This document shows, piece after piece, positions 1 to 64,000 of a stretch of 64,000 nt of DNA. This stretch comes from Thiothrix unzii. Its GTDB lineage: Bacteria > Pseudomonadota > Gammaproteobacteria > Thiotrichales > Thiotrichaceae. The DNA lies in NCBI RefSeq assembly GCF_017901175.1, contig NZ_CP072793.1:2914001-2978000 (forward strand). Reading direction: 5' to 3'. The position numbers and the translations under genes were made by a program. Under the pieces are notes generated by a model. That model saw only the letters and a program-made list of their open reading frames with translations. It made no database searches and was not told the origin of the DNA. Position 1 is the first letter of the stretch. Each line of letters starts with the position of its first letter.

Positions 1-692
1 CCGCTTTGGTCGCATACTTCGCGCAAGGTTTCCAAGAAACCTGCTACCGGCGGAATACAATTCATATTGCCTGAGACTGGCTCGACGATAATGCAGGCAA
101 TTTCATGCCCACGCGCCGCAAACACTTCACGCACTTGCTCGCTGTTATTGTAATCCAGCGTCAGGGTGAATTGCGCCAATTCCGCTGGCACACCGGGGGA
201 ACTCGGTTGCCCAAAAGTCAACGCGCCCGAACCCGCTTTCACCAGCAAGGAATCGCCATGCCCGTGATAGCCGCCTTCAAATTTAACCAAGTAATTACGC
301 CCGGTGAAACCGCGTGCCAAACGGATCGCTGACATGGTAGCTTCCGTGCCGGAGCTGGTCATGCGCACCATTTCGATGGAAGGCACGATTTCGCAGATTT
401 TTTCCGCCATCGTGATTTCCAGTTCAGTCGGCGCACCGTAACTTAAACCGTCAACGGCTGCCGCCTGCACTGCTGCCACCACTTCCGGGTGTGCGTGTCC
501 CGCCACCATTGGCCCCCACGAACCCACGTAATCAATCAAACGATTACCGTCGGCATCCCACATATACGCACCTTGGGCACGCGCAATGAAGCGCGGCGTT
601 CCGCCGACACTGCGAAAAGCACGTACTGGCGAATTAACACCGCCGGGAATGGAACGTTTGGCTTGCTCGAACAGGGCTTCAGAACGGGTCAC
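1..692 (-). CDS. hemL: Glutamate-1-semialdehyde 2,1-aminomutase, 5' part only
   Basis: PLP-dependent enzyme that converts glutamate-1-semialdehyde to 5-aminolevulinate, the first committed tetrapyrrole precursor in the C5 pathway. The first 230 codons are in the window and the gene runs off the left edge, before the expected catalytic lysine. The N-terminus reads [20 protein letters not shown], a family hallmark, and [16 protein letters not shown] and GGYHGHGD follow. The start is GTG at 692 with AAGGA about 8 nt upstream. It lies downstream of thiD and thiE on the same strand, the thiD-thiE-hemL order seen in Pseudomonas. Confidence 0.96.
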
Positions 693-775
693 GGCAGGAT
701 TCCTTGGCAACAATATTAAAGAATGCTTATTTTCAATGAGCGTGGGGGTATTGTCCAGTAAACCCGTAAGAAATA

Positions 776-1390
776 TCAGCGTAAAAACAGATTGCGGTAT
801 AAACCCGCCTGTTGAGTGATCGCATTACTCGCAAACACGTCCGAAATCACCGCCAGCATATCCGCCCCCTCTGCCACCAGAGCGGGTGCGGTTGCCAACG
901 TAATGCCACCAATCGCACAAATCGGCACACGCAATTGCGCCCGCGCCTCGTGCAATAACGGCAAGGTAGCACGCGGCGCATTCGGCTTAGTCGGCGATGG
1001 GAAAAAACTACCAAACGCGACGTAATCCGCTCCGTGTTGCGCCGCCGTTAACGCCAGTTCCAACTGGTTGTAACACGACACTCCGATAATCGCCGTATTG
1101 CCCAAGGCTGCGCGTGCCACTGTTAGCGCGGAATCTTCGCGGCCTACGTGTACGCCGTCGGCTTGCACGGTTTTTGCCAACGCCACATCGTCATTAATGA
1201 TAAACAAAGCGTTATACTCGTGACACAAAGCACGTAAAGCACGCGCCTCTTGCTCGCGGCGTGCGCTGTCGGTGGTTTTGTCGCGGTATTGGACGATGGC
1301 AGCACCACCAAGTAAGGCTTGTTCCACTTTGCGCAACAGGACATCACCTGTTGAACCGTCGGTGATGACGTAAAGACCTCGTAGACTCAT
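776..1390 (-). CDS. thiE: Thiamine-phosphate synthase
   Basis: Joins HMP-pyrophosphate and thiazole phosphate to make thiamine phosphate. About 204 residues, normal for the family. Visible motifs are the N-terminal GLYVITD, VQYRDK (diphosphate/metal site), [27 protein letters not shown] and AIGGI, in the order of the TIM-barrel fold. I chose the ATG at 1390 ([11 protein letters not shown]), which has AGGGA upstream. An in-frame ATG at 1408 would add MQGKRN but would put the ribosome site inside the gene. It follows thiD by 92 bp and precedes hemL by 83 bp. Confidence 0.95.
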
Positions 1391-1482
1391 GTTTCGCTTT
1401 CCCTGCAAACCCCTAAAAACGACATGACCATTGTTAAAGTCAGCTTTAAAACGGTCATGTGCGGCATTATCCAGCCACTATA

Positions 1483-2262
1483 CTATTTCATCCAATAAAA
1501 CCGATTCGGCAACCACTGCCCGCGCCCGATTTTACGCCCCGCCTGCAAACTTCCCCACGTATACGCTTGCGCCGTAGCCACTGCTTTCACCATATCCATG
1601 CCTTTGGCGAGGTTAACCGCACAAGCGGAAGCGAGAGTGCAACCCGAACCGTGGTAGGTTTCCGGCAAGCGTTCCCACGTCCAAGTGCGTAAGCGTTTGC
1701 CTTCGCCATACAGGGCATTTTCCACCTGTGCGGTATCAGCATGAGTGCCGGTCAGCAACACATGGCTGCAACCTTGATCCAGCAAGGAAAGTGCGTATGC
1801 GTCAAGCGTATCGCCGTGAATTGCCAGTTGCGCCGCTTCGGGGACATTGGGGGTAAGCAAGGTGGTGAGCGGCAATAAATATTCGCGAATAGCTTCCAAC
1901 AGCAAATCGCTGGAAAAGCTTTTACCCCCACCCGCAGCGAGGATGGGGTCGAGAATCACCGGCACATCCGGGGCTTGCAGCAGGATGCGATGCACCGCCT
2001 GCACCGCTGCAATACTGCCCAGCAAACCGATTTTAATCGCCGCAATCGGCATATCGGCTAACAAGGCTTCGGCCTGTTGCTCAATCAAATAATCAGCCAC
2101 TGGCTCAATACGCTGCACGTTGCAGGTGTCCTGCACCGTCAGGCAAGTAATCACCGAAACCGCGTGCCCACCTTGACTGGCAATCGCTTCCATATCAGCC
2201 TGAATGCCTGCACCGCCGCTAGGGTCATGCCCTGCTAACACCATTACCACCGGAATACTCAT
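1483..2262 (-). CDS. thiD: Hydroxymethylpyrimidine/phosphomethylpyrimidine kinase
   Basis: Phosphorylates HMP and then HMP-phosphate, giving the pyrimidine half of thiamine. 259 residues with the ribokinase-fold signatures GHDPSGGAGIQAD at the N-terminus and HGSGCTLASA near the C-terminus, where the catalytic Asp is replaced by the family's usual Cys. The start is ATG at 2262 (MSIPVVMVLAGHD), preceded by GGAGG at 7 nt. The longer frame to 2286 would overlap the upstream acetyltransferase stop. It sits 14 bp after that gene and is probably cotranscribed with it and with thiE. Confidence 0.96.
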   Translation of the reverse strand: MSIPVVMVLAGHDPSGGAGIQADMEAIASQGGHAVSVITCLTVQDTCNVQRIEPVADYLIEQQAEALLADMPIAAIKIGLLGSIAAVQAVHRILLQAPDVPVILDPILAAGGGKSFSSDLLLEAIREYLLPLTTLLTPNVPEAAQLAIHGDTLDAYALSLLDQGCSHVLLTGTHADTAQVENALYGEGKRLRTWTWERLPETYHGSGCTLASACAVNLAKGMDMVKAVATAQAYTWGSLQAGRKIGRGQWLPNRFYWMK

Positions 2263-2276
2263 GTTTGCGCCTCCAT

Positions 2277-4988
2277 TCAGCCGCACATCTCCCCCACGCG
2301 TTTACGCACGATTACAATGCCGTCCTCAATGTCGCTTTTTTGACGCTCAAAACCCAACCGCTGCATCAGTTTCAACATACCATGATTGTGCGCTAAGACT
2401 TCGCCATCAATGTAACGCAGACCGCGAGCACGGGCAGTGTCGATGAGAATATTCATCATCACCCCGCCCAGACCGCGATTTTGGAATTCATCTGCAATCA
2501 CCAACGCGAATTCACAACTGTTTCTATCAGGGTTAATCGCATAGCGCGTCACCCCCATTTCCACTTCCTTGCCATCTTGCCGGGTTAACGCGAGGAATGC
2601 CATTTCCCTGTCATAATCAATTTGCGTCAGGCGCACCAACATATCCGGGGTAAGCTCGCGCAGGGCTTGCATAAAGCGCATGTAACGCGATTCTTTCGAC
2701 AAATTGCGCACGAATTCCTGTTCCATCTCCGCATCTTCAGGACGAATCGGGCGGATAATAATGTCTGTACCATCAGGCAATTGCAGGTGTTTCACCAAAT
2801 CATTCGGGTACGGGTGAATCGCCATGTGATCGTAACGCCGTGCCGTCACTGGCGGGTAATTGATGGTAAAGCGTGCATCCACTGCCACCACGCCATCCGC
2901 ATCCGCCACTAACGGGTTGATGTCCATTTCGACAATTTCCGGCAATTCGCACACCATCTCGGAAACCCGTTGCAGCACTTTCCACAAAGCCTCGAAGTTG
3001 ATCTTCGGCATATTGCGGAACTCGCCCAATAACCGCGCTACTCGCGTGCGACACACGGTCTTTTTGATCATGTAATCGTTTAACGGCGGCAACGCAACCG
3101 CATGGTCACGGTGAATTTCCACCGCAGTGCCACCCATACCAAAGCTAATAATCGGGCCAAATACCGGATCACGTACCACCCCAATCATCAATTCGCGGGC
3201 GGAATTGCTTTGGTGCATCCGCTCCACGGTAATCCCTTCGATGCGAGCATCCGGCATACCACGCTTGGTGGCTTCGATTAATTCTTGGTAAATGCTGCGT
3301 ACTGCGTGCGCACTGGCAATGTTTAAGCGTACTCCGTTCACATCGGATTTGTGCAATACATCCGGCGAGCTGATTTTCATCACTACCGGGAAACCCAGCG
3401 ATTCCGCCGCGACCAAGGCTTCTGCCGGACTGCGGGTTAAAATCGTCGGCACGGCTGGAATCCGAAACGCTGATAAAATTGCCCGTGATTCGGTGGTGGA
3501 TAAGGCACGTCGCCCTTCCGCCAGCACACTTTCCAAAATCAGGCGCGCGCCCTGCACATCGGGTTCACGGGTTTGCTCCTGCACCGACGGCGGCACTTGC
3601 ATCAGCATTTTTTGGTTATCGCGGTAATGCGTCAGGTACGAAAAAGCTTCAACCGCCGCTTCCGGGGTACGGAAATGCGGCACATTGGCAGCAGCTAACA
3701 TCTCACGTCCCGCTGCCACTTGCTCATCACCCATCCAACACGCTAACACTGGTTTGCAGATTTTGCTGGACTTGGGGTCTTTACATAAATTCGCCACCAC
3801 CTTTGCCACACCTGCGGGGTCGGTCATGGCTTGTGGGGTCAACATTACCAGCACACCGTCGACGTTTTCGTCTTTCATGCAACATTGCAGCGCGGCGGCG
3901 TAACGTTCCGGGGTGGCATCGCCCAAAATATCCACCGGATTACCGTGCGACCAAGTGGGTGGCAATACCTTATTCAATTCCACCAGCGTCGGCGCACTTA
4001 AGGTTGCCATGCGCAAGCCGGTTTCCACTGCACGATCCGTTGCCATTACGCCGGGGCCGCCGCCATTGGTTAAAATCAGCAAACGGTTTTGCTGAGTACG
4101 CAACCCTGACGATAAAATTTGCGCCGCTGAAAACAACTGGCTAATGGTATCAACCTGCACCGCACCAGCACGCTCTAACGCGGCGGTGAAAGCTTCACTA
4201 CCGCCCACAATTGCACCCGTGTGAGTGCTTGCTGCGCGGGAACCTTCCTCGTAACGCCCTGCTTTCAACACCACCACCGGCTTCATCCGCGAGGCAGTAC
4301 GTAAACCGCTCATGAAACCGCGTGCGTCGTGTACACCTTCGATATACAGCAAAATGCTATCGGTTTTCGGGTCAAGCGCGAGGAAATCCAGCACATCACC
4401 AAAATCAACATCCGCCGCATCGCCCAAAGTCATTACCGTGGAAAAACCGATTTGCCGTGGGGAAGCCCAATCCAAAATCGCAGTACACATACCACCGGAT
4501 TGCGACACCAGTGCTAAATTACCGGGCAACGCCTGATTGCGGCTAAAAGTGGCATTTAACCCTACCGACGGACGCATAATGCCCAAACAGTTGGGGCCAA
4601 TAATGTGCATTCCGTACTGTTGCGCAATATCTACCGAGTCTTTTTGCAACCGCGCCCCGCGTGCGCCCGTTTCTGCAAACCCAGAAGAAAGCACCACCAC
4701 GCCTTTTACCCCGTGTTCGCCGCATTGCTGAAGAATGCTGGGCACGCTCGCAGCCGGGGTGGTAATAACCGCCAGATCGACAGGTTTATTCAACGCGACT
4801 AAATTGGGAAAAGCGACATGCTCTTGAACTTTCGCGTATTTGGGATTGATGGGGTAAACTGTACCCTTGAATTTAGCATTCAGCAGATTTTTGAACACAA
4901 GGGTTCCCACCCCGTCGGGGCTGTCACTTGCGCCAAAGACCGCGATGGATTGTGGCGTAAAAAGTTGATTTAAGTAATGGTGACCCAT
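2277..4988 (-). CDS. Pat/PatZ-type protein lysine acetyltransferase (ADP-forming acyl-CoA synthetase domains plus GNAT)
   Basis: 903-residue fusion. The N-terminal CoA-binding Rossmann domain begins FTPQSIAVFGASDSP. It is followed by succinyl-CoA-ligase-like domains (ALVSQSGGMCTAILDWA, STHTGAIVGGSEAF), an ATP-grasp domain (VVMKISSPDVLHKSDV, about residues 490-700) and a C-terminal GNAT domain (RPIRPEDAEMEQ to RLGFERQ, about 745-895). Length and order match Salmonella Pat and E. coli PatZ, which acetylate acetyl-CoA synthetase and other lysines in response to carbon state. Substrates here are unknown. A deacetylase-family gene is transcribed divergently next door, an attractive writer/eraser pairing, but that is inference. 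Confidence 0.9.
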   Translation of the reverse strand: MGHHYLNQLFTPQSIAVFGASDSPDGVGTLVFKNLLNAKFKGTVYPINPKYAKVQEHVAFPNLVALNKPVDLAVITTPAASVPSILQQCGEHGVKGVVVLSSGFAETGARGARLQKDSVDIAQQYGMHIIGPNCLGIMRPSVGLNATFSRNQALPGNLALVSQSGGMCTAILDWASPRQIGFSTVMTLGDAADVDFGDVLDFLALDPKTDSILLYIEGVHDARGFMSGLRTASRMKPVVVLKAGRYEEGSRAASTHTGAIVGGSEAFTAALERAGAVQVDTISQLFSAAQILSSGLRTQQNRLLILTNGGGPGVMATDRAVETGLRMATLSAPTLVELNKVLPPTWSHGNPVDILGDATPERYAAALQCCMKDENVDGVLVMLTPQAMTDPAGVAKVVANLCKDPKSSKICKPVLACWMGDEQVAAGREMLAAANVPHFRTPEAAVEAFSYLTHYRDNQKMLMQVPPSVQEQTREPDVQGARLILESVLAEGRRALSTTESRAILSAFRIPAVPTILTRSPAEALVAAESLGFPVVMKISSPDVLHKSDVNGVRLNIASAHAVRSIYQELIEATKRGMPDARIEGITVERMHQSNSARELMIGVVRDPVFGPIISFGMGGTAVEIHRDHAVALPPLNDYMIKKTVCRTRVARLLGEFRNMPKINFEALWKVLQRVSEMVCELPEIVEMDINPLVADADGVVAVDARFTINYPPVTARRYDHMAIHPYPNDLVKHLQLPDGTDIIIRPIRPEDAEMEQEFVRNLSKESRYMRFMQALRELTPDMLVRLTQIDYDREMAFLALTRQDGKEVEMGVTRYAINPDRNSCEFALVIADEFQNRGLGGVMMNILIDTARARGLRYIDGEVLAHNHGMLKLMQRLGFERQKSDIEDGIVIVRKRVGEMCG

Positions 4989-5096
4989 GGTCCAAACCTC
5001 TAGACTGGACGAAGATTAAGCGCAGCGGTGACGAAAGCCTAAAAACGCCAGATGCTGCATTGCAACATATTCTACGCGGGTTTCTGTAAAAAAGAC

Positions 5097-6026
5097 ATGA
5101 CAGTTGCTGTAATAACCCATTCCCATTGCAATTTACACGACAATGGGACACCCCATCACCCCGAATGTGGCGAACGTTTGGACGCTATCAACAATCGCAT
5201 GATCATGTCGGGCGTTGACTGGATTTCGCGGCATTACGATTCGCATTGCGCCGAACGCGAACACTTATTGCGGGCGCACGATGCCGATTACGTGGAACGG
5301 GTCTTTGCCACCGCCCCTCAAACGGGCTTTTCGATGCTGGATGGCGACACCGGGATGAATGTGCATTCCTTGGATGCGGCATTACACGCAGCAGGCGCAA
5401 CCGTCATGGCTGTGGATTTGGTCATGGCTGGCACACACAAACACGCTTTTTGCGCAGTGCGCCCACCCGGTCATCATGCCGGACGTAACTGCGCGGCGGG
5501 CTTTTGCATTTTCAATAACGTAGCAGTCGGGGCGGCACACGCGCTGGAAGTTTACGCTTTGGAACGCATTGCGATTATTGATTTCGACGTACACCACGGT
5601 GACGGCACGGAAGAAATTTTCCGCGACGAACAGCGCGTTATGTTTTGCTCATCGTTCCAGCATCCGTTTTACCCGTTTACTGGCGCGGATACCAATTATC
5701 CGAATTTGCGTAACTTACCATTGCCTGCGGGTACGGGTGGAGCCGCATGGCGTGAAGCGGTTAGTGCTACTTGGTTGCCCGCGTTACGGGAATTCCAGCC
5801 TCAACTGGTAATGATTTCAGCGGGATTTGATTCGCACCTTGAAGACGACATGGGCGGGTTCAATCTGGTGGAACGCGATTACCAGTGGATTACCCGCGAA
5901 TTGTGTCAAATCGCCAAAGAATTCAGCGATGGGCGCGTGGTATCGTGCTTGGAAGGTGGTTACGAATTATCCCCGCTGGGGCGCAGCGTCACTACCCATA
6001 TCAAGGAATTAGCGGAATTCCATTGA
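5097..6026 (+). CDS. Histone-deacetylase-family (class II-like) hydrolase
   Basis: About 309 residues with the arginase/deacetylase-fold motifs: RPPGHHA, IIDFDVHHGDGT (Asp and His zinc ligands), SAGFDSH (second Asp ligand) and CLEGGYEL at the C-terminus. All catalytic residues appear present, so it should be an active zinc amidohydrolase acting on acetyl-lysine, acetylpolyamine or a similar acyl-amide. The start at 5097 (MTVAVITHSHCNLHDNG) matches the family N-terminus. The 45-nt upstream extension has atypical residues. It is divergent from the Pat-like acetyltransferase with about 108 bp between starts. Confidence 0.9.
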   Translation: MTVAVITHSHCNLHDNGTPHHPECGERLDAINNRMIMSGVDWISRHYDSHCAEREHLLRAHDADYVERVFATAPQTGFSMLDGDTGMNVHSLDAALHAAGATVMAVDLVMAGTHKHAFCAVRPPGHHAGRNCAAGFCIFNNVAVGAAHALEVYALERIAIIDFDVHHGDGTEEIFRDEQRVMFCSSFQHPFYPFTGADTNYPNLRNLPLPAGTGGAAWREAVSATWLPALREFQPQLVMISAGFDSHLEDDMGGFNLVERDYQWITRELCQIAKEFSDGRVVSCLEGGYELSPLGRSVTTHIKELAEFH

Positions 6027-6031
6027 GCCGG

Positions 6032-6427
6032 TTACTTGGTGTTATAAACCACCAAGGCCACAATGCCGGTGAGCAACGCCCACCAAAACAACTTTTTCAA
6101 GCCGTCGACTAGGGATTCCATAAAACCGGGCGGCTTTTTAGGGGGCGGTGCTTTCTCGGTGAGTTTGGCGTAAAGCTGTTCGCGCACCGCTTTTTCAGTG
6201 TCTTCCAACACCCCACCTCTGGAACCAGCAATGCTGTTTAATACCCGTTCGGTAACGCCTTTGGTGATACCGAGCTTTTCACCTTCGGCTTTGCCTTTTT
6301 TCTTGCCCTCTTCCTCACCTTCCAGATAGCCGTAGGCGTGACCGCGCTGCCAGCCAAAATAGTAGGCCAGCCACGCAAGCGCAAAGATAAAAATGATAGT
6401 CCAGAAGGTGCTGCCAAAGTCATTCAT
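6032..6427 (-). CDS. Small two-helix membrane protein of unknown function
   Basis: 131 residues. A hydrophobic segment at about 8-24 (FWTIIFIFALAWLAYYFGW) is followed by a charged stretch with Gly every few residues and many Glu/Lys (about 35-60), a Pro-rich PPPKKPPG linker, and a second hydrophobic segment at about 109-127. Function not recognised. The Gly/Glu/Lys repeat suggests an extended or coiled region between two anchors. It ends 5 bp from the convergent deacetylase-like gene. The start ATG at 6427 has only a weak ribosome site. Confidence 0.7.
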   Translation of the reverse strand: MNDFGSTFWTIIFIFALAWLAYYFGWQRGHAYGYLEGEEEGKKKGKAEGEKLGITKGVTERVLNSIAGSRGGVLEDTEKAVREQLYAKLTEKAPPPKKPPGFMESLVDGLKKLFWWALLTGIVALVVYNTK

Positions 6428-6558
6428 GGGGGTAAAGACTCTATCGGGTTATTATTTAGGAACACTTCGAGCGGATTTTAGCAAAAGCTGTGGCTTACTT
6501 AACACTTTTAGCGACTCAGGGCAGAAAATATTCAACACCCTGAGTCTACTTTTCAAGA

Positions 6559-7239
6559 TTACTTGGTGACAGGCAATGGCTTGATAACGGTATTACCAGA
6601 TATTGGTTTCAACGCCGTACTCGTTAGGGCTATTTCCTCATCTGCCATTCTTGTATCCAAATCAATGTAAATAGAGCGCGGGTAGCCCCATCTTGCGTCA
6701 TATTTTACATTGACTGATGCCGCTTTATTATCAATTGCTTGCTTAATTTCATTGAACAATTGATCCACAGTCATAGCACGATCACTGACATCCACCATCT
6801 TAGGCGTGGTTTCACTGCCATCGTCCTTTATTTCCACCATCAGACTTTCTGCCACAGCGGAAACAATTTTTCCATTGTTGACAGTAATCGTCATGGGCGT
6901 TGTGTACTCCGGTAAGCAGAAACAACTGCGTTGCAGTGTAAAAGTATAGTTTTGCAGTTTTCTTGCCTGCCACTTCTTGAGATTTGCCTCATAACGTCGC
7001 TTGATTTGAGGCATTTTAGGGTCTGGCTTGTTACCTATCGGTGGCGCAGGGGAATTAATCGGTTCTGGAGCAACGGCAACTGGTGGGTTTTCACTAACGC
7101 AGTAAATCCCCTCCGCACTGTTTGGATCACCTTTACAGACCATGCCCTCCGGTGCTTTAAAGACTATCGGTGCATCGGTGCTAACTGCAAATGCCATATT
7201 GCTTGAGAGCAGAATGCTCAAAAAAACAAGTTTTTTCAT
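6559..7239 (-). CDS. Secreted DUF6174-like protein
   Basis: 226 residues with a clear signal peptide (MKKLVFLSILLSSNMAFA). A Pro-rich stretch (about 50-75) leads into KWQARKLQNYTFTLQRSCFC followed by VNNGKIVSAV. This 'x-Y-x-F-x-L-x-R-x-C-x-C' core and the following beta hairpin resemble the DUF6174 family, whose function is not established. The C-terminal half has DQLFNEIKQAID and DARWGYPRSIYID, also typical of that family. The upstream spacer to 7477 shows no recognised element. Confidence 0.75.
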   Translation of the reverse strand: MKKLVFLSILLSSNMAFAVSTDAPIVFKAPEGMVCKGDPNSAEGIYCVSENPPVAVAPEPINSPAPPIGNKPDPKMPQIKRRYEANLKKWQARKLQNYTFTLQRSCFCLPEYTTPMTITVNNGKIVSAVAESLMVEIKDDGSETTPKMVDVSDRAMTVDQLFNEIKQAIDNKAASVNVKYDARWGYPRSIYIDLDTRMADEEIALTSTALKPISGNTVIKPLPVTK

Positions 7240-7477
7240 AATTAATGCCTTAGGGGTTTGTTTTCATTTCATTAAATAAAGACACTCGAACGCCCCAATG
7301 GGGTTGGGGAGTCTTCCATCCTAAATAGGCGAATCTTGGCACACCAACACTATCTGACAACCGGTAGATGCCCAAACGCATGACAACCGCGTAGCTCAAT
7401 GCCCAATCTACGTTTGGGCTGGAACTTTTGGTCAATGATGACACTCCAAAACTGGATAAGAATGACCGGGCATAATC

Positions 7478-8278
7478 ATGAAATACCTTTACTGTTGGCT
7501 GACAGGCGTACTGTTGGCAAGTCCACTCACTCCTGCCGCTGCGGCTAATGATGTTAATATCTCGTTTAATCAACATCCTTTACAAACTTACACTGGTGCG
7601 TTGCTGCGCCATGACTGGGCAAATCTAATGTGGGATGGCACACGCCAACGCGCCCACATTGCTACCGATGGCAAGGATAATAACGCACGTTTTTTGCGCG
7701 TTACTTACCCTGCAAACACCGTGGGGCCGGAACACAATGGCGGGCAATTTCTGGTGAATTTGCCGCCTGCCAATGAATATTACCTGCGTTATCGGGTGCG
7801 CTTTCAACCTGGCTTCGATTTTGCCAAAGGCGGAAAACTACCGGGCTTGACCAGCGGTGGGGGTAAATATTCCAACGCGCATAAACCGCTGGATGGTGAT
7901 GGCTGGACAGCGCGGCTAATGTGGGTCGAACAGGGGCGTTTAGTACCGTATTTGTATTATGTGGGAATGCCTGCCAACCGCAAATTCGGGGATTTTTGGC
8001 CAATTGATGCGCAAGTCACACCGGGGAAATGGCAAACCATTACCCAGCGGATTCGCCTCAATAGCTCCGGCAAACGCGACGGTATTTACAGCGTGTGGCT
8101 GGATGGCAAGCAAGTCACCCACCGCCAAGACATGGAATGGCGGCACGGCGATAAAGGCAAGATTGATTCGTTTTACTTCAGCACTTATTACGGCGGCAAT
8201 ACGCAGGACTGGGCTCCGCGTTGGAATAACTACATTGATTTTGACGACATCCGCTTATCCCACGCGCCGCTTGACTAG
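7478..8278 (+). CDS. Secreted polysaccharide lyase-like protein (PL14-type)
   Basis: 266 residues with a signal peptide ending near PLTPAAAA. The mature part contains YYLRYRVRFQPGFDFAKGGK, KLPGL and WTARLMW, then YSVWLDGKQV and NYIDFDDI. This jelly-roll pattern with a K-G-G-K-L-P-G-L core is characteristic of PL14/alginate-lyase-like proteins. It would be periplasmic or secreted and may act on uronate-rich polymers. Substrate and activity cannot be read from the sequence. It appears to be a single-gene unit. Confidence 0.72.
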   Translation: MKYLYCWLTGVLLASPLTPAAAANDVNISFNQHPLQTYTGALLRHDWANLMWDGTRQRAHIATDGKDNNARFLRVTYPANTVGPEHNGGQFLVNLPPANEYYLRYRVRFQPGFDFAKGGKLPGLTSGGGKYSNAHKPLDGDGWTARLMWVEQGRLVPYLYYVGMPANRKFGDFWPIDAQVTPGKWQTITQRIRLNSSGKRDGIYSVWLDGKQVTHRQDMEWRHGDKGKIDSFYFSTYYGGNTQDWAPRWNNYIDFDDIRLSHAPLD

Positions 8279-8348
8279 ATTTTGCGAGCGACGCGGATTT
8301 AGCTATAGTTACGCTCCTGAAGATAACGACGATGAAGGAGCATAAATC

Positions 8349-8585
8349 ATGGTAGACGGCGTTTTTGAAAGCAATATGAAGGGCGTTTCGGCAATCGCAG
8401 ACAACCCTTACGCTTATTTGCAGAAAATTGCAGGGGAAATCGACAGCTACGATACCCGCGACAAGATCGACAAAGTGTTGGATGAGCTGGATTTTATCCA
8501 CGAACTGCTCGATCCTTCGATGCTGGGCAGCGTCACGGAAATTACCGGGGTGCTGATGACACGCTATCGCGCCTTGGGTAAATAG
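8349..8585 (+). CDS. Conserved-looking small acidic protein, function unknown
   Basis: 78 residues (MVDGVFESNMKGVSAIADNP...), soluble, rich in Asp/Glu/Leu, predicted mostly helical (DKIDKVLDELDFIHELLD). A strong AAGGAG precedes the ATG by about 8 nt, which together with the open frame supports a real gene. No family recognised. It sits between the PL14-like gene and the helicase on the same strand. Confidence 0.7.
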   Translation: MVDGVFESNMKGVSAIADNPYAYLQKIAGEIDSYDTRDKIDKVLDELDFIHELLDPSMLGSVTEITGVLMTRYRALGK

Positions 8586-8673
8586 TTCGGGGCAACGGCG
8601 CGGCGGCAAACCCTACGCTGGCGATGAATAATCGGTTATGCTGCATCTTTATCGCAGCGGACGACGATCTTTC

Positions 8674-9921
8674 ATGGAAACCACCCCAGCCTTTGCCGAT
8701 TTTGACCTTGCTGAACCGCTGTTGCAGGCTGTGCAGAAACTAGGGTTTCAACAGCCCACAGCGGTACAACTCGCAGCGATTCCGCGTGCATTAGCGCGGC
8801 GCGATTTACTGGTCAGCGCGGAAACCGGCAGCGGCAAAACCGTCGCATTTTTATTGCCCACCCTCCAGCAGTTATTAGCAACCCCGACCGAGGCTTACGG
8901 CACGCGGGCGTTGGTACTCGTGCCTACCCGTGAATTGGCGAAACAAATTTACCAACAATGTCAGCAACTACTGGAATTCACCAGCCTGCAAGTCGGTTTA
9001 ATTACCGGTGGGGCAGATTTCCGAGTACAGCAAACCCTGTTGCGCAAAAATGCTGAAATCGTGATTGCCACACCGGGGCGCGTGCTGGAATTGATGGAAG
9101 CGCAAACCCCTGATTTTTCACGGCTGGAAGTGCTGATTCTGGACGAAGCCGACCGTATGTTAGACATGGGCTTCAGCCAAGCCCTGCAAACCATTGCCAC
9201 CGCGAGCAACCCGCAACGCCAGACGCTGCTGTTTTCCGCCACCTTGCAGCAATACGGCATTATCAAAATCGCCGAAAAAGTTTTACGCGACCCGGAAATG
9301 GTGCGCCTCAATAGCCTGTATGATCAGCACGAAAACCTCGAACAACAGGTCATCATTGCCGACAACACCGCGCACAAACAAAACCTTTTAGCATGGCTGC
9401 TGTTAAACGAAACCTTTAACAAAGCCCTCGTCTTCACTAATAGCCGCGCTCAAGCCGACAGTTTAAGCGGCGTATTGCAGGGCAAACGGGTGCGTTGCGG
9501 CGTATTGCACGGCGAAATGGATCAAAAAGAACGCAACCGCATTATGGCGTTATTCCGCCTCGGCACGATCAACACCTTGATTGCCACTGATCTGGCGGCA
9601 CGCGGGCTGGATATTGAAGGTGTGGAACTGGTCGTCAATTTCGATATGCCACGCACTGGGGTACATTACATCCACCGCATCGGGCGTACCGGGCGCGGTG
9701 ATACCAGCGGCATTACCGTGGCTTTGGTGCAAGCCAGCGAATGGAATTTAATGATCAATATCGAGCGATTTTTGAAACAAAATTTCAAACGGCGTACCAT
9801 TGAAGGCTTGGAAGGCACTTACACCGGCCCCAAAAAACTCAAAGCCTCTGGCAAAGCCGCAGGCAGCAAAAAGAAGAAACTCGCCAAGAAAGCAGCGGCG
9901 AAGAAAGGAAAGAAGCGTTAA
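8674..9921 (+). CDS. DEAD-box RNA helicase, SrmB-like
   Basis: About 415 residues carrying the full helicase set: Q motif (GFQQPTAVQ), Walker [36 protein letters not shown], the [19 protein letters not shown] region and HRIGRTGR. The basic tail ([18 protein letters not shown]) is typical of ribosome-assembly DEAD proteins. The N-terminus and motif spacing most resemble SrmB, which acts in early 50S assembly. I placed the start at 8674 ([12 protein letters not shown]) by that comparison. An in-frame ATG at 8638 cannot be excluded, and neither has a strong ribosome site. Confidence 0.88.
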
Positions 9922-9923
9922 TC

Positions 9924-10973
9924 ATGACTAAAACCATCAATATCCCCATCATCAAAGTCCCGCACACCGCGCACATTGAAGCCCTGAACCCGCATTACAC
10001 CCCCGAACAAAAAGCGGTGGTGAAGGACAAAATCAAACGCCTGCTCAAAGAGCAGGACGCAGTGCTGGTAGCGCATTATTACGTCGAACGCGATTTGCAG
10101 GAATTGGCGGAAGAAACCGGCGGTTACGTATCCGACTCGCTGGATATGGCGAAATTTGGCAATGAACACCCCGCAAAAACCCTGATTGTCGCAGGCGTGC
10201 GTTTCATGGGCGAAACCGCGAAGATTCTGAACCCGGAAAAGCGCGTGTTAATGCCAACGCTGGAAGCCGAATGTTCACTGGATTTGGAATGCCCCGCCGA
10301 CCAATTTATTCCGTTTTGTGATGAAAATCCCGACCGTACTGTCGTCGTTTATTCCAATACCAGTGCGGAAGTGAAGGCACGGGCGGATTACGTTGTCACC
10401 TCCAGCATTGCGGTCGATTTAGTAACTTGGCTGCACCAACAGGGCAAGAAAATCCTCTGGGCTCCTGACAAGCATTTGGGCAATTACATCCAGCGTCTTA
10501 CCGGTGCGGATATGTTGCGCTGGCAAGCGGCTTGCGTGGTGCATGACGAATTCAAATCCCGCGCCTTGGGTGATTTGATTGAGAAATATCCCGATGCAGG
10601 TATTTTGGTACACCCCGAGTCGCCTGAGGAAATCATCAAGTTAGCGGATGCGGTCGGCTCCACCTCGCAACTGATCAAGGCCGCACAGACCTTACCGCAG
10701 CAACGCTTTATCGTGGCGACTGACAACGGTATTTTCTACAAAATGCAGCAAGCCGCACCCGGTAAAGTCTTTATTGCCGCCCCAACAATGGGCGAAGGCG
10801 CGACCTGTACCAGTTGTGCGCACTGCCCTTGGATGGCAATGAATGGCCTGCATAATTTATTGAAAGTGCTGGAATCGGGTGGGAATGAAATCTTCGTGGA
10901 AGAAAGCATCCGTGTGCAAGCGTTGCGCTCAACACAGCGGATGCTGGATTTTGCTAAAATGCGGCGCGGTTAA
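9924..10973 (+). CDS. nadA: Quinolinate synthase
   Basis: Condenses iminoaspartate with dihydroxyacetone phosphate to quinolinate in NAD synthesis, using a [4Fe-4S] cluster. 349 residues. Conserved segments are [76 protein letters not shown], and the cluster-ligand region [16 protein letters not shown]. The ATG begins 2 nt after the helicase stop, so the two are probably translationally linked. The 3' end nearly meets the convergent gene at 10978. Confidence 0.96.
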
Positions 10974-10977
10974 ACGA

Positions 10978-11688
10978 TCAATCGTCGCCCATCAAGCTCA
11001 TCAAAAATTGCAGGATATACCAGAACAACAAGCCCACACTGGAGAACAACGACAATGACGCAGCAACGTGTTGTTCAGTGTGGTATTCGTGGATGATATT
11101 GGAAGTGCTGTAAAGTACCGCTGCCGCTGCAAACGCAATCATAATCCCGGAAAACACCAAGCCCAGCGTAAAGCCAAACACCATACTGGCAACAATCACG
11201 CCCAGCGCAATCAATCCACCAATATTGAGAATCGGCCCCAAAAACGCGAAGTTTTTACGGGTGGTAAATGCGGTAAAGGTAATCCCCGCCACTAACATCA
11301 GCGTCAATAACACCGCGTGACCCAAGACATCCGGGGCTTTGCTCAACGCAATGTAAATCAGCGGCATGAATACTACGGCTTCTGCCAGCACAAATAAGCC
11401 CAAACCCGCGTATTGCATTTCTTTGGAAATAGCCGAGTGCGCCCATTTATCAGCGACGTAAGACACCACCATAAACAAGCCCATGACTACCAGCCACATC
11501 CACTTACTGCCTTGCAACAGGTGCAGGAATGACTCCGCCACGCCGGATTGGATCAGCAGGGATTCCACCCCAACAAACGCCAAGATCGCCCCACCTAAAT
11601 GCAGGTAAGTGCGCCGAATAAAGCCAGCGCGTTCCGTTTCGCTGGCATGAGCGACGATAGTGCCGCTGTGAATGTCCAATTGTGCCAT
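10978..11688 (-). CDS. BAX-inhibitor-1/YccA family membrane protein
   Basis: 236 residues, about seven hydrophobic helices, with a short hydrophilic N-terminus (MAQLDIHSGTIVAHASETER) that is typical of the bacterial YccA/YbhL group. The family includes calcium-leak channels (BsYetJ) and the FtsH-modulating YccA. Which role applies here is not evident. The ATG at 11688 is preceded by GGAGT at about 8 nt. It lies 45 bp downstream of the SPOR gene on the same strand. Confidence 0.9.
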   Translation of the reverse strand: MAQLDIHSGTIVAHASETERAGFIRRTYLHLGGAILAFVGVESLLIQSGVAESFLHLLQGSKWMWLVVMGLFMVVSYVADKWAHSAISKEMQYAGLGLFVLAEAVVFMPLIYIALSKAPDVLGHAVLLTLMLVAGITFTAFTTRKNFAFLGPILNIGGLIALGVIVASMVFGFTLGLVFSGIMIAFAAAAVLYSTSNIIHEYHTEQHVAASLSLFSSVGLLFWYILQFLMSLMGDD

Positions 11689-11733
11689 TGTGTTAACTCC
11701 TTCAGTTTTAAATCAATGAGCGTGTTTTTATGA

Positions 11734-12438
11734 TTACATACGCACAGCCATCGGGGTAATTCCCATACCTGTCAACGTTTTTTCCCACTTGTCTAGCATC
11801 GCCTGCGTCGTCGCGGGGCCAATACGCACCCGGAACATGGGCACGCCGTTGACATCCGCTTTTTCTACCCTGCTGTTTAAACCGCTGGCTTTAGCCCGCG
11901 CTTGTAAGGAAGTCGCCTGCGCTTCGGTTTTGTACGAACCTAGCTGAAAACCATTGACCTTACCCAATTTTGCAGTAGTCGCAGGTGTTGCCGGGTCGGT
12001 TGCGGCTTCCGCTGGCTTAGTGGCGGGTTTGGATTCCTGCTTGGTTTCAGGTTTTGGCTTGGTGTCTTTGTTAGCAACCACAGCTGGAGGCTCCGGTACG
12101 ACAATGGGTACGCCCACTTCTAACTGCGGCAATACTGCGTGATAACTGAAACCCGGTGGTTCATTACCGTCCGGTTCTGAAGGCGCGGTATCGCGTAACG
12201 CCGGATTATTTGCCGGATTAGGCGATGCACTGGTATTACTCGGTGCACTGACAACCGCTGGGGTAGTGGTTGTGTTCGGCGTAGTGGCGGCACTGTCACT
12301 GGCAGGTTTGTCATTATTCATGGCATACAACCCTAAGCCAACGAGCAAGCCGATAGCTATTCCCCCTAGCATCCAGCCCATCCCGTATTGGCTGAAAGTG
12401 CTGTCAGAGGCCGCTTGTTTTTTAAAGTCTTTGGTCAT
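11734..12438 (-). CDS. SPOR-domain, single-span membrane protein (FtsN-like)
   Basis: About 234 residues. A short cytoplasmic head (MTKDFKKQAASDS), one membrane helix (WMLGGIAIGLLVGLGLYAM, about 20-40), a long Pro/Ala/Thr/Lys-rich periplasmic linker, and a C-terminal SPOR domain (VNGFQLGSYKTEAQATSLQA to RVRIGPATTQAM) that binds denuded septal glycan. This is the FtsN-like layout, and a SPOR gene near priA and hslVU is usual in gammaproteobacteria. I chose ATG 12438 over a TTG at 12453. Confidence 0.85.
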   Translation of the reverse strand: MTKDFKKQAASDSTFSQYGMGWMLGGIAIGLLVGLGLYAMNNDKPASDSAATTPNTTTTPAVVSAPSNTSASPNPANNPALRDTAPSEPDGNEPPGFSYHAVLPQLEVGVPIVVPEPPAVVANKDTKPKPETKQESKPATKPAEAATDPATPATTAKLGKVNGFQLGSYKTEAQATSLQARAKASGLNSRVEKADVNGVPMFRVRIGPATTQAMLDKWEKTLTGMGITPMAVRM

Positions 12439-12547
12439 TGCGGTGATTCTCAAATTCGCGGTTAGCGCAAGTATAGCGAAAACCTAGGTAAGATACGGCT
12501 ATTAACCTTGGATTAACGGTTATTTTCAATAATCTAGCGACTGATGG

Positions 12548-14578
12548 TCAACTGAAATCGACAGGATCAACATCAATTGACCAACGCACCCCCGAACAGC
12601 CGCGCAATTTCACCCCACCTGCCAACAAAAAATCGAGGGCGGTGTGCAATGCGCCGCGCTGTTTACTGCCCAATAGCAATTGCGCCCGGTAACGGTTTGC
12701 ACGTTTTTCAATCGGTGCTGGAACCGGGCCTAAACACTGAATCACTTGCTCACTGGCCTTGAGGCGTTCCGCGATAAATTCCAGTAAACGTAACGCTGGT
12801 TCAAGGGTTTCGCTGCTGGCACGAATCAACGCATGATAACCGTAAGGCGGAAATGACCAACGGGCGCGATCTTCCAGCAATTGCTTGGCAAACGGGGTGT
12901 AACCCTGCCCCACTAATTGCTGCAATAACGGGTGTTGTGGCTGACTGGTTTGCAAAATCACCTGCCCCGCTTTGGTAGCACGTCCGGCACGCCCCGCGAC
13001 TTGCACCAGCAATTGCCCTAAGCGTTCCAACGCGCGGTAATCGGTACTCAGCAACGCATGATCAATGTCCATAATCACCACCAAGGTCAAATTGGGGAAA
13101 TCATGACCTTTGGCTAACATCTGCGTCCCCACCAAAATCAACGGTTCATTAGTACGCACTGCACTTAGCTTTTCCTCCAGCTCACCTTTGCGGCTGGTGC
13201 TGTCACGGTCGATACGCACCACCGGAAAGCCGCTGAAATGGTTTTGCAACAGCAATTCCAAACGCTCCGTACCCTGCCCTTGGGTGGTCAATTGCGGATT
13301 TTTGCAACTGGGGCATTCAGTCGGCGTGGCTTGTTCCGCACCGCAATGATGGCATACCAAACGGTTACGGCGGGCGTGCCAAGTCATTTTCACACTGCAA
13401 TGCGCACAATCGGCCTGCCAACCACACGAAGGGCAATACAACGCGGGAGCAAAACCCCGGCGGTTTAAAAACACCATTGCTTGCTCACCGCGCAACAACG
13501 TATTCCGCAATGCCTGCAAGGTGTCGGGGGTTAACCCCGCCTGCAACTCAAACGGGCGCGTATCCTGTACTTGCAATGCCGGTGGACGCGCACTACCCGG
13601 ACGTTGTTCCAACCGCAAATAACGGTAACGCCCAGTCTGCACGTTATACAACGATTCCAACGCAGGGGTGGCACTGCCCAGTAATACCGGAATAGCCAGC
13701 ATCTGCGCCCGTTTAATCGCCAAATCGCGCCCGTGATAGCGAAACCCGTCCTGCTGTTTTAACGAGGCATCGTGTTCCTCATCAATCACAATCAATGCCA
13801 GTGACGGAGCCGGGGTAAAAATCGCCGAACGTGTACCAATAATAATTTGTGCCTGCCCACTGCGAGCGCGTAACCAAGCTTTAAAACGTTCCCCATCACT
13901 CAAACCGGAGTGCAGGCATACCGTGGGGATTTCCGCGAAAAAATGGGCAAAGCGCGTCAATAACTGCGGGGTTAAACCGATTTCCGGCACAATCACCAAC
14001 ACCTGCTTGCCCGCCGCCAGCAACGGAGTCATCAACCGCAAGTAAATTTCGGTTTTGCCACTGCCGGTAATCCCGTGCAACAACACTGGGCGCGGGGTAC
14101 TTTCAGCATTCCAAGTTTGAATACTCTGCAAACACGCTTGCTGTGACGCGGTAAGCTGTAACGCATTGTCTGGCTCGACGGCGATTGCTGCGGGCTGTGC
14201 AGCGGGCTTGAGCAAACGCTGCATCGCTTTTGACAATGGCTTAGTTTTACGCAATGCCGCTGGTAACGCGCTAAAAATCACTTCACCCAGCGGGCAATGG
14301 TAGTAACGTGCCGCCCATTCCAACAACGCCAGCAAATGCGCATCTGCTAACGGCTCAGTGTCTAGCACCGCCTGAATCGGCTTAATCGCGAACTCAGATT
14401 CTGAGTCGGCGGCTACCGCTTCCACCCCCAAAACCAGCCCCACGCTCACCCCTTTACCTAAAGGCACGGCAACACGCACACCCACCGCAGGTATTTCACC
14501 TGCCGTTACGCTGTAACTGAGGAGTGTGTGCAACGGACGCGGGATCGCGACGTGTACTAAAGTTGAGGGTTGATCCAT
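12548..14578 (-). CDS. priA: Primosomal protein N' (replication-restart helicase)
   Basis: 676 residues, somewhat shorter than E. coli PriA (732). The N-terminal DNA-binding part starts LVHVAIPRPLHTLLSYSV. The helicase has Walker A GITGSGKTEIYLRL and Walker B DEEHDASLKQQDGFRYHGRD. Two zinc-binding modules follow (YCPSCGWQADCAHC; CHHCGAEQATPTECPSC), then QMLAKGHDFPNLTLV and VAGRAGRATKAGQV. It reloads the replisome at collapsed forks. Divergent or flanking elements upstream include the DnaA-box-rich spacer at 14670-14895. Confidence 0.96.
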   Translation of the reverse strand: MDQPSTLVHVAIPRPLHTLLSYSVTAGEIPAVGVRVAVPLGKGVSVGLVLGVEAVAADSESEFAIKPIQAVLDTEPLADAHLLALLEWAARYYHCPLGEVIFSALPAALRKTKPLSKAMQRLLKPAAQPAAIAVEPDNALQLTASQQACLQSIQTWNAESTPRPVLLHGITGSGKTEIYLRLMTPLLAAGKQVLVIVPEIGLTPQLLTRFAHFFAEIPTVCLHSGLSDGERFKAWLRARSGQAQIIIGTRSAIFTPAPSLALIVIDEEHDASLKQQDGFRYHGRDLAIKRAQMLAIPVLLGSATPALESLYNVQTGRYRYLRLEQRPGSARPPALQVQDTRPFELQAGLTPDTLQALRNTLLRGEQAMVFLNRRGFAPALYCPSCGWQADCAHCSVKMTWHARRNRLVCHHCGAEQATPTECPSCKNPQLTTQGQGTERLELLLQNHFSGFPVVRIDRDSTSRKGELEEKLSAVRTNEPLILVGTQMLAKGHDFPNLTLVVIMDIDHALLSTDYRALERLGQLLVQVAGRAGRATKAGQVILQTSQPQHPLLQQLVGQGYTPFAKQLLEDRARWSFPPYGYHALIRASSETLEPALRLLEFIAERLKASEQVIQCLGPVPAPIEKRANRYRAQLLLGSKQRGALHTALDFLLAGGVKLRGCSGVRWSIDVDPVDFS

Positions 14579-14669
14579 GCACCGAGTTTACCAGAAGCCC
14601 CGGCGACATTCTGGACGAGTTTTATCAAGATAGTTGAAGGCGAACCTCCAAAAGCGCGGCAACTGCTTG

Positions 14670-14895
14670 TTTCTGTGGATAGTTGTGAGGTTATGCACAA
14701 AACCTGTGGATAACTCTGTGGATGAACTGCGGAAATCTGCCTCCAGCCCTTGCTGCATAAGCGTTTTCACGCTTTGGTTAAAAATCAATCATGCTAAATT
14801 TTAATTTAAAAATCAAATAGATAACAGCAAATAAAATTAATTTCTTGACAAAGATAGCAAGATTGTTAACAGCCGATGAATATGTGGACAACTTA
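14670..14895. other. DnaA-box-like cluster with AT-rich tract in a 370-bp intergenic region; possible origin element
   Basis: The spacer between priA (ends 14578) and the terminator contains a perfect DnaA box on the minus strand (TGTGGATAA, 14705-14713), TTATGCACA (14691-14699, allowed by TTATNCACA), and three one-mismatch versions: TGTGGATAG 14674-14682, TGTGGATGA 14717-14725 and TGTGGACAA 14883-14891. Between about 14785 and 14870 lies a strongly AT-rich stretch resembling a DNA-unwinding element. No protein gene is credible here. It could be oriC, a secondary DnaA-binding locus, or a regulatory region. No dnaA or mnmG is visible nearby. Confidence 0.5.
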
Positions 14896-14896
14896 T

Positions 14897-14925
14897 AAAA
14901 AAGCCCGGACGAACCGGGCTTTTTT
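14897..14925 (-). terminator. Intrinsic terminator of the sensor/regulator operon
   Basis: Twelve-base arms AAAAAAGCCCGG (14897-14908) and CCGGGCTTTTTT (14914-14925) around an ACGAA loop. Read on the minus strand this is a GC stem followed by a U run, 23 bp after the response-regulator stop. The symmetric A/T flanks would let it work in both directions. Confidence 0.85.
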
Positions 14926-14947
14926 GGCGATTGTCAAGACTTGATAG

Positions 14948-16309
14948 TCAAGTTTCCATAAACTCATTCTTCTTTAGCAGGCGGTACACATTGCGCTCAC
15001 TAATACCCAAGGCTCTCGCCACCTTACCCCGATGCCCACTGAATTTATCCAGCAATACGTGCAGATAATGCTGCTCCAAATCTTCCAGTGTAGGTATATG
15101 CTTAAAATCCAAGCTAATTCCCTTAGTATCCACAGATACAACACCTGTTGCCGCAGCGCAATCACTCAACATAATATGCCCCGGCAAAATCCGCGCTGTA
15201 TCGCCCGACAGGATAATCGCCCGTTCCACCATGTTTTTGAGTTCACGAATATTCCCCGGCCACGGATACGCCACCAGTTTTGCCAACGCCTCCTCGCTCA
15301 AGTGCTTGTTAACCCGCCGCGAAAAGTCGTGGTTATTGATAAAATGTTTCACCAATGCCGGAATATCGTCACTGCGTTGGCGCAACGGCGGCACGTAAAT
15401 GGTAAAGGCATTCAGACGGTAAAACAGATCCGCCCGGAACGTACCTTCCTGCGACATTGCCAGCAAATCGCGGTTGGTAGCAGCAACTACCCGCACGTTG
15501 GCACTTAAGTCACGAGTACCACCCAGCCGCCGGAAACGCCCAGTTTCCAGCACCCGTAACAATTTAGCCTGAATCGCTGGAGTAATTTCACCAATTTCAT
15601 CCAGAAACAGCGTGCCACCTTCGGCGCTTTCGATCAGCCCTTTTTTCTGGCGATCCGCACCGGTAAACGCGCCTTTTTCATGCCCGAACAGTTCCGACTC
15701 GAACAGGTTTTCCTGCATGGTGCAGCAATCCAAAGCGACGAAACTGCGACTAGCGACTTGGCTGCGTTCGTGGATTTCGCGGGCAACCAATTCTTTGCCC
15801 ACCCCGCTTTCGCCCTGAATCAGCACCGTCATCATGCTGGGGGCAACCGCACCAATCATGTTTTCTACCTCCTTCAAGGCAGGACTTTGCCCGACCATGA
15901 AGGACTTGCGCTTTTGCACCTGCTCTTTGAGGTAGAGAAATTCCTGTTTCATGCTGTGCGCGTCCAGCACTTTGCGGATCACCAGTTGCAACTCGTCCAG
16001 ATTCACCGGCTTGAGCAAGTATTCAGCCGCACCTGCCTGCATTGCCCCGACCGCCTCCTTTACGCTGCCATAAGCGGTAATAATGATCACCGGGCAATCC
16101 CCGACCAATTGCGGCAAAATGTCGCGCCCCCGCGCATCCGGCAACTGGCAATCCAGCAGCACCAGATGCGGGTCATGTTGTTGCAAATACGCCTGCGCCG
16201 CCGCCCATGAATGCACCCCGGTTGCCGCGTGCCCCATGCGGTTGAGCTGCCCCACCATCAAACGATTCAGGGTTACGTCGTCGTCAATCACCAATACCAA
16301 GGGAATCAT
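14948..16309 (-). CDS. NtrC-family sigma-54-dependent response regulator
   Basis: 453 residues. REC domain at 1-120 with acidic pocket VIDDD and phospho-acceptor Asp53 (LLDCQLP). AAA+ domain at about 140-375 with Walker A GESGVGKE, the sigma-54-contacting loop ELFGHEKGAFTGA, Walker B GGTLFLDE and FYRLN. C-terminal Fis-type helix-turn-helix (GKVARALGISERNVYRLL). Its start overlaps the kinase stop (ATGA), so the two form one operon. A matching -24/-12 promoter with upstream palindromes lies just beyond the kinase, so the redox operon there is its likely target. Confidence 0.93.
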   Translation of the reverse strand: MIPLVLVIDDDVTLNRLMVGQLNRMGHAATGVHSWAAAQAYLQQHDPHLVLLDCQLPDARGRDILPQLVGDCPVIIITAYGSVKEAVGAMQAGAAEYLLKPVNLDELQLVIRKVLDAHSMKQEFLYLKEQVQKRKSFMVGQSPALKEVENMIGAVAPSMMTVLIQGESGVGKELVAREIHERSQVASRSFVALDCCTMQENLFESELFGHEKGAFTGADRQKKGLIESAEGGTLFLDEIGEITPAIQAKLLRVLETGRFRRLGGTRDLSANVRVVAATNRDLLAMSQEGTFRADLFYRLNAFTIYVPPLRQRSDDIPALVKHFINNHDFSRRVNKHLSEEALAKLVAYPWPGNIRELKNMVERAIILSGDTARILPGHIMLSDCAAATGVVSVDTKGISLDFKHIPTLEDLEQHYLHVLLDKFSGHRGKVARALGISERNVYRLLKKNEFMET

Positions 16310-18210
16310 GCTGCCTCCTGAGCCACGTTTTGCACGTCATCCGCATCGGGAAAATGCAGCACAAATGCCGTCTTCCCTGCCGCATGTTCCGCCACCTGTA
16401 TTTGACCGCCATGTTGTTTGACCAGCGTGCGGGTAATGGTCAGCCCCAACCCAGTGCCACGTTGGTCATGACGACGGCTGAAAAACGGGTCGAAAATATG
16501 CGCCAGAATCGCGTCGGGAATGCCCGTACCCGAGTCCTCCACCCGAATTTCAACCGTAGCACCCTGTTTGCGGGTAATGACCCGCAATTCGCCGCCCGCT
16601 GGCATGGCGTGGAAGGCATTTTGCGCCAGATTCAGGATAATCATACGCACATCGTTATCCGCCGCGAGGATGCGCGGATTGCTGGAATCCAGTTTCAACG
16701 CTTCGCCAATCCCTTGTTGTTCGCGCTCGAAACGCAACAGGGACAGGGTTTCGCGAATCACACCGTTCACCTCCACCAGTTCGGGATGCCCGCTGGCAAG
16801 CGTACCAAGCTTCATCAGGCGGCGAGTCACGTTGAGGCATTGTTCCACTTGTTCGTCTACCAGATGCAGGTAATCTTTCAGCTCCGTCACATTTTCCTGT
16901 GAAGTATCCAATATCTGATCGCTGGCTTGCAGCGCAATGCGTACCGATGCGAGTGGGTTATGGATTTCGTGGGCAACGCCTGCCGCCAACTCGCCCAGCG
17001 AGGCAAGTTTTTGTTCGTGCGAATACTGCACCGCCTTATCCAGATCGCGCACCGATTCCACCACCAGACATTCTGAGGCAACCGCTTCCCCTGCAACCAC
17101 GGGCAAACGCGCCGCGTACACTTCGGTGGATAACAAGGACGCATCAGCCCGATGCAGGGTTTCCATGAATTTCAATGTCGGTTGTTCGGCACTCAGCATC
17201 GCCAGCGGGCAACTACGCAACGATGGAGGGCAAGGCGTATCACGCTGGTAAGTGACCTTGTAACAGTATTGCTGGCGTAAACTTTCCGCAGAATCAACAC
17301 CACATTGGTTCGCATAAGCACGGTTTGCCAGCACAATCTGGAAATACGGGTCGATCACCCGCACCCCATCCGGCACGGCATCAATCAAGCCTTGCAGGAA
17401 CTGTTCGCGGCTTTGCAATACCTGATGGCTATGTTGCAAGCGTTCCGCCATGTGGTTGAAAGTGTTGGCGAGGTTTGCCATTTCATCCTTGCCCCGCACG
17501 GGGACACGGGCGGCGAGATTGCCTTGCGACAAGGCATGGCTGGCGGTATCGAGGCTGCTAATCGGTTGCAGCACATAACGCCGCATAAACCACCATGCCG
17601 CGCCCGCGCTGAACAGTACCGCTACCGCCCCTGCACCGGTCAACATCAGGATATTTACCCAACCTTTCTCGCGGATCGGTGCAGCATCGTAATCCACCAC
17701 CAGAATGCCGTTGACGGGGTGGGATGCTGCGCTGCCGTGGCATTGCATACATTCCGGTTTATTCCTGACCGGGTGGAAAGTACGCAGTAACTCACCGCCA
17801 TTGCTTGGGGTAAAGAAACGGGTGACGGGTTCGAGCGGCAGGCTTGCGGCGGTACAATCCGGGCAAAATTGCTGGATGATAGCTACTTCTGTTTGCCCCA
17901 AGCGTTGCGGCTGCGACGCAAAGCGCACCTCACCCGCCGGATTGAGGATCATCACTTCCTTCACCCCCTCTTGCTTGCCCAAATCGCTGATAATGTCACG
18001 CAAACCGGGCAGGTCGCGACGCAACATCGCACCTTCCAGCGACGACTTCAGCAACAGGCTGACCGAATGCGAGGCTTGGGTACGCTCATCCGCAATCTGC
18101 GCACTGTAGAAATAGTAAAACATCAGCAAAAAACACACCGACACCAACCCCAATACCCCAAACAGGAAGATGATAAAGCGGCGGCTCAGGTGTTGCGTAG
18201 GCATAGGCAC
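16306..18210 (-). CDS. Membrane sensor histidine kinase with periplasmic haem-binding motif
   Basis: About 634 residues. Helix 1 at about 12-34; a periplasmic domain with CPDC (116-119) and a c-type haem motif CMQCH (154-158); helix 2 at about 185-209; HAMP; a PAS domain with a Cys-rich insert (QYCYKVTYQRDTPCPPSLRS then CPLAML); HisKA (AAGVAHEIHNPLAS); HATPase (N box, DSGTGIP, GTGLGLTI). The covalent haem on the periplasmic side points to sensing of redox state, a gas or a respiratory ligand. The GTG start at 18210 is chosen because AGGGAG sits 7 nt upstream. An ATG two codons later lacks this spacing. Confidence 0.9.
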   Translation of the reverse strand: MPMPTQHLSRRFIIFLFGVLGLVSVCFLLMFYYFYSAQIADERTQASHSVSLLLKSSLEGAMLRRDLPGLRDIISDLGKQEGVKEVMILNPAGEVRFASQPQRLGQTEVAIIQQFCPDCTAASLPLEPVTRFFTPSNGGELLRTFHPVRNKPECMQCHGSAASHPVNGILVVDYDAAPIREKGWVNILMLTGAGAVAVLFSAGAAWWFMRRYVLQPISSLDTASHALSQGNLAARVPVRGKDEMANLANTFNHMAERLQHSHQVLQSREQFLQGLIDAVPDGVRVIDPYFQIVLANRAYANQCGVDSAESLRQQYCYKVTYQRDTPCPPSLRSCPLAMLSAEQPTLKFMETLHRADASLLSTEVYAARLPVVAGEAVASECLVVESVRDLDKAVQYSHEQKLASLGELAAGVAHEIHNPLASVRIALQASDQILDTSQENVTELKDYLHLVDEQVEQCLNVTRRLMKLGTLASGHPELVEVNGVIRETLSLLRFEREQQGIGEALKLDSSNPRILAADNDVRMIILNLAQNAFHAMPAGGELRVITRKQGATVEIRVEDSGTGIPDAILAHIFDPFFSRRHDQRGTGLGLTITRTLVKQHGGQIQVAEHAAGKTAFVLHFPDADDVQNVAQEAA

Positions 18211-18253
18211 GAAATAACTCCCTATTTTGAAGAGAAGAGTGTAACGCACTTAA

Positions 18254-18317
18254 TGACAAAATGTCTTGATCAACTTTTGGCGTGACAAGATGTCACCAGA
18301 AATATGACATATTGTCA
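18254..18317. promoter_or_regulatory. Three palindromic activator sites (TGACA-N3-TGTCA), probable sigma-54 enhancer
   Basis: TGACAAAATGTCT (18254-18266), TGACAAGATGTCA (18283-18295) and TGACATATTGTCA (18305-18317): two perfect and one near-perfect 13-bp palindromes in 64 bp. They lie about 92-155 bp upstream of the -24/-12 element at 18409, the distance normal for NtrC-type enhancers, and between the regulator operon and the operon it faces. I infer they bind the response regulator encoded at 14948-16309. They could also autoregulate that operon. Confidence 0.75.
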
Positions 18318-18408
18318 TAAATTCATGATCCGAAATACCTATCTGCCCACCGAGAAAATAACTAAAAATATCATATATATCAAATAATTAATTAGATTCC
18401 TCAACATT

Positions 18409-18424
18409 TGGCACAGTTCCTGCT
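18409..18424 (+). promoter_or_regulatory. Sigma-54 (-24/-12) promoter of the molybdoenzyme operon
   Basis: TGGCACAGTTCCTGCT, with GG at 18410-18411 and GC at 18422-18423, exactly 12 bp apart as sigma-54 requires. Transcription should start near 18435, giving a short leader before the gene at 18469. The divergent neighbour is a sigma-54 activator and palindromic sites lie upstream, so the call is well supported by context. Confidence 0.85.
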
Positions 18425-18468
18425 GTATGGAGGGTGGATGAAGGATATGAGAGAGGAGAGAACTCGAC

Positions 18469-18753
18469 ATGCGAATGCACCATTTCCTGTTCGCGCTGCT
18501 GGCTACTACCGCACAGGCAGGCGAAATTGCCTATATCGCAGGCACAAACCCGGCGGAACGCCCCGCCACTGCCCCTGCTGTGACTGAAGTTCAAAAAGAT
18601 GCGGCTTGGTACGCAAGCGCGTTAACTGGTGTGGCACAACCCTACCCCGCTTCGCTGCACTTTCTGGAAAATCAGGGCAACTGGTTTAGCCCCTTCACCC
18701 ATGCTGGCATGACTCCGCCTTATGATCTGCGCGGCTGGCATACCGACAAGTAA
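18469..18753 (+). CDS. Small secreted protein, first gene of the redox operon
   Basis: 94 residues with a short signal peptide (MRMHHFLFALLATTAQA). The mature part is about 77 residues with no cysteines and many aromatic, Pro and Gly residues (WYASALTGVAQPYPASLHFL, NWFSPFTHAGMTPPYDLRGW). No family recognised. AGGAG about 10 nt before the ATG and the adjacent sigma-54 promoter support expression. As the first gene of a respiratory-type operon it may be a periplasmic accessory of the cytochrome or Mo enzyme, but nothing in the sequence shows this directly. Confidence 0.75.
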   Translation: MRMHHFLFALLATTAQAGEIAYIAGTNPAERPATAPAVTEVQKDAAWYASALTGVAQPYPASLHFLENQGNWFSPFTHAGMTPPYDLRGWHTDK

Positions 18754-18795
18754 AGTTCTGAAACGTAACCGTTAGTTAATCGATGGAGACTTCAA

Positions 18796-20019
18796 ATGAA
18801 ACAGTTTGTTAAAAAAACCTTGGCTATGTTGGTCGGTGCGATGCTGCTTTCCCCCGTAGTGTTTGCTGAACAACAACAAGGCATGGGCGGCATGTCAGGT
18901 ATGAATGGCATGTCCGGCATGGGCGGGATGCAAGGCATGAATGGCATGTCGGGCATGAACGGGATGTCAGGTATGGGCGGCATGAATGGCATGTCGGGCA
19001 TGAACGGGATGTCAGGTATGGGTGGCATGAATGGCATGTCAGGAATGAACGGGATGTCAGGTATGGGCGGCATGAATGGCATGTCTGGGATGAACGGAAT
19101 GTCAGGCATGGGCGGCATGAATGGCATGTCTGGGATGAACGGGATGTCAGGTATGGGCGGCATGAATGGCATGTCAGGAATGAACGGGATGTCTGGCATG
19201 GGCGGCATGTCGGGGATGTCTGGTAACAAAGTTTGTACCAAATGGGTTCCTGTTCAAACAGGCATGTCAGGTATGAACGGAATGTCAGGTATGGGCGGCA
19301 TGAACGGCATGTCGGGGATGAATGGGATGTCCGGCATGGGCGGTATGAATGGCATGTCGGGCATGAACGGAATGTCTGGCATGGGTGGCATGGGTGGCAT
19401 GGGTGGCATGAATGGGATGTCTGGCATGGGTGGGATGCAAGGCATGAATGGGATGTCGGGCATGAACGGAATGTCTGGCATGGGTGGCATGAATGGAATG
19501 TCTGGCATGGGCGGCATGAACGGGATGCAAGGCATGGATGGAATGAGTGGCATGAACGGAATGTCAGGCATGGGCGGTATGAATGGCATGTCGGGGATGA
19601 ACGGAATGTCAGGCATGGGTGGGATGCAAGGCATGAATGGCATGTCTGGGATGAGCGGCAACCCAGCAATGGTCTGTGTTGAATGGGCTGATTCCCAAAG
19701 TGGTATGTCAGGCATGAACGGGATGTCAGGCATGGGCGGCATGAATGGTATGTCTGGGATGAACGGAATGTCAGGTATGGGCGGCATGAATGGCATGTCG
19801 GGGATGAACGGGATGTCCGGCATGGGCGGCATGAATGGCATGTCTGGGATGAACGGAATGTCAGGGATGAACGGAATGTCAGGCATGGGCGGCATGAATG
19901 GCATGTCTGGGATGCAAGGCATGGATGGTATGAGTGGCATGAACGGAATGTCAGGCATGGGCGGCATGAACGGCATGTCTGGGATGCAAGGTCAAACTTG
20001 GACACCACCAGCTAAATAA
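18796..20019 (+). CDS. Exported Gly-Met-Xaa repeat protein (methionine-rich, possible metal-binding protein)
   Basis: 407 residues. A signal peptide (MKQFVKKTLAMLVGAMLLSP VVFA) is followed by almost nothing but G-M-(S/N/G/Q/D) triplets, so nearly every third residue is Met and every third is Gly. Three repeat blocks are split by two related linkers, VCTKWVP (Cys147) and VCVEWAD (Cys294). The tail is QTWTPPAK. The basic unit is 15 residues (MSGMNGMSGMGGMNG). Dense MxxM spacing recalls Cu(I)/Ag(I)-binding Met motifs, and Gly at every third place is compatible with polyproline-II or collagen-like packing. Function unknown. GGAG lies 7 nt before the ATG. It is cotranscribed with a multihaem/Mo redox system. 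Confidence 0.85.
   Translation: MKQFVKKTLAMLVGAMLLSPVVFAEQQQGMGGMSGMNGMSGMGGMQGMNGMSGMNGMSGMGGMNGMSGMNGMSGMGGMNGMSGMNGMSGMGGMNGMSGMNGMSGMGGMNGMSGMNGMSGMGGMNGMSGMNGMSGMGGMSGMSGNKVCTKWVPVQTGMSGMNGMSGMGGMNGMSGMNGMSGMGGMNGMSGMNGMSGMGGMGGMGGMNGMSGMGGMQGMNGMSGMNGMSGMGGMNGMSGMGGMNGMQGMDGMSGMNGMSGMGGMNGMSGMNGMSGMGGMQGMNGMSGMSGNPAMVCVEWADSQSGMSGMNGMSGMGGMNGMSGMNGMSGMGGMNGMSGMNGMSGMGGMNGMSGMNGMSGMNGMSGMGGMNGMSGMQGMDGMSGMNGMSGMGGMNGMSGMQGQTWTPPAK
18886..19995 (+). repeat. In-gene 45-bp tandem repeats
   Basis: The Gly-Met-rich gene is built from 45-bp units, each encoding 15 residues, with smaller 9- and 15-bp subunits. Synonymous differences (tca/tcg/tct/tcc for Ser, aac/aat for Asn, ggc/ggt/ggg for Gly) show that many copies have diverged, while some are nearly identical, suggesting continuing expansion and contraction. 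Two short non-repeat interruptions (about 19222-19260 and 19657-19702) separate three arrays. Confidence 0.9.
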
Positions 20020-20021
20020 AA

Positions 20022-20068
20022 AATCCCCCTCACCCCAGCCTCTCTCCTGCCAAGGGAGGGAGGCTTTT
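20022..20068 (+). terminator. Hairpin after the Met-rich gene, possible attenuator or dispersed repeat
   Basis: GCCTCTCTCC (from 20038) can pair, with G-U pairs, to GGGAGGGAGGC and is followed by TTTT. The preceding CCCCCTCACCCC text resembles a short palindromic repeat found scattered in many bacterial genomes. It lies between the Met-rich gene and the cytochrome gene. Partial termination here would give more of the two secreted proteins than of the enzyme subunits. Confidence 0.45.
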
Positions 20069-20085
20069 ACCAAGGAGTCACATTC

Positions 20086-20976
20086 ATGAATGCAGGCACG
20101 GATAAATGGTGGGTCGGCGTACTAGCCCTTGTCATTGCGGTTGTGGGAGGGTTCAGCGTACATTTCATGTCAAACTCCAATAGCGCACCCGCCCCTGAAC
20201 CCAGCACAACCACAACAGCAACAGCACCGAAAGAAGCACCAGCGACACCCGCAGTAGCCGCCGCGCCCCCAGTGAGCAGCGATTACCAGCGCGTCCGCTA
20301 CGACCCCATCCACTTCAAACCTGCCATTGATAAAGCCACGGATGCCGATTGCTTGAAATGCCATCAGGAGGTGCTGGACACCAACACCCGTGATGCATCC
20401 CCAGCAGGCTTAAAGAAAACTGACACGCTGGCGTGGTATCAAACGCTTGCTACCTATGAAGGCGAACAAATGACCTTCCACCAGCGTCACCTGACTGCAC
20501 CTTTTATTAAAAAGGTTGCCAATATGAGCTGCACCACCTGCCATCAGGGTAATAACCCCCGCGACGAAGTGTCCGGCACGGCGGCTGACAGCCCAACCGA
20601 CTTAACCATGCGCAAGATGGTTGACCCGAATACCTGTTTGATGTGCCACGGGCAATTTCCCTATCAGAACATGGGCTTACCGGGGCCTTGGCATGAAAGC
20701 GGTGCAGCGTTCCAGAACAACTGTTTACTGTGCCACGCAGCGATCCGCACCAACCGCCACAAGGTCAATTTCCTCAATGCCGCCGGGATTGAACAAGAAG
20801 GCGTTGCCAACAGCGATTCTTGCTACGGCTGCCACGGCGGACGCGCATGGTATCGCACCAGTTTCCCCTACCCGCGCCACGCATGGGCGGGAGCAGGCGC
20901 AACTGTACCTGATTGGGCGAAAGATCGCCCCACCGAATCCGACCTACGTTTTTTGATTGAAGGGAGCAAGCCATGA
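20086..20976 (+). CDS. Membrane-anchored pentahaem c-type cytochrome
   Basis: 296 residues. An N-terminal membrane helix (WWVGVLALVIAVVGGFSVHF) without an obvious cleavage site, a Pro/Ala/Thr linker, then five CxxCH motifs: CLKCH, CTTCH, CLMCH, CLLCH and CYGCH, with further His residues that could be distal ligands. It should be periplasmic and pass electrons between the quinone pool or soluble carriers and the Mo enzyme encoded next. Its stop overlaps the ATG of the catalytic subunit (ATGA), so the two are translationally coupled. It belongs to no named cytochrome family I recognise with confidence. Confidence 0.9.
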   Translation: MNAGTDKWWVGVLALVIAVVGGFSVHFMSNSNSAPAPEPSTTTTATAPKEAPATPAVAAAPPVSSDYQRVRYDPIHFKPAIDKATDADCLKCHQEVLDTNTRDASPAGLKKTDTLAWYQTLATYEGEQMTFHQRHLTAPFIKKVANMSCTTCHQGNNPRDEVSGTAADSPTDLTMRKMVDPNTCLMCHGQFPYQNMGLPGPWHESGAAFQNNCLLCHAAIRTNRHKVNFLNAAGIEQEGVANSDSCYGCHGGRAWYRTSFPYPRHAWAGAGATVPDWAKDRPTESDLRFLIEGSKP

Positions 20977-23534
20977 GTGAACCAAGCTGGCAAGACAAGC
21001 TGAAATCCGCCCTGAAGATGGATCGGCGCAGCTTCCTTAAAACCACCGCAGTCGGTTCTGCCGCCATTGCAGCCGGTGGCCTGACGCTCAAACCCAAGGA
21101 AGCCAAGGCGTTTGCGTATGAACCTTACCCACGCGACAACGACCTGACCACAGTCGTCACCAGTTGCGCCCACAATTGCGGCTCGCGCCACATGCTGGTG
21201 GCGCACAAGAAAGGCGATGTGATCGTGCGCCTTTCCACCGACGACGGGCGTTACCAAAAAGGCGGTGAATTCGGCAAAGACACGTTTGAAGAACCGCAAA
21301 TGCGGGCTTGTTTGCGCGGGCGTTCCTACCGTTCGCGCCTGTATTCGCAGGAACGTTTGCTCTACCCGATGATTAGCACGGGCAAGCGTGGCGAAGGCAA
21401 ATTCAAACGCGCCTCATGGGATGCGGCACTCGATCATGTTGCGGGCAAAATGGAAGAGCTGAAAAGCAAATACGGCCCCACTGCCCTGCTTGACCAAAGT
21501 TACGCGGGCGCATCCTACGGCGTATTGCACAAATCCGACCAGATTGAAGGCTTGCTGGGGCGTTTTCTCGGCATGTACGGCTGCCGCACCAGTTCGTGGT
21601 CAGTACCCTCGTATGAAGGCACGAAATTCAGCTCGAAAACCACCTTCGGCACGATTGAAGACGGCAATGAAGATGACACGTTTGCGCATTCCAAACTGAT
21701 CATTATGTGGGGCTGGAATCCAGCGTATACCTTCCACGGCGGCAATACCTTCTACTACATGCGCATGGCGAAGCAGAACGGCTGCAAGTTTGTGCTGGTT
21801 GACCCGCAATATACCGATTCCGCGTCTGCGTATGATGCCTGGTGGATTCCGATCCGCCCCAATACCGATGCGGCAATGATGGCGGGGATGGCGCACCACA
21901 TTTTCACCAGCAACCTGCAAGACCAAAACTTCATCAATAAATTTGTGCAAGGCATGGATGCTGGCACGATGCCAGAGTGGGCGAAGGACAAGGAAAACTT
22001 CAAGGATTATATCCTCGGCAAATACGACAACACCCCGAAATCGCCGGAATGGGCAGCGGAGATTTGCGGTGTATCCGCCGACGACATTAAGAAATTGGCG
22101 CAATTGTACGCCACCACCAAACCTGCCGCGCTCAAAGCGTCCTGGGCTCCGGGGCGCAACGCTTACGGCGAACAATACAACCGCATGGCAGCCGCGTTGC
22201 AGTCCATGACCGGCAATATCGGTATTTTGGGCGGCTGTGCGGAAGGCATCGGCAAGGCATGGCACGCCGAAGGGGTTGCCTACCCTTACGACGAATTCGC
22301 CAATGTGTTTTACGAATCCATCAAATCTGACCGCTGGGCGCATTGCGTATTGAACTACCCGAATGTAAAGCGCGAAGAGATTGGCTTATGGCCGGGTGGC
22401 AAGGCGGGTGATGGGGTCATTCCCAATATTCGCGGCATTTTCTGGCAAGGCTCAGACTGGTTTAACCAACTCACCAATATCAATAAAGAAATTCAGGCAA
22501 TCAACAAGCTGGATTTGGTGGTGTGTAACGATTCCACCATTACCCCATCCGGCTTGTATGCGGATGTATTGTTCCCGATTGCCACGCACTTTGAACGCCA
22601 TGACGTGGCATTGCCTTGGTACAAGGGGCATTACTACATCCACCGCCCTAAAGTGATTGAACCGCTAGGTGAAAGTAAAACCGACCTGCAAATCTACACT
22701 GAACTGGCTTACCGGCTGGGCGGTGATCAGTTTGGCAAGCGTTATAACCCCAAAGCCAACCGCGATTATTTCCTATACAACGATGCAGTGGATAATGCCT
22801 ACCTGCAAGAATGGTGGGAACACAAAGTCATGGCGCATCAACACGTTGAGATGTCATGGGACGAATTCCAGAAATACGGCATTTACAAATTCAAGCTGGA
22901 TCGCCCCCACGTTGCGTTTCAGGATAACGTGGAAAAAGGCGTGCCTTGGCCTACCGCATCCGGCAAGATCGAAATCTTTTCGGGGCAATTGGCACAGTAT
23001 GACGACTGGACAAAAACGGCTTACGGCTATGAAATTCCTGCCATCCCCAAATGGATTGAGCCGTGGGAATATCTGGGTGACAAGGAAAAAACCGCCAAAC
23101 ACCCGTTCCACCTGATTTCACCGCACCCGCGCCACCGCACCCATTCGATTTTCAACAATATCGGCTGGCTGCGTGAAACCTACGAACAGGAAGTCACCAT
23201 CAACGCTTCCGATGCCAAAAAGCTCGGTATCAAAACCGGCGATACCGTGGAAGTGTTCAATGATCGTGGCAAGGTGGTTGTGCCAGCGTATGTGACCGAA
23301 CGCTGTATGCCCGGTGTGTTGGTGATCTACGAAGGTGCGTGGTTGGATTTAGATGAAAATGGCGTCGACCGTTCCGGCAACCCCGACATGCTGACGTTGG
23401 ATGAACCCAGCCCGGCTGGTTCGTTTGCTTACAACACGGTGCTGGCAAGCATCCAGAAAACCGACCTTGCACACAAACCCGGTTGGGACAGGCTGGCAAC
23501 TGCCCGCAGCCATGTGTTCCGGCGTGACCTGTAA
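20973..23534 (+). CDS. DMSO-reductase-family molybdopterin oxidoreductase, catalytic subunit
   Basis: 853 residues with a twin-arginine signal (MDRRSFLKTTAVGSAAIAAG), so exported folded. The Fe-S region is SCAHNCGSRHMLVAHKKGD with the distal Cys in RACLRGRSYRSRLYSQERL, very like DmsA/YnfE. Mo-cofactor-binding segments include GEGKFKRASWDAALD, DPQYTDSASAYDAWWIPIRP, TGNIGILGG and a C-terminal domain (LISPHPRHRTHS, LGIKTGDTVEVFNDRG). The residue at the usual Mo-ligand site is probably Ser (SSWSVPS). The substrate cannot be assigned: S-oxide, selenate and other oxyanion or sulfur compounds are all possible. No NrfD/DmsC anchor gene is present. Confidence 0.9.
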   Translation: MSEPSWQDKLKSALKMDRRSFLKTTAVGSAAIAAGGLTLKPKEAKAFAYEPYPRDNDLTTVVTSCAHNCGSRHMLVAHKKGDVIVRLSTDDGRYQKGGEFGKDTFEEPQMRACLRGRSYRSRLYSQERLLYPMISTGKRGEGKFKRASWDAALDHVAGKMEELKSKYGPTALLDQSYAGASYGVLHKSDQIEGLLGRFLGMYGCRTSSWSVPSYEGTKFSSKTTFGTIEDGNEDDTFAHSKLIIMWGWNPAYTFHGGNTFYYMRMAKQNGCKFVLVDPQYTDSASAYDAWWIPIRPNTDAAMMAGMAHHIFTSNLQDQNFINKFVQGMDAGTMPEWAKDKENFKDYILGKYDNTPKSPEWAAEICGVSADDIKKLAQLYATTKPAALKASWAPGRNAYGEQYNRMAAALQSMTGNIGILGGCAEGIGKAWHAEGVAYPYDEFANVFYESIKSDRWAHCVLNYPNVKREEIGLWPGGKAGDGVIPNIRGIFWQGSDWFNQLTNINKEIQAINKLDLVVCNDSTITPSGLYADVLFPIATHFERHDVALPWYKGHYYIHRPKVIEPLGESKTDLQIYTELAYRLGGDQFGKRYNPKANRDYFLYNDAVDNAYLQEWWEHKVMAHQHVEMSWDEFQKYGIYKFKLDRPHVAFQDNVEKGVPWPTASGKIEIFSGQLAQYDDWTKTAYGYEIPAIPKWIEPWEYLGDKEKTAKHPFHLISPHPRHRTHSIFNNIGWLRETYEQEVTINASDAKKLGIKTGDTVEVFNDRGKVVVPAYVTERCMPGVLVIYEGAWLDLDENGVDRSGNPDMLTLDEPSPAGSFAYNTVLASIQKTDLAHKPGWDRLATARSHVFRRDL

Positions 23535-23554
23535 TCTTTCGAGGAGAATTCCCT

Positions 23555-24289
23555 ATGGCAAACGAGCCAGTACCCAAGAATCCGGTATTACAGGACAAGG
23601 CCACGATCAAGGAAGCTATCGTGCGGCACAAGAAAGAGGTTTACACCCCTGTTGTACCTGCCCAGCAATTCGGTTTCATCCACAACAATGTCGATTGCAT
23701 CGGTTGCCGCGCCTGCGAAATCGCTTGTAAGGACAAAAACGGCTTGGCTCCGGGGCCACGTTTCCGCCGAGTCATGTACGTGGAAGGTGGCACTTACCCC
23801 GCAGTGTATGCCTACAAAGTCAATATGTCGTGCAACCATTGCGCTGAACCCGCGTGCTTGCCGACCTGCCCTACTGGTGCAATCTACAAGCGCAAAAAAG
23901 ATGGCATCGTCGATATTGATTCCAGCCTGTGCATTGGCTGCCGCCGTTGTGAAGCCGCTTGCCCGTATGGTGCGCCGCAATTCATCCCCGAACAGAACAT
24001 CGTGTCCAAGTGCAATATGTGTGTGGATGAGATTGATGCGGGGCGCAAACCGTATTGCGTGATGGCGTGCATGATGCGGGTGCTCGATATTGGCCCCATC
24101 GACAAGCTGCGCGAAGCCACTTACCCGACCAAGGCAATGGCTCCGCACGAAAAGGATAAGCTGGTACGTCAGGTCAAAAGCATGGCAGACCCGGAATTGA
24201 CGAATCCTTCGATCGTGTTTATCGCGCATAGCAACGGGCGGGTGGATGCAGTGGATGCACCCAAAGAACCACCCAAGGAGCCGAAGTAA
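23555..24289 (+). CDS. Four-cluster [4Fe-4S] ferredoxin subunit (DmsB/NrfC-like)
   Basis: 244 residues with four Cys groups: CIGCRACEIACKDKNG, CNHCAEPACLPTCPTGAI, CIGCRRCEAACPYGAP and CNMCVDEIDAGRKPYCVMAC. This is the electron-transfer beta subunit pattern of DMSO-reductase-family complexes. It has no signal of its own and probably rides through the Tat system with the catalytic subunit. GGAG lies upstream of the ATG at 23555. Its stop overlaps the next start (TAATG). It would wire the pentahaem cytochrome to the Mo subunit. Confidence 0.93.
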   Translation: MANEPVPKNPVLQDKATIKEAIVRHKKEVYTPVVPAQQFGFIHNNVDCIGCRACEIACKDKNGLAPGPRFRRVMYVEGGTYPAVYAYKVNMSCNHCAEPACLPTCPTGAIYKRKKDGIVDIDSSLCIGCRRCEAACPYGAPQFIPEQNIVSKCNMCVDEIDAGRKPYCVMACMMRVLDIGPIDKLREATYPTKAMAPHEKDKLVRQVKSMADPELTNPSIVFIAHSNGRVDAVDAPKEPPKEPK

Positions 24290-24954
24290 TGCTGGATATA
24301 GCCAATGACTTACGGCTGCTGGCGGATTTGCACGCTACGGAACTGACACGGGAACGGATACAGGAATTACAAGCGATTGACTTCCCACTCGCCCAAGACT
24401 TTCCGCAGGAAATACCGGACAGTTTGTTAGATGAATTAGCAACCGACTTTGCTGACATCTATCTGAATGGTCGTTTCCATGCCTCGCCGCAAGAATCGGT
24501 GTGGATAGATGATGAAGAACTGATTTGCCAACAACCCATGTTTCAAGTACGCGAATGGTATGCGAAGCATGGGCTGGCGGTTCCCAACTGGCGCAAGATG
24601 GCTGATGATAACTTGGTCAATCAGCTCTTGTTCATTGCTCATTTACTGGACAAGGCGGAGGATGATCCGCAGGCAATACTGCAAGAAGTTGCCCTTTTTA
24701 TGGACGAACACTTGTTGCGCTGGCTACAGCCGTTTGCCATCCGGGTCGTTGACCGTTGCGATACTGTTTTTTACGCCTATCTTGCTTTATTGACGTACAA
24801 CCACATCGACAAATTGCGCATGACTCTAGTAGACATACTGGGTGTGCCACGCCCGACCCACGAGGAAATCGAGACCCGTATGAAGGTTCGGCAGCGGGTA
24901 GCGGCACAGCCGCAAACCATGCAATATTACCCCGGCGTTGCGCCGAGCTGGTAA
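24289..24954 (+). CDS. TorD/DmsD-family Mo-enzyme maturation chaperone
   Basis: 221 residues, all-helical in appearance. The family core is DFADIYLNGRFHASPQESVW followed by QQPMFQVREWYAKHGL, with the later LLRWLQPFA and YNHIDK segments. Such chaperones bind the Tat signal of their Mo enzyme, hold it until cofactor insertion, and prevent premature export. It overlaps the ferredoxin stop by one base and is followed within 3 bp by the NapF-like gene, so it belongs to this operon and is presumably dedicated to the enzyme at 20973. Confidence 0.88.
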   Translation: MLDIANDLRLLADLHATELTRERIQELQAIDFPLAQDFPQEIPDSLLDELATDFADIYLNGRFHASPQESVWIDDEELICQQPMFQVREWYAKHGLAVPNWRKMADDNLVNQLLFIAHLLDKAEDDPQAILQEVALFMDEHLLRWLQPFAIRVVDRCDTVFYAYLALLTYNHIDKLRMTLVDILGVPRPTHEEIETRMKVRQRVAAQPQTMQYYPGVAPSW

Positions 24955-24957
24955 ACC

Positions 24958-25671
24958 ATGAGTTTATCGCTGGGGTGGTTCAAACAACTTAAACAAGAAT
25001 GGGTGATCCCGGAAGTTATCCCTGAACGCTGCGTCCACAGCCTCTGCGAAGTGGCGAGCTGCACCCGTTGCGTGGATGCCTGTCCGCAGGAGGCATGGCT
25101 GCTGGATGATGCCAGCTTGAAGATTGATACCTCACGTTGTGATGGTTGCGGCTTGTGTGTCGCCGCTTGTACCGAATCAGCATTAGTGGGAAATAGCCCC
25201 GTGGTGGAGGTCACACCAGCCATCAATCGCCGTCAGTTTTTGCGCAAAGCCTTGGTGTTCTCCGCAGAAGACAGCATGGCTCCGCCCGTGGCTTTACCCC
25301 TAATCCCCTTTGTCCCAATGCTTAGTCTAGCAAATTGTAATGGCTGTGATGCGTGCATAAAGCTCTGTCCACATCAGGCGTTACAACTGGAGAACAGCGA
25401 CGATGAGCAAACCCTTGCCTACCGAATTCAGGCGGAGCATTGCACGGGATGTGGGATTTGTATGGATGTATGTGAGCGGGATGCGGTTGAAGTCCGGCAA
25501 ATGCAGCCAGTGGATCAGCAAGTGGGCAATACCACGATTCCTTTGGTGCAAGCGCGTTGTAAAGCGTGTGGCAGCCATTTTCACTACCCGGCGGATGGCA
25601 ATGCGGTAAAACAGCACTGCCGGATTTGCGCCCAAACGAACCATCATCGGCAGTTGTTTCAGGTCTATTGA
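24958..25671 (+). CDS. NapF-like polyferredoxin with C-terminal zinc-ribbon-like Cys pairs
   Basis: 237 residues. Cys groups CTRCVDACPQ, CDGCGLCVAACTESAL, CNGCDACIKLCPHQAL and CTGCGICMDVCERDAV indicate up to four [4Fe-4S] clusters. A C-terminal CKACGSHFHYP plus CRIC forms a probable zinc ribbon or rubredoxin-like knuckle. NapF in nitrate-reductase systems is cytoplasmic and helps activate the Mo subunit before export. An equivalent job is likely here. An internal RRQFLRKALV at about residues 86-95 looks like a Tat consensus but is not N-terminal. Last gene of the operon. Confidence 0.85.
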   Translation: MSLSLGWFKQLKQEWVIPEVIPERCVHSLCEVASCTRCVDACPQEAWLLDDASLKIDTSRCDGCGLCVAACTESALVGNSPVVEVTPAINRRQFLRKALVFSAEDSMAPPVALPLIPFVPMLSLANCNGCDACIKLCPHQALQLENSDDEQTLAYRIQAEHCTGCGICMDVCERDAVEVRQMQPVDQQVGNTTIPLVQARCKACGSHFHYPADGNAVKQHCRICAQTNHHRQLFQVY

Positions 25672-25729
25672 TCGACCCGTAGGTGGGACAAAACAAGCTC
25701 TGCCCCACCCGCATGGCAAAGAAAGCGCG

Positions 25730-27106
25730 TTACAGCTCTTTCATATTCGCAATCAATTCACTCGCCACCGCCTGACCGTCGCCATACAGCATCCGGCAGT
25801 TGTCGGCGAAGAACAGGTGGTTCTCGATCCCGGAGAAGCCAGCACCCTGACCACGTTTAACCACGATCACGTTCTTGGCGTAATCCGCGTTCAAAATCGG
25901 CATCCCGTAAATCGGGCTGTTCGGATCAGTCCGCGCAATCGGGTTCACCACGTCGTTCGCACCGATGACCAAGGCTACGTCCGCCGTTTTGAACTCTTCG
26001 TTGATCTCGTCCAGATCGTAGATGATGTCATATGGCACGCCCGCTTCCGCCAACAACACGTTCATGTGTCCCGGCATCCGCCCTGCCACTGGGTGAATCG
26101 CAAATTTCACGGTGACACCGCGCTCTTGCAATTGCTTGGTCATTTCCCAAATCTTGTGCTGCGCTTGCGCCACCGCCATGCCGTAACCGGGGATGATAAT
26201 GACCTTTTCCGCAAACGCCATCATGATGGCAGCGTCGGGGGATTCAATCGCCTTCATCGAACCGCTGACTTCCTGCGCTTCACCCGTGGTTTCGCCGAAA
26301 TTGCTGAACAGCACGTTGGTAATCGGGCGGTTCATCGCTTTTGCCATCAATTGCGTCAGCAACGTACCCGCAGAACCCACTACAATGCCCGCAATCATCA
26401 TCGCCGGGTTGTCCAGCACATAACCTTCAAAACCAACCGCAAGCCCCGTGAAGGCGTTGTAGAGGGAAATCACTACCGGCATATCCGCGCCACCAATCGG
26501 CAGCGTCATCATCACACCAAACGCCAACGCTAGTGCGAAGAACAGGAACAGCGTAAACATGCCGTAATCCGTGCCACTAGTTGCAATGCCCAGCCCCATC
26601 CACGCCACCACGATAAACAATCCCGCGTTAATGCGTTGCTGATTGTGGAAACGGAACGCACCGCGCAATTGCTTGATACCTTGCAACTTGCCAAACGCGA
26701 TCAACGAGCCGGAGAACGCCACCGAACCAATCAATGCGCCGAACACCGCCAGCAATTGCACCGTGCCATCCATCGGCTCGTGCTTGATCAATTCGACCGC
26801 TGCAATCGCCGCTGCTGCACCGCCGCCCATGCCGTTGTAGAGCGCAATCATTTGCGGCATGTCAGTCATCGCGACTTCTTTACCGGTTTTCCACGCAATG
26901 CCACCGCCGACCGCGATACCGATAATAATCAGCAAATAGTTGCTGTTAACGTGCGGGTGGACAAAGGTGATGAGCGTTGCCAGCACCATGCCGATACCTG
27001 CCCACACGATCCCGCGACGCGCAGTGACCGGCGAAGCCATTTGCTTCAGGCCGAGGATGAACAGCACAGCGGCTGCCAGATAAAAGATTTCAACAAACAG
27101 GTTCAT
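25730..27106 (-). CDS. pntB: NAD(P) transhydrogenase subunit beta
   Basis: 458 residues: about eight to nine membrane helices, then the NADP-binding domain III (VIIIPGYGMAVAQAQHKIWE, HPVAGRMPGHMNVLLAEAGV, ALVIGANDVVNPIAR, KNVIVVKRGQGAGFSGIEN). It couples proton entry to hydride transfer from NADH to NADP+. It follows the two alpha-subunit genes with 2-bp gaps. It is convergent with the ferredoxin gene at 25671, with a 58-bp spacer holding only a weak GGTGGG/CCCACC hairpin. Confidence 0.96.
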   Translation of the reverse strand: MNLFVEIFYLAAAVLFILGLKQMASPVTARRGIVWAGIGMVLATLITFVHPHVNSNYLLIIIGIAVGGGIAWKTGKEVAMTDMPQMIALYNGMGGGAAAAIAAVELIKHEPMDGTVQLLAVFGALIGSVAFSGSLIAFGKLQGIKQLRGAFRFHNQQRINAGLFIVVAWMGLGIATSGTDYGMFTLFLFFALALAFGVMMTLPIGGADMPVVISLYNAFTGLAVGFEGYVLDNPAMMIAGIVVGSAGTLLTQLMAKAMNRPITNVLFSNFGETTGEAQEVSGSMKAIESPDAAIMMAFAEKVIIIPGYGMAVAQAQHKIWEMTKQLQERGVTVKFAIHPVAGRMPGHMNVLLAEAGVPYDIIYDLDEINEEFKTADVALVIGANDVVNPIARTDPNSPIYGMPILNADYAKNVIVVKRGQGAGFSGIENHLFFADNCRMLYGDGQAVASELIANMKEL

Positions 27107-27108
27107 GT

Positions 27109-27396
27109 TTATTTACCCCCTTTGCTGCTTTTAAACATTTCCAGCATCCGTTCGGTCACAACGTAACCGCCGACCGCGTTACCCGCTGCCAGCACCACCG
27201 CGATGAAACCGACCAGTTGTTCCATAAAGCCTTCCGCCTGACCTAACACCACCATTGCGCCGACCAAGACGATGCCGTGGACGAAGTTTGAACCCGACAT
27301 GAGCGGGGTGTGCAGGATCACTGGCACTTTGGAAATCACTTCATAGCCGACGAATCCGGCGAGGATGAAGATGTAAATTGCAATAAAACCGTCCAT
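27109..27396 (-). CDS. NAD(P) transhydrogenase alpha subunit, membrane part (PntAb)
   Basis: 95 residues with three hydrophobic helices (IYIFILAGFVGYEVI, VHGIVLVGAMVVL, LVGFIAVVLAAGNAVGGYVV). This is the separately encoded domain-II portion that E. coli carries at the end of PntA. The split three-gene arrangement is common in alpha- and some gammaproteobacteria. It is packed between the NAD-binding alpha-1 gene and pntB with 2-bp spacers. Confidence 0.93.
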   Translation of the reverse strand: MDGFIAIYIFILAGFVGYEVISKVPVILHTPLMSGSNFVHGIVLVGAMVVLGQAEGFMEQLVGFIAVVLAAGNAVGGYVVTERMLEMFKSSKGGK

Positions 27397-27398
27397 TG

Positions 27399-28526
27399 TT
27401 ATGCTCCTTCAACCAGTTGGCGAATGGCTGCGTTCATGATCTTGCCCTCGTGCGTGAGTAACGCGCCTGCAATCACTTCGTCGCTGAAATCGGGGGCATA
27501 AGTGCCGCCTTTCAACATAGGGGTGAGGAAGTTCAGCAGGTTTTTGGCGTACATCTCGGAAGCATGTACCGGCACTTGGCTGGGCACATTGAGTGGCGCG
27601 TGAATCGTCACGCCGTTATGCACAATAGTTTTCCCCGGTTGCGTCAGGGTGCAGTTACCGCCGCCTTCCGCTGCCAAGTCGATAATCACCGCGCCGGATT
27701 TCATACCATCAACCGTGGATTCGGGAATGATTTTCGGCGAAGGACGACCCGGAACCGCAGCCGTGGTGATCAGCACATCAGCAGTAGCAATGTGTTTCGC
27801 CAAGGCTTCTTGCTGTTGCTGCTTTTCTTCGGCGGTGAGTTCGCGTGCGTAACCGCCCGTGCCTTCCGCCGTAATGCCCAATTCGATGAATTTTGCACCG
27901 AGGGATTGCACTTGTTCCTTGGTGGCAGAACGCACGTCATACGCTTCAACCACTGCGCCTAAACGCCGTGCGGTAGCAATTGCCTGTAAACCTGCCACGC
28001 CCACGCCAATGATAATGACCTTGGATGGGCGGATCGTGCCAGCCGCAGTGGTCAGCATCGGGAAAAAGCGTGGTGCAAGGTCAGCACCCATGATCGCGGC
28101 TTTGTAACCGGCGATAGCGGCTTGCGAAGACAGCACGTCCATTGCTTGTGCACGCGAAATACGCGGAATCAGCTCCATCGCATACGCGGTAATATTTTTA
28201 GCTTTAAGTGCCGCGATGCGCTCTGGATTTTGGTAAGGCTGCAACATACCAATCAACACGCTGCCCTCTTTTAATTGGGCAATTTCAGCATCGGAAGGTG
28301 GTTGGACTTTGAGAACGATGTCGGCTTGCTGATAGAGATCGTTTGCCGTTGGTACAATGGTAGCCCCACTAAAGGCGGCATCAGGGATATGCGCTGCACT
28401 GCCTGCACCGGTTTCGACTAGGACTTCTGCTCCCAACTTAACGAGTTTAGCAATAACACTGGACTCGATGGCAACCCGGCGTTCGCCTTCGGCTGTTTCT
28501 TTGGGCACAGCCACTTTGATCGACAT
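27399..28526 (-). CDS. pntA: NAD(P) transhydrogenase alpha subunit, NAD-binding part (PntAa)
   Basis: 375 residues, related to alanine dehydrogenase. N-terminal VAVPKETAEGERRVAIESS, the Rossmann motif VIIIGVGVAGLQAIATARRLG, RSATKEQVQSLGAKFIEL, and TAAVPGRPSPKIIP. It binds NADH in the cytoplasm. It lacks the C-terminal membrane helices, which are in the next gene. It is the first gene of the pnt operon, with its start at 28526 and a GGAG-like site (CTGGAGACA) upstream. Confidence 0.95.
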   Translation of the reverse strand: MSIKVAVPKETAEGERRVAIESSVIAKLVKLGAEVLVETGAGSAAHIPDAAFSGATIVPTANDLYQQADIVLKVQPPSDAEIAQLKEGSVLIGMLQPYQNPERIAALKAKNITAYAMELIPRISRAQAMDVLSSQAAIAGYKAAIMGADLAPRFFPMLTTAAGTIRPSKVIIIGVGVAGLQAIATARRLGAVVEAYDVRSATKEQVQSLGAKFIELGITAEGTGGYARELTAEEKQQQQEALAKHIATADVLITTAAVPGRPSPKIIPESTVDGMKSGAVIIDLAAEGGGNCTLTQPGKTIVHNGVTIHAPLNVPSQVPVHASEMYAKNLLNFLTPMLKGGTYAPDFSDEVIAGALLTHEGKIMNAAIRQLVEGA

Positions 28527-28620
28527 ATTTTTGTCTCCAGAAGGATGGTGTGGTGATGGATAAAAATTCTGTCATCATAGCGAAATGCTATTCATGAGTG
28601 AATATTCATTGTGGGCAACA

Positions 28621-28645
28621 AAAAAAAGCCGGGCATTGCCCGGCT
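28621..28645 (-). terminator. Intrinsic terminator after the OmpA-domain gene
   Basis: AGCCGGGC (28627-28634), loop ATT, GCCCGGCT (28638-28645). On the minus strand the stem is followed by seven U residues (28627-28621), 25 bp past the stop of the OmpA-like gene. Confidence 0.9.
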
Positions 28646-28669
28646 CTTTTGATGAAACGTGGAAACTAA

Positions 28670-29263
28670 TTACTTAGTGCCAGATGCTTCAACTTCTACG
28701 CGACGGTTAGCTGCACGGCCTGCTTTGCTGCCATTGTCAGCAACAGGTTGTGACTCGCCTTTACCAGCAGCTTGGATAGCAGCAGCAGGAACGCCTTTGC
28801 TTACCAGGTAGTTAGCAACTGCGCCAGCGCGACGCTCAGACAACTTTTGGTTGTAAGCATCAGTGCCTACGCTGTCAGTGTGACCAACAACGCTGATACC
28901 GGATACTTTAGAACCAGCCAAGCCAGCCATGAATTGATCCAAACTTGCTTGACCAGCAGGTTTCAGAACCGCTTTGTCAAAGTCAAAGTTAGCATCAGCA
29001 CTCATAGTCAGTTTCTGGAGAGGAGCTGGTTTTGGAGCTGGAGCTGGAGCTGGTTTTGGAGCCGGTGGCGGAGTTGGAGCCGCTTCACAGCCTTCTGGCA
29101 TACTGCCGAATTGCGCTTTAACGCATTCGCCAGCACTGTTTTTAACAGCTTTGCCTGCGCTGTCTTGGACGTATTTGCCGTTTTCTGCTGCTTGAGCAGT
29201 GGTGGCCATCATAACTGCCATCAGGGCAGCTACGCTGATACCTGCAACTTTCTTCAGAGTCAT
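28670..29263 (-). CDS. OmpA-family C-terminal peptidoglycan-binding outer-membrane protein
   Basis: 197 residues. Signal peptide (MTLKKVAGISVAALMAVMMATTAQA), a short disulfide-capable segment (Cys in AGECVKAQFG and EGCEAA), a Pro/Ala/Lys linker (PPPAPKPAPAPAPKPAP) and an OmpA domain (FDFDKAVLKPAG, VVGHTDSVGTDAYNQKLSERRA, GKGESQPVADN, NRRVEVE). It lacks the eight-stranded barrel, so it is a periplasmic tether, anchored perhaps by a partner. AAGGAG precedes the ATG at 29263. It has its own terminator. Confidence 0.93.
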   Translation of the reverse strand: MTLKKVAGISVAALMAVMMATTAQAAENGKYVQDSAGKAVKNSAGECVKAQFGSMPEGCEAAPTPPPAPKPAPAPAPKPAPLQKLTMSADANFDFDKAVLKPAGQASLDQFMAGLAGSKVSGISVVGHTDSVGTDAYNQKLSERRAGAVANYLVSKGVPAAAIQAAGKGESQPVADNGSKAGRAANRRVEVEASGTK

Positions 29264-29394
29264 CGTGATCTCCTTAAGCCTGGTTTTGATTTCAAGTTGT
29301 TGAGTAATTAATCAGTTGCGCAAACCCACTTAGGCAGGTCTACACTCACGGATATTTTGGTGAGCAATGTGCTAAATATACAACAGTCGGTGAG

Positions 29395-29400
29395 ATTATA
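29395..29400 (-). promoter_or_regulatory. Candidate -10 box for the OmpA-domain gene
   Basis: A perfect TATAAT on the minus strand about 130 bp upstream of the start. At 17-bp spacing the -35 hexamer is poor (TGGCGG), so the call rests mainly on the -10 and on the position in an otherwise empty 250-bp leader. Confidence 0.35.
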
Positions 29401-29514
29401 GGTGAATCTCCCCCGAACCGCCACATACATAGCATATTTTCTCTAATAAATGTAGCATTATTACCACATTGTGTACACTTCACGACAACTCACGATACGC
29501 GACAGGTAAGCGTC

Positions 29515-30339
29515 ATGCAAGGCAAAACCGCCCCAAACTCTCATTCAATCGACGAACTGCTCACTCTGATGGCGCGTTTACGCGACCCGCAACACGGCTG
29601 CCCGTGGGATATAAAACAGACATGGCAATCCATTTTGCCGCATACCCTGGAAGAAGTGTACGAAGTCGCCGATGCCGTCGACCGGCACGATGCTACTGCG
29701 TTATGCGATGAGCTGGGTGATTTGCTGTTTCAGGTGGTGTTTATGGCACGCATTGCTCAAGAGCAAAACCTTTTCAGCTTTGACGATGTTGTTACAGGAA
29801 TTACCCACAAAATGATACGTCGCCACCCGCACGTGTTCGGCGACACCACTTACAGCGATGAACGGGCACAAAAACAAGCGTGGGAAACCATTAAGCAGCA
29901 GGAACGCACCCAACAAAATACGCCGCCGGATTTCTTTGCAGGCATCCCCACCGCAATGCCCGCCTTACGCCGCAGCCAAAAGCTCCAGCAACGCGCCGCA
30001 CAAGTGGGCTTCGATTGGACCCACTGGCAAGAAGTATTACCTAAAATTCAGGAAGAGCTGGATGAAGTCAGTGCAGCAGTCGCCGATGCAGAACCTTTTG
30101 AACGCATTGAGGAAGAAGTCGGCGATGTCCTGATGGGTGCAACCAATCTGGCACGCTTGCTCGGCGTAAATGCTGAAAATGCCTTGCGCCTGTCCAATCG
30201 TAAATTTGAAAATCGCTTTCGGCGGGTTGAGAGTTTGTTGCAAATGCAAGGGGTTGCTTTGGCTGACGCAGGCTTAGAACGCATGGAAACTGCTTGGAAT
30301 ATCGCCAAGCAAGAAGAGAAACAGATAAACGGTAGCTGA
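29515..30339 (+). CDS. mazG: Nucleoside triphosphate pyrophosphohydrolase
   Basis: 274 residues with two MazG domains. The N-terminal half has CPWDIKQTWQSILPHTLEE, EVYEVADAV and DELGDLLFQVVF. The C-terminal half has EELDEVSAAVADAEP and IEEEVGDVLMGATNLARLL (ExxE...ExxD metal-binding pattern). It hydrolyses non-canonical or surplus NTPs to NMP and PPi and, in E. coli, affects (p)ppGpp. The ATG at 29515 is not preceded by a strong ribosome site. After the stop the + strand enters the small-RNA locus in antisense. Confidence 0.93.
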   Translation: MQGKTAPNSHSIDELLTLMARLRDPQHGCPWDIKQTWQSILPHTLEEVYEVADAVDRHDATALCDELGDLLFQVVFMARIAQEQNLFSFDDVVTGITHKMIRRHPHVFGDTTYSDERAQKQAWETIKQQERTQQNTPPDFFAGIPTAMPALRRSQKLQQRAAQVGFDWTHWQEVLPKIQEELDEVSAAVADAEPFERIEEEVGDVLMGATNLARLLGVNAENALRLSNRKFENRFRRVESLLQMQGVALADAGLERMETAWNIAKQEEKQINGS

Positions 30340-30347
30340 ATGGGGCT

Positions 30348-30376
30348 AAAAAACGAAGCCCCCGACGAACGGGGGC
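30348..30376 (-). terminator. Terminator of the small RNA
   Basis: GCCCCCG (30358-30364), ACGAA, CGGGGGC (30370-30376); on the minus strand the stem is followed by UUCG and six U (30353-30348). An alternative pairing, GGGGCT (30342-30347) with AGCCCC (30357-30362), excludes this stem, so readthrough or processing could be conditional. On the plus strand, downstream of mazG, there is no U run. Confidence 0.65.
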
Positions 30377-30494
30377 AGTCAACACGGGCAAAAGTTATTA
30401 TTATAGTTGTTTATTGTTGTTGTTAGCTCTTTGTTCAGCATTCTTGAAACGTTGCCCCCTGCGTACAGGGGGTGTCGTCGGGCGAAGCAGCAAC

Positions 30495-30685
30495 TTATTG
30501 TTATTGATGTGCTGTGGCTGCTTTCTGCCTCTTGGGGCTTGCTGAAACTTGTTGTAATCAAACCGTGACTTCCCGGTTAAATACCCCTCACGCTATCCGC
30601 AAGGGGTTATGGGAGTCGAAACATGGCTAGGCTATTTATTGTTATTAATGGCTATGCCTGCTCTCTGCTTCTTGGGGCTTGCTGA
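30495..30685 (-). repeat. Two imperfect 50-bp direct repeats inside the small RNA
   Basis: Copies at 30495-30545 and 30636-30685 share TTATTGTTATT at one end and CTTGGGGCTTGCTGA at the other, with about eight differences between. In the RNA each reads UCAGCAAGCCCCAAG...AAUAACAAUAA. The duplicated unit therefore pairs one conserved structured or seed-like block with one A-rich Hfq-type motif, as if the RNA grew by duplication of a binding module. Confidence 0.75.
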
Positions 30686-30742
30686 TAAAATCTTCCTTTA
30701 ACCCTTTCTTATTTTTGTTGTCGTCCCTTATATCCAAGGTAT

Positions 30743-30758
30743 TGCAACCCTCGTGCCA
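30743..30758 (-). promoter_or_regulatory. Sigma-54 (-24/-12) promoter of the small RNA
   Basis: On the minus strand TGGCACGAGGGTTGCA, an exact fit to the consensus TGGCACG-N4-TTGCW, with GG at 30757-30756 and GC at 30745-30744. It points away from ruvA into the 400-bp non-coding stretch. Expected start about 30733. Confidence 0.88.
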
Positions 30759-30832
30759 ACTGCACAGCGAAAAACATAAGATAATGATTTAAAAGGAATT
30801 AAGCGTTTAATTATGGATTTTCACAGGGGACA

Positions 30833-30904
30833 TGACACACGCGCTAACTGTCAAAAAGTGACACAAGTGACACATTAGCGCGTGACAGGTGTTGTCAGGT
30901 GACA
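30833..30904. promoter_or_regulatory. TGACA/TGTCA half-site cluster, probable enhancer of the small RNA
   Basis: Seven TGACA or TGTCA pentamers in 72 bp: 30833, 30849, 30859, 30868, 30883, 30893 and 30900. Pairings include TGACA-N5-TGTCA (30883-30897) and a 10-bp inverted repeat CACGCGCTAA/TTAGCGCGTG (30838-30847, 30875-30884). It lies about 75-160 bp upstream of the sigma-54 promoter, the normal place for an activator. The half-site equals that of the palindromes at 18254-18317, but the spacing differs, so the same or a related activator is possible. Confidence 0.65.
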
Positions 30905-30923
30905 ATCAGTGGCAGGCAAAACA

Positions 30924-31517
30924 CTATTTCAAACTGGCGCGGAGTGCTTGGCGGATCATATCTTCCACGCTCAAGCCCTGATTTTCGTAAGCAGCAATCA
31001 TCTGGCTGGCTTGCACCGGCTTGTAACCCAACGCTAATAAGGCATTAACTGCCTCATCACTCGCCGAAGTCTCCGGTACAGCAATCAACGTCGGGGTAAC
31101 ACTATCACCCGCCGCTTTCGGCAAACGGTCACGCAACTCAATCACCAAACGCTCGGCAGTCTTTTTACCCACACCGGGAATGCGGCTCAAACGGGTAATG
31201 TCTGCGGCATGAATCACTTGTTGAAATTCCAGCGGATTCATCCCCGACACAATGGCGAGAGCCATCTTCGGCCCCACCCCATTCACTTTTAATAAATGGC
31301 GGAATAATTCACGCTCGGTTTGCGAACTAAAGCCGTACAGCAATTGCGCATCTTCACGCACCACAAAATGCGTATACAGCGTTACTTCCGCCTGCAATTC
31401 CGGCAAATCGTAAAAAGTGGTCATGGAAGCCTGCACTTCATAACCCACGCCATTCACGTCTAACATTAAATCCGGTGGCTGTTTCAGCAGCAATTTACCG
31501 CGCAAAAGTCCGATCAT
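30924..31517 (-). CDS. ruvA: Holliday junction branch-migration protein RuvA
   Basis: 197 residues: OB-fold N-terminus (MIGLLRGKLLLKQPPDLMLD VNGVGYEV), two helix-hairpin-helix motifs (VNGVGPKMALAIVSG and IPGVGKKTAERLVIELRDRL), and the C-terminal domain III that contacts RuvB (DEAVNALLALGYKPVQAS). It tetramerises on four-way junctions and loads RuvB. RuvB is normally the next gene. Here the small-RNA locus follows instead and neither ruvB nor ruvC is in the neighbourhood. Confidence 0.96.
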   Translation of the reverse strand: MIGLLRGKLLLKQPPDLMLDVNGVGYEVQASMTTFYDLPELQAEVTLYTHFVVREDAQLLYGFSSQTERELFRHLLKVNGVGPKMALAIVSGMNPLEFQQVIHAADITRLSRIPGVGKKTAERLVIELRDRLPKAAGDSVTPTLIAVPETSASDEAVNALLALGYKPVQASQMIAAYENQGLSVEDMIRQALRASLK

Positions 31518-31573
31518 GCCTTGTTACTCCGTCATCATTCACAACGCTTCATCATAACGCAAACCCACCGCGC

Positions 31574-33010
31574 TTACTTTTGCTGTTTCAGCACATTCAC
31601 GTGGTGGTCAAAACAATTCGGAAAGTGAAACTTATCACCCGCGTCATTCAGGCACGCCGGTAACGTTTGAGCCAGCACTTGCGTAGGTGTGTGCTGTGGC
31701 TGGGCTTTCATGCGCTGGTAACTGCTTTCCATCACGACAGCAGCGATGTAGCCACCCACTTTGGGGTTAAACACATCGTTGTGATCTTTAATAAAATCCG
31801 CATCGGTATACAAAAAGTGAAGCGGCTCAGAAGAACCAATCGGAATGTGTTTCGCGGCATCTTCCGAGGTAAAACATCCAGGTTCATCTTCGCGGCACAC
31901 CATGTAACATTCACTGCGCTGGCTATTGGGATCGGCACAATACGGCTGATTTTGCGGAGTACGGCGCACACTCACGCCCGAACGAAACGGCAGGTAATTA
32001 CCAATCGTGGTGGTATCCAAACCATGTTCATGCAAAGTCACCGTTTTGCCTTTGTAAGTACGCTTTAGCGGTAATTCGCTGGTGCTAACACTTACGCCCA
32101 AATATTGCCCTGCACGAAACGCGATACGGGTAGCAATATCGGCGGTGGAACTAACCACATGTAACAGTTTCGGCTGGGTTTCGGCATAACATTGCTGCTC
32201 CGCCACCACTTCTTTCAATGGCAACAGCTCATTGGCCTCCACCGCTGGATTCAGCAAAATAACCCCATGCCCAAAGTTGCGGGTACGTACACAATTACCA
32301 CAGCGGTCGCGATTATTCTTACTGCATTGCGCATTACCCACCGTTTCGGTACTAACGACGCGATCCAGCAGCACATCGTGCAACGCGGAGAGCAGCACCA
32401 CGCCACCAAAGCTATGCCCTATCGTCACCAGTACATTGCGGTTGGGATCAGCGGTGGCAGGTTTCGGTTCCAGCGTGTGTTCCAAGCGTAATAGCAACTC
32501 GGTAACGCCGCCCTTACCCACGTCGTGTGCGGTATTTTTTCGTGCCCAATAGGTTAAATGTTCGGCGACTGGAAGATCCAACGATTGTCCGCGCCACCCA
32601 ATGTAAACCCCGATTAAGCGTCGATTGCCTGTGAGTTTTGCCGTCGCGGTACTTTGCAGCATATTACGGAAACTTTGCAGATTACGATCTGCCGGAGCGG
32701 CATTGTGTTTCCAGCCATGCACAAACACCACTACCGTCGCACCACCAAGGCTATTAGCTTGGGTGTCGATGTATTGCAATAAGGTGTTCATTTGCTCACG
32801 ATCAAAGACATTGCCGCGATCGGTAAACTCAACAAAACCAATGTCATACGCTGGATGATGCTCTAAAGCTGCGGTGGTACAACCGCTTGACGGGCAAGTG
32901 GCACTGGGTTCTGCGGTACGATAAGCCGCATTCGGAGCGCATCCCCCAACCATCAGCAGCAAAAGCAGCAACCACAACGGGCGCGATAAGGCGAGATTCC
33001 AAGAATTCAT
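31574..33010 (-). CDS. Lipoprotein with alpha/beta-hydrolase fold
   Basis: 478 residues. The N-terminal lipobox is in LLLLLLMVGGCAPN (Cys about 24). VVVFVHGWKHNA (oxyanion-hole region) and GHSFGGVVLLSAL (nucleophile elbow Ser) define the hydrolase fold. Candidate acid and His residues lie in the second half. Several Cys pairs (SSGC, CSKNNRDRCGNC, CYMVCREDEPGC) suggest disulfides. It resembles outer-membrane-linked esterase/lipase-like lipoproteins of unknown substrate. It appears monocistronic between ruvA and cmoM. Confidence 0.78.
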   Translation of the reverse strand: MNSWNLALSRPLWLLLLLLMVGGCAPNAAYRTAEPSATCPSSGCTTAALEHHPAYDIGFVEFTDRGNVFDREQMNTLLQYIDTQANSLGGATVVVFVHGWKHNAAPADRNLQSFRNMLQSTATAKLTGNRRLIGVYIGWRGQSLDLPVAEHLTYWARKNTAHDVGKGGVTELLLRLEHTLEPKPATADPNRNVLVTIGHSFGGVVLLSALHDVLLDRVVSTETVGNAQCSKNNRDRCGNCVRTRNFGHGVILLNPAVEANELLPLKEVVAEQQCYAETQPKLLHVVSSTADIATRIAFRAGQYLGVSVSTSELPLKRTYKGKTVTLHEHGLDTTTIGNYLPFRSGVSVRRTPQNQPYCADPNSQRSECYMVCREDEPGCFTSEDAAKHIPIGSSEPLHFLYTDADFIKDHNDVFNPKVGGYIAAVVMESSYQRMKAQPQHTPTQVLAQTLPACLNDAGDKFHFPNCFDHHVNVLKQQK

Positions 33011-33110
33011 AAACTTTATTTGTTAGCCACACACAAGCGCAAGTATAGGCACAGACGCACCCGGCAGCACTAGGCATAAATGACAAAATGTTGAATTATC
33101 GCGAAAAACG

Positions 33111-33890
33111 TCAGTGTTTACGGCATAACATATGCTGGTAACGCGCCAAGGAACGCCAAGGTTCTTGACGTGAATAGTCACGCTCTAATGGCAATACCGC
33201 TTGCATATCGGCAGTTTTACGCACATCACGGTACATATAATCATAAAAGCATCGCACCCCCGACCAAGTTTCCAGTTGCAACCCTAAATCGGGCAACCAA
33301 CTTTGCACTTCGTCAGGTTTTAACGGCGAAATCGGGGCTAAACCCTGTTTGCCATTGCTGGCAATTTGCCCTTGGCGCACGGTTTCCAAATCCCCGGCAA
33401 TCAAACGCCGCATCACGGTGGAATGGTAATTAAAGAACATTAACGACAACCAGCCGCCGGGTTTCAGGCAGGTTAACAACTCTTCCAAACCCTGACGCGG
33501 TTGCGCCAGCCATTCCAAAACTGCATGAAAGGTAATCAGGTCGTAACGTGCATCCGCATTCATCGCCAGATCTTGCACGCTGGCTTGCTGCAAGGTAATC
33601 GCGTGTTCCAAACCTGCTTGACGAATATTGTCCGCCGCCGCTGCTAACATTTCCGCCGATGGCTCCGCCAACACCACCTGATGACCTTGTTGCGCCAGCC
33701 ATATTGCCATTTGCCCCAAACCGCCGCCTGCATCCAAAATTTGTAACGGTGGTTGCGATGCCGAGCGCGTCACTAATGAGCGCAAATCGTCCTGTAAAAT
33801 GTGTAAGCGAATAATACCGCGTGGATCATCGTAAATTTGCCGTTGGAAACGTTGCGCCAACCCGTCAAAAACCCGATCCTGTTTACTCAT
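33111..33890 (-). CDS. cmoM: tRNA 5-carboxymethoxyuridine methyltransferase
   Basis: About 259 residues. N-terminus MSKQDRVFDGLAQRFQRQIY and SAM-binding LQILDAGGGLGQMAIWLAQQ, then LAEPSAEMLAAA, DLITFHAVLEWLAQPRQ, GGWLSLMFFN and a C-terminal RDYSRQEPWRSLARYQH. These match CmoM of E. coli, which methylates cmo5U34 to mcmo5U in wobble tRNAs. The start is 33890, with AGGA 8 nt upstream. The frame stays open to 33998 but that extension is unlike the family. Divergent from glyQ. Confidence 0.92.
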   Translation of the reverse strand: MSKQDRVFDGLAQRFQRQIYDDPRGIIRLHILQDDLRSLVTRSASQPPLQILDAGGGLGQMAIWLAQQGHQVVLAEPSAEMLAAAADNIRQAGLEHAITLQQASVQDLAMNADARYDLITFHAVLEWLAQPRQGLEELLTCLKPGGWLSLMFFNYHSTVMRRLIAGDLETVRQGQIASNGKQGLAPISPLKPDEVQSWLPDLGLQLETWSGVRCFYDYMYRDVRKTADMQAVLPLERDYSRQEPWRSLARYQHMLCRKH

Positions 33891-33997
33891 TTCATCATCC
33901 TGCTGTTCGCGTTTGTCTAGGTCGCTTCGCACAAATGCTGAATGCAAAACGCGCTTGCAGTATACTGAGTGCTTTGTAAAAGTACATAAAGCAAGCA

Positions 33998-34909
33998 ATG
34001 GCTAACTACGACTTATCCACATTTCAGGGGCTGATTCTTGCCCTGCAAAATTACTGGGCGCAGCAAGGTTGCGTCATTCTGCAACCGTATGACATGGAAA
34101 TGGGCGCGGGTACATTCCACCCTGCGACGTTCCTGCGCTCGATTGGCCCAGAGCCGTGGCGCACCGCTTACGTGCAGCCTTCGCGCCGCCCGACGGATGG
34201 TCGTTATGGCGAAAACCCCAACCGCTTGCAGCACTATTACCAGTTTCAGGTATTGTTAAAGCCCTCCCCTGACAATATTCAGGAACTCTACCTCGGCTCG
34301 CTCAAGTTACTGGGCTTTGACCCGCTGGTGCATGACATCCGCTTCGTCGAAGACAACTGGGAATCACCAACACTGGGCGCATGGGGTTTGGGCTGGGAAG
34401 TGTGGCTCAACGGCATGGAAGTGACCCAGTTCACTTATTTCCAGCAAGTCGGCGGGCTGGATTGTCGCCCGGTCAGCGGTGAAATCACCTACGGTCTGGA
34501 ACGCCTCGCCATGTACATGCAAAACGTGCAAAGCGTCTACGATCTGGTGTGGACAAAAGGCCCGCAAGGCGTGGTGACTTACGGTGACGTTTACCACCAA
34601 AACGAAGTCGAGCAATCCACCTATAACTTTGAACACGCCAATATCGACGCGCTGTTCCACCAATTCGACGTGTGCGAAAGTGAAAGCCAGCGCATGATCG
34701 AAGCCGGATTGCCGTTGCCTGCTTACGAACAAATGCTCAAAGCTTCGCATACGTTTAACTTGCTGGATGCTCGCCGCGCCATTTCCGTGACGGAACGCCA
34801 ACGCTTTATCCTGCGGGTACGCACACTGGCACGCGCTGTTGCCGAAGCTTATTACAACGCCCGTGAAGCACTGGGCTTCCCGATGCTGCAACAAGACAAG
34901 GTGGCATGA
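33998..34909 (+). CDS. glyQ: Glycyl-tRNA synthetase alpha subunit
   Basis: 303 residues, the class II catalytic subunit of the tetrameric bacterial enzyme. Conserved blocks: [70 protein letters not shown], and [27 protein letters not shown] (33961-33966) about 30 bp upstream is a plausible -10 box. The stop overlaps glyS by 4 bp. Confidence 0.97.
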
Positions 34910-36969
34910 ATATGATCGACTTACTCGTAGAAATCGGCACAGAAGAACTGCCACCGAAAGCCCTGCCCACCCTGTCCGCCGCTTTCACTGACGGCATTAC
35001 CAAAGGTTTAAGCGACGCAGGTTTAACCCCGAATGAGGTAATTGCTTACGCTGCGCCGCGCCGTTTAGCAGTATGGGTAAAAGGTGTTGCCCCCCAACAA
35101 GCCGACCAAATCATTGAAAAACGCGGCCCGGCGATTAAAGGGGCATTCGATGCTGCTGGCAATCCAACCAAAGCCGCGCTGGCTTTTGCCAACTCTTGCG
35201 GAGTCGAAGTCGCTGATTTAGGTAAAATTGAAACCGACAAAGGCGCGTGGCTGGTATTCCGTCAACAGCAAACCGGACAGGCAACCACCGCGTTATTTCC
35301 GGCGATGGTCGAAAAATCGCTGGCTGCGTTACCGATCCCTAAGCGGATGCGCTGGGGTAGCGGCACGGCAGAATTCGTGCGTCCGATACACTGGATTGTG
35401 ATGCTGGCAGATAATGCGGTGATTAATGCCAATATTATGGGCATTCCCAGCGGCTGCGAATCACGCGGACACCGCTTTCACGCCCCCGCTGCGATCACTA
35501 TCACCAGCCCTGCGGATTACGCCACGCAACTGGGTGCTGCGTTTGTGATTGCCCGCTTTGCAGCACGCCGCGAACTCATCCGCTCCAAAGTGGAAGCACT
35601 TGCCAGCGAACTCGGCGGCAAGGCCATTATGCCGGATGAATTGCTGGATGAAGTCACCGCACTGGTCGAATGGCCTGTGCCGGTAGCCGGTCGTTTTGAG
35701 GAACGTTTCCTCGACGTACCGCAAGAAGCTCTGATTTCCACCATGCAGGATAACCAAAAATATTTCGCACTGGTCGATGCTAACGGCAAATTAATGCCGA
35801 ATTTCATCACTGTTGCCAATATTGAAAGCCGTGACGTTACTCAAATTTCTTCCGGTAACGAGCGCGTGATTCGCCCACGTTTCAGCGATGCGGAATTCTT
35901 CTGGACGCAAGACAAAAAGCAAACGTTGGAAAGCCGCCGCGAAGGGCTGAAAACCATGGTATTCCAGCAAAAGCTGGGGTCGTTGTACGACAAATCTGCC
36001 CGTGTCGCCAAACTTGCGGGTTACATTGCGCAACAACTTGACGCGGATGCCAGCCTTGCGGTGCGGGCAGCAGAATTGGGCAAGTGTGACCTGATTACCA
36101 ATATGGTGTTCGAGTTTACCGAACTGCAAGGCATTATGGGGCGTTACTACGCCACCCACGATGGTGAAGCAGCGGAAGTCGCCGCCGCATTGGATGAGCA
36201 ATACATGCCACGTTTCGCGGGTGATGAATTGCCACAAAGCAAAACCGGGCAGATTCTCGCACTGGCGGAACGCCTTGATACACTTGCGGGTATTTTCGGT
36301 GTTGGGCAAAAACCCACAGGTGCGAAAGACCCGTTTGGTTTACGCCGCGCTGCCTTGGGTGCATTACGTTTGCTGATCGAAAAACAATTGCCGCTGGATT
36401 TAACCGATTTGCTGGATCAAGCCGCGCTGAACCTTACCGAACAACTGGGCAGTAAACCGGCAACAAGCGATACGCTAGATTACATCCTCGACCGCTTGCG
36501 GGGCTATTACCAAGAGCGCGGCATTGGTGCTGACATTGTGGAAGCCGTGGCAACCTTAAAACCCAGCCAACCGCTGGATTTTGATCGCCGTGTGAAAGCG
36601 GTTGCCGCGTTCCGTCAGTTGACTGCCGCTGAAAGCCTTGCTGCTGCCAACAAGCGCATCAGCAATATCCTCAAGAAAGTCGAAGGCGAGTTACCAACCC
36701 GCGTGGAATTAGGCTTGTTGCAAGAGCCAGCGGAAAAAGCACTCGCAGATGCGGTGTTTACTCAAGAAAACCAAGTATTGCCATTGTTTGCTGTCGGTGA
36801 TTACGAAGCGGCGTTACTGTCACTAGCCTCGCTGCGCGAACCTGTTGACCAGTTTTTTACCGATGTCATGGTCATGGCGGATGATATGGCGTTACGTAAC
36901 AACCGGCTGGCGTTACTCAATCACTTGCGTGGTTTGTTCCTGCGAGTAGCAGATTTGTCGGTGTTGTGA
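34906..36969 (+). CDS. glyS: Glycyl-tRNA synthetase beta subunit
   Basis: 687 residues, supplying tRNA recognition. N-terminus [20 protein letters not shown], then [59 protein letters not shown]-like block, [20 protein letters not shown] and a C-terminal anticodon-binding-type domain ([15 protein letters not shown]). ATG 34906 overlaps the glyQ stop. An ATG two codons later is an equally possible start. Confidence 0.96.
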
Positions 36970-36990
36970 ACCACACCGGATGCTAACAGC

Positions 36991-37018
36991 GTAGAGACGC
37001 AAAATCTTGCGTCTCTAC
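36991..37018. repeat. Perfect 12-bp-arm palindrome (GTAGAGACGC family)
   Basis: GTAGAGACGCAA, loop AATC, TTGCGTCTCTAC, between the convergent glyS and DUF302 genes. There is no U run, so it is not a classic terminator. Closely similar GTAGAGACGC palindromes are dispersed in other bacterial genomes, notably cyanobacteria, so this is probably a REP-like mobile palindrome. Confidence 0.65.
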
Positions 37019-37027
37019 TTGGCGGGT

Positions 37028-37507
37028 TCACTGTTTAATGACCTGACTGAGCATTTGCGCCTCTTCATCCGCAACGCCACCCATGACCTTGGCAATATTA
37101 CCGCCGAACATTTTACTCATCAGCCCCATATTCATCCCAGAAATCATGACCTTGCCATCAGCAGTCTCATATACACCCATACGGCAAGGCATAACGGCTG
37201 TAACAAACTTATCACTATCATTTTTCAAGATATTGTAAGCGTAATGCGGCTGACACAAAGACAAAATAGAAAGCTTACTCATATCCGCGTAACCTTCTTT
37301 CTTGAGGCTCGCCTGCATATCATAAACCTTGGGGATCAACCATTGCTTACCCGTCGCAGCCGTCTGCAAAGTCGCTACCGTTTCATCAAACCCTAAACGA
37401 CTCTCATGGGTCGTAATCATCAGTTTTGGCATCACCACCCACGTTGCCGCAGCCGTTAGCACCACACCAGTAGCCAATCCTAGTAACACAGCATTAAACG
37501 TTTTCAT
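37028..37507 (-). CDS. DUF302-family membrane-anchored protein
   Basis: 159 residues. One N-terminal helix or uncleaved signal (VLLGLATGVVLTAAATWVVM). The DUF302 core follows: ESRLGFDETVATLQTAATGK, WLIPKVYDMQASLKKEGY, SLCQPHYAYNILKNDSDKF and AVMPCRMGVYETADGKVMIS. Two Cys (in SLCQPH and VMPCRM) are conserved positions in many members. DUF302 proteins often occur with sulfur or envelope redox genes, but their function is unknown. A GGAGG-like GGCAGGC precedes the ATG. Confidence 0.85.
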   Translation of the reverse strand: MKTFNAVLLGLATGVVLTAAATWVVMPKLMITTHESRLGFDETVATLQTAATGKQWLIPKVYDMQASLKKEGYADMSKLSILSLCQPHYAYNILKNDSDKFVTAVMPCRMGVYETADGKVMISGMNMGLMSKMFGGNIAKVMGGVADEEAQMLSQVIKQ

Positions 37508-37653
37508 TGCCTGCCTCCTGTCGTATGTTGATTATCCATTTCTCAACTTCAGCGTAGCTCTACACGACGAAAGAACAATTGCAAAAAATCAAATCCCAGC
37601 AGCGATTACCACAATCCTTGACCTAAATTAGCATTTTCTAATATTTTTATTAT

Positions 37654-38769
37654 CTAACCCCACTCTGCCGTCGGAGTACGCACCGCATCCAAACGGTAAG
37701 GCGTAGGATCAATGCACGGTGGTTTACCCAACATCACATCGGTCAGCATTTGCACCGAACCCAAACCCATCGTGACACCGTAACGGTAATGCCCGGAATT
37801 TACGTATAAACCAGCAATATCCGGGTGTTCACCAATGTACGGCACACCATCCGGTGAACCGGGGCGTAACCCGCTCCAATGATTCAATACTGGCACATCA
37901 CGTAACGCAGGCATCATCCGGTAAGCCGTCGCCTGTAACTCATCGTGTACCGCATCGGTGGTGTGTTTATCGAAATCATTCATTTCCAGCGTGGAACCGC
38001 ACAAAATACGCCCGTCATTACGCGGAATCAGGTAACGCCCTTCGTGCAACACAATGCGTTTTAACAAACCGCGCTTGCCCCGGAATAAAATCATCTGTCC
38101 CAATACCGGACGAATATTAACGTTAGCCGCCTGCATTTCCGGGAATAACCCTGTCCACGCGCCGCTGGTTAAAATGACTTTACGCGCTTTTAACACCTGA
38201 TCGCCGAGGTATACGCCCGTTACCCGCCCATCGCTGGTTTCTAAACGGGTAACACGGGTGAACTCCATCAGGGTAATCGGTGACAAACGCAAGCTGGTGC
38301 GCAACGCATGAGCAATGCGCGGGTTACGCATTTGCGCAATTTCAGGCAGGAATAGACCGCTGCGGAACTCAGGAGCCAGTTGCGGCTCGCACGCATGTAA
38401 TGCTTCTGAAGTCGCCAAATGTTGCAAATCGTAACCAAACTGCTGCGCCCACGCCTGTGCAGCGGCTAACTCACGATCATCAGTAAATACCAAACCTGAA
38501 CGTATCCATTGCGGATCAACATCGGTAACTGCTTGTAATTTTTGACACAGCGCGGGGTAATGTTGCTGCCCGTATTGCGACAGCAGCGTAATCGCCGGGT
38601 GATAATTCCACGGATAAAGCGGTGAAAGAATCCCGCCACCCGCCCAGGTAGATTCCGTACCCAACTCACCCTGATCAATCAACATCACATCCAAGCCTGC
38701 TTCATGCAGGGTGCGGGCGGTCAACATGCCGATAATACCACCGCCGACAATGATTACGTCTTTCATCAC
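37654..38769 (-). CDS. thiO: Glycine oxidase (thiamine thiazole pathway)
   Basis: 371 residues, a DAO-type flavoenzyme. FAD-binding DVIIVGGGIIGMLTARTLHE at the N-terminus, TWAGGGILSPLYPW, RPVLGQMILFRG, and the C-terminal HWSGLRPGSPDGVPYIGEHP and GHYRYGV (substrate Arg/Tyr region). It oxidises glycine to iminoacetate for ThiG in aerobic thiazole synthesis. It lies 3 bp after the winged-helix/TPR gene and so shares its transcript. The other thiamine genes here are at 776-2262. Confidence 0.9.
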   Translation of the reverse strand: MMKDVIIVGGGIIGMLTARTLHEAGLDVMLIDQGELGTESTWAGGGILSPLYPWNYHPAITLLSQYGQQHYPALCQKLQAVTDVDPQWIRSGLVFTDDRELAAAQAWAQQFGYDLQHLATSEALHACEPQLAPEFRSGLFLPEIAQMRNPRIAHALRTSLRLSPITLMEFTRVTRLETSDGRVTGVYLGDQVLKARKVILTSGAWTGLFPEMQAANVNIRPVLGQMILFRGKRGLLKRIVLHEGRYLIPRNDGRILCGSTLEMNDFDKHTTDAVHDELQATAYRMMPALRDVPVLNHWSGLRPGSPDGVPYIGEHPDIAGLYVNSGHYRYGVTMGLGSVQMLTDVMLGKPPCIDPTPYRLDAVRTPTAEWG

Positions 38770-38772
38770 ATC

Positions 38773-40341
38773 TCACAACTGAGGACAAGAACGCCAAGTA
38801 TACGGAGTGCCCAAGGGTGCATCCAGCCTTGTAAGATGTTGAGGGTAAGAAAAATGAGCCGGGGTGTCGAGCTGACTGACAGCATTTCCTAAACGCTGAA
38901 TACAACCATTGCAATCTTCCGCACGGCAACGCTCGCTTAATGTCCCAAAAGCGGCCCAACCACCAACCTGCGCAAAACTGTCGGCCTGACGCGCCGCTTG
39001 GATAAAACGCCCCTGCCGGAAATAATACAAACACGGCACACTCAACAATGGCTCAGGATGACGATATTCCCCTGCTAACACCTCAGTCAGTAACGTTAAC
39101 GCCTGCCGCCAGTTACGCAACGCACACAAACCCACCGCCAACAAATGTCCGCAAGCCGTATCAAACGGGTTAGTCCGCCGTGCCGTCCCCATTTCCATCT
39201 GACAAAGTTCCAGATCGCCACGCTGGTAACATTCCAAGGCAAAAATCCCGTGCGCTAACGCATTACCCGGATTTAAGGTCAACGCTTTCAAGGTTAACTG
39301 CCGCCATTGCTCCGCTGGCAACGGGTAACTGGCGAAATTCATCATGGTGGCGTACAAGCACAGTACCGCAAAGTGTAAATGTGCCAGCGCGTCATCGTGG
39401 TATTGCTGGGTGCGTTCCTGACAAGCGTGTAAAAACAGATGGAAACTGCGTTCCGAGGCATCTTCCTGAATAAAATGGATGTGCTCAACCAACACCCGGT
39501 AATGCGCGGGCAAACTGTCCTGATTACGCCAATAACGGCTCCAGTAATTCAGCACCACCCCTTGATTGAGGCTAAAAGCCTGCGTAATCATTTGCGCGTA
39601 CAAGGTTTCGAGCACTTTAGGATCGTACATGCGGGCAATACTGGATTGACTCTCCCATACCCGTTCACCGCTAATGGTGTGAATTAAGGTTTTATTTAAT
39701 ACAAACCCTTCTGCTTCAACCTGGATCTCACACTTGAGTAAAAACTCTGACTGATGCTGCTGCCATGCGTAATTTAACTCATCATCCAAGGTACGCGGGG
39801 TTTCGGTGTGGTCAATCAAGGCAATGCGCAATTCGCGGAATTTCCCCAAAATCATTGGCAAACTGGAATGCAGGGTGTAAACCAAGTTACGCGCCACATC
39901 GTCACGGATACTCGCGGGGTTTTGACAACTGATGTAAATGCGTGGCCCCACCGATTGCACACTTTTTTCGGTAATTGCCACACTCGCCATGCTCAATGCG
40001 CCAGACTGACGCTGCACTGGCTCAAATACCGGGGCGTAACTTCCCACCGGCAACTGAATACGTAACAGCGGCGTTACACACTCATTGGCGTAATAATCAT
40101 CCAGTAACTTACGTACCCGCCCGGCTTCTACACGTACCGCAGGGTTTTCTGTTGGGCAATAATCGGGGGATTTACCCAAAGATTCAACAGCAATGCCGTA
40201 TTGGGAAATCTTTTCACCACGCCCTTCTAAGGCTTCCACGACCACGTATTCGAGGAAATTGCAGGCTTGTCGTTTGCCCTCAAAAGCGCGGCTGGCCAAT
40301 AACTTAGCCAGTTCGTGACGAACACTATCCTTGTTAATCAT
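38773..40341 (-). CDS. Winged-helix-like N-terminal domain plus TPR-like region; putative regulator
   Basis: 522 residues. The first 90 residues (LAKLLASRAFEGKRQACNFL, VVVEALEGRGEKISQYGIAV, NPAVRVEAGRVRKLLDDYY) match the DNA-binding-like module found fused to adenylate-cyclase or TPR domains in proteobacteria. The centre resembles the TolB-like/receptor region following such modules. The C-terminal half has TPR-like helical pairs (LTLNPGNALAHGIFALECY, RTNPFDTACGHLLAVGLCAL). No membrane helix seen. It is divergent from the pseudokinase locus and could regulate it. That is inference. Confidence 0.72.
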   Translation of the reverse strand: MINKDSVRHELAKLLASRAFEGKRQACNFLEYVVVEALEGRGEKISQYGIAVESLGKSPDYCPTENPAVRVEAGRVRKLLDDYYANECVTPLLRIQLPVGSYAPVFEPVQRQSGALSMASVAITEKSVQSVGPRIYISCQNPASIRDDVARNLVYTLHSSLPMILGKFRELRIALIDHTETPRTLDDELNYAWQQHQSEFLLKCEIQVEAEGFVLNKTLIHTISGERVWESQSSIARMYDPKVLETLYAQMITQAFSLNQGVVLNYWSRYWRNQDSLPAHYRVLVEHIHFIQEDASERSFHLFLHACQERTQQYHDDALAHLHFAVLCLYATMMNFASYPLPAEQWRQLTLKALTLNPGNALAHGIFALECYQRGDLELCQMEMGTARRTNPFDTACGHLLAVGLCALRNWRQALTLLTEVLAGEYRHPEPLLSVPCLYYFRQGRFIQAARQADSFAQVGGWAAFGTLSERCRAEDCNGCIQRLGNAVSQLDTPAHFSYPQHLTRLDAPLGTPYTWRSCPQL

Positions 40342-40406
40342 TCATCCTACTCTAACGGAAATACATTGATGCTGTGGGGTTAAGAACTTTTCTCCGAGAA
40401 AAGGTA

Positions 40407-40480
40407 TGTTACGTTGCCAACGATAGATTCTCAATCGTTATCATGTAACGTCTGTGTAACAAATGCTGTTACGGGTAACA
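40407..40480. promoter_or_regulatory. GTTAC/GTAAC half-site cluster upstream of the sensory locus, with a Fur-box-like element
   Basis: TGTTAC 40407, GTAAC 40445, GTAACA 40456, TGTTAC 40467 and GTAACA 40475. The last pair makes the palindrome TGTTAC-GG-GTAACA (40467-40480), just upstream of the -35. Embedded at 40422-40442 is a 21-bp AT-rich near-palindrome ending AATCGTTATC, which resembles a Fur box. Located between two divergent genes, these are probable operators of one or both. Confidence 0.5.
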
Positions 40481-40492
40481 GGGCAATTTTAC

Positions 40493-40520
40493 TTTGTTAT
40501 TCCGCCCGCGCCGCTATGAT
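40493..40520 (+). promoter_or_regulatory. Candidate sigma-70 promoter of the sensory locus
   Basis: TTTGTT (40493-40498), 16-bp spacer, TATGAT (40515-40520), starting about 30 bp before the ATG at 40559. It lies immediately downstream of the GTTAC palindrome, a repressor-like position. Confidence 0.42.
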
Positions 40521-40558
40521 GCGCTCCCCAGAGTGATCAACAGTTGGAAGAAGGGCTT

Positions 40559-41938
40559 ATGAAACACACGGCTACGTTTGGTGGATGCCGCGTCTTGGGC
40601 GGACGCTATGCATTATTGGAATGCTTGGTCAGCAGCAATATCGGGCAAGTCTATCGAGGGCGTGATTTAGAACAGATGCAATCTTACGGGGTTGAGTCAC
40701 GGATTTTGGTGCACATCCTGCCTGACACCTGCAATGCGCAACCGTTAGACGCTTTGTTTCAGCAAATGTTAGCTACCCACCAACACCTCAATATCGACTC
40801 GGTAATGCCACCGCTGGCTTATGGCGAAGTCGACGGGGAACGCTTCATGGTGTTGCAATGCCCGCAAGCAGCGAGTGTCCACGCACTTACCGACCTCAAC
40901 GGTCACGTCAGCACCTTGCCCGCACAAGCCAAACACACCTTAAAGCGTTTACGTAAAGCCGGGTTCGTCAGTAAACACATTAACCCCGCGTTATTGTATT
41001 TATCCGTCACCCAGCAAGTGTACGTATTGGCAACCGCATTACTACCTGCGATACAGGCGATTCCTTACAAAATGCCGGGAATGTCATTGCGGCAGCGGCG
41101 TTTAAATTTCCTGTTGGGTTGTTTGGGATTAAGCGTTTTCGCCACTGTCAGTGCCGCAGCGGGCAGCTATTTACTCCACGCGGAAATGGATGCAGCACAC
41201 ACCAAGCTGGCGACACTCGCCACAGACGATAATATGCCGGACACAGCCCCGTTACAGTTGGCAATGATTAATACCGAACAATTGCCAAACGTGCGCAGCG
41301 ACTGGCGCAACAGTGACCGCGTGACCATTACTAACCATTCAACCACCTTGCCCGCGCCGATGCTGATGAGCGCGATGGAAGTTAAGCCATCGCCCAGCGT
41401 ATTGAGCGCGAAACCGATGCGGATTCCGACCAGCAGCACCACGACACCGAGCGTGCAACGTGCGGTATTACGCCCGGTTCCCAAGGCAGAAGCACCGCAA
41501 CCCAAGACTGACACCAAAAAAGATAAAGTGGTTAAACCGCAGGCAACGCTGGCTCCTGTAGCTGTTGCACCAATCCCAGTGGTTGCACCACCACGTGCAG
41601 TAGAAACACAAACCGTTACCGCCCAACCGGAAGACCTGAGCATTGAGACACTCGCCAGCAACGCCGAACAAGCGATTGCCGCAGGTCAACTCAGCAAAGC
41701 ACGTCAATACGTTGATGCGATTCGGGCACAGTCACATTTACACCCGGCTGTGCAGCGTTTAAGCCATGCCATTGTGGGGCGTTACCACGAGCAAGTGCGT
41801 GCTGCCTTGCAAGTGAGTGATCCAGAGCGTGCCGGAGATTTGCTGCACAGCGCGAAAGCCACGATTAAAGAATTCAACCTGACCACGACTAACTCGGCAC
41901 AACAGGTGTTGGAGCATAAAGTCGCACAATTTTACTGA
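40559..41938 (+). CDS. Membrane protein with degenerate protein-kinase N-lobe (pseudokinase-like)
   Basis: About 459 residues. The start has the look of a Ser/Thr kinase N-lobe (GGRYALLECLVSSNIGQVYR GRD, then ILVHILP) and a hinge-like VLQCPQA, but no catalytic HRD or DFG motif is visible, so catalysis is unlikely. A membrane helix follows at about 185-205 (LNFLLGCLGLSVFATVSAAA), then a Pro/Lys/Thr-rich linker and a helical C-terminal domain (ETLASNAEQAIAAGQLSKAR; RAGDLLHSAKATIKEF) outside. It may be a signalling scaffold. ATG 40559 has AAGGG close upstream; a TTG at 40544 is less likely. Confidence 0.65.
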   Translation: MKHTATFGGCRVLGGRYALLECLVSSNIGQVYRGRDLEQMQSYGVESRILVHILPDTCNAQPLDALFQQMLATHQHLNIDSVMPPLAYGEVDGERFMVLQCPQAASVHALTDLNGHVSTLPAQAKHTLKRLRKAGFVSKHINPALLYLSVTQQVYVLATALLPAIQAIPYKMPGMSLRQRRLNFLLGCLGLSVFATVSAAAGSYLLHAEMDAAHTKLATLATDDNMPDTAPLQLAMINTEQLPNVRSDWRNSDRVTITNHSTTLPAPMLMSAMEVKPSPSVLSAKPMRIPTSSTTTPSVQRAVLRPVPKAEAPQPKTDTKKDKVVKPQATLAPVAVAPIPVVAPPRAVETQTVTAQPEDLSIETLASNAEQAIAAGQLSKARQYVDAIRAQSHLHPAVQRLSHAIVGRYHEQVRAALQVSDPERAGDLLHSAKATIKEFNLTTTNSAQQVLEHKVAQFY

Positions 41939-41973
41939 AAAACAGACCGTTTAATAATCAAGGGGACATAACC

Positions 41974-42351
41974 ATGTTGACACAACAAACTATTCAACAC
42001 TTCGTCAGCAATTTACAACACCAAGTACCGTTTGTGGAAAACCTGCAAATGATGACCACCGACGGGCTGTCGTTACACGTTGATCATCATCATGCGCACG
42101 AGGACACCGTATCGGCATTGACTGCGATGCTGTATAGCGCAGCACAAAACCTCACCAAATACCTTGGCGCGGAAATGCCACAGGGCATGATTATCTGCTC
42201 TGGCAAAGAACACACTTACGCCATTGCGCGGGTTAATGATGATTGCGTAATGGGCTTTCAAGTACCGGTGCAATTGAGCACCCCGCAAGCCTTACAAACC
42301 GTATGTGACTTTATTGATGCCAACGAGCACCAATTGCGCGTCACGCATTAA
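41974..42351 (+). CDS. Roadblock/LC7-like domain protein
   Basis: 125 residues, soluble alpha/beta. Pattern: N-terminal helix (FVSNLQHQVPFVENLQMMT), TDGLSLHVD strand turn, a helix (TVSALTAMLYSAAQNLTKYL), then strands GMIICSGKEHTYAIARVNDD and CVMGFQVP. This is the fold pattern of roadblock/MglB proteins, which regulate small GTPases or scaffold signalling complexes. No partner GTPase is in the window. GGGG-A ribosome site and 35-bp spacing from the pseudokinase suggest one operon. Confidence 0.68.
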   Translation: MLTQQTIQHFVSNLQHQVPFVENLQMMTTDGLSLHVDHHHAHEDTVSALTAMLYSAAQNLTKYLGAEMPQGMIICSGKEHTYAIARVNDDCVMGFQVPVQLSTPQALQTVCDFIDANEHQLRVTH

Positions 42352-42376
42352 TCGTATCGGACAGAGGAGTTTTTCT

Positions 42377-42985
42377 ATGGATTTAGCCACGATGACCACT
42401 GAGATTCTACGCAAGATTCCTCAGTCCATGATACCCACGGCTGCGGATGGTGATCTCATCCGTAGCCACCAGAAGTTTTTTCGCCAACATCAAGAAGCTG
42501 TTATCAAAGGCTTTTACGACCTAGCTTTCAGCGATGCCAGCACCCAAGGCCACCTGAACCCGGCAGAACGCCCCGCACGCGAAAACACTTTACGCGAGTG
42601 GTATAAAATCACCACCAGTGGGCACTTTGACGACCATTACTGGACTTGGCAGGCGTTGGTGGGCATTGTCCATGTGAAACACAACATATCCAACTCCTCA
42701 ATGCTGAGTATGTGGGGCTGGATCATCAATTTCCTGCAAACCCGTTTATTACAAGAACTGCCCGCTGCGGAAGCTCTGGCTGCCATCCAGGTGTTACAAA
42801 AGGTGCAAGCGACCGTTTGCAGCCTGATCGTGGAAAGTTTCATCCTCACCCAGCAGGAAGCCATCACCCGCGCATCCGGGTTAAATCCTGCGATTCAGCG
42901 ACGTTTCATCCAAATCGAAATCGACACCATGCTGCGGCAAGGTCGTGCCACTTTACAAAACCCTATGCTGCAAGCCGCAGCGTGA
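42377..42985 (+). CDS. Protoglobin-family globin-coupled sensor-like protein
   Basis: About 202 residues, helical throughout, matching the protoglobin/globin-sensor domain in length and layout. FFRQHQEAVIKGFYDLAF forms the early helices and WQALVGIVHVKHNISNSSML holds the expected proximal haem ligand, His99 of my numbering. It has no attached output domain, so it is a free-standing sensor for O2, NO or CO, or a haem protein signalling through neighbours. GAGGAG sits 7 nt before the ATG at 42377. The reading frame upstream of that overlaps the roadblock gene. Confidence 0.72.
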   Translation: MDLATMTTEILRKIPQSMIPTAADGDLIRSHQKFFRQHQEAVIKGFYDLAFSDASTQGHLNPAERPARENTLREWYKITTSGHFDDHYWTWQALVGIVHVKHNISNSSMLSMWGWIINFLQTRLLQELPAAEALAAIQVLQKVQATVCSLIVESFILTQQEAITRASGLNPAIQRRFIQIEIDTMLRQGRATLQNPMLQAAA

Positions 42986-42990
42986 GACTC

Positions 42991-43626
42991 ATGCCCGTGA
43001 AATACACCCAGCCGAACCCTTACACCCAGCGGATTCTGCCTTTGGTTGCTAAAGTGCCGACTTACCTGCAATACATGGGCTTTTTCAACATCATATTGGG
43101 GCTGGCGTTGCTGCTGGTGTTGGCAATGTCCTTACCCGGATTACAACGTGCGGCGATGTTATTGGGGCAATCGCTGGAAACCATCAACCAGTTAGCCGCC
43201 AAACTCGATAAGTTTGACAAGCTGGATAAGCTCGATCAGCTAAACGAAACCGCTCCGGTAAAACCCGCTGCTGCGGATTTTTGCCCTTTTCCACGTGACC
43301 CCGGTTGCCAGTCCAGCGCGGCTGCCACGCCGGTTACACTGGCAGAGCCGCCCATAGCTGAACCTGCTGAGGCGACTGATACACCGATGGGATGGATTTA
43401 TGCGGGAAAACAAAAACGCCAAACCGCCGTAAAAACCTCACAGCGCGTTACTCAAGGCAATGTTTACACTCTGCTGAAGAGCTTGCACGTGCGCACCCGC
43501 CCTGCCTCGCGTAAAGACCGTGCCAACCAACGGATTCTGCGTGTGGTTTCCGCAGGTGAAAAAGTCCGCGTATTGGCTTTGGCTAACCGTGGCGAACACC
43601 TGTGGATGCAAATCGCACGCCCTTGA
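42991..43626 (+). CDS. Single-span membrane protein with C-terminal SH3-like domain
   Basis: About 211 residues. A membrane helix at about 28-50 (YMGFFNIILGLALLLVLAMS) is followed by a short Lys/Asp/Leu heptad stretch (KLDKFDKLDKLDQL), a low-complexity Pro/Ala/Glu region with two Cys (CPFPRDPGC), and a C-terminal SH3_3-like segment (VYTLLKSLHVRTRPASRKDR to GEHLWMQIARP). SH3-like domains of this type often bind cell wall or peptides. It starts 5 bp after the protoglobin stop in the same operon. Function unknown. Confidence 0.7.
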   Translation: MPVKYTQPNPYTQRILPLVAKVPTYLQYMGFFNIILGLALLLVLAMSLPGLQRAAMLLGQSLETINQLAAKLDKFDKLDKLDQLNETAPVKPAAADFCPFPRDPGCQSSAAATPVTLAEPPIAEPAEATDTPMGWIYAGKQKRQTAVKTSQRVTQGNVYTLLKSLHVRTRPASRKDRANQRILRVVSAGEKVRVLALANRGEHLWMQIARP

Positions 43627-43669
43627 CCCACTCTTAAAAACACCACACACAGTAAAACGGGGAACAACC

Positions 43670-44044
43670 ATGTCCACTGACAAAGCTTTTTTCGTACAAC
43701 GCTTAAACGACCACATCCAATACCTTGGCAAAGTGACTAACACCCTGAAAGGGCAAGGTAATTTTCAGGGTACGAATTGCCATCAATGCAAACTTGGCAC
43801 CTGGATTGATAACGAAGGCACGCACGCGATTGCGCACGCCAGCCCCGCGCTGCAACAGCAATTTGCGGAATTAGTCGCGAAACACGAGCTGTTCCACGAT
43901 TTCAGTAACGAAGCTTTGGTAAAACATCAAAGCGGCGACCATCTCAACAGCCGCCGCGCCATGACCGAAATGCACAAGCTGTCGGGGCAATTGGTTAACT
44001 TGTTACTGAGTATGGATCGCCAAGCACACCGGCAGGCAGCTTAA
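43670..44044 (+). CDS. Stand-alone CZB (chemoreceptor zinc-binding) domain protein
   Basis: 124 residues. Zinc ligands fit the CZB pattern: His15, Cys40 in CKLGTW, and His72/His76 in KHELFHDF. CZB domains normally sit at the C-terminus of chemoreceptors or diguanylate cyclases and sense zinc or hypochlorite through the Cys-Zn centre. A single-domain form beside a protoglobin is unusual. A GGGG stretch precedes the ATG by about 9 nt, and a strong terminator follows, ending the locus. Confidence 0.85.
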   Translation: MSTDKAFFVQRLNDHIQYLGKVTNTLKGQGNFQGTNCHQCKLGTWIDNEGTHAIAHASPALQQQFAELVAKHELFHDFSNEALVKHQSGDHLNSRRAMTEMHKLSGQLVNLLLSMDRQAHRQAA

Positions 44045-44062
44045 GCCAAACCATGACGACTG

Positions 44063-44107
44063 GCAGGACAGGCGGTGCGTTAACCGTTTGTCCTGCATTT
44101 TTACGCT
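44063..44107 (+). terminator. Terminator of the sensory locus
   Basis: GCAGGACA (44063-44070) pairs with TGTCCTGC (44089-44096), with an inner CGGT/ACCG stem, followed by ATTTTTA. It begins 18 bp after the CZB stop. Confidence 0.75.
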
Positions 44108-44254
44108 TTTTTATACCGCCCATCTTGTTCAAATGACCTTTTATGGCGGTTATCGCTACTAAGTTTCCGTTTATCGTTGCCACATAAGACTATTAATCCT
44201 GCTTATGTGATGATTTAACCATGAAATCACAACAACAAAGACGAGATCGGAACC

Positions 44255-44554
44255 ATGAAAACTTTTAATAAATCAAACGTATTATCGGTGTTATCAGGAG
44301 CGGCGTTCCTGCTGCTGCAAACATTCAGTGCCACTGCACAAGCAGATTACAAAGGTTACTGGGTTGATGCCGTCAACGCCTATCAAGCGCAACACACCCA
44401 ACACTATCAGCCAATGGCAACTTACACCCCTGATTACGCCTACCCGGTAGCGGCGTATGACCAGTACTCGTATCAAGCACCGCTAAATAATGCCTATGCC
44501 TACGAATCCGTAGCGGCGTTTGATGCGGAAAATCACGGGTATTACACCAATTAA
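44255..44554 (+). CDS. Small secreted Tyr/Ala-rich protein
   Basis: 99 residues with a signal peptide (VLSVLSGAAFLLLQTFSATA QA). The mature 69 residues are rich in Tyr, Ala, Gln and Asn (YTPDYAYPVAAYDQYSYQAP), with no cysteine. No family recognised. Such composition suggests an unstructured surface or matrix component, but this is only compositional. It has its own UUCG-type terminator downstream. The 210-bp upstream spacer contains the preceding terminator and no other feature I can support. Confidence 0.7.
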   Translation: MKTFNKSNVLSVLSGAAFLLLQTFSATAQADYKGYWVDAVNAYQAQHTQHYQPMATYTPDYAYPVAAYDQYSYQAPLNNAYAYESVAAFDAENHGYYTN

Positions 44555-44608
44555 GCCCTAGCAAAACTAGGCAACGATTTTTTTCTCGACTCTCTTTGTA
44601 CATGGTTT

Positions 44609-44632
44609 AGCCGGGTTCGCCCGGCTTTTTTT
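44609..44632 (+). terminator. UUCG-loop intrinsic terminator
   Basis: AGCCGGG, loop TTCG, CCCGGCT, then six T. It lies 55 bp after the small Tyr-rich gene and just overlaps the stop of the convergent gene. Confidence 0.9.
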
Positions 44633-45506
44633 AGTGCGCAATCACCATCAAACCCAGCCACAGCAAGGTATGCAACACCGCCGCCAGCGCGTAACGTCGT
44701 GCTAACCGCTCCGGTGGAATATTGGTAATCAAAAACACCTGCCCCGCCGCCGCATGACTCATGGTATGTATCGCAGGTGCGCGCCGCTCATCCACTTCAT
44801 CATCCGCCACCCAACGCTCCGCCGCCGCGCGTGCTTGTTGCCACTCATCCGGGTCAATTTTACCGTTGCCATTGGCATCAAAACCACGCAGCAATTCCAA
44901 CGGTTCGGCTTTCCATCCGGCAAGTACTTGCGCCAAACGTTCACGCCGCGATAACGATTCCAGCGGTTGCGCCCGTTGCGTATGTAACTCACCTAACACG
45001 TACAACATTTGCCCCGGATAAATCGCGTGCAACCACGAAAAGTGCGTATGACCGGGCTGAATCACGATTTCCGCCTCACCCGGATACAGTAAACAACGCC
45101 CCAAACCATCATCCAACACGAACGGTGCGTCTTCCACATACCCCGGCAACCATACCGTGGCGGGTAAATGCGGCAAACCACGGCAACTTTCCCCATCAGG
45201 TAACGCTACCGTGCCGTGTAATTCCACATAACCTTGAGCACTGCTACTCAGGCGCGAAGTCGGGGTATCGGTAATCAAACGGTAACGGCGGGTTAACCCC
45301 AGTGCGAACAGCAAACTGATATTGCCAAGCAGCAGCAACCACAGCGGATTAGCATAGGTAAACAACCATGCTGCGAGTAACAGCCACGATACCCCGAACC
45401 GCAGCAATGCCACTAAATTGATTAAACCGCCGCGCCGCAACACCGCATAACGCTGATTTTCAGCAATTTCCAGCCAATCCGCACTGCCAACGGCTTTAGG
45501 TATCAC
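44631..45506 (-). CDS. GIDE-like membrane protein with an EF-hand
   Basis: 291 residues. Two N-terminal helices (LLRFGVSWLLLAAWLFTY, LWLLLLGNISLLFALGL), a beta-rich GIDE/BAM-like middle (GYVELHGTVALPDGESCRGL, PFVLDDGLGRCLLYPGEAEI, MLYVLGELHTQ), an EF-hand (DANGNGKIDPDEW, canonical calcium loop) near 211-223, and a C-terminal membrane helix. The GIDE domain is the non-catalytic part of mitochondrial MUL1-type ligases. In bacteria it often neighbours lemA, as here. There is no RING, so ligase activity is not expected. It may link calcium to a LemA-associated envelope process. Confidence 0.75.
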   Translation of the reverse strand: MIPKAVGSADWLEIAENQRYAVLRRGGLINLVALLRFGVSWLLLAAWLFTYANPLWLLLLGNISLLFALGLTRRYRLITDTPTSRLSSSAQGYVELHGTVALPDGESCRGLPHLPATVWLPGYVEDAPFVLDDGLGRCLLYPGEAEIVIQPGHTHFSWLHAIYPGQMLYVLGELHTQRAQPLESLSRRERLAQVLAGWKAEPLELLRGFDANGNGKIDPDEWQQARAAAERWVADDEVDERRAPAIHTMSHAAAGQVFLITNIPPERLARRYALAAVLHTLLWLGLMVIAH

Positions 45507-45523
45507 GCTAATGACTGCCAGCG

Positions 45524-46099
45524 TTACGTAGAAAAGTGGGTAGCAACATCCACATCGGTGGTTTCCTGTGCGGTGAAGCTCATTAAGCGGAAGCGTTTAA
45601 AACTAAAGGTTTTTGCCACCAATACGTCGGGAAATTGCTCAATACGGGTGTTATTGATCGCGGCAGAATCGTTATAAAACTCGCGCCGGTCTGCGATAGC
45701 ATCTTCGAGGTTGGTAATGCGCTCACGTAAATGCTGGAACGACTCGCTGGCCTTAAGTTCGGGATACGCTTCCGCCACCGCAAACAAATTACCCAAACCA
45801 ATCCGCAATTCGTTTTCAGCCGCACCTAACGCCCCCATATTGCCGGACTGCATTGCACTGGCAACGCGGTTCCGCGCCTCCATAACTTTTTGCAAGGTAG
45901 CCTGCTCGTACTGCATGTGTTCTTTGCAAACACTGATCAACTTTGGCAATTCCTCATTGCGTTGCTTAAGCAATACATCAATATTGCTCCACGCTTTTTC
46001 GGTATTATTTTTCAACACAACAAGTTGGTTATAAAGCAAAATGCCCCACAACACCAACCCAGCGAATAAGGATAAAAAGATAAGAAGTCCGGTTGTCAT
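45524..46099 (-). CDS. lemA: LemA family protein
   Basis: 191 residues. N-terminal membrane helix (GLLIFLSLFAGLVLWGILLY), then the LemA helical bundle: NQLVVLKNNTEKAWSNIDVL, LKQRNEELPKLISVCKEH, AENELRIGLGNLFAVAEAYP, LKASESFQHLRERITNLED and AIADRREFYNDSAAINNTRI. The family's exact biochemical role is unresolved; it is an envelope protein. It is 17 bp upstream of the GIDE-like gene on the same strand, a recurrent pairing. Confidence 0.92.
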   Translation of the reverse strand: MTTGLLIFLSLFAGLVLWGILLYNQLVVLKNNTEKAWSNIDVLLKQRNEELPKLISVCKEHMQYEQATLQKVMEARNRVASAMQSGNMGALGAAENELRIGLGNLFAVAEAYPELKASESFQHLRERITNLEDAIADRREFYNDSAAINNTRIEQFPDVLVAKTFSFKRFRLMSFTAQETTDVDVATHFST

Positions 46100-46187
46100 G
46101 GCGTTATTTTTAGCTAATGGATAATGAGATCTATCCTAGCAAAATGCCGATATGAGTGATGTTTTGCCCGACAACTGGCTTAATTGA

Positions 46188-46622
46188 TTACACTTTGCCC
46201 GCACATGAGGGGCAACAACCTTGCAGGTTTAGCTCCACTTGTTCCACCTGATAACCGGGCGGCAATGAAAACAGCAAAGCAGGTTGTAAGTTTTCCAGAC
46301 AAAACACTTGTTCGCAGTGTTTACAGTGAAAATGGGCGTGTTGATGTGGCGTGCCTGCCTGCGCGTTATAACGCCAGGTGCGGTCGGCTCCGGCGATTTT
46401 ATGCGCAACACGCTGTTCGACCAGCCAATCCAAAGCGCGGTATAACGTTACGCGGTCAAATGCACAGCCCTGTTGCAAGGCGGTGTGTTCAATTTCCTGA
46501 TGGCTTAACGCGACATCTGCGTCCAGCAAAATACTCAGCACCCCAAGACGCGCGGGCGTAACCCGACCCCGTGCCTGCAATAGCAAATGACGGGCGGCTT
46601 GTTCTGTGCTGAATTGCGTCAT
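46188..46622 (-). CDS. Fur-family transcriptional regulator (Zur-like features)
   Basis: 144 residues. Winged-helix N-terminus (RVTPARLGVLSILLDADVAL, FDRVTLYRALDWLVEQRV), His-rich dimerisation region (HQHAHFHCKHC), and two CxxC pairs (CKHC and CPSC) for structural zinc. It controls metal homeostasis or peroxide genes. The motif set leans towards Zur but does not decide between Zur and Fur/PerR. It appears monocistronic. Confidence 0.85.
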   Translation of the reverse strand: MTQFSTEQAARHLLLQARGRVTPARLGVLSILLDADVALSHQEIEHTALQQGCAFDRVTLYRALDWLVEQRVAHKIAGADRTWRYNAQAGTPHQHAHFHCKHCEQVFCLENLQPALLFSLPPGYQVEQVELNLQGCCPSCAGKV

Positions 46623-46772
46623 GCGGTTGTTACTCTCACGCCAAAATCAAGGGCAATAATGCTAACAGATTTCAGTGAATGAGGCAGGCACAACGAAAAA
46701 TGCGCTGGTGCAGAGCTTTCCCGCCAGCGCATTACCCCCGAACAACCGTGCGGTTGCTGAAACAACAACAGA

Positions 46773-46895
46773 CTACAGTAAACGTTCAATTTCGCGAGGT
46801 AACTTCTCACGCCGCGCTCCACGGTGAAGACAACGGGTTGTATAGCAAATTGCGAACACGATGACGGCTAAGATCACCAAGCTAAATAGACTCAT
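46773..46895 (-). CDS. 40-residue single-span membrane protein
   Basis: Short gene: ATG at 46895 preceded by a perfect GGAGG with a 6-nt spacer. The product is MSLFSLVILAVIVFAICYTT followed by RCLHRGARREKLPREIERLL, that is, one membrane helix with a basic cytoplasmic tail (positive-inside). The TAG stop is at 46773. The ribosome site, helix and tail together support a real small membrane protein, perhaps a stress-induced regulator of a larger membrane complex. No family recognised. Confidence 0.68.
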   Translation of the reverse strand: MSLFSLVILAVIVFAICYTTRCLHRGARREKLPREIERLL

Positions 46896-47070
46896 GCTAC
46901 ACCTCCAAGACTCAAGGCCGAACTTTTGCTGTGGTGGAAAAACAACATTGTTGCAAGAACAACTTATTGAAGTTTAAAGGAAAAACACCACAACGCTGGA
47001 AGTATAGTACACGTTTAACGAATAATTCTTAAACATTTCTTTTTTCGTGTAACGGGGGTGCGCCCTAGCC

Positions 47071-47098
47071 CTTGAAATTTCAGTGCTCCACCCACAAA
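47071..47098 (+). promoter_or_regulatory. Candidate heat-shock (sigma-32) promoter of hslVU
   Basis: CTTGAAA (47071-47077), 13-bp spacer, CCCACAAA (47091-47098), near the sigma-32 consensus CTTGAAA-N11-16-CCCCATNT, about 35 bp before the hslV start. hslVU is a classic heat-shock operon. Confidence 0.6.
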
Positions 47099-47129
47099 TT
47101 CTCGCCACACATAAATTCTGGAGCTGCTT

Positions 47130-47663
47130 GTGGAACAATACCGAGGAACGACCATCCTAAGCGTGCGCCGCAACGGCAAAGTTGTAGTCGGCGGTGATGG
47201 TCAGGTGACGATGGGCAATACCGTCATGAAAGGCAATGCTCGCAAAGTGCGCCGCCTGTACAATGACAAAGTAATTGCAGGCTTCGCAGGCGGCACAGCC
47301 GATGCCTTCACCCTGTTTGAACGCTTTGAAAGCAAACTGCAAGCACATAATGGCAACCTCACCCGTGCAGCGGTGGAATTGGCGAAAGACTGGCGTACCG
47401 ACCGCATGTTGCGCAAACTGGAAGCCTTACTGATCGTTGCAGACGCGACTGCTTCCCTGCTCATCACCGGCAACGGCGACGTGATCGAGCAAGAAAACGA
47501 TTTAATCGCCATCGGTTCCGGCGGTGCATTTGCGCAATCCGCCGCCCGCGCCTTGCTGGAAAACACCGAGCTTTCCGCCCGCGAAATCGTCGAAAAAGGG
47601 CTGCACATTGCCGCCGACATTTGCATTTACAGCAACCACAACCTGACCATTGAGGAACTTTAA
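47130..47663 (+). CDS. hslV: ATP-dependent protease subunit HslV (ClpQ)
   Basis: 177 residues, the peptidase of the HslUV proteasome-like complex. The N-terminus [14 protein letters not shown] suggests removal of a six-residue propeptide to expose Thr7 as the catalytic nucleophile. Family blocks: [77 protein letters not shown]. The start is GTG with GGAG 7 nt upstream. Its stop overlaps hslU (TAATG). Confidence 0.97.
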
Positions 47664-49030
47664 TGAGCGTCGGCACCATGACCCCCCGCGAAATTGTCCA
47701 AGAACTCGACAAACACGTCATTGGTCAGGACAAGGCCAAGCGTTCCGTCGCCATTGCCTTGCGTAACCGCTGGCGTAGGCAGCAGCTCGATGACGCGCTG
47801 CGCCCAGAAGTGACCCCGAAAAACATTCTGATGATTGGCCCTACGGGTGTCGGTAAAACCGAAATTGCCCGCCGTTTAGCCAAACTCGCTAATGCCCCCT
47901 TTATCAAAGTCGAAGCCACCAAATTCACCGAAGTCGGTTACGTGGGCAAGGAAGTCGATTCCATCATCCGTGATTTGGCGGATATGGCGATGAAAATGAT
48001 GCGTGAACAGGAAGTGGAAAAGGTTAAATACCGCGCAGGGGAAGCTGCCGAAGAACGCATCCTCGACATCCTGTTACCTGCACCCCGCAAGGAAACGCCG
48101 GTCAACGAATGGCTTTCCAGCGGCGATGACGAACCTGCCAAACCCGTGCGCGAAGATTCCGTCACTCGTCAGAAATTCCGCAAAAAATTGCGCGAAGGCG
48201 AACTCGACGACAAAGAAATCGAGCTGGATGTCTCGGTCGGTGGCGCAAGTGTGGAAATCATGACCCCACCGGGCATGGAAGAAATGGCCAGTCAGTTGCA
48301 AGGCATGTTCCAAAACCTCAACCAGAGCAAAAAGCGCAAACGCAAGATGAAAATCAAGGATGCGCTTAAAGTCCTGACCGAGGAAGAAGCGCATAAAATG
48401 GTCAACGAGGAAGAACTCAAGCAACGTGCTTTGTTTGCGGTCGAGCAAACTGGCATCGTATTCCTTGATGAAATCGACAAAGTGGCGCGTAGCGGGCAAA
48501 CCAGCGGTGCGGACGTTTCCCGCGAAGGCGTGCAGCGCGATTTGCTGCCATTGATCGAAGGTTGCACCGTCAACACCAAATACGGCATGGTCAAAACCGA
48601 CCATATTTTGTTCATTGCGTCCGGTGCATTTCACGTCGCTAAACCCTCCGACTTAATACCGGAATTACAGGGTCGGCTACCAATTCGTGTAGAAATGGAT
48701 GCCTTGAGCGCGAATGACTTTGAACGCATCCTCACCGAACCGAACGCATCCCTGACCGAACAGTATCAGGGCTTGCTGGCAACCGAAGGCGTAAAGCTGA
48801 CCTTTGCCCCCGATGCGATTCGCCGGATTGCGGAAATTGCGTTTGAAGTCAACGAACGCACCGAAAACATCGGCGCACGCCGCCTGCACACCGTGGTCGA
48901 GCGTTTGCTGGAAAATGTGCTGTTTGAAGCGCCCGATTGCGACGACCAAATGACGGTAGACGCAGCTTACGTTAACCAGATTTTGGGCGAATTGGTCAAA
49001 GACGAAGACCTTAGCCGTTATATTTTGTAA
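47663..49030 (+). CDS. hslU: HslU (ClpY) AAA+ unfoldase
   Basis: 455 residues, the ATPase ring that feeds substrates into Hsl[21 protein letters not shown] at the N-terminus, Walker [16 protein letters not shown], pore loop GYVG, the inserted I domain (about 110-245), Walker B VFLDEIDK, and a C-terminus EDLSRYIL that docks in HslV. Transcribed with hslV from a probable heat-shock promoter. Confidence 0.97.
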
Positions 49031-49042
49031 AGAGAACCAAAC

Positions 49043-49408
49043 ATGACACCACTTGATATTACTTTGAACCAAAAAACCCGTGAATTGCTGATTACCTGGC
49101 CGGGCGATGAAGTCCACGCGCTGAGTTGCGAATACTTGCGTGTGAATTCGCCGTCAGCCGAAGTACGCGGGCATGGGCCAGGCCAAGAAAAGCTGCAAAT
49201 CGGCAAGGAAAACGTGAATATCAAGGGCATTGAGCCAGTGGGACATTACGCTATTCAGTTGACCTTTGATGACAACCACGACAGCGGCATTTACGACTGG
49301 AACTTGCTGTATGAGCTGGGTAAGAACATGGAGCAGAACTGGGTGGAGTATCTGGCGAAGCTGGATGCGGCGGGGTATACGCGCAAATTGCCGGGGCAGG
49401 TGATTTAA
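49043..49408 (+). CDS. DUF971 (gamma-butyrobetaine hydroxylase-like N-terminal domain) protein
   Basis: 121 residues. LLITWPGDEVHALSCEYLRV, IEPVGHYAIQLTFDDNHDSG and IYDWNLLYELG are the conserved DUF971 segments. Stand-alone DUF971 proteins are widespread in proteobacteria and often follow hslU, as here (12-bp gap). They have been linked to Fe-S or Mrp-type proteins by domain fusions, but no biochemical role is settled. Probably cotranscribed with hslVU. Confidence 0.9.
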   Translation: MTPLDITLNQKTRELLITWPGDEVHALSCEYLRVNSPSAEVRGHGPGQEKLQIGKENVNIKGIEPVGHYAIQLTFDDNHDSGIYDWNLLYELGKNMEQNWVEYLAKLDAAGYTRKLPGQVI

Positions 49409-49818
49409 GCTTCCCAAAACACATTGGTAAAGTGGTTACGTGCATAGTCGCGGTAAACCGTAAAATCGCTGTCAACACTTGCCACCGTGCAGGTGTTGGT
49501 GCGCTCGCACAGACCAATCAGGGAAGCGTCGGCAAAATCGGCGGGCAAATCAGCGTATTTCTTCAGTAACGTCAGAATGCGCTCCCAATCACCTACCGTG
49601 CTTGCGTCGATTTGCACGGCTTGATTCACCCACAGCAGAAAATCCTGTTGTGCTTGCTGAGAAAAATCCAGCATGTGGACGACTTCCGTAATGACCGGCA
49701 AATTGGTGTGCAATCTGCCCCGAACATGCTTAATAAAGTGTTTTGCCTGTGCATGATAACGGTCGCTACCGTCAAATAAAGCAATGAATACCCCGCTATC
49801 AACGACGATGTTTAGCAT
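49405..49818 (-). CDS. PIN-domain ribonuclease toxin (VapC-like)
   Basis: 137 residues with the PIN acidic residues: Asp in IVVDSGVFIALFDGSD, Glu in VITEVVHML, Asp in LPADFADASL and Asp in SVDSDFTVYR. Such proteins cleave RNA, commonly tRNA or rRNA. It overlaps the RHH antitoxin gene by 20 bp on the same strand, the usual toxin-antitoxin arrangement. Its 3' end overlaps the convergent DUF971 gene by 4 bp. Confidence 0.87.
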   Translation of the reverse strand: MLNIVVDSGVFIALFDGSDRYHAQAKHFIKHVRGRLHTNLPVITEVVHMLDFSQQAQQDFLLWVNQAVQIDASTVGDWERILTLLKKYADLPADFADASLIGLCERTNTCTVASVDSDFTVYRDYARNHFTNVFWEA

Positions 49819-50050
49819 TCAGCTTCTCCCGTAACAGGGCTTTGCGATTAATGCTGAGATCGTCACACCCACTGCTATAACGCCCGAATACAGGTTCACC
49901 CAGTTCGTAGGGTGTCGGGCGGTTTTCGTAACGGGAAAGTTTCTCGCAGACAGCTTCACGGATAAAATTCGACAAAGAAATACCTTCAAACTGCAAACGC
50001 TGCCGCAGGCTTTCCTCTACCGATTTATCCAGACGAATCGAAATACTCAT
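49799..50050 (-). CDS. Ribbon-helix-helix antitoxin
   Basis: 83 residues. The N-terminal RHH fold (MSISIRLDKSVEESLRQRLQ, EGISLSNFIREAVCEKLSRY) should dimerise, bind the operator at 50077-50090 and repress. The C-terminal tail (about 45-83) should wrap the PIN toxin. First gene of the pair, with AGGGG upstream of the ATG at 50050. Confidence 0.85.
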   Translation of the reverse strand: MSISIRLDKSVEESLRQRLQFEGISLSNFIREAVCEKLSRYENRPTPYELGEPVFGRYSSGCDDLSINRKALLREKLNAKHRR

Positions 50051-50076
50051 GGTGATAACCCCTGTAATACAGATGT

Positions 50077-50090
50077 ACTACAAGTGTAGT
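50077..50090. promoter_or_regulatory. Palindromic operator of the PIN/RHH operon
   Basis: ACTACA-AG-TGTAGT, perfect six-base arms, 27 bp before the antitoxin start, in the position expected for autorepression by a ribbon-helix-helix dimer. Confidence 0.55.
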
Positions 50091-50122
50091 TCGCTGACAC
50101 AGGGGCAATCAAGTAAAAGTGT

Positions 50123-50788
50123 CTACCCCATCATTCCGCGACACGCCTCATACCACCGCCCAAACGCCGGATTCGTCACAGCGGCTGCTTCCAAAATTCC
50201 CATGCCTTGCGCGGAACGCAACACGCCAAACACGCTGGTATCCACCAAACCCGGTTGTTCACCCGCGTAAAAGTCTTTGCCAGCCAAACCGTTATCCATC
50301 CAATGCGCTAAAGCAGTTTGAAATTCGGCGGCAGGATTCTGAATGTTGTGCTTCAGCTTCATTTTATTGGCGACACGTGGCATTACCATTGCGCCGACCA
50401 GCCGCACAAAGAAACGCTTAACCGCACCATCCTTGCCATTCGTCATCACCAAACCAAGGTTTTGAAACGACTTGCCAATATTCGGGTGAATCAGCGGAGG
50501 CAGGTAATGCACCAGCGTGTTATCTACCCAAGCCTGCCACGCCTCATCTTGTGGATTGACGGGCAAGTGTGCGTATTTGTCATTCAAGTAACGCACAATC
50601 GCGCCGGATTCGACCACGATTTCGGCATCGTCTTTCAGCACCGGGACTTTCTTGTGGTCGGTGAAATCCAGCTCTTTCATTCCAAACGGGGTTACTTCCA
50701 CCACCTCATACGGGGTTTTGGTGTAGTTGAGGAAGGCTTTTACTTTCCAGCAAAACGGGCAGGAATTGAATTGATATAAAGTCAGCAT
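50123..50788 (-). CDS. Glutathione S-transferase-fold / glutaredoxin-like protein
   Basis: About 221 residues. The thioredoxin-like N-terminus LTLYQFNSCPFCWKVKAFLN has an active CPFC, and KVPVLKDDAEIVVESGAIVR and YLNDKY follow. The all-helical C-terminal GST domain is from about 85. Architecture resembles membrane-associated prostaglandin E synthase 2 and related bacterial GSTs. It likely handles glutathione-dependent reduction or isomerisation; substrate unknown. I chose ATG 50788; the 33-nt upstream extension lacks similarity to the family. Confidence 0.82.
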   Translation of the reverse strand: MLTLYQFNSCPFCWKVKAFLNYTKTPYEVVEVTPFGMKELDFTDHKKVPVLKDDAEIVVESGAIVRYLNDKYAHLPVNPQDEAWQAWVDNTLVHYLPPLIHPNIGKSFQNLGLVMTNGKDGAVKRFFVRLVGAMVMPRVANKMKLKHNIQNPAAEFQTALAHWMDNGLAGKDFYAGEQPGLVDTSVFGVLRSAQGMGILEAAAVTNPAFGRWYEACRGMMG

Positions 50789-50879
50789 GGTCGGGGTTTC
50801 ACCTAAATCACAGAGGATCACATCTTATAACATGCTGGTATACTCGCACCAATAAACGACTGCTGAAACAGGAAACCTC

Positions 50880-51266
50880 ATGACTTTGACCGAAACCCTC
50901 GACTCCTTGAAATACAATGCCGATGGCTTGATCCCTGCGATTGCCCAGCAATTCGACACCCACGAAGTGCTAATGATGGCGTGGATGAACCGTGCCAGTA
51001 TCGAAGAAACGCTGGAAACCGGGCGCGTGTGCTATTGGTCACGCTCGCGCAACCGTTTCTGGCGCAAGGGCGAATCGTCGGGACAAATGCAGGTGTTGAA
51101 GGAATTTCGTATCGACTGCGATGCTGACACGATTTTACTGCTGGTAGATCAGACCGGGCCTGCGTGCCACACCGGGCGGCGTTCATGCTTTTACAATAGG
51201 GTGGAAGGCGATCAGGTAATTATTGACCGTGAAGTGCTGATCGACCCGTCAACGCTGTACGCCTGA
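50880..51266 (+). CDS. hisI: Phosphoribosyl-AMP cyclohydrolase
   Basis: 128 residues, third step of histidine synthesis, as a stand-alone HisI without the HisE domain. Conserved VLMMAWMNRASIEETLETGR, CYWSRSRNRFWRKGESSGQM, and the metal-binding DCDADTILLLVDQTGPACH with GRRSCFY. Other his genes are not in the window. A GGAA-type ribosome site precedes the ATG. Confidence 0.95.
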   Translation: MTLTETLDSLKYNADGLIPAIAQQFDTHEVLMMAWMNRASIEETLETGRVCYWSRSRNRFWRKGESSGQMQVLKEFRIDCDADTILLLVDQTGPACHTGRRSCFYNRVEGDQVIIDREVLIDPSTLYA

Positions 51267-51367
51267 TTTTGTTTGATCAACACCTAAAATCATAAATCGC
51301 TAACATTTTCCCACTTTAATCAATGCGCAGGCTGCAAGCATGGAGTAGCGTAAAGGCATCAGAATAA

Positions 51368-53207
<1,840 letters not shown>

Positions 53208-53217
53208 GGCAAGCAAC

Positions 53218-53547
53218 ATGAAAATGAACAACGATGACAGCGCTTTCCTGCGCAAACTGGGCACGAAAGCCACACGCAAGCTGAAAGCCCAGAGGCAGGG
53301 TAAGCCACGGGTGCTAAGCGGGCTGGGTTTGCTGGGCATCGTCGGCTGGTCAATCGCCGTGCCAGTATTGTTAGGACTGGTGGTGGGCTGGTGGCTGGAT
53401 CAATGCTGCCCCGGTCGCTTCGTTTGGACGCTGAACCTGTTGATGGTGGGTCTGTTGCTGGGCTGTATCAACGTCGTTTTCTGGGTCAGGAAGGAATATC
53501 AGACCATGCACGATGAACAAGATGACAAGGAGCCACCTCATGATTGA
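53218..53547 (+). CDS. atpQ: N-type ATPase accessory membrane protein AtpQ (AtpI/F1F0 gene-1-like)
   Basis: 109 residues. Basic N-terminus (KLGTKATRKLKAQRQGKPR), then two membrane helices (WSIAVPVLLGLVVGWWLD and LNLLMVGLLLGCINVVFWV) and an acidic tail. It matches the AtpI-family protein of N-ATPase operons, thought to help c-ring assembly or divalent-cation uptake. RBS GAGGCAAGCA upstream. It overlaps atpR by 8 bp. Confidence 0.85.
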   Translation: MKMNNDDSAFLRKLGTKATRKLKAQRQGKPRVLSGLGLLGIVGWSIAVPVLLGLVVGWWLDQCCPGRFVWTLNLLMVGLLLGCINVVFWVRKEYQTMHDEQDDKEPPHD

Positions 53548-53824
53548 GAACCTGACATTACCGCTGTTGGCTGGCATGGTGCTGGGTGGCTTTTTCTTCG
53601 GCGGGCTGTGGTGGACGGTGCGCAAAGGCAGTACTGCTGCTAACCCGGCGCTGTGGTTCATCGGCAGTTTCATCCTGCGCACCGGCGTTACGCTGGCTGG
53701 GTTTTATGTGGTTGGGGCGAGTGACTGGCAGCGTTTGCTGGCGATGGTGGCAGGCTTTGTGTTTGCTCGAATACTGTTGACCCGATTTGCGGCTTCGCCA
53801 CAGGAGGTAAATCATGCACCTTAG
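53540..53824 (+). CDS. atpR: N-type ATPase accessory membrane protein AtpR
   Basis: 94 residues with three hydrophobic segments (LTLPLLAGMVLGGFFFGGLW, LWFIGSFILRTGVTLAGFYV, LLAMVAGFVFARILLTR). The small AtpR is diagnostic of N-ATPase operons. Its arginine-bearing helix (FILRTG) has been proposed to interact with the c subunit carboxylates during assembly. It starts inside the atpQ 3' end. Confidence 0.85.
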   Translation: MIENLTLPLLAGMVLGGFFFGGLWWTVRKGSTAANPALWFIGSFILRTGVTLAGFYVVGASDWQRLLAMVAGFVFARILLTRFAASPQEVNHAP

Positions 53825-54485
53825 TTCCGACGATCTGGTGTTCTGGGAATACGGCTGGGTAAAACTCAACCTGACCATCATTACCACCTGGATACTGATG
53901 GTGGCGCTGGGTGGCGGTTGCTTCCTGCTAACCCGCAGGCTGAGCAGTGCCATCCACATTCCGCGCTGGCAACATGTGCTGGAAGTGGTGCTGCTGGGGA
54001 TACAGGCGCAAATTGAGGAAGTCGGCCTTGCCCAATCACGCCGCTATATCAGCTTCATCGGCACACTGTTCCTGTTCGTGGTGGTGGCGAATCTGGCGGC
54101 AATCATCCCCGGCTACGAGCCACCCACGGGTTCACTGTCTACCAGCACTGCGCTGGCGATTTGCGTGTTCATTGCTGTGCCACTATTTGGTATCCGTGAA
54201 ATCGGTGTGCGGGGCTACCTCAAATCCTATTTGCACCCGACACCGGTGATGTTGCCGTTCAATATCATCAGCGAAATTTCGCGCACGCTGGCGCTGGCGA
54301 TCCGCCTGTTCGGCAATATCATGAGCGGCGGCATGATTATCGCCATCCTGCTGACCATTACCCCGTTCTTTTTCCCGGTGGTGATGCACGCGCTGCACTT
54401 GCTGACTGGCTTGGTGCAAGCCTATATTTTCAGCATCCTAGCCACGGTGTACATCGCAGCCGCCACACGCGGGGAAGGCGCTTGA
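53814..54485 (+). CDS. atpB: N-type ATPase subunit a
   Basis: 223 residues, integral membrane stator of the ion channel. Five to six helices; the key arginine lies in ISRTLALAIRLFGNIMSGGM, flanked by the conserved LFGN. IGTLFLFVVVANLAAIIPGY and LLTGLVQAYIFSILATVYIA are the other signature helices. Overlaps atpR by 11 bp. Confidence 0.93.
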   Translation: MHLSSDDLVFWEYGWVKLNLTIITTWILMVALGGGCFLLTRRLSSAIHIPRWQHVLEVVLLGIQAQIEEVGLAQSRRYISFIGTLFLFVVVANLAAIIPGYEPPTGSLSTSTALAICVFIAVPLFGIREIGVRGYLKSYLHPTPVMLPFNIISEISRTLALAIRLFGNIMSGGMIIAILLTITPFFFPVVMHALHLLTGLVQAYIFSILATVYIAAATRGEGA

Positions 54486-54515
54486 CCTAATGTCTGACAC
54501 TACAAGGAAATACTC

Positions 54516-54797
54516 ATGGACATGATCACCCTCATTGCGATTGCCTCCATTATTACCGCCGGGCTGACCATCGCCATTGGCGGTATCGCCCCGGCATTGG
54601 GCGAAGGCAAGGCCGTCGCCACTGCACTCAGCGCCCTGGCACAACAGCCGGATGCTGCTGCCACCATTACCCGCACCCTGTTCGTGGGGCTGGCTATGAT
54701 TGAGTCGATTGCGATTTACTGTTTCGTGGTTGCCATGATCCTGCTATTTGCCAATCCCTTCTGGAACCACGCCATTGCTGCTGCCAGCGGAGGTTAA
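54516..54797 (+). CDS. atpE: N-type ATPase subunit c (two-carboxylate rotor subunit)
   Basis: 93 residues, a helical hairpin. Helix 1 has GGIAPALGEGKAVATALSAL with Glu30 at the position where Na+-type c subunits have Gln. The polar loop is AQQPDAA. Helix 2 has GLAMIESIAIYCFVVAMILL with Glu63, Ser64 and Tyr68. Glu63-Ser64-Tyr68 match Na+ ligands, while two carboxylates per hairpin is the N-ATPase trait. Whether such rings carry Na+ or H+ has been debated, so the ion cannot be fixed here. Confidence 0.93.
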   Translation: MDMITLIAIASIITAGLTIAIGGIAPALGEGKAVATALSALAQQPDAAATITRTLFVGLAMIESIAIYCFVVAMILLFANPFWNHAIAAASGG

Positions 54798-54800
54798 GCC

Positions 54801-55604
54801 ATGTTGATTGACTGGTTCACCGTCGCCGCTCAGGTGGTCAATTTCCTGATCCTGATGTGGTTACTGAAACGCTTCCTGTACCAGCCGGTGCTGGATGCCA
54901 TCGACGCCCGCGAGGAACGCCTCACCCAGCAGATGCAAGCCGCACAGGATACGCAGGCCGCTGCCGCTGCGGAACGCAACAAATACGAGCGCCTGAATGC
55001 CGAAATCGCACAGCAACAAGCCGGTTTGCTGGCGCAAGCCACTGCCGAGGTAGAAGCTACCCGCCTGCAATTGCTGGAAGCTGCCCACAATGAAACCGCC
55101 AGCTTGCGTAGCCAATGGCAGGATGCCCTGCTCAAGGAACAGCAAAGCCTGACCCAGGGCATTGCCAACCGCACCCGTCAGGAAGTGTTCGCCATTACCC
55201 GCAAGACCTTGGCTGATCTGGCTGATACCGGGCTGGAAGCACGCATGGTGGCAGTCTTCATCAACCGCCTGCAAACGTTGGGTATGGCGGAAAAAATACA
55301 GATGTCCCCCCCTGCCGGGCAAACAGATTGTCAGGTGCTTATCCGCAGTGCCTTCCTGTTGCCACCCAATGAACAGAAAGCCCTTGGGCAGGCAGTGCGT
55401 AACCTGCTGCCGATTCAGCCGACCATCCGTTTTGAACTGGCGTCTGACTTGCTCAGCGGTATCGAACTGATCAGTAACGGACACAAACTGGAATGGAGCA
55501 TTGCCGAATATCTGGCAGCACTGGAAGCCAGCATCGGCGAACTGATCCACACTACTTTGGTGACTAATGCTTCCATCGCGCCCCCGGAGCCAGCCCATGC
55601 ATGA
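54801..55604 (+). CDS. atpF: N-type ATPase subunit b fused to a delta-like domain
   Basis: 267 residues, longer than a normal b subunit (about 155). Membrane helix at the N-terminus ([20 protein letters not shown]), then a long coiled coil rich in Ala/Gln/Glu ([20 protein letters not shown]), and a C-terminal block ([40 protein letters not shown]) resembling the C-terminal part of delta. The operon has no separate atpH, so this fusion probably supplies the delta function. Overlaps atpA by 8 bp. Confidence 0.9.
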
Positions 55605-57024
55605 CCCCAACCTGCAAACCACCCTAGACGCTGCATTCCAATGCATCCGCGAAGCACGCGAAGCCTTCACCCCCAGTTTACAGGCACGCGAAGTCGGTCA
55701 TGTCAGCAACGTTGCTACGGGCATTGCCCGCGTCACTGGCTTGCCGAATGTAGGCTTTGAGGAACTGGTGAAATTCCCCGGCGACTTGTACGGCATTGCC
55801 TTTGACCTCGGCGAAACCGATATTGGTGTGGTACTGCTGGGCGATTACTGGCATCTGCAAGCCGGGGATGAAGTGGAACGTACCGGCAGGGTGATGGATG
55901 TGCCAGTGGGTACTGACGTGCTGGGGCGCGTCATCAATCCGCTGGGTGAGGCACTGGATGACCGGGGGACGCTGACCTGCGTCCAACGCTTGCCCATCGA
56001 ACGCCCGGCTGCCCCGATCATGGATCGCGCCCCGGTCAGCGTGCCCTTGCAAACCGGCATCAAGGTGATCGACGCGCTGGTTCCCATCGGGCGCGGGCAA
56101 CGCGAACTGATCCTCGGCGACCGTCAGACCGGCAAGACCACCATTGCGGTGGATACCATCCTCAACCAGCACGACCAGAATGTGGTGTGTATCTACTGCG
56201 CCATCGGGCAACGTGCCTCGGCTGTGGCGAAAGTGGTCGCCAGCCTGCGTGAACACGGGGCAATGGCTTACACCACTGTAGTCGTCACCGAAGGCAACGA
56301 CCCGCCGGGCATGACCTATATCGCCCCTTATGCCGCCACCAGCATTGCCGAACATTTCATGCAGTTGGGACGGGATGTGTTGATCGTGTACGACGACCTC
56401 ACCAACCATGCGCGGGCTTACCGCGAACTCTCCTTGCTGTTGCGGCGTCCACCGGGGCGGGAAGCGTTTCCGGGCGATGTGTTCTACATCCATTCACGCC
56501 TGCTGGAACGCGCTACCCGGCTGCGTCCGGCGTTTGGCGGCGGTTCGCTGACTGCCTTGCCGATCATTGAAACCGAAGCGCAAAACATGTCGGCCTACAT
56601 CCCCACCAACCTGATTTCGATCACTGACGGACAGATTTACCTGTCGCCCAAACTGTTTGAACTGGGGATATTACCGGCGGTGGATGTGGGGCGCTCGGTG
56701 TCACGGGTGGGCAGCAAGGCGCAACTGGCGGATTACCGCAAGGTGGCAGGCAGCCTCAAGCTGGCTTACGCACAATTCGAGGAGCTAGAAGGTTTCGCCC
56801 GCTTTGGTACACGGCTGGACGACAATACCCGCAAGATTCTGGCACACGGGCAACGCATCCGCGCCTGTTTGCAACAAGCCGAACACGCGCCCGTACCGGT
56901 TACTGCGCAAATCAGCCTGTTGCGGGCGCTGAGCGAAGGCCAGTTTGATGATGTCCCATTGGCACAGATGCGAGCTGCCGAACAGCAAGTGTATGCCGCC
57001 GCCGGATTCAGGCCACAGCCATGA
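55597..57024 (+). CDS. atpA: N-type ATPase alpha subunit
   Basis: About 475 residues. [20 protein letters not shown], Walker [54 protein letters not shown] and the [20 protein letters not shown] block are the alpha signature. ATG 55597 has GGAG 8 nt upstream. The frame is open for another 30 nt inside atpF. It is slightly shorter than housekeeping AtpA (about 513), as is usual for N-ATPases. Confidence 0.94.
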
Positions 57025-57899
57025 GCGACGGTATCGAAGCCCTGCGCCATCGTATCGACGGCACTGCCGATCTCCAGTCCGTGGTGCGCACCATGAAAGC
57101 TCTGTCAGCTTCCAACATCGGTGTGTACGAACGCGCCGTGCAGGCACTGGATGCCTATTACCACACGGTGGAACTGGGGCTGGTGGCTTGCTTGCGGCAG
57201 CCGGATGTACCCTTGGTGACAGAAACGCATCCGGTCGGCAATCCTGTCAGTGGCGTAATCGTGTTCGGCACTGATCAGGGACTGGTCGGGCAATTCAATG
57301 ACCTGCTGGCAGATTTTGTGGTACACACCCTGCCGGAATTACCCGGCAACAAGCTGATCTGGGTAGTAGGCGAACGGATGCAGGATCGGATGGAAGATCA
57401 TCACCTGCCACTGGCAGAGCTGTTCAACGTACCCAACTCACTCAATGCCGTCACCGCCCTGATCGGGCAACTGGTGGTCGCCGTGGAAACGGCACGGGAG
57501 CGTGGCAAAATCCACGGCCTTTACTTATTCCACAACCGCCCCGGCGAGATCTCCGGCAATTATGAACCCATCATCCAGCGTCTGCTGCCACTGGATGCAC
57601 TCTGGCAGCGGCAATTGCGGGCGCAACCCTGGCTGACCAATCGCCTGCCGGAAACACTGGGTTCCAGTATGCAAACGCTGGCAGCCCTGATCCGCGAATA
57701 CCTGTTCGTGTCCCTGTTCCGTGCCTGTGCCGAATCGCTTGCCAGCGAAAATGCCAGCCGTCTGGCAACCATGCAACGGGCGGAAAAGAACATCGGTGAA
57801 ATGCTGGATGCGCTTAAACACAGCTACCACCAATTGCGGCAGGAAGGAATTGACGCAGAATTGTTTGATATTGTCGCCGGGTTTGAAGGTCAGATGTAA
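57021..57899 (+). CDS. atpG: N-type ATPase gamma subunit
   Basis: 292 residues, central rotor shaft. N-terminal helix ([24 protein letters not shown]), [15 protein letters not shown] core (equivalent to the SDRGLCG region), and C-terminal helix ([30 protein letters not shown]). More divergent than ordinary AtpG, as expected for N-ATPases. ATGA overlap with atpA. Last gene of the operon. Confidence 0.9.
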
Positions 57900-57960
57900 A
57901 CTACCCCACCGAAATCATTTACCTTCTTCAAAACACACCCCTGACACAAGGCAAACACAC

Positions 57961-58695
57961 ATGATGGAACTTTGGCAATACGGCGCAGCAGCCGCAGTCA
58001 TGATGCTGGCGTATTTCGTGCGCGGCATCGTCGGTTTTGGGTCGGGATTAATTTCAGTGCCGTTATTGGCGTTGTTTTTACCGCTGACTTTCGTTGTACC
58101 GTTAGTTTTGCTGCTGGATTTCACCACATCGCTGATTCTCGGTGGGCTAGATTTTAAGCGGGTGCAATTGAAAGAGGTCGGCTTGCTGATTCCGTTTAGC
58201 ATTGTCGGAGTGATCTTGGGCACGCAATTGCTGATGAATTTACCTGTTACCCCGATGTTGTTAACGCTTGCGGTGTTTGTTTTTATTTTCGCAGTGCGTA
58301 ATTTATTGAATATTGGCGGGCATAAGCCGGTGTCGGCATGGTGGTCAGTGCCTGCGGCGTTAACCGGCGGCACTATCGGCGGTTTATTTGGCACAGGTGC
58401 ACCGCCGTATGTGATTTACCTGAACCATCGGATTCAGGATAAGAGCCTGCTACGCGCTACCTTTTCCGCGCTGTTTTTTCTGGAAGGCATGATTCGTATT
58501 GTTACGTTTAGTTTCGCGGGTTTGCTGCTAGATTCTGCTATCTGGTGGTCGGCGTTGACGGCGTTACCGGTGGTTTTCAGTGCATTGTGGCTGGGCGGGC
58601 ATGTCCACACCGGGTTAAGTCATGCGCAAATCACCCGCTTGATTGGGATTTTATTGCTGCTCGCCAGCCTATCATTAACGGTGAAAGCTTTATGA
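57961..58695 (+). CDS. TSUP-family (TauE/SafE) membrane transporter
   Basis: About 244 residues, seven to eight membrane helices. GFGSGLISVPLLALFLPLTF in helix 1-2 and the half-repeat GGTIGGLFGTGAPPYVIYLN in the second half are the two conserved TSUP glycine-rich loops. The family exports sulfite, sulfoacetate or related organosulfur anions; the substrate here is not evident, although sulfite export would suit a sulfur oxidiser. It overlaps ung by 4 bp (ATGA). Confidence 0.88.
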   Translation: MMELWQYGAAAAVMMLAYFVRGIVGFGSGLISVPLLALFLPLTFVVPLVLLLDFTTSLILGGLDFKRVQLKEVGLLIPFSIVGVILGTQLLMNLPVTPMLLTLAVFVFIFAVRNLLNIGGHKPVSAWWSVPAALTGGTIGGLFGTGAPPYVIYLNHRIQDKSLLRATFSALFFLEGMIRIVTFSFAGLLLDSAIWWSALTALPVVFSALWLGGHVHTGLSHAQITRLIGILLLLASLSLTVKAL

Positions 58696-59372
58696 ATGAT
58701 GTAATAACACTGCCTATTGCTTGGCAAACTGCCTTGATGGATACCTTGCAGCACCCTGATTTACAGGCATTATTTAGCTTTTTAGCCACGCAAGAACAGG
58801 TCGGGAAACTGATTTTGCCACCGTCTGCCACACGCTTTCAGGCATTGCAGGCAACACCGCCGGACAAGGTGAAAGTGGTAATTTTGGGGCAAGACCCCTA
58901 CCCCACACCCGGTCATGCGCACGGCTTGGCGTTTTCGGTATTGCCGGAAGTAAAACCGCTGCCGCGTTCCCTGAAGAACATTTACAAGGAATTATTGGAT
59001 GACGTAGGCGTTGATAATCAGCACAGCGGCTATCTGCAACCTTGGGCGGAACAAGGCGTGTTATTGCTCAATACCGTATTAACCGTGGAAGCGGGCAATG
59101 CGGGCAGTCACCAAAAACGCGGCTGGGAACGCCTCACCGACCGCATTATTGATACGGTCAATGCACAACCGCAACCCGTGGTTTTCGTCTTGTGGGGCGG
59201 TCATGCCCAGAAAAAAGCAGAGCGCATCGACAGCCAACGGCACTTGGTGATTCAAACCGCGCACCCTTCGCCATTGTCAGCGCGGCGCGGTTTTTTTGGC
59301 AGTAAACCGTTTTCCAAAATTAATGCCTTTTTGCGCGAACACGGGCGTGACAGCATCGACTGGCAGATTTAA
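58692..59372 (+). CDS. ung: Uracil-DNA glycosylase
   Basis: About 226 residues. Catalytic water-activating motif GQDPYPTPGHAHGLAFSV, LNTVLTVEAGNAGSHQKRGW, VVFVLWGGHAQKK, and the uracil-recognition/DNA-intercalation motif HPSPLSARRGFFGSKPFSK. Removes uracil from DNA in base-excision repair. The ATG at 58692 overlaps the transporter stop, so it depends on that transcript. The longer frame upstream is inside the transporter gene. Confidence 0.96.
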   Translation: MNDVITLPIAWQTALMDTLQHPDLQALFSFLATQEQVGKLILPPSATRFQALQATPPDKVKVVILGQDPYPTPGHAHGLAFSVLPEVKPLPRSLKNIYKELLDDVGVDNQHSGYLQPWAEQGVLLLNTVLTVEAGNAGSHQKRGWERLTDRIIDTVNAQPQPVVFVLWGGHAQKKAERIDSQRHLVIQTAHPSPLSARRGFFGSKPFSKINAFLREHGRDSIDWQI

Positions 59373-59914
59373 CCGTAACGCTGAATGTGTTCCAGCAAAC
59401 GTTGCCGTAAAGACGGGCAGGCAGCACCCAAGGTATCCGCAATTACCTGCGCTTCCTCACGGTAAGCGGCTGCTTTTGCCGCGCTCCAATGCGGCGGCAC
59501 GTATTGCAGATTGCTAATGCGATCCGCCAGTTTCACCAGCCACACTTCCTGCGGTTGCTGGCGAATACGCTGCAAACTGTCCGCCATTTGCGCCGCTTTG
59601 GGCAAACTTGCGTCTTTACTCAGCGCACTCACCCCGTCTGCTACCGCTTGCCCGAATTCCGCCAGCAACGTGGCATAACGGGTAGCGGTATCTTCCAGCA
59701 CATCGTGCAACAACGCGCATTGCACCGCTAAATTACCGTCGTATTCGGGGTGAAATGCCAGCGCGTGCAGTACTTCCATCGTCACTGCGGCGGGATGATT
59801 GAGGTAATCGTACTCTACCCCGGTCGTATGCCCGACGTAAGTTTGTCCACGGTGTGCAAGGCAGGCGAAATCCCATGCCTGCAAATAACTATCTTGTGAC
59901 CAAGTAGGTAACAT
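59369..59914 (-). CDS. HD-domain phosphohydrolase (RelA/SpoT hydrolase-like, Mesh1-type)
   Basis: 181 residues. HD signature: NHPAAVTMEVLHAL, ALLHDVLEDTATRYATLLAE and KLADRISNLQY. Size and pattern are like stand-alone (p)ppGpp hydrolases of the Mesh1 type, though nucleotide or other phosphate ester substrates are possible. It begins one base inside the HIT gene stop (TGATG), in a three-gene operon. Confidence 0.85.
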   Translation of the reverse strand: MLPTWSQDSYLQAWDFACLAHRGQTYVGHTTGVEYDYLNHPAAVTMEVLHALAFHPEYDGNLAVQCALLHDVLEDTATRYATLLAEFGQAVADGVSALSKDASLPKAAQMADSLQRIRQQPQEVWLVKLADRISNLQYVPPHWSAAKAAAYREEAQVIADTLGAACPSLRQRLLEHIQRYG

Positions 59915-60324
59915 CAGCGTAACACCTCTTGCAGGGTTTGAATGCGTAAACGCGCCGCTTCCGGGTCGTAAGCTTGTGGCGGAAACTTACCCCATACCGG
60001 CGCGGGCCATGCCGCATCGGTTTGGAAACGCGCAATGTGATGCACGTGCAATTGCGGAACCATATTGCCCAACGCCGCCATATTCAGCTTATCCGGCTGA
60101 AATAAAGCCATTAACGCGCTGCTAATCTGATCAGATTCCGCCCATAACTGAGTGCGTTCAGACGCGGATAAATCGTGAATTTCGCGGCATTGCGCCCGAC
60201 GAGGCACTAAAATACACCAAGGGTAACGCGCTTCATTCATCAATAACACCCGACACAATGGCAAATCTGTCACCACATACGTATCTTGCGCCAATTGCGG
60301 GTGCAAACTAAATGCCTGTGTCAT
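59914..60324 (-). CDS. HIT-family nucleotide hydrolase/transferase
   Basis: 136 residues. Catalytic triad motif LHVHHIARF (HxHxH pattern) near 92-98 and the LCRVLLMNEARYPWCILVPR core strand. HIT proteins hydrolyse dinucleoside polyphosphates or AMP conjugates. Middle gene of a FNR/HIT/HD operon, overlapping both neighbours, which implies coordinate expression with a redox enzyme and an HD phosphohydrolase. Confidence 0.88.
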   Translation of the reverse strand: MTQAFSLHPQLAQDTYVVTDLPLCRVLLMNEARYPWCILVPRRAQCREIHDLSASERTQLWAESDQISSALMALFQPDKLNMAALGNMVPQLHVHHIARFQTDAAWPAPVWGKFPPQAYDPEAARLRIQTLQEVLR

Positions 60325-61361
60325 GCTTGCCCCGCTTGCATTGCCTGCACGGTATCCGGGCTGTACTCAAACGAATCGTAAAACAATTGTGCATCGGGTA
60401 AACCTTGCGCCAGAAACGCCACTTTTGCCGCATTGACCATCGGCGGCGGCCCGCTTAAATACACATCATATCCCGCTAAATCAGCAAAATCGCTGGCGAC
60501 CGCTTCATGCACCCAGCCAGTACGCCCTTGCCAACCATCCGCCGTCAATGGCTCGGACAAAACGGGTACATACGTCAGCAACGGATACTCTGCCACCCAA
60601 CTTTTCACTAAGTCATCCAGATACAAATCCGCCTTGGCACGCGCCCCCCAGTAAAGATGCACCGGGCGTTCCAAGCCATGCTGCATCATTTGCTCCAACA
60701 TGGATTTTAACGGTGCAAAGCCCGTCCCGCCCCCGATTAAAATCAAGGGATGCGCTGAATCACGGATGTAAAAACTACCCAATGGCCCCTCAATACGCAA
60801 CAAGGCTTTCGGCTGCATTGTGCTAAACACCTGCCCGGTAAATTGCCCACCGGGTACATGGCGGATGTGCAATGCCAACAATTGATCGTCAAACGGTGCG
60901 TTCGCCAGCGAAAAACCGCGTCGCTTCCCATCTTTCAGCAAAATATCGACGTATTGCCCTGCCAAAAACCGCAACCGCTCCGACGCGGGTAATTTCAAGG
61001 TGAGTTCCATCACATCATCCGCCAGTTTGCGCATGGTTTCGACCCGCACCGGCAAGGTTTTCACCTCAATATCCGGGGTTGCACCCACTTGCGGCGCGTT
61101 AATTTCCACATCGCTTAATGCCGCCGCCATGCACAAAAACGCTTTGCCGCGCTGCGCATCATCCGCTGACAGACCCTGCGGATCACCAGACGGGTAATGC
61201 ACCTGACCACTCAACACCGTTGCCGCGCACGCACCGCACATCCCGCCACGACAACCGTAAGGTAACGCTACGCCCTGACGCAACCCAGCCTCTAAAAGAG
61301 TTTCATTGGGTTGCGCCTGAAAGGTATGCCCGGAGGGTTGTACTGTTACCTGATAAGTCAT
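60321..61361 (-). CDS. Flavoprotein reductase with N-terminal [2Fe-2S] ferredoxin domain
   Basis: 346 residues. Ferredoxin domain Cys set CRGGMCGACAATVL plus FLCMAA at 1-90. FAD domain (GQYVDILLKDGKRRGFSLAN, RxxS flavin motif) at about 100-200. NAD domain (LILIGGGTGFAPLKSMLEQM, YLSGPPPMVNAAK) to the end. Same build as CDP-6-deoxy-glucoseen reductase and the reductase parts of oxygenases. The acceptor is unknown. First gene of the operon. Confidence 0.88.
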   Translation of the reverse strand: MTYQVTVQPSGHTFQAQPNETLLEAGLRQGVALPYGCRGGMCGACAATVLSGQVHYPSGDPQGLSADDAQRGKAFLCMAAALSDVEINAPQVGATPDIEVKTLPVRVETMRKLADDVMELTLKLPASERLRFLAGQYVDILLKDGKRRGFSLANAPFDDQLLALHIRHVPGGQFTGQVFSTMQPKALLRIEGPLGSFYIRDSAHPLILIGGGTGFAPLKSMLEQMMQHGLERPVHLYWGARAKADLYLDDLVKSWVAEYPLLTYVPVLSEPLTADGWQGRTGWVHEAVASDFADLAGYDVYLSGPPPMVNAAKVAFLAQGLPDAQLFYDSFEYSPDTVQAMQAGQA

Positions 61362-61517
61362 CTGTTTTCCTTTGAAAGTGGCAATTCTGTACTGACAGCC
61401 ATCAGCATGAGTTTGACAGAAACTGTAGATTTCTCACCGATTATTGTCAATTTAGGCTTGATTGAGGCAATTACAGGCTTCCCAAATAACCCTGAACTCA
61501 CTATATTTGTAGTCTAT

Positions 61518-61526
61518 TGTAATACA
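61518..61526. promoter_or_regulatory. Candidate operator of the TacAT-like operon
   Basis: TGTAATACA, a palindrome with a central A, 16 bp before the antitoxin start and likely overlapping the promoter. TacA/DUF1778 antitoxins repress through short sites of this kind; assignment is by position only. Confidence 0.35.
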
Positions 61527-61541
61527 TTCAGGGTGATGGTC

Positions 61542-61805
61542 ATGTTGTCTTCTGTGTTGAGCGTTCGCTTAAGCAATGCCGAGCGCAGCCTCTTGGAGGT
61601 TGCCGCTGGTCATGCCCGTCTCAAACTGGGCGATTTTATCCGCCGTAAAGCGTTGGAAGCAGCCGAAGCTGAATTGCTGGAGCGCAATCTCATTGTTATT
61701 CCGATGAACCGCTGGGAAGAAATTGAAGCACTCATCAATGCACCTGCACGGGTCATTCCAGCGGTGAAAGAACTTGCCCGCTATGCTCCTGCATGGAAAC
61801 CCTGA
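61542..61805 (+). CDS. DUF1778/TacA-like antitoxin
   Basis: About 87 residues. LSVRLSNAERSLLEVAAGHA and LKLGDFIRRKALEAAEAELL form a ribbon-helix-helix; the C-terminal NRWEEIEALINAPARVIPAV tail should block the toxin. The start at 61542 has AGGG 8 nt upstream; ATG 61536 is an alternative. The open frame further upstream is unlike the family. Overlaps the toxin by 13 bp. Confidence 0.88.
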   Translation: MLSSVLSVRLSNAERSLLEVAAGHARLKLGDFIRRKALEAAEAELLERNLIVIPMNRWEEIEALINAPARVIPAVKELARYAPAWKP

Positions 61806-62305
61806 ATACCGTCCGCCCGTTGGCGGAAAATGACGACCGCGCCAGTTTTGATTGCGGCAGGGCATCACTGAACGGCTGGTTCCAACGTAATGCGTGGCGT
61901 AACCAGATGACTGGTGTATCTCGGACGTATGTATTGCCTGATCCAACGCAACCACAACAAATCAGAGGCTATGTGACATTGGCAGCGGGAGAAATCCGCC
62001 GCGAATTTTTGCCAAAAAGTCAGCAGCGCAATATGCCCGACCCTATGCCTATCGTGTTACTGGGGCAATTAGCGGTGGATGTTGCTCACCAAGGCTCAGG
62101 CGTTTCCAAAGTATTGTTGGCAGCCACATTTACGTTCGCAGTACACGTTTCCAAAACCATCGGTAGCTTTGCGTTAGTCACTCATCCGTTGGATGACAAT
62201 GCCCGCGCCTTCTATCAGCGGTGGGGTTTCAGCACTTTAGAGCCAGACCCGCAACAGGCGATGTACATCCGTATCCGTGATCTGGAAGCGTCTGGCGTGC
62301 AGTAA
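61793..62305 (+). CDS. GNAT acetyltransferase toxin (TacT-like)
   Basis: 170 residues. [20 protein letters not shown] at the N-terminus, VTLAAGEI strand, and acetyl-CoA-binding [20 protein letters not shown] (Q/RxxGxG/A form) with FYQRWGF near the C-terminus. TacT-type toxins acetylate the aminoacyl group of charged tRNAs and stop translation. Paired with the DUF1778 antitoxin. Confidence 0.88.
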
Positions 62306-62355
62306 ATATGCTATCCTCCCCACTTTTCCCGAACCTATCGCCCCGGAGGACTCAA

Positions 62356-63549
62356 ATGCGCATCGGAACCCCGCTTTCCCCCTCTGCCACCCGTGTGATG
62401 CTCCTTGGCAGCGGCGAACTCGGCAAGGAAGTTATCATTGCCCTGCAACGCTTGGGGGTGGAAGTCATCGCGGTTGACCGTTACGAAAACGCGCCGGGGC
62501 ATCAGGTTGCACACCGCGCCCACACCATCAATATGGCAGACCCGCAAGCATTACGCGCCTTGGTGGAGCAGGAAAAACCGCATTTAATCGTGCCGGAAAT
62601 CGAAGCCATCGCTACCGATGAACTCGGTCGTATCGAAGCCGACGGGTTGGCGGAAGTCATTCCCACTGCCCGCGCCACTCAATTGACCATGAACCGCGAA
62701 GGTATCCGCCGCCTCGCCGCCGAAGAACTAGGCTTACCCACCTCACGCTATCACTTCGCCTCCAGTTTGGCAGAAATGCAGGCCGCTGCCGATGACGTGG
62801 GCTACCCTTGTTTCGTCAAGCCGGTGATGTCATCTTCCGGCAAGGGACAGTCGATGCTGAAAAGTGCGGCTGATGTCGCACCCGCTTGGCAATACGCTAT
62901 CGACGCAGGGCGCGTTAACCACGGGCGCGTGATTGTGGAAGAATGCATCCATTTCGATTACGAAATCACCTTGCTGACGGTGCGGGCGCGGGGCGCGAAT
63001 GGCGAAATCGAAACCCACTTCTGCGCCCCTATCGGGCATCGCCAAGTCAAAGGCGATTACGTCGAAAGCTGGCAAGCGCAACCGATGAGCGACAGCGCAC
63101 TCGCCAAAGCCCAAGACATTGCCGCCAAAGTGACGGCTAACCTTGGCGGACGCGGTTTGTTTGGGGTGGAATTATTCGTCAAAGGCGATGACGTGTGGTT
63201 TTCCGAAGTCAGCCCGCGCCCGCACGACACCGGTATGGTGACAATGGCAACCCAGTTCCAAAACGAATTTGAGTTACACGCCCGCGCCATTCTCGGCTTG
63301 CCGGTAAATACCGCGATGCATTCCACGGGCGCAAGTGCGGTAATTTACGGCGGAATGGATGCCTGCGGTATTGCGTTTGACGGCGTAGCGGAAGCTTTGC
63401 ACGTACCAGACACTGACATCCGTTTATTCGGCAAACCCGAAGCATTCGAGCGTCGTCGCATGGGGGTAACCCTAGCAAGAGCCACGGACACCGCCACCGC
63501 TCGCGAACGCGCCATAACCGCAGCAAATTCAATAAAAACAATCGGTTAA
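62356..63549 (+). CDS. purT: Formate-dependent phosphoribosylglycinamide formyltransferase
   Basis: About 397 residues, ATP-grasp enzyme that makes formyl-GAR from GAR, formate and ATP. N-terminal [52 protein letters not shown], the ATP-grasp block [20 protein letters not shown], and [19 protein letters not shown]. Start ATG 62356 has GGAGGA at 6 nt; the extra 48 nt of open frame is not used. Confidence 0.96.
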
Positions 63550-63660
63550 ATAAAACAATGGAATGATCTGATTCGTGTAGGTGAATTCACCGCACGTATC
63601 AGTTAATGCTATGGTCAAGGCACACAGTGTAAGCGTAAGTAATGAAAAGGAGAACGTGCC

Positions 63661-64000
63661 ATGACCACCACCATCAATGACCTCAATGCAACGGTTGAAG
63701 CCCCCCGCCTGAAAGTCAACAAGGTTGATTCTGAAGCCTCAATGCGTTGGCTTAATGCCGGAATCAAGGATTTTAAAGCCGCGCCACTCGCCAGTATGAC
63801 CTACGGCATGATTTACGTGGCACTAGGATTAGTGTTGGCATGGCTGTCTTGGGAAAATCCCATTTTCATCACTTCATTAGCCACTGGATTTTTAATCCTA
63901 GGGCCAATTGTTGCAGTCGGTTTTTACTGCATGAGCCGCACCTTGGAACAAGGCAAGCAACCCAGCGTCATGCAAGGGCTGGATGCCCTACGCTTTAATG
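63661..64000 (+). CDS. DUF2189 family membrane protein, 5' part only
   Basis: The first 113 codons are in the window and the gene runs off the right edge. MTTTINDLNATVEAPRLKVN, then SMRWLNAGIKDFKAAPLASM and two hydrophobic helices (YGMIYVALGLVLAWLSW, ITSLATGFLILGPIVAVGFY) followed by MSRTLEQGKQPS. This is the start of the DUF2189 pattern, a family of multi-span membrane proteins common in proteobacteria, function unknown. AAGGAG precedes the ATG by about 9 nt. Confidence 0.85.
   Translation, partial: MTTTINDLNATVEAPRLKVNKVDSEASMRWLNAGIKDFKAAPLASMTYGMIYVALGLVLAWLSWENPIFITSLATGFLILGPIVAVGFYCMSRTLEQGKQPSVMQGLDALRFN

Follow-up and report, generated by a model that had tools for sequence, protein, structure and literature searches.

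Organization of the mazG-ruvA spacer

The spacer between mazG and ruvA occupies positions 30340-30923 of the analysed stretch of 64,000 nt of the Thiothrix unzii genome, which is referred to as the window, and all features of the spacer lie on the minus strand unless stated otherwise. Coming from ruvA, it contains a group of half-sites, an IHF-like site, a -24/-12 element, a predicted RNA and a terminator. The upstream half-site cluster, which had been noticed in a first-pass annotation of the sequence, is real and includes the exact enhancer palindrome TGTC-N7-GACA (30849-30863, no strand assigned), with further TGTC/GACA half-sites up to about position 30896. The IHF-like site AATCATTATCTTA (30777-30789) has one mismatch to WATCAAN4TTR, the consensus of IHF. 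It is followed by the sigma-54 promoter TTGGCACGAGGGTTGCA (30743-30759), a perfect -24/-12 match that is kept in nearly all units of the genus, and by a predicted RNA of about 384 nt (30348-30732), the start of which was inferred from the -12 element. At the far end a hairpin scan located the intrinsic terminator GCCCCCGTTCGTCGGGGGC with seven G-C pairs and a T run (30348-30376), where a hairpin with a U run had been proposed.

The predicted RNA is built from two tandem modules and several ARN tracts. Its leader carries the tract AACAAAAATAAGAAA (30705-30719) and precedes module A (30565-30691), which consists of CAGCAAGCCCCAAG, a hairpin with an ARN apical loop and a C-rich hairpin, and which is matched by our covariance model R1 (see below) at C2:2944565-2944691 with 113.9 bits. 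The outer stem of this module, supported by alignment A1 and by covariation, is formed by GAAGCA (30666-30671) on the 5' side and UGUUUC (30618-30623) on the 3' side, and the apical loop displays the ARN tract AATAACAATAAA (30635-30646). Module B (30437-30551), a diverged second copy (R1 match at C2:2944437-2944551, 46.2 bits), has the tract AATAACAATAAG (30494-30505) in its apical loop, and towards the 3' end AACAACAACAATAAA (30410-30424) and AATAATAAC (30394-30402) are located. All tracts emerged from ARN counts, and those of the two loops and AACAACAACAATAAA also from the AAY pattern; the A-rich tracts of the first-pass annotation are found at these positions. The parts of an RNA gene that had been assigned to this strand, i.e. 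sigma-54 promoter, A-rich tracts and terminator, are present, with the putative gene spanning 30348-30732.

Considered one by one, the promoter, the enhancer and the terminator do not exceed what chance would produce in the window. The pattern TGGCAN6TTGCW occurs twice in the 64 kb (0.8 expected) and the exact TGTC-N7-GACA once (0.81 expected), neither site being significant alone, and the single terminator found in the 1.8 kb scanned, compared to 2.7 in shuffled sequences, is no proof by itself. The ARN content, in contrast, exceeds chance. The pattern AAYAAYAAYAA occurs five times in the whole window (0.49 expected), and four of these matches, two of them overlapping, fall within the RNA. 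Moreover, the RNA contains four ARN tracts of at least four triplets, compared to a maximum of three and a mean of 0.09 in segments of 384 nt from the same 64 kb (1274 overlapping sliding windows on both strands). The predicted RNA also folds better than its shuffled versions (z = -3.6; 0/100). A protein-coding reading of the spacer was dropped: for the 60-codon frame of the RNA strand, a match over the whole length exists in G003 alone, where the DNA is 98% identical, and matches in other relatives are partial or interrupted.

An RNA family in the Thiotrichaceae

Searching with the spacer DNA resulted in matches in all 16 genomes of the genus, at 2 to 5 places each, and in 21 of 57 genomes overall; a single short match of 32 bases (G039) lay outside the family. 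The genome of the window (G000) was matched at three places, which are the window locus with its tandem modules and 3' A-rich tract and two short copies (C2:169876-169989 and C2:3283540-3283630). Each of the latter has a sigma-54 promoter of its own, one module and a terminator-like hairpin, with a predicted length of about 145 nt. Both the predicted make-up of two tandem modules and the two further copies had been missed by the first-pass annotation. The covariance model R1, built from 35 modules of the genus, found matches in 16/16 genus genomes and, within the order, in 56 of 63 genomes from 8/8 genera, with tandem doublets and triplets of the module recurring among them. A second model, R2, was built from 98 modules. 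Of 369 class genomes it matched three, each belonging to the same family, in a scan with strict filters and nine scored candidates per genome that may miss distant relatives. Rfam yielded no match for the RNA at the gathering threshold in the window, nor at E<=5 in L001, and no study of an sRNA in Thiothrix was found in a literature search that lay mostly outside the subscription journals. On sequence grounds, the window RNA is a predicted long, two-module member of a small-RNA family of the Thiotrichaceae. This apparently undescribed RNA family would be one that Rfam does not include and that extends through a bacterial family.

The long locus adjoins mazG and/or ruvA in all 16 genus genomes. 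In the stretches retrieved, both genes were present in 13 cases, ruvA alone in L003, and mazG alone in L013 and L015. For the other genera, 55 modules in L195-L234, a subset of the R1 matches, were merged to 41 units, and 8 of the 41 loci adjoin mazG and/or ruvA (L183, L195-L199, L202 and L206). In L005 (G005), the ruvA beside the long RNA matches as two overlapping pieces in different frames, which may be explained by a frameshift or a sequence error. One short copy (L128:1482, plus strand; G006) is devoid of the sigma-54 promoter and has an altered terminator stem, with the enhancer palindrome still upstream; it looks like a decaying gene.

Structure of the module

The module starts with the invariant unpaired CAGCAAGCCC, followed by an outer and an inner stem that are separated by a purine-rich internal loop and closed by an apical loop of about 23 nt; in the short copies a C-rich, terminator-like hairpin follows. 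Alignment A1 was made by MAFFT without structural information from 35 of the 46 listed genus modules, leaving out near duplicates, L128 and the second modules of long loci except that of L016. In this alignment, 95.8% of the cells pair, compared to 31-52% when the pairing is slid, and 10 of the 17 base pairs show changes on both sides, a result that was reached by none of 500 shuffles. CAGCAAGCCC is invariant in all 35 aligned modules, and AGCAAGCCC-type starts recur in most modules of the other genera. In 98 modules fitted to the model, an alignment that leans to the structure by construction, both-side changes occur in 17/17 pairs (341 cells, compared to 75 in shuffles).

Thirteen long forms were folded, leaving out L002, L006 and L012. 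In 10 of these 13, the GACUCC segment preceding the C-rich hairpin is clearly paired with a GGAGUC-like segment further downstream; the pairing is partial in L016 and is not formed in the folds of L010 and L015. Therefore, a segment able to pair with ribosome-binding sites would be hidden in the long forms, while in the short copies the CUCC segment is free.

Sigma-54 promoter, enhancer and relation to pilA

An exact TGGCAN6TTGCW site is located at most 300 nt upstream of the module in 41 of 43 homologous genus units, compared to a mean of 0.1 in shuffled sequences, and the promoter TTGGCACGAGGGTTGCA is for this reason above chance. Of the two remaining units, L007 has a one-base change and L128 has lost the promoter. 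For the 41 units of the other genera, the counts are 31 with the exact promoter and 40 with TGGCAN7TGC (shuffles, 0.07 and 0.17, respectively). Among the genus promoters, 37 of 40 are preceded by the palindrome TGTC-N7-GACA (shuffles, 0.1), the 40 being those units of the 43 in which the promoter pattern was recognized; in the other genera this holds for 20 of 40 RNA promoters (shuffles, 0.15). Other half-site spacings in the genus promoters amount to 7/40 for N4 and 0/40 for N10. The exact IHF consensus is found in 18 of the 40 (0.3 in shuffles), its start lying 29-31 nt upstream of the TGG in the -24 element. When 16 whole genomes were searched for the enhancer together with a TTGC-type promoter, 38 of the 39 matches coincided by their coordinates with RNA genes of the family and the 39th (G014:C29:16137) looks like chance; the reversed control gave none. 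In the genome of the window there were exactly three such matches, corresponding to its three RNA genes.

A closely similar arrangement precedes pilA. In T. unzii, the pilA promoter has TGTCACAAAGTGACA 88 nt before TTGGCACGCTTCCTGC and is one base off the pattern of enhancer and TTGC-type promoter. The main pilA was evaluated in 15 of the 16 genus genomes, that of G002 being at a contig edge; the enhancer is present in 14/15, TGGCAN6[TC]TGC in 14/15 and both in 13/15, and the enhancer precedes 0/11 downstream pilins of the genus. Of 22 first pilins from other genera (L286, L289 and L303 were left out as they have no clear main pilA), 10 have the enhancer and 14 the promoter. The RNA genes have the enhancer and promoter layout of the main pilA of the genus; compared to the PilR/sigma-54 control of pilA, the target here would be an RNA family. 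Since the enhancer is common to the RNA genes and pilA, and PilSR is a known regulator of pilA (PMC6058289, in excerpt), PilS-PilR is the likely switch of the RNA family as well.

The T. unzii genome encodes nine strong enhancer-binding proteins (14 matches in all). Among them, L134 was assigned as PilR from a PilS-like neighbour and from its sequence, which we take to resemble PilR; the matches of the five strong activators that were scanned against NCBIfam include no PilR model. With nine strong candidates, the regulator acting on this enhancer and on pilA might be a protein other than PilR, a reading that we regard as unlikely, though not negligible. GlrR/QseF likewise uses TGTC/GACA half-sites, with the spacing TGTCN10GACA (PMC8745638, in excerpt), and the element conserved in the RNA promoters, TGT-N9-ACA within TGTC-N7-GACA, differs from the TGTN11AGA sequence that the available part of PMC6058289 gives, together with GTCT elements, as a hallmark of PilR sites. 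However, none of the five scanned activators reaches the GlrR cut-off (best score 403 compared to 763 bits), and PilSR is the established regulator of pilA according to the same excerpt. PilS-PilR is retained as the likely activator. The neighbourhoods of the short copies, compared at four loci, have no activator gene in common. In L229 (G021), an RtcR-like sigma-54 activator is encoded close to two RNA copies that are separated by 2.4 kb; its presence was taken as incidental. The window itself encodes a two-component pair at 14948-18249 (minus strand), in which an NtrC-type activator (453 aa) is accompanied by a kinase whose CMQCH motif might be a haem-binding site. The activator (14948-16309) scores below the cut-off of every NCBIfam model listed and was rejected as activator of the RNA since nothing ties it to the enhancer.

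ARN tracts and Hfq

Hfq is present in 16/16 genus genomes, and the two copies examined (G003 and G009) keep YLVNGIKLQ and the YKH segment, which we take to be functional residues of Hfq. A period-three ARN pattern is the signature of the Hfq distal face. Of 97 modules, 95 have at least three consecutive ARN triplets in the apical loop and 74 have at least four, compared to 34.8 and 8.3, respectively, after shuffling of the loops, the set comprising 97 of the 98 modules, as one loop was too short, and consisting of related, non-independent modules gathered by a model of motif-carrying genus modules. The loops of the RNA display the ARN pattern of the distal face and may be bound by Hfq. The conservation among relatives on which the first-pass annotation had made its proposal depend was found for the promoter, the ARN loops and the covarying stems alike.

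The distal face of Hfq has been described to repress amiE via an A-rich stretch at the ribosome-binding site (PMC4063720, in excerpt). In the main pilA of the genus, AAYAAYAAGG lies over the Shine-Dalgarno sequence in 14 of 15 cases, compared to 0 of 11 downstream pilins. Looser counts weaken the link to pilA and are partly against it: leaders with at least three ARN triplets occur in 14/15 main genus pilA genes (5.6 expected) and, as a small excess, in 20/22 from other genera (13.5 expected), but also in 11/20 downstream pilins (3.2 expected), and at least four triplets are present in 0/15 main pilA and 4/20 downstream pilin leaders. A search of the T. unzii genome for AAYAAYAAGG over a Shine-Dalgarno sequence before ATG gave 11 matches, compared to 6 in the reversed control. 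The matches include pilA, a GspG-like pseudopilin gene and a cydA-like gene, named from their translations; with this level of noise, the search is suggestive only with respect to co-regulated mRNAs.

Relation to known sigma-54-dependent small RNAs

The first-pass annotation had compared the RNA to CrcZ and linked it to the relief of catabolite repression. CrcZ and CrcY (RF01675; Pseudomonas and Azotobacter) likewise have a sigma-54 promoter with enhancer and IHF site, a length of about 400 nt, several A-rich Hfq sites and more than one paralogue. CrcZ, a 407-nt RNA with six A-rich stretches, titrates Hfq (PMC4063720, in excerpt). The resemblance in length and A-rich sites is confirmed, with about 384 compared to 407 nt and 11 AAnAAnAA sites each in the window RNA and in the CrcZ of G196 (L147). 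Membership in the CrcZ family, however, was rejected: there was no covariance match in the window or, at E<=5, in L001, the positive control G196 scoring 306.8 bits, and R2 finds nothing in the CrcZ locus L147. The Thiothrix RNA further differs by its covarying two-stem module, by short single-module siblings and by the enhancer TGTC-N7-GACA, which it has in common with pilA, instead of a CbrB site. The CbrB half-sites TGTTAC/GTAACA (PMC6296734, in excerpt) are absent from the spacer as read by eye, and no transporter part, as in CbrA, was seen in the partial sequences of kinases beside the activators. Two ExoIII-like proteins were found in the genome (L311 and L312). L312, the one closer to Crc, scores 361 bits to exodeoxyribonuclease (2jc5) compared to 244 to Crc. 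It was rejected as Crc on account of its GDWN and FSDH, which correspond to GSLY and FSQH in Crc and presumably contain catalytic ExoIII-type residues. Thus, promoter class, length and number of A-rich sites of the CrcZ-like interpretation hold up, CrcZ membership, CbrB control and a Crc partner, the last judged from L312, do not, and nothing was found for the link to catabolite repression. If the RNA is a decoy, the family would work like CrcZ, yet it is apparently not CrcZ by sequence, enhancer or Crc partner.

The Qrr sRNAs of Vibrio are multicopy, with a sigma-54 promoter and a terminator each and one activator in common, and the multicopy short RNAs of the Thiothrix family are organized likewise. 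The family differs from Qrr by its long tandem-module member; Rfam Qrr gave no match in the window and L001, and among the five of nine strong activators scanned the best score to LuxO was 360 bits compared to a cut-off of 800. GlmY and GlmZ under GlrR (QseF) are also sigma-54-dependent sRNAs with TGTC/GACA half-sites and IHF sites (PMC8745638, in excerpt). They differ in the half-site spacing, N10 as opposed to N7 here, the GlrR site TGTCN10GACA occurring in 0/40 and the N7 site in 37/40 genus RNA promoters, and here no Rfam match was obtained. In the literature searched, mostly outside the subscription journals, no PilR-regulated sRNA was found; a cyanobacterial antisense RNA called PilR (PMC5924778) is a different thing. 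As far as this search extends, no small RNAs had been assigned to the pilus regulator PilR before, and those of the present family would be the first.

Possible function of the RNA family

The comparison of sequences demonstrates a predicted modular, structured RNA with a sigma-54 promoter, a pilA-type enhancer and ARN repeats in its apical loops. As the favoured mechanism we propose a CrcZ-like Hfq decoy that is wired to PilR; with PilR, Hfq and titration all being inferred, we judge its chances to be about even. Phosphorylated PilR, helped by IHF, would activate the RNA genes together with pilA. The RNAs would bind the distal face of Hfq via their ARN loops and, being abundant, draw Hfq off mRNAs whose ribosome-binding site overlaps an ARN tract, candidates being the main pilA of the genus and, in T. 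unzii, also the gspG-like and cydA-like mRNAs. Translation of such mRNAs would then rise while PilR is active. The decoy-type form would be the long RNA with its two modules, in which the CUCC segment is folded away, while the short copies keep this segment free and may also pair with mRNAs. The decoy reading is based on the tandem modules, the CrcZ-like number of A-rich sites and the AAYAAYAAGG at the main pilA. More tentatively, and with somewhat less confidence than we would need to expect it, it might be speculated that the two-component system of the type IV pilus has a dedicated RNA arm in the Thiotrichaceae, in which PilR drives pilA and a multicopy family of Hfq-sequestering ARN-loop RNAs in a feed-forward arrangement. 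If so, the same activator would make the pilin mRNA and lift its translational brake, and a pilin-sensing circuit would become a global post-transcriptional switch. An enhancer-driven, Hfq-soaking RNA would then have arisen again in another lineage, in the service of pili instead of a carbon source, offering a reason why filamentous sulfur bacteria keep several copies of RNA genes.

The main rival to the decoy is base pairing via unpaired C-rich segments. The family might consist of Hfq-dependent, Qrr-like sRNAs in which ARN loop and U tail are chaperone handles only, the conserved unpaired CAGCAAGCCCC and GACUCCUCU pair with ribosome-binding sites of mRNAs, and the long form is a mere tandem duplicate. 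This is quite conceivable, even if we do not consider it the probable outcome. Short multicopy RNAs of about 145 nt from predicted promoter to terminator-like hairpin would be in line with it, as would the invariance of CAGCAAGCCC in the 35 genus modules, the recurrence of AGCAAGCCC-type starts in most modules of other genera, and a CUCC segment that is free in the short copies and clearly paired in 10 of the 13 long forms folded; the unpaired CAGCAAGCCCC and GACUCCUCU fit a pairing RNA equally well. However, target mRNAs did not emerge from comparisons short of a genome-wide search, and the complementarity of the pilA Shine-Dalgarno sequence to GACUCCU, which fits in T. unzii (AGGAGUU), is not kept in most relatives (AGGAAU-type), and a pairing of GACUCCU with pilA was not adopted. 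Moreover, sequence and structure of the loops are kept while the stem sequence varies, and the modules are reused in tandem, both of which are more usual for protein-binding RNAs. Decoy and base pairing could also both be true, for the long and the short forms.

Sponge RNAs typically consist of tandem hairpin modules whose loops are conserved, and such an architecture would suit the titration of a protein other than Hfq, for instance another A-rich-binding translational repressor or CsrA via occasional GGA loops. In several long forms, GGA is present in the loop of the C-rich hairpin of module A, but by reading of the sequences the corresponding loop of the short copies has no GGA, and the period-three ARN pattern is a known signature of the Hfq distal face; we therefore consider such a protein improbable. 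Least probable by far, in our estimation, is a true CrcZ orthologue that acts in carbon catabolite repression with CbrB and Crc. Promoter class, length and number of A-rich sites would suit it, but there was no CrcZ match at E<=5 in L001, a single one of 274 class genomes scored above the CrcZ cut-off under strict filters and was not that of the window, the spacer has no CbrB half-sites, and no Crc with a degenerate active site was found.

Additional observations

In the product of an open frame downstream of ntrC in T. unzii (L132), an Asn/Gly-rich part leads into a long (TP)n repeat. In the window, a AACAACAAGG tract at 18872-18894 (plus strand) lies in the start of a Met/Gly-rich repetitive protein with MSGMNGMSGMGGM repeats, encoded by a frame of 375 aa (L320). 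The same genome has three identical AACAACAAGG sites with identical flanks (L314, L318 and L319), which are likely copies of an insertion element.
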